The position numbers and the translations under genes are program-made. From positions 1-26,588 of the IMG/VR virus record IMGVR_UViG_3300008448_000526: DNA of 26,588 nucleotides, one strand, 5' to 3'. The notes under the pieces were generated by a model. The model was given only the letters and a program-made list of their open reading frames with translations, made no database searches and was not told the origin of the DNA. This DNA is from a virus. Shown piece after piece: positions 1 through 26,588 of this stretch (the stretch's first letter is position 1; each line of letters starts with the position of its first letter).

Positions 1-37
1 TGCCTGCAACTCACTACATGAAGGCAGGTAACTAATT

Positions 38-184
38 ATGTTGAAGTGTCCTGAATGCAACATTGCACTATTGCCCACTGAGGCATTTCCAAACAACCTA
101 TGTGTTGAGTGCTATGCGCTCACACCTGAAGCAAATGCGCCTATCACTGCACGTCAGTTAGCGCAGATGTGGGGTGCTAAGTGA
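38..184 (+). CDS. 48-aa zinc-ribbon-like small protein
   Basis: Starts at ATG with a purine-rich AAGGCAGG stretch upstream and ends by overlapping the next gene's GTG by four bases. The protein has two cysteine pairs, CPEC near residues 4-7 and CVEC near residues 22-25, spaced as in a minimal treble-clef or zinc-ribbon knuckle. The rest is short and has no other recognisable domain. It is the first complete gene in the window and is translationally coupled to the following one. Function unknown; such knuckles in phage early regions may bind nucleic acid or protein partners, but nothing here shows which. Confidence 0.6.
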   Translation: MLKCPECNIALLPTEAFPNNLCVECYALTPEANAPITARQLAQMWGAK

Positions 185-336
185 TTACCAAGCGTGGCAA
201 GCGCGTACGCGCAGCAGTTATTTACCTAGCAATTTTGACGGCGCTAATTGGCGCTACATCAGCAATGGGGATTTGGGACATACCTGAGTCTTGCTTAGTG
301 GAGCAAGTTGATTGCCCAGAAGGGTTGCAACCATGA
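181..336 (+). CDS. 51-aa single-pass membrane or secreted peptide
   Basis: GTG start inside a GTGA overlap with the previous stop, and an ATGA overlap with the next gene at 333. The N-terminus is basic (ITKRGKRVR) and is followed by a hydrophobic stretch of about 17-20 residues (AAVIYLAILTALIGATSA). A short polar tail with two cysteines (SCLVEQVDC) follows. This is either one membrane anchor or a signal peptide with cleavage near ATSA. No family recognised. The perfect overlaps on both sides argue that it is a real gene. Confidence 0.55.
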   Translation: MITKRGKRVRAAVIYLAILTALIGATSAMGIWDIPESCLVEQVDCPEGLQP

Positions 337-527
337 CAAAGTTCAGAGTTGAGATTGAAGTTGAGATTGAAACAGAATTGACGCAATACATTGGACGCGA
401 GACAACCACAAGCAAGTCATTGCTAATTGGTTTGGCTAAAGATCAGATTTGGTTAGATGTCAATGACGCAATACGCCTGTACGGGATCCAGGGACGTGTA
501 AGCAACGTCGCCAAGGTGCAGTCATGA
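333..527 (+). CDS. 64-aa hypothetical protein
   Basis: The start is placed at ATG 333, in an ATGA junction with the previous gene; a TTG 21 bases upstream would also be in frame but has no advantage. The N-terminal 20 residues are an alternating charged/hydrophobic strand rich in glutamate (VEIEVEIETEL). The C-terminal half (IWLDVNDAIRLYGIQGRV) could be a short strand-helix. No family recognised. It is coupled to the next gene by another ATGA overlap. Confidence 0.5.
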   Translation: MTKFRVEIEVEIETELTQYIGRETTTSKSLLIGLAKDQIWLDVNDAIRLYGIQGRVSNVAKVQS

Positions 528-670
528 TTGCCTGCGAGATGTGCGGTAAAGACTCACGCATACTGTGGCACCGCTGGTACAAGTATGACAATGGCGAGCA
601 AGTGCGCTCACAGATCTGCGCAAGGTGTGTAGATGTGCATGACATGAGTTTGAAGGGACAGACAGCATGA
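524..670 (+). CDS. 48-aa zinc-ribbon-like small protein
   Basis: ATG in an ATGA overlap with the previous gene; the stop overlaps the next start in the same way. Cysteine pairs CEMC (residues 4-7) and CARC (about 36-39) flank a basic, aromatic middle (WHRWYKYDNGEQ). This is the spacing of a four-cysteine zinc ribbon. No catalytic motif is visible. It is one of several tiny CxxC proteins in the first 1.5 kb. Function unknown. Confidence 0.55.
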   Translation: MIACEMCGKDSRILWHRWYKYDNGEQVRSQICARCVDVHDMSLKGQTA

Positions 671-765
671 CTTTATTTTGCCAAGTATGCGGAACAGGCG
701 TGACAAGCAACAGTTTTGAAGTTGATGACACGATTACCTGCAAACAATGTTGGGAGATCAAGTAA
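667..765 (+). CDS. 32-aa zinc-ribbon-like peptide
   Basis: Very short gene bounded by ATGA and TAATG junctions. It contains CQVC at residues 5-8 and CKQC at about 26-29, separated by 17 residues, so almost the whole peptide is one potential four-cysteine zinc site. The compact overlap geometry and matching CxxC layout with neighbours at 38-184 and 524-670 are the reasons to believe it. Function unknown. Confidence 0.45.
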   Translation: MTLFCQVCGTGVTSNSFEVDDTITCKQCWEIK

Positions 766-1019
766 TGACTCAATACAACGGTTGGAAAAACCGCCAAACG
801 TGGAATGTTGCGTTGTGGCTTGGATCTGACGAGAGCCTGTACAGGGCTGCTTGCAGATTTATGGAGAAGCGCACACACCCAAAGGCAAACAATCACTATG
901 CGCGATTTATCAAAGAGCAAGGGTTGGCAACTGAGCGCACTGGCGACAACATTGCTTGGCTTGGATCTCGTTTGGATTACAAGGCATTGGACGACATGAT
1001 GAAAGAATTGGTGGCGTAA
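765..1019 (+). CDS. 84-aa small phage protein with YNGWKNRQTWNVALW motif
   Basis: The start is set at ATG 765 (TAATG with the previous stop), not at an upstream in-frame codon, because the conserved block begins directly after it. The N-terminal motif YNGWKNRQTWNVALW is a signature I recognise from small uncharacterised phage proteins (I recall DUF7249). The remainder is mostly predicted helix (LYRAACRFMEKR, DYKALDDMMKEL). Homologues occur in many phages, but no biochemical role is known to me. The next gene starts inside its stop codon. Confidence 0.7.
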   Translation: MTQYNGWKNRQTWNVALWLGSDESLYRAACRFMEKRTHPKANNHYARFIKEQGLATERTGDNIAWLGSRLDYKALDDMMKELVA

Positions 1020-1387
1020 TGGAATACGAATACACAGTAAACAAGATTGTGTCACAGGGTTGCAGAGACTTTGTCAGCGATGAAGAGGCAAGGCACTATG
1101 CAGCAAGAGTCAAAAACGTTTATCAGGCTGAGGATCCAGATAACGAATACTGGTTTGATTACAAGGTGGACGCAACGGAACCTGAGGTTTACGTGCTTCA
1201 AATAATTACAGACGGTGCTGTTTCTTGGATCAAAAATTATGACTGCGCGCTGGACGCAGTTCACGCCTACGACAAAGTTGTTGATTACGGATTTGCTAGG
1301 TATGAGCGTGAAGCGGTGCTGATTGAGCCTAATGGCAAGACACACAACAAGATCTTTCAAAGACCAAACGGCGTTGCTATAGCGTAA
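1019..1387 (+). CDS. 122-aa hypothetical protein
   Basis: ATG 1019 overlaps the previous stop (TAATG). An in-frame codon 63 bases upstream is rejected because it lies within the previous gene. The protein is acidic to neutral and aromatic-rich, with an alternating strand/helix look (EYTVNKIV, DEEARHYAARV, EYWFDYKVD, EVYVLQIITDGAVSWI). Two cysteines only. No domain recognised. It ends the first run of overlapping genes; a 38-base gap follows. Confidence 0.6.
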   Translation: MEYEYTVNKIVSQGCRDFVSDEEARHYAARVKNVYQAEDPDNEYWFDYKVDATEPEVYVLQIITDGAVSWIKNYDCALDAVHAYDKVVDYGFARYEREAVLIEPNGKTHNKIFQRPNGVAIA

Positions 1388-1425
1388 AATAAACAATGTC
1401 CCGAAATCAACCGAAAGGCGAAAAC

Positions 1426-1515
1426 ATGGACACAATGATTAAGCACTGCAAGTGCGGTAGTTGGATTTACGGTAACAACGTTTGCGAAGTCTGCAGAAAG
1501 TTGGCGAACGGCTGA
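1426..1515 (+). CDS. 29-aa zinc-ribbon-like peptide
   Basis: The gene is preceded by CCGAAAGGCG at 1411-1420, a plausible ribosome binding site about six bases before ATG 1426. An in-frame ATG at 1396 has no such site. The peptide carries CKC at residues 8-10 and CEVC at about 20-23 around WIYGNN, so it can form one small zinc site. It is even shorter than the other CxxC peptides here. The following lysozyme-like gene begins almost on top of its stop. Confidence 0.4.
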   Translation: MDTMIKHCKCGSWIYGNNVCEVCRKLANG

Positions 1516-1518
1516 GCG

Positions 1519-1908
1519 CTGAAGCGTGTCGCGCAGATCCTTTTAAGCGCTGCTTTGGCAGTAGGATTTGTTTTTGTATCCCCAGCACAGGCTCAGGCTC
1601 CAACAGACTTTGTTTCAAAGTTAGCGCCTAAACCGTACGCACAGCACAAAGTCAATGCAATTTGGGGCAACAAAGAGCAATTTAAGTGCTTGGCGGTTTT
1701 GTGGGGCAAAGAGTCAGCGTGGAACCCTAAGGCGTTCAACCCAGTTAAGGTTGGGGGACGCAACGCGGGTGGCATACCTCAGATCCTGGGTTTATCCCCA
1801 AATCTGCACCCACATGTGCAAATTGACCGTGGTATCAAATACATTATCCACAGATACTCCACACCTTGCAGGGCGTGGGCATTTTGGCAGAAAGGCAAGT
1901 GGTACTAA
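1519..1908 (+). CDS. Secreted transglycosylase-like (lysozyme-fold) protein
   Basis: After a signal peptide the protein has one compact domain. LAVLWGKESAWNPKAFNP contains the candidate catalytic glutamate after a WGKES motif. It is followed by GIPQIL, IDRGIKYIIHRY and a C-terminal WAFWQKGKWY, the pattern of the short transglycosylase-like domains of actinobacterial phages and exoproteins. Such domains cut or bind peptidoglycan. The open frame begins just after the stop at 1513-1515. A basic plus hydrophobic leader ending in SPAQAQA needs translation from upstream of TTG 1555, and the only candidate I see is CTG 1519 (LKRVAQILLSAALAVGF). From TTG 1555 the peptide would lack its positive residues. 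The domain call is firm; the start is uncertain. Confidence 0.7.
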   Translation: MKRVAQILLSAALAVGFVFVSPAQAQAPTDFVSKLAPKPYAQHKVNAIWGNKEQFKCLAVLWGKESAWNPKAFNPVKVGGRNAGGIPQILGLSPNLHPHVQIDRGIKYIIHRYSTPCRAWAFWQKGKWY

Positions 1909-2003
1909 TGACTACTTCACCGTTTGGATTACCTTTACGGGTGGACATACCTAACGTGGATCCCACAGAATGGGAAGATGATGACGATGATGACAGTGCT
2001 TGA
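1908..2003 (+). CDS. 31-aa peptide with aspartate-run tail
   Basis: ATG 1908 overlaps the lysozyme-like stop (TAATG). The peptide ends in a strongly acidic run (EWEDDDDDDSA) after a proline-rich start. The acidic tail is encoded by GATGATGACGATGATGAC, so the low complexity could be repeat-driven. No known family. The stop codon overlaps the first 34-bp repeat copy. Confidence 0.35.
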   Translation: MTTSPFGLPLRVDIPNVDPTEWEDDDDDDSA

Positions 2004-2097
2004 TGTGTCACGATTGGGCTCATCATGAAACCTTTGATGTGCCACGATTGCGTTCATCATGAGGGGTTTGATGTGCCACGATTGCGTTCATCATGAG
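2002..2097 (+). repeat. Three tandem 34-bp repeats ahead of the HNH gene
   Basis: Copies start at 2002, 2036 and 2070. Each begins GATGTG(C/T)CACGATTG and ends TCATCATGA; the second and third are identical over 28 bases and the first differs at four of them. The third is partial. Each copy carries an ATG followed by codons for MCHD(C/W), and the TCATGA at the end of one copy supplies either a stop or, for the last copy, the ATG of the HNH gene at 2093. The outer TGATG and CATCA of each unit are inverted repeats (five-base arms, 15-base loop). Possible roles are operator sites, coupled micro-ORFs or remnants of gene-edge duplication. Confidence 0.85.
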
Positions 2098-2431
2098 TAT
2101 TGACTCAAAGATTGTTGCGCTGGTTGAAGAGCGCGCAAGTTGGTACTGCGAAGTCTGTGGCAAGGTGGCAACCGAGTCAATGGCGTTGCACCACCGCAAA
2201 CTGAAGTCACGTGGCGGTAAGGACAGCGCAAGCAACCTGATCCGCGTTCACCACTCTTGTCACAACATGAGTACGGGCAGTATTCACGCAAACCCTGCTT
2301 GGGCTGAGGACATGGGGTACATGGTTGCCTCATGGCAAGAGCCTCACGAAGCGCCTATGCACCTGCCTGACGGCAGAATTGTTTTATTACAAAATGACGG
2401 TACAATAATTACATTAGAGGAAGGCAAATAA
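2093..2431 (+). CDS. HNH endonuclease
   Basis: A 112-residue protein with a classical HNH beta-beta-alpha-metal site. WYCEVC (C19, C22) provides zinc ligands; LHHRKLKSRGG has the first histidine(s) at H33/H34; ASNLI has N48; and VHHSCHN ends with C56 and H57. The last 55 residues are a small beta-rich tail. ATG lies in the last tandem repeat. Phage HNH proteins nick or cut DNA and many act with the terminase during packaging. This one sits next to the SSB gene and about 6 kb from the terminases, so a homing or recombination role is equally possible. Confidence 0.85.
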   Translation: MSIDSKIVALVEERASWYCEVCGKVATESMALHHRKLKSRGGKDSASNLIRVHHSCHNMSTGSIHANPAWAEDMGYMVASWQEPHEAPMHLPDGRIVLLQNDGTIITLEEGK

Positions 2432-2794
2432 ATGGACATCACGATCAAGGGTAATTTGGGGACGGATCCAGAACTCAAATTCACTAAGAACAACAAGGCA
2501 TACGTCAGTTTCAGTTTGGCTTACACGCCACGCGTAAAGCAGGGCGAAGCGTGGGTTGATGGCGAGACAATTTGGTTCAGAGCAGTGCAGTGGGGCGAAA
2601 AGTCAGAGATCCTTATGGATAACCTATCCAAAGGCGATACTGTGTTGGTACAAGGATCATGGAAGCCAAGCACCTATACCACCAAAGAGGGCGTTGAAAA
2701 GACAGGCTTGGAGTTGAACGTGGCTGAGATTGGTAAAGTCATTAAGGCTGGCGCTCGCGCACCTAAACCTCAGATTGAGGCTGCACCGTGGTAG
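2432..2794 (+). CDS. ssb: Single-stranded DNA-binding protein
   Basis: A 120-residue OB-fold protein that coats ssDNA during replication and recombination. It begins MDITIKGNLGTDPELKFTKN, continues with YVSFSLAYTPRV, then WVDGETIWFRAVQWG (about 41-55) and KGDTVLVQGSW (68-77), the usual SSB strand order. The C-terminus is short and ends in EAAPW, an aromatic tip comparable to the DDIPF partner-binding tip of bacterial SSBs but much less acidic. The start directly follows the HNH stop with no gap. Shorter than typical bacterial SSB (about 170 residues), as is usual for phages. Confidence 0.92.
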   Translation: MDITIKGNLGTDPELKFTKNNKAYVSFSLAYTPRVKQGEAWVDGETIWFRAVQWGEKSEILMDNLSKGDTVLVQGSWKPSTYTTKEGVEKTGLELNVAEIGKVIKAGARAPKPQIEAAPW

Positions 2795-3003
2795 ATCCAA
2801 ACTGGCTATCAGCAAATCAAACGGCTGAGCGCCTAAACATTACACTCAATCACTTGCGTCAATTGCAGTTTCGTAAGCAACTGGTGTGGAAAAGCAAGCA
2901 AGGCAAGTCTGTGTTTTACTTAGATGATGACGTGACAGCCTACGCAGACGCAAAGCGGGTGAAAAATGAAGTTAGACAAAGAAAGAGTGCAGGACGCGCT
3001 TAA
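2788..3003 (+). CDS. Small helix-turn-helix DNA-binding protein
   Basis: GTG start overlapping the SSB stop by seven bases. The 71-residue protein starts NWLSANQTAERLNITLNHLR, a helix-turn-helix of the MerR/excisionase (HTH_17) type. It is followed by a wing-like strand (VWKSKQGKSVFYLDDDVTAY) and a basic tail (KRVKNEVRQRKSAGR). Proteins of this form are excisionases or small regulators. With no integrase in the window, a regulatory role is favoured, but this is inference. Confidence 0.7.
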   Translation: MVDPNWLSANQTAERLNITLNHLRQLQFRKQLVWKSKQGKSVFYLDDDVTAYADAKRVKNEVRQRKSAGRA

Positions 3004-3145
3004 CCGTTTTGCAGACAGTTTGCGATCCCGTGGGCATGAAGATCTTGCGTTCATGATTGAAAATTACGACGTGTTGTTGAAAGAAGAGTGGCAAGCGGAA
3101 AACGCGCCAGTAACAAAGAAGCGCGCACCCCGTAATAAATCGTAG
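2966..3145 (+). CDS. 59-aa hypothetical helical protein
   Basis: ATG 2966 lies inside the end of the HTH gene, in another frame. The protein is mostly predicted helix (KERVQDALNRFADSLRSRG, EDLAFMIENYDVLLKEEW) and ends in a basic tail (TKKRAPRNKS). No domain recognised. The 38-base overlap with the upstream gene and small size make it less certain than its neighbours, but it fills an otherwise empty gap on the coding strand. Confidence 0.5.
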   Translation: MKLDKERVQDALNRFADSLRSRGHEDLAFMIENYDVLLKEEWQAENAPVTKKRAPRNKS

Positions 3146-3154
3146 TATCTGCTC

Positions 3155-3367
3155 ATGACATTTACGATTGAGCGTGATCTCACTTTGGCTGAGATAGATG
3201 AGGCGATTGCTCATGCCTACAAAATGCTCAAAACAGACGAGTACGGCAACCGCATGGATTGGCGCAAACGCGAACTATTGAGTGCCAGCATTGACGATCT
3301 ACTTGACGCAAGATTACAAATCAGCGTAGAGTTGGCTCATGGAGATAATCAAGGCACAACTAACTGA
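3155..3367 (+). CDS. 70-aa hypothetical protein
   Basis: ATG at 3155 follows nine bases after the previous stop. The predicted product is a two- or three-helix acidic protein (DLTLAEIDEAIAHAYKML, WRKRELLSASIDDLLDARLQ) with no cysteine or catalytic motif. It overlaps the start of the ParB-like gene by 29 bases. Function unknown; the position suggests it could be transcribed with the modification cassette. Confidence 0.55.
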   Translation: MTFTIERDLTLAEIDEAIAHAYKMLKTDEYGNRMDWRKRELLSASIDDLLDARLQISVELAHGDNQGTTN

Positions 3368-4010
3368 ATTAAACGAGTATGCAAAAAACCCACGCAAGGG
3401 CAACGTGGATCTGATTGCAGAGTCATTGTCAAAGTACGGTCAGTACAAGCCAATCACCGTAAACAAAGACAACAACGAGATCCTTGCAGGCAATCACACC
3501 TTTCGCGCAGCAAAGCAGTTAGGTTGGGAGACTATTGACGTGGTTTACGTTGATGTGGACTCAGAGACAGCGGCAAAGATTGTTGCAATAGACAACAGAG
3601 CCTCAGACATGGGTGAGTACGACAACAAGGTACTGGCTGAACTTTTGGATAGCATGAACAACCTTGAAGGATCTGGTTACACGTTTGACGAGTACGATGA
3701 CCTGAAGGCTGAGATCCAGGAAAGAGATCTGCCAACACTTGAACACAAAACTCTTTTTGCTTCACTTGAAGTTGGAGAGAGTGGTCAATCAGGTACTCAG
3801 TTCATTCCAACGCTGAGCGATTACGCAGAGCGATACACCAACAAAGCAACACGTATGCTCATGCTGGACTACCACAATGACATTTACGTTTGGATAGTGG
3901 ACGCGTTGATTGAATACCGCACTGCAAACGGATTAACAAGCAATGGCGAAGCGATTTTGAAGTTGGTTGAAGAGGCAGTTGATAGGAAGTGTCCGCATGA
4001 ACTTATCTGA
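3339..4010 (+). CDS. ParB-like N-terminal domain protein
   Basis: Residues 1-125 match the ParB/Srx/sulfiredoxin-like fold of phage ParB-domain proteins. NPRKG is at about 17-21, LSKYGQYKPITV at 30-41, EILAGNHTFRAAKQLGW (a GxHRxxAA variant) at 48-63 and AIDNRASD at 83-90. ParB-fold proteins can bind CTP or act as DNases. There is no ParB helix-turn-helix; instead residues 130-223 form a separate helical region of unknown identity. The gene overlaps the dioxygenase gene by 14 bases. ParB-like domains are known to co-occur with phage DNA-modification enzymes, so it may target or regulate the modification machinery; that is inference. Confidence 0.82.
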   Translation: MEIIKAQLTELNEYAKNPRKGNVDLIAESLSKYGQYKPITVNKDNNEILAGNHTFRAAKQLGWETIDVVYVDVDSETAAKIVAIDNRASDMGEYDNKVLAELLDSMNNLEGSGYTFDEYDDLKAEIQERDLPTLEHKTLFASLEVGESGQSGTQFIPTLSDYAERYTNKATRMLMLDYHNDIYVWIVDALIEYRTANGLTSNGEAILKLVEEAVDRKCPHELI

Positions 4011-4878
4011 GTTACCCGTACACCGTATCAAGCGCGTTATGTCTGAAGAAGATGCAACCGCGCTGGTAGGTACTGTTGTTCCTGATTATGAGCCAAATTG
4101 CACTGAGGCTGGGATCTGGATTGACGACGACACTGAAGAAGTCATTTTTGTTTACTTTCCAATGGAAGAGGAAGTTGAACTGCTGAGAGCGTCTGTGCTG
4201 AACATCAACTACGGCACAACAATCCGACAATCAACAGGTTTGAAAAACCAATCACGCACTTTTGGCATGGCACCGCGCAAGATCTTTCAGAAGCGAGAGA
4301 GTTGCAGAGCAACCTCATTAGCCCATGAACAACCAAATGAACACGCAGTGTTGATTGCGTTTGCAGAGAAGTTTGCCAAAATGTACAAAGAGTTTGCGCC
4401 TGAACTTTATGCAGCAGACGCCAAAGCGCTTGCAGATAACAACGTGGCTGATGAGTGGCGCATGACTGATGACGCACTGTGGACGTCTGGAGTTGTCAAT
4501 AAAGCCTCAACCCTGCCTTACCACCGTGACGGTTTCAACTTTGCCACTTGGTCAGCAATGCCAGTGATCCGCAGAAAGATGAAGGGCGGATACCTGACGT
4601 TACCTGAATACAATTTCACCTGTTCATGTCGTGACGGCTGGGTGACATTTTTTGCAGGATACAAGTATGTGCATGGCGTGACACCAATGACGCCTAGCGC
4701 ACCAGACTCATACCGCTATTCAATTGTTTACTATGCGTTGCGTGGCATGAAGGATTGCTTTACGTTTGCAGTAGAGACAGCCAAAGCACGTGAGAGCAGA
4801 ACCAAGCGTGAGGACAACATGGCAAAGGCGCTGAAAGGCGAGATACCTATGCCTCAGATTGGTAGCAAAAATAAGTGA
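3997..4878 (+). CDS. TET/JBP-family 2OG-Fe(II) dioxygenase (DNA base hydroxylase)
   Basis: ATG 3997 has AGGAAG about ten bases upstream; an in-frame start 30 bases earlier is rejected. The 293-residue protein shows the double-stranded beta-helix signature: YHRD (H176, D178) for iron, GGYLTLPEY (197-205), an HGVTP motif (H226) as the third iron ligand, and SYRYSIVYY with R240 positioned to bind 2-oxoglutarate. The N-terminal half has FGMAPRKIF and a conserved cysteine, as in phage TET/JBP enzymes. The family hydroxylates the methyl of thymine or 5-methylcytosine in DNA. The kinase and amino-acid transferase homologues nearby favour thymine. Substrate is inferred, not shown. Confidence 0.85.
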   Translation: MNLSELPVHRIKRVMSEEDATALVGTVVPDYEPNCTEAGIWIDDDTEEVIFVYFPMEEEVELLRASVLNINYGTTIRQSTGLKNQSRTFGMAPRKIFQKRESCRATSLAHEQPNEHAVLIAFAEKFAKMYKEFAPELYAADAKALADNNVADEWRMTDDALWTSGVVNKASTLPYHRDGFNFATWSAMPVIRRKMKGGYLTLPEYNFTCSCRDGWVTFFAGYKYVHGVTPMTPSAPDSYRYSIVYYALRGMKDCFTFAVETAKARESRTKREDNMAKALKGEIPMPQIGSKNK

Positions 4879-5759
4879 GCCTTTGGGCTGATTACGCTCA
4901 ATTTCACGAAGCGCAGACTCAATCGCGTGACATGGATCCTGCGTACCCAGTATTGAAATGGTTTGCTGACTCTCTTGACCGCGAAAGCGGATTGTGGCTG
5001 ACGTTTTTGTTTGTTGGTTATTACCACATGGGCTCAGCGCTCAAAGCGTTCAGCCTGTATCCAACGCTGACTGTTCCAGATGAAGCAACCTTGAAATTAC
5101 CTATTGCTCAACCGCGCAGATCTCACAGAGCAACATTGAAGTTTGCGCAACACCTTGACTCACTGTGCGCCAAAGCAGAGCAACACGGTGGCTTGGGGGC
5201 TTGGTTGGATAGTGCAACTACGTCTGAGGATCCGCTGACAAATTGGAAAACACTTAACGATGAATTGACGACGGTGTTTGGCAACGGGCGCTGGGCAGCA
5301 TACAAAACAGCAGAGATCTTGATGAAGTCTCACGGGTTCAACCTTGCAGCACCCGACATGGGCAACGCCAATTCAAGTGGACCACGCAAGGGACTGGGCT
5401 TGTTCTTTCCTGGACTACCGCAAGGCAACTCACCCGCTGAGATTGCATACCTAGATGAACTGAGCCTGAAGGTGGTTGAAAACCTCACAGGCAAAACCTC
5501 ACAAGTGAGCATTGAAACGGCTGAAACCTCACTGTGCGATTTCTACGCGCTGAACAAAGGGCGCTACTACGTCGGTATTGACATTGATGAAATGCAGGAA
5601 CAGTTATTGCGTGTCCCGTCGGATCTAACTGCCATGGCGTTCAAGGCGCGATACGAGACACTGCCACACGCATACTTAGGTGAGTTGAACGGCTGGGAAG
5701 GCATAGACAAAAAGCGCAAAAGCGTTTACCGCGACACAAGAGAGATTGCACTGAGATGA
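4875..5759 (+). CDS. Amino acid:DNA transferase-like (alpha-glutamyl/putrescinyl thymine pyrophosphorylase family)
   Basis: GTG start in a GTGA overlap with the dioxygenase. The 294-residue helical protein has VFGNGRWAAYKTAEIL at 134-149 (a DNA-glycosylase-like helix-hairpin region), ETSLCDF at 217-223 and KGRYYVGIDIDEMQEQL at 228-244, motifs I associate with the aGPT-Pplase/AADT families. These enzymes replace the pyrophosphate on phosphorylated 5-hydroxymethyluracil in DNA with an amino acid or polyamine. Both neighbours fit that pathway. The amino acid used cannot be read from sequence. The call rests on remembered motifs plus context, so moderate confidence. Confidence 0.75.
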   Translation: MSLWADYAQFHEAQTQSRDMDPAYPVLKWFADSLDRESGLWLTFLFVGYYHMGSALKAFSLYPTLTVPDEATLKLPIAQPRRSHRATLKFAQHLDSLCAKAEQHGGLGAWLDSATTSEDPLTNWKTLNDELTTVFGNGRWAAYKTAEILMKSHGFNLAAPDMGNANSSGPRKGLGLFFPGLPQGNSPAEIAYLDELSLKVVENLTGKTSQVSIETAETSLCDFYALNKGRYYVGIDIDEMQEQLLRVPSDLTAMAFKARYETLPHAYLGELNGWEGIDKKRKSVYRDTREIALR

Positions 5760-6571
5760 AACTAATTGTTATTGGCGCTGGCATTGCAGGATCCTCAGCA
5801 ACGCGTATTGCACGTGACAAAGGCTGGGACGTGACTTTGATTGACCACGCACCAGAGCAGTCTGCGTCCAGATCTGCCCTTGCCACGATACGCCCAACAT
5901 GGTTCGACAAATCTGAGCGTGATGACCTTGAAAGATCTTGGGAGTGGTACAGCGCTTGGGGTGCAGCAGGATCCAGAGAAGCGTATGTATCAAATTGGCG
6001 CAACCGAGAAGTTAAAAAACAAAAGGATTGGTGGCTGGTAGATCCTCTATTGCCGCTGGTTGAGCCTGACGTAAAAGAGCGTGTTGTTGGTTTATACACG
6101 CAACACGTTACTACTGACTCAGGACAGTTGATTGAGGGCGACGCCATTTTGAATTGCACAGGCGCATACGGGGCAGATCTATCACGTGACGTGACTTTCT
6201 TTGCGGGTGTCACTTGGATCTCCCAAAACGCTAATTTGGACTATTCACCTTATCGTGTTCATCATTTACGACCATACAAATCACTCTCAGTTGCTCAGGT
6301 AAACGGCGTGACACGCTTGGGATCTTCAATTGCTGCAACCGCTGACAAGGCAATAGATGACGCAAAAGAGATGCTGATGACAGCGATTGCGTTAGGCATA
6401 GTCAAGTCAGGTGATTGGGAGATGTCATTAGGCTGGAGAGCAAAGGGCAAAGGCGGCATACCGATTTACCCAGAGTTAGGTCAGCGCAACGCTTATTTCT
6501 CAGGATTAGCCAGAAGCGGATACGGGCTATCACCTGCTATCGCTGAGAAGTGGATTGAGAGTTTGCCTTAA
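5756..6571 (+). CDS. FAD-dependent oxidoreductase, DAO/glycine-oxidase-like
   Basis: ATG overlaps the previous stop (ATGA). A Rossmann FAD site opens the protein: IVIGAGIAGSSA (GxGxxG at 7-12) with acidic D30 ending the second strand. The C-terminus has GLARSGYGLSPAIAE (250-264), the second flavin-contacting motif of D-amino-acid/glycine oxidases. At 271 residues it is about 100 shorter than typical DAO enzymes, implying a reduced substrate domain that could admit a DNA-linked amino acid. Flavin-dependent lyases that trim an amino acid attached to modified thymidine are known in phage hypermodification pathways, and the neighbours support this. Exact product is inference. Confidence 0.82.
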   Translation: MKLIVIGAGIAGSSATRIARDKGWDVTLIDHAPEQSASRSALATIRPTWFDKSERDDLERSWEWYSAWGAAGSREAYVSNWRNREVKKQKDWWLVDPLLPLVEPDVKERVVGLYTQHVTTDSGQLIEGDAILNCTGAYGADLSRDVTFFAGVTWISQNANLDYSPYRVHHLRPYKSLSVAQVNGVTRLGSSIAATADKAIDDAKEMLMTAIALGIVKSGDWEMSLGWRAKGKGGIPIYPELGQRNAYFSGLARSGYGLSPAIAEKWIESLP

Positions 6572-6600
6572 TTACAAAACACAGTTAGATTACGGCTACT

Positions 6601-6618
6601 GGCAGGCAACCGCCTGTT
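6601..6618 (+). other. Small GC-rich hairpin upstream of terminator
   Basis: CAGGC (6603-6607) pairs with GCCTG (6612-6616) around an AACC loop, extendable by two G-T pairs. It lies in the 109-base gap between the FAD gene and the lipoprotein gene, 15 bases ahead of a stronger terminator-like hairpin. It may be part of the same 3-prime mRNA structure. No T-run follows directly. Confidence 0.5.
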
Positions 6619-6632
6619 GAGTGCTGGACAAC

Positions 6633-6660
6633 ACCCTTATTCAATCTGAGTAGGGGTTTT
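6633..6660 (+). terminator. Rho-independent terminator after the FAD gene
   Basis: ACCCTTA (6633-6639) pairs with TAGGGGT (6651-6657), seven pairs with one T-G wobble around an 11-base loop, and runs straight into TTTTGTT. This is a typical intrinsic terminator and would end the ParB-to-FAD operon. The downstream lipoprotein and kinase genes would then need read-through or their own promoter, which I cannot identify confidently. Confidence 0.7.
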
Positions 6661-6680
6661 GTTCGATAGAGGGGGCAAAC

Positions 6681-7091
6681 ATGAAAAAACAAATTGGCAT
6701 TGGAATTGTAGTTTTACTGGCAGTGACGGGTTTAACAGGTTGCAATTCAGATGCAGACGTGGCTTCACGCAATTTATCTGTTGCGGCAGAGCAATTTGAA
6801 ATTCAACGACGCGTAGTGTTTTTTAACGGTATTACCGACAAGTATTTATTAGAGATTACAGGCTTGTGTTCAGTTGAAACCAGTGACGCAGCATTAGGCG
6901 GATCGCTGGAAGTAACCTGCAAAACTGGACCAACTACATTCAAAAAGCATTTTTTGGGGCTGAGCGACAACGTATCGTATTTTGTTGAGCAGATTGAAAG
7001 CGTCAACGCAAGTGTTTACAACTACCGCGTAATTTTCAAGCCTGACGTAATTGTTCCAAACATTGATTTGAAGACTCAGATTGGCAAATAA
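6681..7091 (+). CDS. Beta-sandwich phage lipoprotein
   Basis: GAGGGGGC precedes ATG 6681. The 136-residue protein starts MKKQIGIGIVVLLAVTGLTGC, a lipoprotein signal peptide with lipobox LTGC (C21). The mature part contains RRVVFFNGITDKYLLEI, CSVE, LEVTCKTGP, KKHFLGLSDNVSYFVEQI and NYRVIFKP, which I recognise as the conserved beta-sandwich lipoprotein carried by many phages of actinobacteria and others. Its role is not established; surface exposure on the infected cell and superinfection exclusion are suggested for phage lipoproteins generally. Its insertion between modification genes is odd. The stop overlaps the kinase start. Confidence 0.85.
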   Translation: MKKQIGIGIVVLLAVTGLTGCNSDADVASRNLSVAAEQFEIQRRVVFFNGITDKYLLEITGLCSVETSDAALGGSLEVTCKTGPTTFKKHFLGLSDNVSYFVEQIESVNASVYNYRVIFKPDVIVPNIDLKTQIGK

Positions 7092-7624
7092 TGAAGATTA
7101 TTTACCTCATAGGCGCGCCAGGATCAGGCAAAACAACTTTGACAGAAGCATTTACACACGATTGGAGAGACAGCGCTAACCATGAAGATCCAATCAAATT
7201 CAGAACCCACCATACCCCGTATGGCGACGCACTCTCACTTGGCTGGCTCAGACCAACGTTTGGCGGAACAGACACGCTTGGCAATACGGCGATACTTGCG
7301 ATTGAACCGTGGCTACCAAGGATCGCCAAAGACTATTCAATCATTTACGGAGAAGGCGACAGACTAGCCAACTCACGTTTTTTTGATTTGTGTAAGGGCA
7401 TTGGAGAGTTCCACCTGTTCTACCTGAACACTGAGCCTGCACTGTGCGCTGAGCGTAGGGCGCAAAGATCGGCAATAACAGGTAAAACACAAAACCCTAC
7501 TTGGGTTAAAGGCAGAGAGACTAAGCACCGCAACCTTGCTAACACGTACAAGGCGTTTGAGATACCGTCAGGACTAACACCTCAGGCTGGCGCGGATCTC
7601 ATGCGTAATGTAATCTTTTCCTGA
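7091..7624 (+). CDS. P-loop kinase, probable 5-hydroxymethyluracil-DNA kinase type
   Basis: ATG in a TAATG junction with the lipoprotein gene. The 177-residue protein has Walker A GAPGSGKTT at 8-16, followed by PTFGGTDTLG at 55-64, a nucleotide-kinase-like motif seen in phage HMU-DNA-kinase-type P-loop proteins. The YSIIYGEGDRLAN strand/loop (82-94) supplies a Walker-B-like region, and ERRAQR (121-126) is the arginine-rich lid. In hypermodification pathways this kinase phosphorylates 5-hydroxymethyluracil in DNA to create the leaving group used by the amino-acid transferase. A generic nucleotide or adenylate-like kinase is the alternative. Confidence 0.75.
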   Translation: MKIIYLIGAPGSGKTTLTEAFTHDWRDSANHEDPIKFRTHHTPYGDALSLGWLRPTFGGTDTLGNTAILAIEPWLPRIAKDYSIIYGEGDRLANSRFFDLCKGIGEFHLFYLNTEPALCAERRAQRSAITGKTQNPTWVKGRETKHRNLANTYKAFEIPSGLTPQAGADLMRNVIFS

Positions 7625-7640
7625 TGAATAGGAAACGTAG

Positions 7641-7895
7641 ATGAGAAAACATGTTGGTAAGGCACACAAAAAGCAGAACAAACCTGCGTCTCTATTTGAT
7701 TGCGATTTTAACGAGATTGATGAGTTTGCAGATTACGTAAAGACTCAGACAACCCTTAAAATTATGCGCACGATTGAAAACAAAATAATTGACCACGTGT
7801 TAGATAACTCTTGCTGGCAGTTGTGCGATTACACAGACACATTACAAGAAATAGTAAATTTACTATCAACGGAAGTTGAAGCAAAACACGTATGA
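7641..7895 (+). CDS. 84-aa hypothetical protein
   Basis: AGGAAA lies about ten bases before ATG 7641. The N-terminus is basic (MRKHVGKAHKKQNKP), followed by an acidic helix-rich segment (FNEIDEFADYVKTQTTLKIM, NKIIDHVLDNSCWQLCDY). The lysine-rich start may contact nucleic acid. No family recognised. The stop overlaps the small terminase start. Confidence 0.6.
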   Translation: MRKHVGKAHKKQNKPASLFDCDFNEIDEFADYVKTQTTLKIMRTIENKIIDHVLDNSCWQLCDYTDTLQEIVNLLSTEVEAKHV

Positions 7896-8374
7896 GAAAA
7901 ACACCGCCACCAGAGCAGATAGACAAAGAGATCAGAGTGCTTGAATTGAAGCGCTCAGGGGCTACTTGGGACGCTATCGCTGAGGTAGTTGGATACGCAA
8001 ACGGTTCAGGCGCGTTTAAGGCATACCAAAGGGCAATGGTGCGCACACAACAGCAACCCGCTGATGAACTGCGCAACATGGAGATTGACCGCCTAGACCG
8101 ATTGCAGAGAGCGCATTGGTTTGACGCAATAGGTACGAAAGACATGTTGCCCAACATCAAGGCAGGCGAGTTTGTTTTGAAGTGCATACAAGAGCGCAGT
8201 AAGTTGTTAGGACTTTACGCGCCAACAAAGATCCAAGCAGAGGTGGTTACGTATGACGCAAGCGGAATTGAAGCCGACATTGAGCGAATTGCCCATAACC
8301 TCAGAGGAATGGATCAGGGCGTCACGCTGGCGCTGGAAGCAGGAACAGGCGAGACAGGAACAACTACCGCCTGA
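7892..8374 (+). CDS. Terminase small subunit
   Basis: ATGA overlap with the previous gene. The 160-residue protein begins with a helix-turn-helix region (KEIRVLELKRSGATWDAIAEVVGYANGSGAFKAY) that would recognise the packaging site. It continues with a helical oligomerisation part (ELRNMEIDRLDRLQRAHW, GEFVLKCIQERSKLLGLYAP). The phrase ERSKLLGLYAP is common in small terminases of actinophages. Its position directly before the large subunit supports the call. The last 40 codons overlap the large-subunit gene by 122 bases in another frame. Confidence 0.82.
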   Translation: MRKTPPPEQIDKEIRVLELKRSGATWDAIAEVVGYANGSGAFKAYQRAMVRTQQQPADELRNMEIDRLDRLQRAHWFDAIGTKDMLPNIKAGEFVLKCIQERSKLLGLYAPTKIQAEVVTYDASGIEADIERIAHNLRGMDQGVTLALEAGTGETGTTTA

Positions 8375-9617
8375 GGGTGACTGGGCTATTTGGTTGTACA
8401 TGGCTGGGCGCGGTGCAGGTAAGACACGCACTGCAGCAGAGTGGCTTGCTTGGGAAGCAATCAGCCAACCCAACACGCGCTGGGCGATAGTTGGACCAAC
8501 GTACGGTGACGCAAGAGATACCTGCGCTGAAGGCGAGTCAGGCGTACTCAATGTCCTGAGACGTTACAAGGTGTTGAAGGATTGGAACAGATCGCTTGGC
8601 GAGATCCTTTTGCACAACGGATCGCAGATAAAACTATTCTCAGCAGACAAGCCTGATCGTTTCCGTGGACCACAGCATCACGGCGCGTGGTGTGATGAGT
8701 TAGCGGCATACCGTTATTCAGACGCGTGGGATCAGTTGCAGTTTGGTATGCGTCTGGGAGATAAACCGCGCATTGTCGTCACAACAACACCGAGACCAAC
8801 CGCGCTCATCAGAGCATTAGCAGGGCGCAATGACGGATCTGTGGCAATCACTCGCGGATCTACTTTTGACAATGCTGCCAACCTTGCACCTTCAGCGCTG
8901 CTTGAACTAGAAGCCAGATACGCAGGCACCAGATTAGGGCGTCAGGAACTGTTTGGCGAGATTTTGGACGACGTTGAGGGCGCATTGTGGACTAGGGGAC
9001 TTATTGAGCGAAATAGGCTTCAGAAGGCTCCAGCGCTGGCAAGAATAGTCGTGTCCGTGGATCCCGCAGTCACTAATACAAAAGATAGCGATGAGACGGG
9101 AATTGTTGTGTTGGGATCTGACGCGCAAGGACATGGATACGTGTTGGGTGATTACTCTTTCAAGGGTTCTCCATTAGATTGGGCAAGCAAAGCAGTTTCA
9201 GTTTTTGACGAGTGGAAAGCAGACTCAATCCTGGTTGAAGTCAATCAGGGCGGTGACATGGTGAGCGCGGTGTTGAAGCAGATCCGATTAGGGCTACCAA
9301 TCCGAGAAGTGCGAGCGCACGTGGGTAAGAGATTACGCGCTGAGCCAGTTGCAGCAATGTATGAGCAGGGACGTATCCACCACATTGGAGAGTTCGCCAA
9401 ATTAGAGGATCAAATGACCGTGTGGACGCCAGAGGATCCAGACTCACCAGATCGCATTGACGCAATGGTGCAGGGGTTTGCAGATCTCTTAGGCACGCAA
9501 AACGTGATGAATTACTTTAACGCCATTGCTAACTTTTGCCCTCAGTGCAACCTGCCCAACCCTAAGTCGTCACCTATGTGTTTGAAGTGTGGAAGCGCTA
9601 TCATTACACCAGCCTGA
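8253..9617 (+). CDS. Terminase large subunit with C-terminal zinc knuckle
   Basis: The DNA-packaging motor ATPase and nuclease. Walker A is GRGAGKT at 52-58, Walker B GAWCDE at 144-149, and the coupling motif VVTTTPRP at 175-182. The nuclease half has SVDPA (D270), LVEVNQGG (E329) and SPDRIDAM (D400/D403) as likely metal ligands. At 454 residues it is of normal size. The ATG is deep inside the small subunit gene, giving a 122-base overlap, but no later start keeps the ATPase N-terminus. The C-terminus carries CPQC (429-432) and CLKC (443-446), a zinc ribbon not normally present in terminases. Confidence 0.93.
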   Translation: MTQAELKPTLSELPITSEEWIRASRWRWKQEQARQEQLPPEGDWAIWLYMAGRGAGKTRTAAEWLAWEAISQPNTRWAIVGPTYGDARDTCAEGESGVLNVLRRYKVLKDWNRSLGEILLHNGSQIKLFSADKPDRFRGPQHHGAWCDELAAYRYSDAWDQLQFGMRLGDKPRIVVTTTPRPTALIRALAGRNDGSVAITRGSTFDNAANLAPSALLELEARYAGTRLGRQELFGEILDDVEGALWTRGLIERNRLQKAPALARIVVSVDPAVTNTKDSDETGIVVLGSDAQGHGYVLGDYSFKGSPLDWASKAVSVFDEWKADSILVEVNQGGDMVSAVLKQIRLGLPIREVRAHVGKRLRAEPVAAMYEQGRIHHIGEFAKLEDQMTVWTPEDPDSPDRIDAMVQGFADLLGTQNVMNYFNAIANFCPQCNLPNPKSSPMCLKCGSAIITPA

Positions 9618-9648
9618 AGTACAAGGGGCATAAACAAGGGAGATACAC

Positions 9649-11472
9649 GTGGGTCGCATAACAGACCGTATCGCAGAGCAGATTGCAGCAGCAATTGAAA
9701 AGCGCGCATTACCAGCAGGCGCAGTAACAATGACCGAACAAGACATGCGCAATGGATCTATTGGGCAGTCATACGGCAACAACGTGCCACTGGGGCGTGA
9801 ACAGTTTAAGCCTGTTGCGTTTGGTCCAGGTGTACCGATTACTCCAGGTGCGATCAACCCACTGCGCGATGACGGGCGACCAGACCCACGACGCTACGAA
9901 TACCAAGTAGCACAGAACATCAACATCACTGAAACAAAACTTATCCCGTTCAAGACTTTACGAGCAGCAGCAGATCAGATTGACATTTTGCGACGTTGCG
10001 TTGAAGTCAGCAAAAACAAACTTGTTGGCTTGGAGTGGGACATTGTCCTTGGCGCAGACGCGTCAGAAAAGATTGCAGCAGAGTTTGGTGGAGATCACGT
10101 ACGCGCAATGGCTACTGCACGCGCACAGTTCACTGATGAGATTGATCGCTTAAAAACATTTTGGGAAAACCCAGACCGCAGCAACGGATTGACCTTTGCA
10201 GATTGGTTGATGATTGCGGCTGAAGAGATCCTTGTTATTGACGCACTGGCTATTTGGCCTCAGATGAGTGTGGGTGGAGATCTTTACGGGTTTCAGATCC
10301 TAGACGGCACAACAATCAAGCCAATGTTGGACGACAGAGGTATGCGACCACAAGCACCTGACGTTGCTTACCAACAGATCCTTTACGGTTTCCCACGCGC
10401 TGAGTTCACTGCAAACGACGATGACCCAAATGCTGACGGTGAGTTCACTGCTGACGATTTGGCGTACATGGTTCGCAACCGTCGCACAACAAGCGTTTAC
10501 GGATACTCACCAGTTGAGCGCGCACTACCTTTGGCTGACATTTACTTGCGTCGTCAGCAATGGATCCGCGCTGAATACACTGACGGCGTAATTCCAGATT
10601 TGATGTTCACCACGACAGCAGACTGGGGTAATAACCCTGACTTGCTACGTGCTTACGAGAGTATTCTCAACGATGATCTTGCGGGACAGACAGAACAGCG
10701 CAAGCGCGCACGACTATTGCCAACAGGCTTAGTGCCAGTAACCAATGACGGCTACGGCGAGAAGTTCAAAGACACGCTTGACGATTACCTTGTGACCTCA
10801 ATTTGTGGACACTTTGGAGTTCAACCAAGTGAAATTGGATTTGCGCCAAAGGGCGGTTTGGGCGGTGCAGGTTTTTCAGAGGGACAAGCACAAAACGCAG
10901 AAGCCATTGGTATTCAGCCACTAGCAAACTGGATCAGCAAAATGCTGACCAACCTTTCATACACCTACTTGGGTATGCCGCGTGAACTTGAATTCAAACT
11001 CATGACAAGCAAGCGCTTGGACGATGAAGCCAGCGCGCGCAAGGCTCAAATTGAAGTCACCTCAGGCGGTAAGACAATCAATGAGCGCAGATCTGAAATG
11101 GGATTGCCTTTACTAGACACTCCACAAGCAGACATGCCTATCTTGATTAGCGGTGCAGGTATGTTCTTGTTCAGCCCTGACGGATTGATCAACGCTGCTC
11201 AACTCACAACAGCCCCAGCGCTGGAAGGATCTGAAGCCACAGCAATTCAAGAGCCAGTTGCAGTTGAAGAGCCTGAAGTTGAAGAGACACCAGTGACGGT
11301 TGAGACTGTTAAAGAGGTTCAAGCATTCATGAAGTGGGCTAAGAAAGGCGACAGGGGACGTGATTTTGAGTTCAAGACAATTGACCCAATAGTTGCTGAA
11401 GCGCTCAATCAGTGCGTGTTTGACGGGGACTTAGATACAGCCAAAGCATTGGCAAAGGCGTATTTAGCATGA
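9649..11472 (+). CDS. Portal protein
   Basis: GTG start with AAGGGAGA 8 bases upstream. The 607-residue protein forms the dodecameric ring at the capsid vertex through which DNA passes. Recognisable parts are the ADQIDILRRCVEVSKNKLVG segment, the WPQMSVGGDLYGFQILDGTTIKP wing/clip region, YGFPRAEFTA and the RNRRTTSVYGYSPVERAL motif typical of actinophage portals, and CGHFGVQPSEIGF before the C-terminal helices. The last 120 residues are acidic and repetitive (VEEPEVEETPVTVETV). Gene order terminase-portal-MuF is standard. The stop overlaps the MuF ATG. Confidence 0.9.
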   Translation: MGRITDRIAEQIAAAIEKRALPAGAVTMTEQDMRNGSIGQSYGNNVPLGREQFKPVAFGPGVPITPGAINPLRDDGRPDPRRYEYQVAQNINITETKLIPFKTLRAAADQIDILRRCVEVSKNKLVGLEWDIVLGADASEKIAAEFGGDHVRAMATARAQFTDEIDRLKTFWENPDRSNGLTFADWLMIAAEEILVIDALAIWPQMSVGGDLYGFQILDGTTIKPMLDDRGMRPQAPDVAYQQILYGFPRAEFTANDDDPNADGEFTADDLAYMVRNRRTTSVYGYSPVERALPLADIYLRRQQWIRAEYTDGVIPDLMFTTTADWGNNPDLLRAYESILNDDLAGQTEQRKRARLLPTGLVPVTNDGYGEKFKDTLDDYLVTSICGHFGVQPSEIGFAPKGGLGGAGFSEGQAQNAEAIGIQPLANWISKMLTNLSYTYLGMPRELEFKLMTSKRLDDEASARKAQIEVTSGGKTINERRSEMGLPLLDTPQADMPILISGAGMFLFSPDGLINAAQLTTAPALEGSEATAIQEPVAVEEPEVEETPVTVETVKEVQAFMKWAKKGDRGRDFEFKTIDPIVAEALNQCVFDGDLDTAKALAKAYLA

Positions 11473-13010
11473 ACCAAGGCGCACACAACGCAGATGTGCG
11501 CATAGCGACAACCAACGCACGTAAGATCCAAGCAGCATTGCGGCAGGGGATTGACGCTAAGCGGGTGCTTGCTGCATACCGTCGCACAGATCCAGCAGTG
11601 TCCAAAAACCCTGTGCAAGATCGCGCCAGAGCCAGAGCATGGGCAATGCTCAACATGCGGATCAACAATGAACCGTTGCTTGAAGTGCTGCAAAAGACTT
11701 GGGCAGACGGTTTTGTGTTGGGTGAGGCGTTTGGCGACGATCAAATTGCCAGAGCGCGTGAGGCTAAGAAAGCAGGCTCACCTGACTACGTGGATTGGGA
11801 CAACTGGAGACCAGGTGATGCTGCAACGGCGACACTATTGCGACCACCCAAAGCATTTCAAGAGTTACTAGGCAGAGCGCGAGTCACAATCAAGGATCTT
11901 GACCAGACTGGCTACGACAGAGTAGGCACAGCGCTGGCTGACAGTATCGCTCAGGGACTATCCGACACGCGTGCTGCAAGGCTCATCAACGACGCGATTG
12001 GCAACCCTGCGCGAGCGCTATCTATTGCAATCACTGAGACTAACCGCGCAATGTCGTTTGGTGCAATCACTCGCTACCAAGCAGCAAAACTGGAGCAAAT
12101 GGAGTGGTCAACCTCAGATCCTTGCCCTCAGTGTGCAATGAACAGTGGCGCGGTAGTGAACATTGGCTCAACCTTTCCAAGCGGTGCAGACATGCCACCT
12201 GCTCACCCACATTGTCGTTGTGCGATTTTGCCTGTCATTCCTGAGTTTGAGCCAAACGCAAACGGCGTGGTGGACATTGCGCCTAAGCCTGAATCAATGC
12301 CTTACGCGCTCAATCCAACCAAGATGACCAACACATTTGACGACAGATTTGGCACGTTGCCTGAGGAACAAAGGCTTGCAGCGGAAAAGATTTTGAAAGA
12401 CACGTATTTGGAAGCAGCGCAAAAACCATTGCGTATCAACCTCAGTTCTGCTTCATTGCAGGGCGTTGTCAGTGACGGGCGTTTCAAATCAATCTTTGAA
12501 AAACCTACTTATTCTGAGTACATGGAAAACAGATTGAAAGTGGAAACCGACTCCATGGGTATTCCTAAGACAATCAAGCCTACTGAGCGCCCAATTTACG
12601 GAAGTCTTGAAGGCGACGCAAGCATGTACGGCGCAGTGCAGGTTCAACTTAAAGAGAGTGTCAAAAACCGCACAACAATGATGTTAGGCGACTCATTTGC
12701 CGAGCAAAACCCTGTTGCGATTACAGACGTGCTATCAGGAAACGTTACAAGCAATCAACTGGCGCAAGCCTCACCATTGAATAGCACTAACATGAGACGA
12801 TCTTCCCTGTCGGATCTTTTGAGAGCAGGCATGGAACCCAGTGACGTTGCCCTTCAGTTCAAAAATTACTCTTATTGGGAAGTGCAGATACACGGTGGCG
12901 TGTCGCTGGACGACATTCAAAGTGTAATTATTCAGTACACACCTAGCGCCAGTGATGAAATGATAAACAAACTCAAAGCAAAGGGGATACAAATTGTCGT
13001 CCAAAACTAA
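11469..13010 (+). CDS. MuF-like minor head protein with C-terminal ADP-ribosyltransferase-like extension
   Basis: The first 260 residues are a Mu gpF (SPP1 gp7-like) minor head domain: helical repeats, ITETNRAMS at 188-196, CPQC at 219-222 and HPHCRC at 246-251, the usual zinc-binding end. After a linker, residues 370-513 form a second domain with RPIYG (R374), YGAVQVQLK, and YWEVQIHGGVSLDDI (E471). That layout resembles ADP-ribosyltransferase-like domains fused to MuF proteins in phages. If active, the toxin would be carried into the cell with the DNA. MuF is firm; the enzymatic call for the tail is tentative. ATGA overlap with portal. Confidence 0.85.
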   Translation: MNQGAHNADVRIATTNARKIQAALRQGIDAKRVLAAYRRTDPAVSKNPVQDRARARAWAMLNMRINNEPLLEVLQKTWADGFVLGEAFGDDQIARAREAKKAGSPDYVDWDNWRPGDAATATLLRPPKAFQELLGRARVTIKDLDQTGYDRVGTALADSIAQGLSDTRAARLINDAIGNPARALSIAITETNRAMSFGAITRYQAAKLEQMEWSTSDPCPQCAMNSGAVVNIGSTFPSGADMPPAHPHCRCAILPVIPEFEPNANGVVDIAPKPESMPYALNPTKMTNTFDDRFGTLPEEQRLAAEKILKDTYLEAAQKPLRINLSSASLQGVVSDGRFKSIFEKPTYSEYMENRLKVETDSMGIPKTIKPTERPIYGSLEGDASMYGAVQVQLKESVKNRTTMMLGDSFAEQNPVAITDVLSGNVTSNQLAQASPLNSTNMRRSSLSDLLRAGMEPSDVALQFKNYSYWEVQIHGGVSLDDIQSVIIQYTPSASDEMINKLKAKGIQIVVQN

Positions 13011-13239
13011 AACAGTAGATACGCCATGGGGCGAGATCTCGTACTCAGGCAAACTCAACGAAGAGACTTTATTGACAATGCCCAACGGCAAGCAAATCCC
13101 GTTTTACTCTTTGATCTCTCATACCCAAGGGGACTGCTTTCCCTACTTTGTCGAACCAACCAGCGCTGAACCTGCTAAAGTTACGAAAAGCCTTGAAGAA
13201 GCATTGGCTGACGTCAAGTTAGAGTGGATTGAGGAATAG
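12994..13239 (+). CDS. 81-aa hypothetical head-region protein
   Basis: TTG start chosen because AAAGGGGA lies about seven bases upstream, inside the end of the MuF gene. No ATG is available before the conserved-looking part. The protein has DTPWGEISYSGKLNEETLLTMP and an acidic helical end (KSLEEALADVKLEWIEE). No family recognised. It sits between MuF and the protease, so it may be a minor capsid-associated or immunity-like factor for the MuF C-terminal domain; the latter is speculation. Confidence 0.6.
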   Translation: MSSKTKTVDTPWGEISYSGKLNEETLLTMPNGKQIPFYSLISHTQGDCFPYFVEPTSAEPAKVTKSLEEALADVKLEWIEE

Positions 13240-13533
13240 ATGACGCTTAAAACTACTTATCTCACCGTCACAGATACTCCAATTTGCGTTGCAGTCAATG
13301 ACGGGGATCAAGAGGAAATGAACGTGTACCTTGCCAACACAGGCGGTACTCACGATTTATTCTTAGGTGATCCAAGCGTCACTTCAACCAACGGCTACGT
13401 GATTGGCAAGTTTCAATCAACAGGTATCAACAACCGTTTTCAATGCGTTTTATTCTCAGGTGAGCAATTGTTTGCGGTTTGCAGTTCAGGCAACTCAACC
13501 ACCGTCTCAGTTATGACCACAGGTAGCAATTAA
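13240..13533 (+). CDS. 97-aa beta-rich virion-associated protein
   Basis: ATG directly abuts the previous stop. Almost the whole protein is alternating strands with glycine/asparagine turns: TDTPICVAVNDGD, MNVYLANTGGTHDLFLGD, LFSGEQLFAVCSSGNSTTVSVM. This looks like a small beta-sandwich of the kind used as capsid decoration or short appendage proteins. The stop is overlapped by the protease start. Exact role unknown. Confidence 0.6.
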   Translation: MTLKTTYLTVTDTPICVAVNDGDQEEMNVYLANTGGTHDLFLGDPSVTSTNGYVIGKFQSTGINNRFQCVLFSGEQLFAVCSSGNSTTVSVMTTGSN

Positions 13534-15542
13534 TGGCTGACAGTTTTGTCCCGCCAGCCCCAGTGCGAGCCAACGCCAAGCGTGGCTTAGAACTCAGGGA
13601 CAAATACAACCGTGGCGGCACTGAAGTAGGGGTTGCGCGCGCAAGAGATCTTTCCAACGGTTCAGGGCTATCATTAGACACAATCAAACGCATGAATTCA
13701 TTTTTTGCGCGTCACGAAGTGGACAAGCAAGGTGAAGGCTGGGGCAAAGACAGCGCAGGTTACATAGCATGGTTACTATGGGGCGGTGACGCTGGTTGGG
13801 CTTGGGCAAAGAGAATTATCAGAGAAAACGAAAACAAGGAGAAATCATCAATGTCTAATCTAACAACAGCGTTTTTTGGGATTGAGAAAGCAGATCGCAA
13901 CGCAGACGGCACAATGACCGTTTACGGCAAGGCAACAGACGACAGCATTGACATTGATCAGCAGATCTGCGACGGCGATTGGTTAGACCGCGCAATGCCT
14001 CACTGGTTCAAGTCAGGCGGCAACATCAGAGAACAACACAGCAACATTGCAGCAGGCGTAGCAACCGACTACGAAGCCAAGGCTGACGGACATTACATTT
14101 CTGCACTCGTGGTAGATCCAGTTTCAGTCAAGAAGGTTGAAGCAGGCGTACTCAAAGGGTTCAGCATTGGAATTAAGAACCCACGCGTGACACGCGATAA
14201 GGCAGCAGCAAACGGGCGCATTGTGGACGGACAAATTGTTGAGGTGAGCCTTGTGGATCGCCCAGCCAACCCTAACTGCCAGTTGGTATTGGCTAAGTCT
14301 GCCTCAGGCGACGACACAGTGGTACAGGTTGAGGATCTGATTGAGAAAGAGGATAAGCAAGACTACGAGAACATGCTGCCTGGTGGCGAGCGCTCAGAGC
14401 CTGCTGACAAGGATCTATACAACAAGGTCAAGGCTGAAGCCAAAGAGAAGTTTGATGTTTACCCTTCAGCGGTTGCCAACTCTTGGGTGGTAAACGAGTA
14501 CAAAAAGCGTGGCGGAAAATACAAGGCAAAAGCCAAAAAATCATTACAATCTGAGGACACAAATACGGAAGAGGGAAGCCCAATGGCAACAGAAACTATC
14601 TCAGTACCAAAGTCCATTGTGGGCGACATTTTGAAGTTTGATAAGGCTGAGTTTGAAGCAGCACGCGACGCGCTGGCAAACCTAGTTTCAATTGAAGCAG
14701 AAGCAATGAAAGAGGGTCACAACGAGATCCAGTCAATTGCACACCTGCTTGAAGCGATCAGTCACCTACACGCTTGGTATGAAGGTGAAGAAGCAGAGGG
14801 TGAAGTGGTTGAAGAGATTATTGAAATGTCAGCAGACAAGAGCGCAATGAAGTCAACCATTGGTTGCGACTGCGCTGGTTGCATGGCTTGTGCAGAAAAA
14901 GGCGGTTGCAAGGGCGCAATGTGCAAAATGCACGACGCAGAGAAAAACGTCACACAAGACACAGCAGCAGACGGCGCTGAGGATCTTATTGTTGAAGAAA
15001 AGTCAGCAACAATGGATAAGTGCTTGGAGTGCGGTTGCCACCGTCCAGAGGAAACACACGGTCAGGTAGATGTCACAACAGCCGACATGGTTGCACCAAG
15101 TGAGACACCTAAGTCACCTGAAGCAGATGAAGTAGTGACTGAATTGAAAGATCAGGAACTACCAGAAGCGACTGAAGAAGTCGCAACAGATAATTCCCCT
15201 GATGATAAGTCAGAGGATCTTGACGCCATAGTAGAGCAAGTGGTTGAAAGCGCAACAAAAGCACTCAAATCAGAGATTGCTTCACTTGTTGCTGCAAAAG
15301 AGGCAGCACAGGAGAAAGCAATAGGTTTGGAGACTGAGTTAGCACAAGCCAAATCTCTCGCAGTGGCGGGTGGACCAAAGCGAACAGCACGACCATTAGG
15401 GGGAACTCAAAATGATCTCGTGCTCAAAGCAGCCACCTACAAAGCGAAAGCAAATGCAGCAACAGACCCAGATCTTGCTAAGGGTTACAAGGCACTCGCA
15501 GACAAGTTCTACGCAGAAGCCGCAGAAACCCTGAACAAGTAA
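13533..15542 (+). CDS. Prohead protease with N-terminal extension and C-terminal scaffold-like region
   Basis: Residues 1-100 are a conserved phage module (ANAKRGLELRDKYNRGG, WGKDSAGYIAWLLWGGDAGW). Residues 107-255 are an S78-type prohead serine protease with EQH (H169), KGFSIGIKNP (S211) and GQIVEVSLVDRPANPNC. Residues 290-335 match a small domain with DLYNKVKAEAKEKFDVYP (I recall DUF5872). The last 320 residues are acidic, helical and scaffold-like but contain a cysteine cluster (C445-C464, C497-C502). The protein matures the capsid by cutting scaffold and capsid precursors. At 669 residues it is about three times the usual protease length. Two internal in-frame starts may give shorter products. 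Confidence 0.85.
   Translation: MADSFVPPAPVRANAKRGLELRDKYNRGGTEVGVARARDLSNGSGLSLDTIKRMNSFFARHEVDKQGEGWGKDSAGYIAWLLWGGDAGWAWAKRIIRENENKEKSSMSNLTTAFFGIEKADRNADGTMTVYGKATDDSIDIDQQICDGDWLDRAMPHWFKSGGNIREQHSNIAAGVATDYEAKADGHYISALVVDPVSVKKVEAGVLKGFSIGIKNPRVTRDKAAANGRIVDGQIVEVSLVDRPANPNCQLVLAKSASGDDTVVQVEDLIEKEDKQDYENMLPGGERSEPADKDLYNKVKAEAKEKFDVYPSAVANSWVVNEYKKRGGKYKAKAKKSLQSEDTNTEEGSPMATETISVPKSIVGDILKFDKAEFEAARDALANLVSIEAEAMKEGHNEIQSIAHLLEAISHLHAWYEGEEAEGEVVEEIIEMSADKSAMKSTIGCDCAGCMACAEKGGCKGAMCKMHDAEKNVTQDTAADGAEDLIVEEKSATMDKCLECGCHRPEETHGQVDVTTADMVAPSETPKSPEADEVVTELKDQELPEATEEVATDNSPDDKSEDLDAIVEQVVESATKALKSEIASLVAAKEAAQEKAIGLETELAQAKSLAVAGGPKRTARPLGGTQNDLVLKAATYKAKANAATDPDLAKGYKALADKFYAEAAETLNK
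13836..13853 (+). promoter_or_regulatory. Internal ribosome binding site and in-frame start in the protease gene
   Basis: AAGGAG at 13836-13841 lies nine bases before an in-frame ATG at 13851 (residue 107). The region after this ATG (SNLTTAFFGIEKADRN) is where a stand-alone prohead protease would begin. The motif is a better ribosome binding site than that of most genes here. It suggests a separate protease product lacking the N-terminal module. Confidence 0.6.
14571..14585 (+). promoter_or_regulatory. Second internal ribosome binding site and start (scaffold product)
   Basis: GAGGGAAG starts at 14571 and an in-frame ATG follows at 14583 (residue 351), with the product beginning MATETISVPKSI. 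This is the beginning of the helical, acidic C-terminal region. The layout mimics lambda gpC/Nu3, where the scaffold is translated from within the protease gene in the same frame. Confidence 0.5.
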
Positions 15543-15570
15543 CCAAACCCAACCGAAAGGAACCACAACT

Positions 15571-17238
15571 ATGGCTGAAATGCCACGCGCTAAGGATCTG
15601 TTTGACGGATCTAGCCCTGTTGAGGCTGCTGAACGTATGGATCAATACACTGCCGAACTTGGCAAGGCATTGAGCAACGCTTCATCAGTTCCAGGACAAG
15701 CACCAGCACCAGACGCTACTTCACAGTTGGAAGCACTTGCAGCAAGCAAGTCACTTTCACCTGATGCAGCAGCAGGACTTCAGAATGCATTAGCGGCACA
15801 GCGCCTAGCAATGCAGGACATTCAGAAGGACATTTCTCTAACATCACCGTTGAGCACATCATTTGCAGCCTTCGATCTTGAAGCGCCAGCAAAGTTGCTT
15901 ACACCACGTCCAACACCTCTACGTAACCGTATCCCACGCAAGAAGGGCGTAGGCACATCACACCGTGTCAAGCGTATTCTTGGATACACAGGTACAGGTA
16001 CAGGTGGAGTTGGCAACACATGGCCAGGAATTACTGAAAGCACAACAACTGCTTTTGGTTCAATCAACTACGAGCGTGGTCCAAAGATCTCATACGCAGC
16101 AGATGATTTGATCCTGCCTTACAACTCATACTCACTATCTGATTCAGTGTCATTTGACGCTAATTTCTCAGGTTTGGGATACCAAGACCTACGCCAGTTG
16201 TCATCAACCTCAACTCTATACGCAACAATGCTTATGGAAGAGCGCATGATGCTTATGGCACGCGGTACAGCAAGCGGATACTCAGGCGCACTATCAGCAC
16301 CTACATTCACACTTGCTTCACCAGTTGCAGGCGCAGGACAGACAGCACTTGCTGCAACCACTTACTATGTCAACGTCACAACTGACGCTGGTATCTCAGT
16401 AAACGGTTTTGGTGAGTCAATCCTTGGAACAGAAGCCTCAACAGCAGTTGCTTCAGGTGACGTACTAACAGTCACAGTTGCAACAGCAGTCGCAGGCGCA
16501 CTTGGTTACAACATTTACGTTGGAACTGCAACAGGCGCAGCAAACTTGAAGTACCAGGGAACTCTAAAGGGAACAGGTACATTCACAATTCAGGGCGCTG
16601 GAACACAGGGACTAACAGGCAACAACGCAGCATTTACAACAACTGGTGCTGCTGCCTCACGTGCTGCTGCTGATACTTCAGCATACGCAACAGGCTACGA
16701 CGGCATTTTGCCAACAGTGCTTGGTCCAAACTCAGGTTACAACAACGCAATCAACGGCACATTCTCTACCTCTAACCCAGGTGCAGAGTTCCAGACCGTA
16801 TTTGCTAACTTGTACCAGAACGTAAAGGCTGATCCAGATCTAGTATTGCTCAACGGCAATGACCGTAAGCAACTCTCAGACGCGATCAAGTCAGGTTCAA
16901 CAGCGAACTACCGTTTGAACATCGAAAACCCAGGCGTTGGTGGAACCACATACGGTTCAATCGTGACTGGACTTCAGAACGAAGTAACTGGAAAGTCAAT
17001 TAACCTAGAAGTTCACCCATGGTTGAACCCAGGTGTTGCACCAGTACTATCATTCACACTTCCAATCCCTGACACAGAGGTATCTGACGTTTGGGCGAAC
17101 TTCATGGTTCAGGACTACATGGGTATCCAGTGGCCAGTAACTCAGTTCGCATACGAATTCAGCACATACTTCCGTGGCACATTCTTCTGTACTGCTCCAG
17201 CATGGAACGGTGCAGTTTCAGGAATTGTGTCTGCTTAA
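15571..17238 (+). CDS. Major capsid protein (HK97 fold) with Ig-like insertion
   Basis: GAAAGGAACC precedes ATG 15571. The 555-residue protein has an N-terminal helical region (1-95) compatible with a cleaved delta domain. Shell segments follow: RNRIPRKKGVGTSHRVKRIL, ITESTTTAFGSINYERGPKI, YQDLRQLSSTSTLYATMLMEERMML and, near the end, the VHPWLNPGVAPVLSFTLPIPDTEVSD region. Residues of about 241-360 form a threonine/alanine-rich beta domain (YYVNVTTDAGISVNGFGES, YNIYVGTATGAANLKYQG) inserted in the fold, probably surface-exposed. Position right after the protease-scaffold gene supports the call. Codons look more uniform than in neighbours, as expected for the most expressed gene. A strong hairpin follows. 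Confidence 0.92.
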   Translation: MAEMPRAKDLFDGSSPVEAAERMDQYTAELGKALSNASSVPGQAPAPDATSQLEALAASKSLSPDAAAGLQNALAAQRLAMQDIQKDISLTSPLSTSFAAFDLEAPAKLLTPRPTPLRNRIPRKKGVGTSHRVKRILGYTGTGTGGVGNTWPGITESTTTAFGSINYERGPKISYAADDLILPYNSYSLSDSVSFDANFSGLGYQDLRQLSSTSTLYATMLMEERMMLMARGTASGYSGALSAPTFTLASPVAGAGQTALAATTYYVNVTTDAGISVNGFGESILGTEASTAVASGDVLTVTVATAVAGALGYNIYVGTATGAANLKYQGTLKGTGTFTIQGAGTQGLTGNNAAFTTTGAAASRAAADTSAYATGYDGILPTVLGPNSGYNNAINGTFSTSNPGAEFQTVFANLYQNVKADPDLVLLNGNDRKQLSDAIKSGSTANYRLNIENPGVGGTTYGSIVTGLQNEVTGKSINLEVHPWLNPGVAPVLSFTLPIPDTEVSDVWANFMVQDYMGIQWPVTQFAYEFSTYFRGTFFCTAPAWNGAVSGIVSA

Positions 17239-17260
17239 TAACTGAATACGTAAGGCAATG

Positions 17261-17290
17261 GGGGGTGCGTTCCACATCGGGCGCACCCCC
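17261..17290 (+). terminator. Strong hairpin after the capsid gene
   Basis: GGGGGTGCG (17261-17269) and CGCACCCCC (17282-17290) form nine perfect pairs with a 12-base loop, 22 bases after the capsid stop. The sequence that follows (TACTTAAATA) lacks a strong T-run, so it may act as a partial terminator or as a 3-prime stabiliser of capsid mRNA. A related structure follows the tail-tube gene. Confidence 0.7.
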
Positions 17291-17312
17291 TACTTAAATA
17301 GAGAGGGCAAAC

Positions 17313-17591
17313 ATGACAAGACGAATGGTTGCGCCAGATAAAGGCGTACGAGAGACAACAGTTAACGGGCGTTTATACAAGCCTGATCGTGGCGGGATCT
17401 ACAACGTAGATAGCCCAAGTGCAGCAAGAGCCATGAAGCGTGAAGGGTTTTTTGAAGCATCGCTCAACCCAGTTGATCCAAAAGACAGCACGCGTGGATT
17501 TACTTGCGTAGAATGTGGTTTTGGATCTTGGTTTCGCAAATGTTCACGTTGCGGTCACACAAACGGGGATCCCCAAAGAGACGGGGAGTAA
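17313..17591 (+). CDS. 92-aa zinc-ribbon protein of the head-tail region
   Basis: GAGAGGGC precedes ATG 17313. The N-terminal two thirds contain TVNGRLYKPDRGGIYNV and an acidic/basic helix (SAARAMKREGFFEAS). The C-terminal part has CVECGFGSWFRKCSRCGHTNG, a four-cysteine zinc ribbon. Small zinc-ribbon proteins are frequent just after the capsid gene in actinophages, but their role is not established. It is separated from the capsid gene by the hairpin. Confidence 0.7.
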   Translation: MTRRMVAPDKGVRETTVNGRLYKPDRGGIYNVDSPSAARAMKREGFFEASLNPVDPKDSTRGFTCVECGFGSWFRKCSRCGHTNGDPQRDGE

Positions 17592-17594
17592 CAC

Positions 17595-18482
17595 ATGGCA
17601 ATAGGTATCACGCCTGACACACTAGAGGAAAACCCATACCTAACCGTTGCAGAGTTCAAAAATGCCCCAACCTCATTAGACATTAACAACCTTGTTGTGG
17701 GCGGTAATCAGGCTGCTCAGGACGCTGAATTGGCAAACGTGATCTTCAGAGCCTCTTCATACATGAACGAGTACCTCAATCAAAACCTAGTTGCCAACCG
17801 TTACACAGAGACCCAGCGCGTACGCACCAACAGTCAAGGTTTTATTTCACTGCACCCAAACAACAACCCGATTATTGCGCTGGAGTCATTTGAATACGGA
17901 TCTACTCCAAACAATCTTCAGACCTTGACAGATCCTTCACAGTGTTGGTTTGAGCCTCAACAAATCATTATCCCGCTGAGCCAGTTTTCTGCGACCTACT
18001 CCAGTGCTGGTCCACTCTCTTTTGGAGCCTCAGCGCCAGGACAACAGATGTTTACCAAATACACCTACGTCTCAGGCTACGTCAATACAACAATTGCAAC
18101 GGCTGTGGCTGCTGCAACCTCATTGACCGTTGCTAGCGGTTTGGGTATCAGGGCAGGATCGGTTTTGAAGATCTACGACGGTTCACTATCCGAGACAGTC
18201 ACAGTTGCTTCAACCTACACCTACGGTTCTACCACTGTTCCTTTGACCTCAGCGCTGGTTTCTACGCATTCTGCGGGTGTAGCCATAGGAAATCTACCTA
18301 ATGCGATCAAACAGGCTGCAATCCTGGTTACAACGGCGTTTTTGCGTATCCGTGGAGACAAGTCAAACACAATGAGCATTACCACTCGCGCTCAGGGCAG
18401 TGAGATCACAGGTAACACACGTTACGGCAGTGACATTCAGTTAGCCCTAGACATGGTAAACCTTTACCGCAGGATACGTTAA
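17595..18482 (+). CDS. Head-to-tail connector (adaptor) with beta insertion
   Basis: The 295-residue protein starts with YLTVAEFKNAPTSLD, typical of head completion/adaptor proteins (HK97 gp6/SPP1 gp15-like). A helix (AELANVIFRASSYMNEYLNQ) and RVRTNSQGFISLHPNNNPI follow. Residues of about 165-235 are a threonine-rich beta segment (TTIATAVAAATSLTVASGLG) that looks like an insertion. The C-terminal helix (AIKQAAILVTTAFLRIR) and YGSDIQLALDMVNLYRRI match the end of such adaptors. It would attach to the portal and close the channel. The next gene overlaps its stop. Confidence 0.75.
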   Translation: MAIGITPDTLEENPYLTVAEFKNAPTSLDINNLVVGGNQAAQDAELANVIFRASSYMNEYLNQNLVANRYTETQRVRTNSQGFISLHPNNNPIIALESFEYGSTPNNLQTLTDPSQCWFEPQQIIIPLSQFSATYSSAGPLSFGASAPGQQMFTKYTYVSGYVNTTIATAVAAATSLTVASGLGIRAGSVLKIYDGSLSETVTVASTYTYGSTTVPLTSALVSTHSAGVAIGNLPNAIKQAAILVTTAFLRIRGDKSNTMSITTRAQGSEITGNTRYGSDIQLALDMVNLYRRIR

Positions 18483-18970
18483 TGGCAGGGCGCACAGGGG
18501 TACGCGCAACGATTTATTCATTTTTATCGTCGCCACAGATTACAAACCTCAACCAGATCTTCACGTCATTTCCCAAGCGCATTGATTTCAACGTCAACAC
18601 AACACCTGGATCTAGTTCACGTGCTGCTGCGATTATCTTCATTGCGTCAGAGACTGAGAGCAGAGTTGCTATTGGCGGTGCAACCAACGGTATTAAGCGT
18701 GTTGATTACACGATCATTTTGCAGATCTATCAGCACTCATTTGTGCGAAACGCTGAAGAAGCAATGACAGATTTTGATACGCTTATTGATGCAATCAAAA
18801 CACGCCTGCGTTCAGATCACCGATTTGGGGACGTGAACGGCACTTTGGTATGGCAGGGCGCTGAACCGCGTATCACTACGCGCTACGGTGAGCCTTCCAC
18901 GGCTGAAGAAGGCATGACGGAAACGTATGCTGAGGTAGAATTTGAAGTCACGGAAATGATCAACGCATAG
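18482..18970 (+). CDS. Tail terminator-like / minor tail protein
   Basis: TAATG overlap with the connector gene. The 162-residue protein has the mixed alpha/beta look of tail-terminator (lambda gpU/HK97 gp10-neighbour) proteins: VRATIYSFLSS, an RVDYTIILQIYQHS strand pair, EEAMTDFDTLIDAIKTRL helix, and TETYAEVEFEVTEMI at the end. These proteins cap the tail tube and set the joint to the head. The position between connector and tail tube fits. The call rests on pattern and gene order more than on a specific motif. Confidence 0.6.
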   Translation: MAGRTGVRATIYSFLSSPQITNLNQIFTSFPKRIDFNVNTTPGSSSRAAAIIFIASETESRVAIGGATNGIKRVDYTIILQIYQHSFVRNAEEAMTDFDTLIDAIKTRLRSDHRFGDVNGTLVWQGAEPRITTRYGEPSTAEEGMTETYAEVEFEVTEMINA

Positions 18971-18978
18971 GGAGACAA

Positions 18979-19158
18979 ATGAAGTACAAATACACAGGAA
19001 CAGACTCACGCGTGTTCCCTACGTTGGGGATTACCGTGAAGCCAGGCGAAGAGTTTGAAGCGCCTGACAAGTTTGACGTGCCTAATGTAGTACCAGCAGG
19101 CGCACACAAATCAACACCAGCAACGTCTGCCGCGTCAGACACGACATTAGGAGAGTGA
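18979..19158 (+). CDS. 59-aa small tail-region protein
   Basis: GGGAGAC lies just upstream of ATG 18979. The 59-residue protein starts KYKYTGTDSRVFPTLGITVKPGEEFEAPDKF, a pattern shared by small conserved proteins near the tail-tube gene in many actinophages, followed by a disordered Ser/Thr/Ala tail. One base separates its stop from the tail-tube start, so the two are probably co-translated. Function unknown. Confidence 0.65.
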   Translation: MKYKYTGTDSRVFPTLGITVKPGEEFEAPDKFDVPNVVPAGAHKSTPATSAASDTTLGE

Positions 19159-19159
19159 A

Positions 19160-19978
19160 ATGCCAGGACAAAATAGCGTACGCAGTTACATAGGTATTGC
19201 GAAAGAAGTAACCAAGGGAACTGCAGTTGCAGCAACAGATTATCTAATGGTGATGGCTGATAGCGTCAAGCCAGCAGACATCATTGATCCGCTGTACGAC
19301 AAGGGACTACGTGGTTCGCTTGTTGAGAACTACAACTACATTCCAGGGCGCGAGTATTCAACCTTTGATTTCAGTTCAGCAGCGTTCGCTGACGGAATTG
19401 GTTATGCGCTAACTGGTTTGTTAGGCGCTTGTGCCACAGTAGGCGCCTCAGCACCTTTCACTCACACAATCGCGCTCAAAAACTCTCTTGCAGCAGCAGC
19501 AGACGCTCAGCCACTGTCATACACAATCACTGATTTCTATGCAGCAGCAGTGCGTCAATACCCAGGTGTTCAGTTCACTGATTTCTCATTGAAGTTCAGC
19601 GCTGACGGGTTGCTTGAATACGACGCCAAGACAACTGGTTTCCAATCAGCAACAGTCGCTGCTCCAACGCCTACTTTCAGCACAGTGCTTCCAACTCCAG
19701 TTTGGCAAGGTACTGTCTCAATCGGCGGTTCAGCGGTTTCAAACACCGTGTCAGGAAACATTGACATGAAGCGCCCAATGACACCTATCTTTGGTATCTC
19801 AAACACACAAAACCCATACGCGGTATTTGTGGGCGCGTTGGAGACAACAGGTAAGTTCACGTTTGTTATGCGCTTGTGCCACAGTAGGTGCCTCAGCACC
19901 TTTCACTCACACAATCGCGCTCAAAAACTCTCTTACAGCAGCAGCAGACGCTCAACCACTGTCATACACAATCACTGA
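19160..19978 (+). CDS. Major tail tube protein, first copy, frame broken by tandem duplication
   Basis: Starts with AGGAGAG upstream of ATG 19160. The product begins NSVRSYIGIAKEVTKGTAV and shows the beta-rich pattern of siphovirus tube proteins (QFTDFSLKFSADGLLEYDAK, TPVFQ-like loops, TVSGNIDMKRP). Up to base 19869 it is a normal tube gene. There the 445-base block 19425-19869 repeats, with the frame offset by one, so the ORF ends after about 36 unrelated codons. Deleting one copy restores one 328-codon gene ending at 20591. As read, the C-terminal part of the tube domain is lost from this product. Confidence 0.75.
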   Translation: MPGQNSVRSYIGIAKEVTKGTAVAATDYLMVMADSVKPADIIDPLYDKGLRGSLVENYNYIPGREYSTFDFSSAAFADGIGYALTGLLGACATVGASAPFTHTIALKNSLAAAADAQPLSYTITDFYAAAVRQYPGVQFTDFSLKFSADGLLEYDAKTTGFQSATVAAPTPTFSTVLPTPVWQGTVSIGGSAVSNTVSGNIDMKRPMTPIFGISNTQNPYAVFVGALETTGKFTFVMRLCHSRCLSTFHSHNRAQKLSYSSSRRSTTVIHNH

Positions 19979-20314
19979 TTTCTATGCAGCAAACGTGCGT
20001 CAATACCCAGGCGTTCAGTTCACTGATTTCTCATTGAAGTTCAATGCTGACGGTATGCTTGAATACGACGCCAAGACAACTGGTTTCCAATCAGCAACAA
20101 CGACTGCTCCAGTGCCTACTTTCAGCACAGTGCTTCCAACTCCAGTTTGGGCTGGTACTGTATCAATCGGCGGTTCAGCGGTTTCAAACACCGTGTCAGG
20201 AAACATTGACATGAAGCGCCCAGTGACACCTATCTTTGGTATCTCAAACACTCAGAACCCATACGCGGTATTTGTCGGTGCTTTGGAGACAACAGGTAAG
20301 TTCACATTTGTCAT
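19425..20314 (+). repeat. 445-bp imperfect direct tandem duplication within the tail-tube gene
   Basis: Block 19425-19869 is followed at once by its homologue 19870-20314. By hand alignment I count about 29 substitutions and no indels, roughly 93-94 percent identity. Many are synonymous, but some change residues (for example AAV to ANV, WQG to WAG, PMT to PVT). The unit length is not a multiple of three, so it shifts the reading frame. The divergence is typical of two co-occurring strains rather than a fresh duplication. Confidence 0.9.
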
Positions 20315-20591
20315 GGAAAACGACACAGAACTCACACGTTTCCTAACCAACACTCAGCCAGCAATCGTGCTGAACTGGGCTCAGGGCGCAGGTGCGACAG
20401 CAACTCAGATCCAAGCAACAATCACAAAGGGTGCGTACACCGCAGCAGTGATTGAGCGTGGACAAGATTACGTACAGGTCACAGTTGACTTGAACGCTCA
20501 GGGTAATACAACTGATGCTGGTGTCTCAGGTGGCTTCAGCAACATCAAGTGGGTACTACAAAACGCAAAGGCGTCAGGTACCTATATCTAA
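19870..20591 (+). pseudogene. Major tail tube protein, second (downstream) copy lacking its own start
   Basis: Contains the repeated 445 bases (19870-20314) and the genuine C-terminus (ENDTELTRFLTNTQPAIVLNW, GAYTAAVIERGQDYVQVTVDL, GGFSNIKWVLQNAKASGTYI). The frame is open back to 19791 but those codons lie in the first copy in the wrong frame, and no ribosome binding site or convincing start is visible. It encodes an N-terminally incomplete tube protein unless translation is reached by a +1 shift between 19791 and 19978. The simplest reading is one tube gene split by a duplicated or mis-assembled segment. Confidence 0.7.
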
Positions 20592-20600
20592 TAGATCCAA

Positions 20601-20659
20601 GCAATGGGGTGGTCAGGTTGATCGTGGAATTGCCTTCCCGCGATCCCGCACCCCATTGC
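20601..20659 (+). terminator. Long two-part hairpin after the tail-tube gene
   Basis: GCAATGGGGTG (20601-20611) pairs with CACCCCATTGC (20649-20659), eleven perfect pairs. Inside, GATCGTGG (20620-20627) pairs with CCGCGATC (20638-20645), eight pairs with one G-T wobble, around a 10-base loop. No T-run follows. It lies ten bases after the stop of a highly expressed structural gene, like the hairpin after the capsid gene with which it shares the GGCAATGGGG-type start. Partial terminator or mRNA stabiliser. Confidence 0.75.
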
Positions 20660-20705
20660 CCTATCTAGTACAATAAAATGAAGGCAAACCTACATGGAGG
20701 CAAAA

Positions 20706-21062
20706 ATGGCTAAGAAAGTAACATTACCGTCAGGCGCAACAGTCACATTCAAGGATCCAAACTCACTGCGCGTTAAAGACCGCAAGCGTGTCATGCGCGT
20801 GACAGATGAGGCTGAGGGTGGAGATCTATCCAAGGCAATGGCGCTCACAGACGCACTATTGGCAATGCTGATTGAGGATTGGTCATTTGATTTGATTATC
20901 CCGTCAGTCAAGGTTGAGATGCTAGGCGAACTCACTATGGAAGATTATGACTTTCTGGTTGAGGAAACCAAGGAAGCACAAAAGTCACTGTTCCCAAAGT
21001 TGGGTAAAACAGATGAGACTGAGGCAGACCCAAAAGCCCATACCGACAACTTGAACGCCTAA
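20706..21062 (+). CDS. Tail assembly chaperone, short form (gpG-like)
   Basis: GGAGG at 20696-20700 directly precedes ATG 20706; the upstream in-frame ATG 20694 has no such site. The 118-residue product starts AKKVTLPSGATVTFKDPNSL and is helical (KDRKRVMRVTDEAEGGD, AMALTDALLAMLIEDW, MEDYDFLVEETKEAQKSL), matching the short tail assembly chaperones that precede the tape measure gene. They bind the tape measure protein during tail assembly. It ends shortly after a slippery heptamer used to make a longer form. Confidence 0.8.
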   Translation: MAKKVTLPSGATVTFKDPNSLRVKDRKRVMRVTDEAEGGDLSKAMALTDALLAMLIEDWSFDLIIPSVKVEMLGELTMEDYDFLVEETKEAQKSLFPKLGKTDETEADPKAHTDNLNA

Positions 21063-21256
21063 AATGGGTAATCAAGGGTGGACAAAGACATGAGGACTTT
21101 GAATACCCTGACGACCAATGGTATTACTTCCAGTTTGCAGATCGGTTTGGTTGGACACCTGACCAAGTAGATGAGTTACCTGCTGGCACAGCAGATTGGC
21201 TTATCTCGATAGCAGCAACGGTGGAGAGCGCAAAAGCGGAAAGGGCGAGTGAGTAA
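20706..21256 (+). CDS. Tail assembly chaperone, frameshifted long form (gpGT-like)
   Basis: Predicted join of 20706-21035 and 21035-21256, with base 21035 read twice, giving about 183 residues. After the shift the protein reads SPYRQLERLKWVIKGGQRH, then EDFEYPDDQWYYFQFADRFGW and a helical end (GTADWLISIAATVESAKAE). The extension has no start codon of its own in a good context and fills what would otherwise be a 190-base gap. The shift ratio sets the balance of short and long chaperone; the long form couples the tape measure to tube subunits. The next gene starts inside its stop (TAATG). Confidence 0.82.
21029..21035 (+). promoter_or_regulatory. -1 ribosomal frameshift site CCCAAAA
   Basis: In the chaperone frame the bases read GAC CCA AAA GCC, so C CCA AAA fits the X XXY YYZ slippery pattern exactly. 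A -1 slip moves onto CCC AAA AGC and opens a 74-codon extension instead of stopping at 21060. This is the conserved position for tail-chaperone frameshifting, just before the short form ends. Confidence 0.85.
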
Positions 21257-21690
21257 TGGGTGCAGTAGTCATACGCAATCTTGCTGACGTGCTTGCTGGC
21301 TTAGAAGTTCAAGAGGACAAACTTGAACGTGCTGCGCAAACTGCAATTGCTACTGCGGGTTTTGCGATCCAACGTCAAGCGCAAATCAACGCCAACACAG
21401 GAACACACAAAAAGGGTCAAGGTCACATTCCTGGGACTGGACCTGGACCAAACGTAGTCACAGGCGCGTTGCGTAGATCTATTAGAACTGACGTGAAGTA
21501 TGGATTTGGTAATTACATTGCAGTTGTCGGGGCAAGCACAGAGTATGCTAGGGCTGTTGAATTAGGCTCACCGCGTTGGAAAAGTGGCGTAAAATACCCT
21601 TACCTAAGACCTGCCGCTGAGGATCTAATCCGCAATGGATCTTTGAACAGGATCTTTACAGCAGCATTTCTCAAAGCAGTGAAGGGATAG
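21256..21690 (+). CDS. HK97 gp10-like neck / tail completion protein
   Basis: The 144-residue protein starts with a helix (NLADVLAGLEVQEDKLERAAQTAIATAG) followed by RQAQINANTGTHKKGQGHIPG, VVTGALRRSI, IAVVGASTEYARAVELGSPRW and YPYLRPAAED. The motif series TGALRRSI...YARAVELG...PYLRPA is diagnostic for HK97 gp10-type proteins, which act at the head-tail joint. In most phages this gene comes between the connector and the tail terminator; here it lies after the chaperone, just before the tape measure. Confidence 0.8.
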   Translation: MGAVVIRNLADVLAGLEVQEDKLERAAQTAIATAGFAIQRQAQINANTGTHKKGQGHIPGTGPGPNVVTGALRRSIRTDVKYGFGNYIAVVGASTEYARAVELGSPRWKSGVKYPYLRPAAEDLIRNGSLNRIFTAAFLKAVKG

Positions 21691-21693
21691 CAC

Positions 21694-24510
21694 ATGACAA
21701 ACGCAATCCCGCCAATCATGGTTCAAATTGCAGCAGATGTATCTCAACTGAAGGCTGGTTTGGCTCAGGCTGAAGCAAGCATCAAGGGCATGAATAGCAG
21801 TGTTGCTACTGCCAATACAGGTATGCAAAACATGCTTGCCAGCGCAAAGCGCATGGCGGGTACTTTGGGCGTGGCGTTTGCTGCAACTCAGGTTGTTCAG
21901 TTTGGCAAAGATGTAGTGATGTCTGCGTCAAGCATGGCTGAGTCTGTGTCAAAAGTTAAGGTTGTGTTTGGCGATAGCGCTGACGCGGTTTTCAAGTTTG
22001 GCGACAGTGCAGCAAAGAACATGGGTATGTCTAATCAGGCTGCGATTGAGGCAGCAGGAACTTACGGCAACTTGTTTCAGGCGTTTGGAATTGGGCAAGG
22101 CAAAGCAAATGAAATGTCCACCACGCTGGTTCAACTTGCTGCTGACTTAGGATCTTTCAACAACACTTCAACTGAAGAAGCAATCAACGCATTGCGCTCA
22201 GGTTTGGCTGGCGAGACTGAACCGTTGAAGCGATTTGGCGTGGCACTCAATGAAGTGACTCTCAAAAACAAAGCAATGGCAATGGGTTTTGGTGAGATCA
22301 AGGGCGCAATGGATCCTGCAATCAAGGCTCAGGTGACTTATGCGTTGGTAATGGAACAAACAAAACTGGCTCAGGGCGACTATGCGCGTACCGCAGACGG
22401 CACAGCCAACACAATGAAAACTCTCAGCGCTCAATTTGCTGACGCAAAGGTGGCTATTGGAGATCTAGTGTTGCCAGCGTTCAACGCATTGTTGAAGGTT
22501 ACTGCTGCGATTATTCCAATTCTAAAGTCAGTGGCAAAGTATTTCAAAGACAACGCAGACGCGCTCAAAATGTTTGCAATCATTCTTGCCACAGCAACAG
22601 CAGGTTTTTACGCGTTCAAGGCAGCAGTGGTCGCTACCAAAACAGTCATGACTGTCTATACCGCTGTTACAAAGGCTATGGCAGCAGGTCACTCTCTTGC
22701 TGCAATCGCAACTTTGAATTTCAGGGGCGCGATGATGATGTTGAACATGGCTATGAGAGCCAACCCTGTTGGAGTGTTAATCACTGGTTTGACCGTGTTG
22801 GGTGCTGCGTTTGTTTGGGCTTGGAAAAAGTCTGAGACGTTCAGAGGTATTGTCATCAAGGGTGTTCAGGTAATCCTCAACGGGTTTGCTTTGTTGGTTC
22901 AAGGCATTGGCAAGTTTGTCGGTATGCTCGCAAAGGTACCAGGCATGGGCTGGGCAAAGGGAATTGCTGACGGCGCTGAAAAAGCCTCACAGTCAATCAA
23001 AACAACAGCAAAGAATTTGGCAGACCTGAAGAAAGCCAACGCGGGATACGGTGAAGGCGCGTTTACCTACGGCTCAGGCAAGACTGGTGGCGCAGGTGAC
23101 GGTGGCGGTGCAGGTGGCGCACTCGATCCTGCTGCTGCCAAAAAGAAGGCTGAGGACATTAAAAAGGCAATGGCAGACGTGTCCAAGGTTTACAAGGACA
23201 TGAACAAGGTCATTGCAGACTCACAAGAGAAGGTTGCAGAAGCAACCAAGCGACGCGATGAGGACACGGCAAAGGCTCGTAAGCAATACGCTGAGTCAGT
23301 TGAGAAGGCTGACAAGACACTACTTGAAGCCACTGCTGCTGCGTACAAGCGCAACAAAGAGCAAATTGACTCAATCAACAAAGACTACGCAAAGCGCACA
23401 GCAGACCTTGAAGTCAAACTTCAGGACACTCTCAGAGACATACGCGAGAAGGCTGCTGAAAAGTCTGCTGACCTCACCAAGAAGGCTGCTGAGAAGCAAC
23501 AGTCAATTATCCAACAGTCAATGGATCGTTTGCGTAATGCGTTTGCTTCCAAAACAGGGGTTAGCCTTACTGACGCGTTCAACGGTGGCGTGTCAGTTGA
23601 AACAGCATTGTCTGATTTGAAAACAAAGTTAAGTGCAACCAAAAACCTTGCCAGTAACGCAGCATTCTTACAGGCGCAGGGTTTCTCTCAGACCTTTATT
23701 GAGCAGGTTGTATCGGCTGGTCCAGAGGTGGGTAATTCACTGGCAGACGCCATACGAAATGCCTCTCCAGAGTCAATTAGAGAATTGCAAGCAACGTTTA
23801 CTGAAATGGAAAGCACCTCAAACACTGGTTTGGACGCGCTCGCCAAGACAATGAACTCAGGCGGTAAGTTAGCAACCCAGGAACTCATGGACGCTTACGC
23901 GCAGGTTTCAATTGACCTCAAAACTTCAATCACTGAAATCAACGCAGACATGGTGAAGGCGCTGGCTGAAGCCAACGATGAGTACAGCAAGGCTATGGCT
24001 GAGGCAAAGGCTGAGCGTGACGACAAACTGGCTGAGGCTGCAAAGGATCTCAAAGAGGCACTTGCTGAAGCAGACAAGAATTACAAAGAGTCAGTTGCTG
24101 AGGCTCAAAAGACTCTTGCTGAGTCTTTGGCTGACGTGCAGAAAACCTACAATGAAGCGTTAGACCAAATCGCCAAGGACACCCAAGAGCGCATTGATGA
24201 TCTCAAAGAGAAGTTGACTGAATTGGCAAAGACTCTTGCAGAGTTAGGCGCAAAGCAGGCTGCTGTCAATGCACTGAAAAATGCGCCTGCTTACACCCCT
24301 GTTATGCCAACAATGCCAAATAACAATGGCGGTTATGTAAACACAAATACCATTGCAGGTATCAACGCGGCATCAGGTTTCAATCTAACTCAAAACATCT
24401 CATACCCAACTGCCAGCGCAAGCGAAATCTCAGCGCAGACTATGAGTGCAATCAAATTCGGGACAGCAACACTGCCCCTTAGCCAAAGAGGGGCGCGGGT
24501 GGACATCTAA
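21694..24510 (+). CDS. Tape measure protein
   Basis: Longest gene in the window, 938 residues. It sets tail length and helps eject DNA. The N-terminus has the phage tape-measure pattern (IAADVSQLKAGLAQAEASIKG, ASSMAESVSKVKVVFGDSADAVF, LGSFNNTSTEEAINALRSGL). Residues of about 265-410 contain several hydrophobic stretches typical of the membrane-interacting middle. Residues of about 460-620 and 740-870 are charged heptad coiled coils (LAEANDEYSKAMAEAKAERD). A glycine-rich linker lies near 455-480. The C-terminus is asparagine/proline-rich. Using about 1.5 angstrom per residue, it would span roughly 140 nm. The stop overlaps the next ATG. Confidence 0.93.
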   Translation: MTNAIPPIMVQIAADVSQLKAGLAQAEASIKGMNSSVATANTGMQNMLASAKRMAGTLGVAFAATQVVQFGKDVVMSASSMAESVSKVKVVFGDSADAVFKFGDSAAKNMGMSNQAAIEAAGTYGNLFQAFGIGQGKANEMSTTLVQLAADLGSFNNTSTEEAINALRSGLAGETEPLKRFGVALNEVTLKNKAMAMGFGEIKGAMDPAIKAQVTYALVMEQTKLAQGDYARTADGTANTMKTLSAQFADAKVAIGDLVLPAFNALLKVTAAIIPILKSVAKYFKDNADALKMFAIILATATAGFYAFKAAVVATKTVMTVYTAVTKAMAAGHSLAAIATLNFRGAMMMLNMAMRANPVGVLITGLTVLGAAFVWAWKKSETFRGIVIKGVQVILNGFALLVQGIGKFVGMLAKVPGMGWAKGIADGAEKASQSIKTTAKNLADLKKANAGYGEGAFTYGSGKTGGAGDGGGAGGALDPAAAKKKAEDIKKAMADVSKVYKDMNKVIADSQEKVAEATKRRDEDTAKARKQYAESVEKADKTLLEATAAAYKRNKEQIDSINKDYAKRTADLEVKLQDTLRDIREKAAEKSADLTKKAAEKQQSIIQQSMDRLRNAFASKTGVSLTDAFNGGVSVETALSDLKTKLSATKNLASNAAFLQAQGFSQTFIEQVVSAGPEVGNSLADAIRNASPESIRELQATFTEMESTSNTGLDALAKTMNSGGKLATQELMDAYAQVSIDLKTSITEINADMVKALAEANDEYSKAMAEAKAERDDKLAEAAKDLKEALAEADKNYKESVAEAQKTLAESLADVQKTYNEALDQIAKDTQERIDDLKEKLTELAKTLAELGAKQAAVNALKNAPAYTPVMPTMPNNNGGYVNTNTIAGINAASGFNLTQNISYPTASASEISAQTMSAIKFGTATLPLSQRGARVDI

Positions 24511-25364
24511 TGCCTGTTGTAACAAATGATTATCAATTCTCTTTTGCTGGTTTGTCTTTTGGCGGTGCTGGATCTCCATACCAAATCTTGTCTGTGGAAG
24601 GCTTAGAGGGACTGCCTGGGATCCGCAATCAAGATGACAACCGTGGCTACGCTGACGGTATGTTCTCAGGGCGTGACTTTCTGGGTGGTCGCACAATCTC
24701 AATCACCTTCCAGACTTTTGGCGCGGGTGCAACCTCAGCGCAGACCAACTTCAACACAATTCAAGCCAAGTTGCTGCCTCAGACTTCAGGCACCACACCT
24801 TTGTATTTTATTTTGCCACCGTCAGGGGAGCAGTTTGTCAATGCTCGTGTTCGCGTTTTGCGCACCTCAGTAGATCCGAATTACACCTACGGTATGATTA
24901 CGTCTCAGGTTGAGTTCTTTTGCCCTGACCCAAATTACTATAACTCAACCCTGCAAACTGCCTCATTGACCGTATCTGCTGCTCCAGGGCGTACCTACAA
25001 CCGCACGTACAACCTTGTTTACGGGTTTGGTTCATACACAAGCCTTACCAACATCGTCAATAGTGGCTGGGCTACGACTTACCCAACCATTACGATCACT
25101 GGACCAATCACAAATCCGACTTTGGGCAACGTGACCACGGGTGAATACCTGAACCTATCGGGAACAATCACAAACACCGATACTCTTGTCATCAATCTGC
25201 AAAACCGACTTATCACGCTCAACGGCGTATCTGCTCGCAATTTGCTATCAACAGGCACTTGGTTTGATGCACCACCAGGAACTTCGCAGTATTATTTGAC
25301 AGGATCCACGACCACCGCAGGAGTCACCACGGCTACTGTGACTTGGTATAACGCATTTATTTAG
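24510..25364 (+). CDS. Distal tail protein (Dit-like)
   Basis: ATG overlaps the tape-measure stop. The 284-residue protein has the N-terminal signature of siphovirus distal tail proteins: YQFSFAGLSFGGAGSPYQILSVEGLEGLPGIR, then RDFLGGRTISITFQTFG. After the hub domain there is a Thr/Asn-rich beta-sandwich (FGSYTSLTNIVNSGWATTYPTI, LSGTITNTDTLVINLQNRLITLNG) resembling the galectin-like or carbohydrate-binding half of Dit. It connects the tube to the fibres. Position immediately after the tape measure is standard. Confidence is high for the tail role, moderate for the exact name. Confidence 0.82.
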   Translation: MPVVTNDYQFSFAGLSFGGAGSPYQILSVEGLEGLPGIRNQDDNRGYADGMFSGRDFLGGRTISITFQTFGAGATSAQTNFNTIQAKLLPQTSGTTPLYFILPPSGEQFVNARVRVLRTSVDPNYTYGMITSQVEFFCPDPNYYNSTLQTASLTVSAAPGRTYNRTYNLVYGFGSYTSLTNIVNSGWATTYPTITITGPITNPTLGNVTTGEYLNLSGTITNTDTLVINLQNRLITLNGVSARNLLSTGTWFDAPPGTSQYYLTGSTTTAGVTTATVTWYNAFI

Positions 25365-25373
25365 GAGACAGAC

Positions 25374-26420
25374 ATGCCATTACGCAATCCACCGAGTTGG
25401 TTACAAAACGGATCACACCCAGCCGAAAATGACCGCTTATCTACGCAAGCAATTTACGCCACATCGGGAATTGTTGGCTCATCGTCTCTTGCAGTATCTC
25501 AGGCTGCTGTACCTGCTATGGCGGTTCAAGTTGCAGCAGGTTGGGGCGCATTGGTTGGAAACTTCACAACCAACATGGGCGCGTATCAATTCTATAATGA
25601 TGCTGCGACTCAACTTACTGTCACTACCGCAAACCCTTCAAACCCTAGAATTGACCGCGTTGTTGTCACAGTCAATGACGCTTTCTACACAGGCGCTTCA
25701 AACAACGTCACTTTCCAAGTTATTGCAGGTACGCCTGCTGGATCTCCAGTGGCACCAGCAACGCCTGTCATGTCTTTATCTTTGGCGACTATCGCAGTTG
25801 CAGCAGGTGCAACCTCAATCACCAACGCCAACATTACTGACACTCGCGTAAACGTTACAACCAACTTGCCTGTTGGAGATCTGACTGAAGTTCAGGCTAC
25901 TGACGGACTTTCTGTGACCTCAGGAACTGGACCAATTCCTATCGTCAGAACTGACGGCACGATCATTTACGGGTACACCACCACTGCAACGGCAGGTGGC
26001 ACAACAACCCTGACTACTGCAAGCACAGCACGTCAATTCTTTACTGGCACACTCAACCAAACCATTGTTTTGCCCGTAGCAAGCACCATGATATTGGGCG
26101 AAACATACAAAATTAGAAACGCAAGCACAGGCGTGCTTACCGTAAACTCATCAGGCGGTAACTTGGTTGCCACTATTCCTGCTGGCGCTGGATTTGCTGT
26201 AACTTGTATTTTGACCTCAGGAACCACTGCTGCTTCATGGGACGCAGATTTTGAGGGTACTTCAACAATCACAGGCACAGGAAGCGGTGTTTTGTCAGCA
26301 AGCCCAACCCTGACTGGTACTGTTACACTAGGCTCAACAGCGAACCTAACGCAGACAGGTACTTTCAGCGTAGGATCTATTACCGATTACGTGTTTATTA
26401 ATTTGATGGGAGCATGGTAA
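25374..26420 (+). CDS. Tail fibre or baseplate appendage protein
   Basis: GGAGACAG precedes ATG 25374. The 348-residue protein starts PLRNPPSWLQNGSHPAENDRL, a pattern common at the start of baseplate/receptor-binding proteins in actinophages. Long alanine/threonine-rich beta repeats follow. The last third has a repeating TSTITGTGSGVLSASPTLTG pattern, as in tail fibres with repeated shaft units. This fits a host-contact structure. No enzymatic motif is visible. Confidence 0.7.
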   Translation: MPLRNPPSWLQNGSHPAENDRLSTQAIYATSGIVGSSSLAVSQAAVPAMAVQVAAGWGALVGNFTTNMGAYQFYNDAATQLTVTTANPSNPRIDRVVVTVNDAFYTGASNNVTFQVIAGTPAGSPVAPATPVMSLSLATIAVAAGATSITNANITDTRVNVTTNLPVGDLTEVQATDGLSVTSGTGPIPIVRTDGTIIYGYTTTATAGGTTTLTTASTARQFFTGTLNQTIVLPVASTMILGETYKIRNASTGVLTVNSSGGNLVATIPAGAGFAVTCILTSGTTAASWDADFEGTSTITGTGSGVLSASPTLTGTVTLGSTANLTQTGTFSVGSITDYVFINLMGAW

Positions 26421-26588
26421 ATGGCAGCAACACCGAAACCGTTATTTCGCGGAGCAGCGACATTAACGACAACAACAGTTTTGTACACTGTTCCAGCCTC
26501 AACCACTACTATCGTAAGCAACATTGCTATCACTAACACTGCTGCTACTGCTGCAACATTTACTCTTGGTATGGGTACTGCTGGTTCA
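26421..26588 (+). CDS. Beta-rich appendage protein, 3-prime end cut by window
   Basis: ATG abuts the previous stop and the frame is open to the last base, giving 56 residues (AATPKPLFRGAATLTTTTVL, then VPASTTTIVSNIAITNTAATAATF). This is the Thr/Ala-rich beta pattern of a small virion decoration or fibre-associated protein. It belongs with the tail-appendage group. The rest lies outside the window. Confidence 0.55.
   Translation, partial: MAATPKPLFRGAATLTTTTVLYTVPASTTTIVSNIAITNTAATAATFTLGMGTAGS

Follow-up and report, generated by a model that had tools for sequence, protein, structure and literature searches.

Which base of a phage's own DNA is altered by the products of a compact five-gene cassette, by which steps, and into which final form? 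These are the questions raised by the locus described here, which lies in a window of 26,588 nucleotides corresponding to the IMG/VR record IMGVR_UViG_3300008448_000526; at 26.6 kb this record may be a fragment, as may the other IMG/VR records used for comparison. On balance, the reading favoured is that the cassette enzymes hypermodify thymines of the phage genome once it has been replicated, by a route predicted to involve a TET/JBP dioxygenase (TET), a P-loop kinase, an amino acid:DNA transferase (ADDT, formerly aGPT-Pplase2) and an FAD enzyme, with 5-aminomethyl-deoxyuridine (5-aminomethyl-dU) as the likely end product. Its computational backing comprises the protein families, their conserved motifs, the recurrence of the gene set and purifying selection.

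Gene content and recurrence of the cassette

The five genes that an earlier note had described at this locus proved to be real, each being an open reading frame at the coordinates collected in Table 1. The first four had been portrayed as joined by ATGA or GTGA overlaps, which is correct for two of the three junctions (4-base overlaps, GTGA at 4875-4878 and ATGA at 5756-5759), but the ParB/TET overlap spans 14 bases, given a TET start at ATG 3997. In the four aligned metagenomic relatives where the N-terminus is included, a methionine stands at this position or within two columns of it. All five family calls hold above curated cut-offs, and the motifs named previously are present, with HRD at residues 176-178, HGVTP at residues 226-230 and Arg240 of SYRYS in the TET protein, and GGTDTL at residues 58-63 of the kinase. 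The earlier interpretation is thereby supported, since each family named in it was tested and held, with the caveat for the kinase that the Pfam HMUDK model is unmatched.

Table 1. Features of the cassette, in coordinates of the window
Feature	Position	Strand	Evidence
ParB-like protein	3339..4010	+	ParB_N domain aa 17-86; PF02195 30.4 bits (cut-off 26.3)
TET/JBP 2-oxoglutarate/Fe(II) dioxygenase	3997..4878	+	PF12851 (Tet_JBP) 42.8 bits (cut-off 34.9)
HRD (HxD) iron-binding motif of TET, H176 and D178	4522..4530	+	invariant, 13/13
HGVTP of TET, distal iron-binding histidine H226	4672..4686	+	invariant, 13/13
Arg240 of SYRYS in TET, likely 2-oxoglutarate-binding	4714..4716	+	invariant, 13/13
ADDT, proposed glycinyltransferase	4875..5759	+	PF18724 63.3 bits (cut-off 26.2)
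RRxxR motif of ADDT (R81, R82, R85)	5115..5129	+	invariant in 13 sequences
ETxxC motif of ADDT (E217, T218, C221)	5523..5537	+	invariant in 13 sequences
FAD enzyme, DAO fold, proposed Nalpha-glycinylthymidine lyase	5756..6571	+	DAO 50.6 bits (cut-off 27.9)
GAGIAG dinucleotide (FAD) binding motif	5774..5791	+	G7, G9, G12 invariant, 11/11 aligned sequences
Lipoprotein-like gene, between FAD enzyme and kinase	6681-7091		overlaps kinase by one base (TAATG)
P-loop kinase (Ploopntkinase3)	7091..7624	+	PF18751 92.3 bits (cut-off 27)
Walker A (P-loop) GAPGSGKT of kinase	7112..7135	+	G8, G11, G13, K14 invariant
GGTDTL loop of kinase	7262..7279	+	G59, T60, D61, T62, L63 invariant, 18 cassette kinases

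The cassette set is also present in isolated actinophages and in many metagenomic contigs, a recurrence that makes it much more than a chance assembly. By megablast, the first 25 kb of the window have no relative in the phage collection, and the lipoprotein-like gene occurs, among 223 sequences, only in the window and its near-copies (at least 99% identical). Comparison of the window with three relatives (L009, L055 and L019) gives dN/dS values of 0.03-0.16 for TET, ADDT, the FAD enzyme and the kinase; against the more distant L044 the value is 0.24 for ADDT and is undefined, through saturation, for the other three. The ParB-like protein matches PHROG 723 and the N-terminal part of the methyltransferase PHROG 498, and, in most related loci whose length permits the comparison, its gene lies before or near that of TET. 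It is perhaps an accessory protein with a role in DNA binding or targeting.

Proposed amino acid transfer and trimming

The protein encoded at 4875-5759 falls inside the ADDT family, as had been proposed, both by profile search and by motifs shared with M6 gp51 and PaMx11 gp46, which are part of the 13-sequence alignment. PaMx11 gp46, deposited as PDB 8z2m under the title 'Glycinyltransferase', shares PHROG 6364 with the window protein, whose sequence identity is 16% to PaMx11 gp46 and 18% to M6 gp51. Searched singly against the PDB, the window sequence has no match up to E 1; a match of the ADDT profile to the PDB was set aside as evidence, being partly circular because the alignment contained the M6 and PaMx11 proteins. 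The enzyme is proposed to transfer an amino acid, most likely glycine, onto activated 5-hydroxymethyl-dU (5hmdU) in DNA.

The FAD enzyme belongs to PHROG 16743 (E 3.4e-17), in common with PaMx11 gp47. At E 0.01 its sequence retrieves from the PDB only the flavin-dependent lyase entries 8z2o and 8z79 (by phmmer, E 0.0033 and residues 3-64 only), which are PaMx11 gp47 and are titled Nalpha-GlyT FAD-dependent lyase gp47. With a structure model of the window enzyme (pLDDT 87), Foldseek places these entries at ranks 1-3 (best E 3e-14), and VIA gives the lyase a Z of 24.7 over 258 residues, a narrow lead of about one Z unit over CmiS2 (23.6), with glycine oxidase at 22.6. When seven cassette FAD enzymes, PaMx11 excluded, are combined into a profile, it finds PaMx11 gp47 at E 1e-5 or lower. 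Sequence, Foldseek and VIA all point to the PaMx11 Nalpha-GlyT lyase as the nearest solved structure, and this match makes glycine, with 5-aminomethyl-dU, the leading product, so that what the earlier note had offered as an 'if' now appears likely. The FAD enzyme would accordingly be a candidate for cutting glycine off Nalpha-GlyT DNA, leaving 5-aminomethyl-dU, a proposal that draws on sequence and on the model. A base other than 5-aminomethyl-dU would result if a different amino acid were transferred or if the FAD enzyme oxidised its substrate instead of cleaving it, as the low identity of the ADDT to its characterised relatives, the small margin by which the lyase outranks other amine oxidases in fold and the ADDT lineages without an FAD enzyme in the census would allow; we consider this unlikely, given that one and the same lyase is the best solved match by all three approaches and that the ADDT and FAD enzyme genes adjoin, as in PaMx11.

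The kinase and its linkage to the transferase

Membership of the kinase among known 5hmdU kinases (HMUDK, PF18748 + PF18723) stands in part. The Ploopntkinase3 match is clear, and the protein matches PHROG 800 (68 bits), to which the PaMx11 kinase gp49 also belongs (105.5 bits), but the Pfam HMUDK P-loop profile is unmatched in the window, in eight TET-bearing isolates and in two TET-less isolates; the same profile matches all three controls (M6, ViI and PaMx11) at E 1e-3, the PaMx11 kinase lying below the curated cut-off (17.0 vs 27 bits). The tie to the known enzymes consists of PHROG 800 and a profile match only, the latter being an hhalign comparison of the kinase profile with the M6 and PaMx11 kinases (94.8%, 123 columns). 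Residues G59 and D61 are invariant across 20 rows that include M6 and PaMx11, and the GGTDTL loop is likely to lie on the substrate side of the enzyme. The sequence alone has no PDB match at E 0.01. Foldseek with a structure model (pLDDT 90; best E 2e-5) finds, among the matches listed, adenylate, shikimate, uridylate, polynucleotide and other small-molecule kinases, and a reading of specificity from the fold was dropped because those listed are only generic. The kinase family occurs in 391 of 50,697 phage records (E 1e-3), vs 90 (E 1e-5) or 96 (E 0.01) for TET; in the TET-less phages Derpp and Hashim76 it is found beside the terminase, and Nigel and MementoMori carry kinase and TET without ADDT. 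Phosphorylation of the hydroxymethyl base by this kinase is the weakest of the proposed steps, since the family is also present in TET-less phages and the HMUDK Pfam model is unmatched.

A census of related loci, grouped into 113 clusters with families pooled over each cluster's members, shows that the slot behind TET is modular. Viral-contig scans contributed the best 80 of 259 TET relatives and the best 80 of 150 ADDT relatives, which biases the census towards close relatives; a ViI stretch (L094) that bore no family was dropped from the 223 sequences. With the terminase in view, the kinase is present in 52 of 52 clusters with TET and ADDT and in none of the 14 sugar-type clusters. The first count leaves out four ADDT clusters without kinase in which no terminase is in view (L182, L027, L046 and L176), as well as L212, which bears ADDT, FAD enzyme and kinase and has no TET in the stretch examined. 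The gene set is retained in different gene orders, and some ADDT lineages lack the FAD enzyme. A GT-like gene (our own label 'GT') has a sub-threshold Pfam hint only, at E 0.064, and a 309-aa protein (our own label X309) has no match.

Fisher's test gives 1.3e-14 for this linkage, a value that treats related loci as independent and hence overstates it. Trees were available for 106 of the 108 TET clusters and for ADDT (85 rows); truncated loci may be labelled 'none' on them, which inflates the number of changes. In pair tests of ADDT against kinase on the TET tree, 3.1 pairs go the same way, 0 the opposite way and 4.9 show no difference over 106 rows (median p 0.25), and the corresponding figures for the 72 rows with a terminase are 2.3, 0 and 3.7 (median p 0.5). 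A pairing of sugar-type loci with lack of a kinase, tried after those two had failed, gives 4 pairs for, 0 against and 1 without difference (p 0.125). The tree-aware direction is thus consistent, significance is unreached and power is lacking.

The kinase might instead be a bystander, a terminase-linked or nucleotide kinase encoded next door, with the hydroxymethyl base as proposed and the ADDT substrate activated in some other way. The TET-less phages with a kinase by the terminase would suit this explanation, as would its presence without ADDT in 7 of 72 TET-tree rows with terminase, the generic folds among the matches listed and the unmatched Pfam model. It nevertheless has a small chance of being right when set against the contrast between amino-acid and sugar-type clusters, the persistence of the kinase with the set even in loci with TET at the opposite end, and the PHROG and profile match common to known 5hmdU kinases. 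In addition, phosphorylated 5hmdU alone increases restriction resistance, according to the part of PMC7653180 available, which could explain the relatives with TET and kinase, though not the TET-less ones. For the known kinase of that paper, the 5hmU-DNA used was that of phage SP8.

Entry into the proposed pathway

The residues H176, D178, H226 and R240 are the same in every aligned TET protein; HRD and H226 correspond to the iron ligands of the family, and Arg240 is likely to bind 2-oxoglutarate. Against the PDB, the TET profile matches the Naegleria Tet-like dioxygenase (5cg8 and 4lt5, E 5e-4 and 7e-4), and the single sequence finds only the Naegleria protein, at E 0.14-0.18, and an unrelated cytochrome. 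A designed TIM barrel, the top PDB match of the profile, was discarded as the sum of four repeated weak matches. Eight isolates were hand-picked among 90 TET records to span arrangements already observed; all eight give a TET match, below the Pfam curated cut-off (E 3e-5 to 8e-10), and none of the three controls does.

The alternative ways of supplying a hydroxymethylated base left no trace in these isolates. A TS-like gene (PF00303) and HMUDK_hel are each absent from all 24 IMG/VR records, the window included in the case of HMUDK_hel, and from the eight TET-bearing isolates, and each is found in all three controls; a C5-methyltransferase is absent from the window and from the eight isolates, which are complete. 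The absence of these three genes from the isolates favours thymine, rather than 5-methylcytosine, as the TET substrate, and with it the earlier suggestion that thymine is hydroxylated directly in DNA, which is the role proposed here for the enzyme. In a cytosine route, TET would oxidise 5-methylcytosine (5mC), methylated by a host or phage C5-methyltransferase, and the tailoring enzymes would decorate 5-hydroxymethylcytosine; phage TETs acting on 5mC have reportedly been published by Burke et al. 2021, matches to C5-methyltransferases above the cut-off occur in 3 of the 24 IMG/VR records (the complete cassette being present in one, L044), and the possibly fragmentary state of such records could hide others. 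This route is very improbable, as the complete isolates lack the methyltransferase (a count of phage genomes only) and the characterised ADDT and FAD-lyase relatives act on thymidine derivatives, judging from the lyase PDB title and, for M6 and ViI, from the available part of PMC6449724.

Proposed pathway

In the favoured thymine route, the TET/JBP enzyme would first hydroxylate the 5-methyl group of thymine in DNA, giving 5-hydroxymethyl-dU, whose hydroxyl would then be phosphorylated by the Ploopntkinase3 kinase. The ADDT, by homology to an enzyme of solved structure, would exchange the phosphate for an amino acid, most likely glycine, to give Nalpha-glycinylthymidine, from which the FAD enzyme, by its closest solved structure, would cleave glycine to leave 5-aminomethyl-dU. 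A possible part for the ParB-like protein is to tether or target these enzymes. Protection against restriction or another DNA-directed defence is the probable use of the modification.

A broader reading is put forward tentatively, with doubt slightly outweighing confidence: the actinophages may possess a platform in which a constant TET opens thymine and the finishing modules are swapped, the kinase accompanying amino-acid modules and being lost alongside sugar modules. The finishes could then include glycine trimmed to an amine, an uncut or PLP-processed amino acid, amidated or acetylated forms, a bare phosphate, or a sugar, the last amounting to a phage base J. The same genes, or relatives of them, occur in the isolated phages Phelemich and Reprobate, which have the full cassette and grow on M. 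smegmatis mc2 155, AnarQue and Tonitrus, where the ADDT is accompanied by another Rossmann-type gene, and MO526.

Comparison with known systems

Parts of the cassette have been predicted or annotated previously. Iyer et al. 2013 are said to have predicted modifications started by TET/JBP enzymes, and actinophage isolates already bear the annotations 'Tet-like J-binding protein', 'thymidine hydroxylase', 'aGPT-Pplase2 domain protein' and 'DNA kinase'. What would be new is a TET entry feeding a PaMx11-type pathway. The literature searched, part of which was available in excerpt, mentioned neither the kinship of the FAD enzyme with the Nalpha-GlyT lyase nor the lack of other entry routes nor the exchange of modules, and a full-text search recognised no measured modified thymine in a TET-bearing phage, which is not a claim of absence from print. 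The phage TETs of Burke et al. 2021 resemble the present case in opening a hypermodification, but differ in their cytosine substrate, and the eight isolates here are without a C5-methyltransferase.

The closest likeness is to the thymidine hypermodification of Pseudomonas phage PaMx11, described, in the portion of the source available, as an Nalpha-GlyT / 5-NmdU pathway (Wen et al. 2024). The ADDT, FAD enzyme and kinase share their families, their three PHROGs and their relative order with PaMx11 gp46, gp47 and gp49, the PaMx11 order being ADDT, FAD enzyme, acetyltransferase and kinase. PaMx11 differs in having a TS-like gene, HMUDK_hel and the acetyltransferase and no TET match, whereas TET and ParB are encoded in the window, where the TS and HMUDK_hel models find no match. 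M6 and ViI likewise have the ADDT family and a P-loop kinase, but both carry a TS-like gene, HMUDK_HMUD1 and HMUDK_hel without a TET match; in M6, the ADDT has as neighbours a PLP enzyme and a sub-threshold radical SAM match, and the 34 of 59 kb examined hold no FAD-lyase match. In M6 and ViI 5hmdU comes from the nucleotide pool, and in those thymidine pathways that have been characterised hydroxymethylation precedes DNA synthesis, as far as the available part of PMC6449724 describes them. A TET entry, if true, would allow thymine to be decorated after replication, possibly at chosen sites, with the nucleotide pool left unrebuilt. The same source, in that part, describes the base J pathway of kinetoplastids, in which the TET/JBP enzymes JBP1 and JBP2 hydroxylate thymine in DNA, as is proposed for the cassette; there glucosylation follows, whereas the cassette has a kinase, an amino-acid transferase and an FAD enzyme instead, and the sugar-type phage loci come closer to base J than the window does. 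If the proposed route is true, the cassette would give bacterial viruses their own equivalent of base J and would offer new enzymes for modifying thymine.

Enzymes of the cassette

Of the ADDT and the FAD enzyme, the latter is the more telling. The window ADDT shares RRxxR and ETxxC motifs with M6 gp51 and PaMx11 gp46 at 16-18% identity, and gp46 is deposited as PDB 8z2m under the title 'Glycinyltransferase'. Against all PDB sequences (E <=0.01), the sole matches of the FAD enzyme, at residues 3-64, are 8z2o and 8z79 ('Flavin-dependent lyase'), both of them PaMx11 gp47. With an AlphaFold model of the enzyme (pLDDT 87.0), Foldseek ranks 8z79/8z2o first (E 3e-14; Nalpha-GlyT FAD-dependent lyase gp47/NGTO), and VIA aligns it with the gp47 lyase over 258 residues (Z 24.7, rmsd 2.9). 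As CmiS2 (Z 23.6) and glycine oxidase (Z 22.6) score close in VIA, the reaction cannot be read from the fold by itself; the lyase reading gains support from PHROG 16743, which contains both the window enzyme and gp47. This lyase match strengthens the chemistry proposed in the earlier note, in which thymine would be hydroxylated in DNA, phosphorylated, coupled to an amino acid and trimmed, and which is the best reading of the cassette.

All 13 aligned TET/JBP sequences keep the same iron and 2-oxoglutarate residues, and among PDB entries the TET/JBP profile matches the Tet-like dioxygenases of Naegleria (E 5e-4 and 7e-4). PHROGs labels this family 'queuine tRNA-ribosyltransferase', a name also found on several phage records; judging by its Pfam match and motifs, the window protein is misnamed by this label.

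The window kinase belongs to Ploopntkinase3 in Pfam. The Pfam HMUDK model gives no match to it and matches PaMx11's own kinase only below cut-off; PHROG 800 is common to the two kinases (68 bits for the window, 105.5 for PaMx11). Alignment by hhalign with the M6 and PaMx11 kinases (94.8%, 123 columns, extending beyond the P-loop) points to kinship among P-loop kinases and is no proof of substrate. This family extends beyond the TET cassette, preceding the terminase in the TET-less Derpp and Hashim76, and accompanies TET without ADDT in Nigel and MementoMori. Since phosphorylation of 5hmdU by itself raises resistance to type II enzymes, according to PMC7653180, TET-kinase loci could make a finished product, a reading that does not cover TET-less kinase loci.

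Gene layout

The window (26,588 bases, 48.6% G+C) carries a phage terminase by Pfam match, and portal, tail and tape-measure-like genes judged by eye. All five proteins named in the earlier note score above the Pfam curated cut-offs, which upholds their family calls; the 4-base overlaps said to join the cassette genes occur at two of three junctions, the ParB/TET overlap being 14 bases. ParBc proteins with no assigned function are described close to phage hypermodification genes in PMC12783734. The lipoprotein-like gene, a recombination directionality factor by PHROGs label, is confined among the 223 sequences compared to the window and its near-copies. Within an apparent tail-protein gene lies a 300-base repeat (93% identity, spacing 445 bases), possibly a local duplication or an assembly artefact, at which two ORFs overlap in different frames.

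Features of the window and of related loci (L numbers)
Feature	Position	Strand or setting	Source
ParB-like, TET/JBP, ADDT, FAD-enzyme, lipoprotein-like and P-loop kinase genes	3339-7624	+	Pfam
Lipoprotein-like gene, Phage_VG64 (PF25682)	6681-7091	between FAD enzyme and kinase	Pfam, PHROGs
300-base repeat	19416-19715; 19861-20160	apparent tail-protein gene	
Overlapping ORFs	19160-19978; 19791-20591	at repeat	
Cassette-type kinase	L097:1-567; L095:1515-2060	adjoining terminase, TET-less mycobacteriophages	
LilMcDreamy gp4, Asp/Asn beta-hydroxylase family (PF05118)	L092:2656-3759	tailoring slot behind divergent ADDT	
Second Rossmann-type family, ~290 aa	L005:3054-3926; L003:3761-4642	beside ADDT and kinase	

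Source of the hydroxymethyl group

The controls M6, ViI and PaMx11 all carry a TS-like gene (PF00303) and HMUDK_hel, and none carries TET. Eight hand-picked complete TET-bearing actinophages have TET (8/8), Ploopntkinase3 (8/8) and ADDT (6/8), with TS-like gene, HMUDK_hel and C5-methyltransferase at 0/8 each. Because the first two of these are absent from all eight, TET is the sole hydroxymethyl-maker candidate found. Conceivably, a host methyltransferase could instead supply a 5-methyl base; C5-methyltransferase matches occur in 3/24 IMG/VR records, and in the eight actinophages no gene that would make a 5-methylated base apart from thymine was found.

Modules behind TET

The 223 sequences (222 usable) were grouped into 113 clusters, including two controls (M6, PaMx11) and two TET-less phages, and annotated with profiles built in this analysis; the counts below cover the 77 clusters in which a terminase can be seen.

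Arrangements among the 77 clusters
Arrangement	Clusters
TET, ADDT, FAD enzyme, kinase	30/77
TET, ADDT, kinase	10/77
TET, ADDT-like, PLP enzyme, kinase	9/77
TET, ADDT-like, kinase	1/77
TET, ADDT, second Rossmann-type protein, kinase	2/77
TET, kinase	7/77
TET, sugar-type gene, without kinase	14/77
TET alone	1/77
Kinase without TET	2/77
ADDT, FAD enzyme, kinase, without TET in stretch	1/77

The kinase is present in 52/52 TET clusters with ADDT-type genes versus 0/14 of the sugar type. The cassette set survives reordering, since the order ParB-ADDT-FAD enzyme-kinase-TET also occurs. On the TET tree, eight label classes need 32 changes (minimum possible 7; shuffled mean 55.8) and the GT-like class needs 5, which suggests that the modules were exchanged repeatedly, in a count inflated by labels of cut loci and with gain and loss indistinguishable. 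Tree-aware pair tests, which lack power, go in the same direction with zero contradictions. On the ADDT tree, the window falls in a 15-row clade with the FAD enzyme in 15/15, and ten ADDTs lacking it form one clade nested among FAD-enzyme-bearing rows, which reads as loss, the root of this tree not being inferred.

Carriers and host

TET was found in 90/50,697 phage records (E 1e-5), 84 of these 90 belonging to phages of Mycobacterium, Microbacterium, Arthrobacter, Gordonia and Rhodococcus. At E 1e-3, the same records gave 17 ADDTs, 4 window-type FAD enzymes and 391 kinases, BLAST counts that are incomplete, as the MO526 FAD enzyme was found by Pfam and missed by BLAST. Among genome contigs, two loci, in an Actinomycetota MAG and a Corynebacterium, both carry ADDT-type genes and the kinase. 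From these carriers and contigs, the window host is probably an actinobacterium.

Comparison with known systems

The cassette would represent a new, TET-entry form of thymidine hypermodification, which an earlier prediction reportedly foreshadowed, as do the names given by phage annotators. The literature, as far as accessible, yielded no base chemistry for cassette-bearing or related phages; the TET-entry pathway is open to direct testing on isolated phages.

In L200, L209, L214 and L197, the ADDT and FAD-enzyme genes are separated by genes resembling an amidoligase and a low-molecular-weight phosphatase, which suggests extra tailoring; the Amidoligase_2 score exceeds the cut-off for L209, L214 and L197, though not for the look-alike L200 protein, and the phosphatase was identified in L200 and judged by eye in the others. 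L217, like PaMx11, has a GNAT acetyltransferase. The second Rossmann-type family, whose AnarQue member has no Pfam match over cut-off, is perhaps a diverged FAD enzyme.

In nine kinase-less loci (L037, L038, L040, L123, L125, L129, L130, L132, L155), the two proteins behind TET are one of 309 aa that belongs to no known family and a short HAD-like one. In six others (L041, L052, L054, L137, L147, L150), a glycosyltransferase-like gene stands behind TET and the kinase is absent; these are candidate makers of sugar-bearing 5hmU in phages, a product that would resemble base J.
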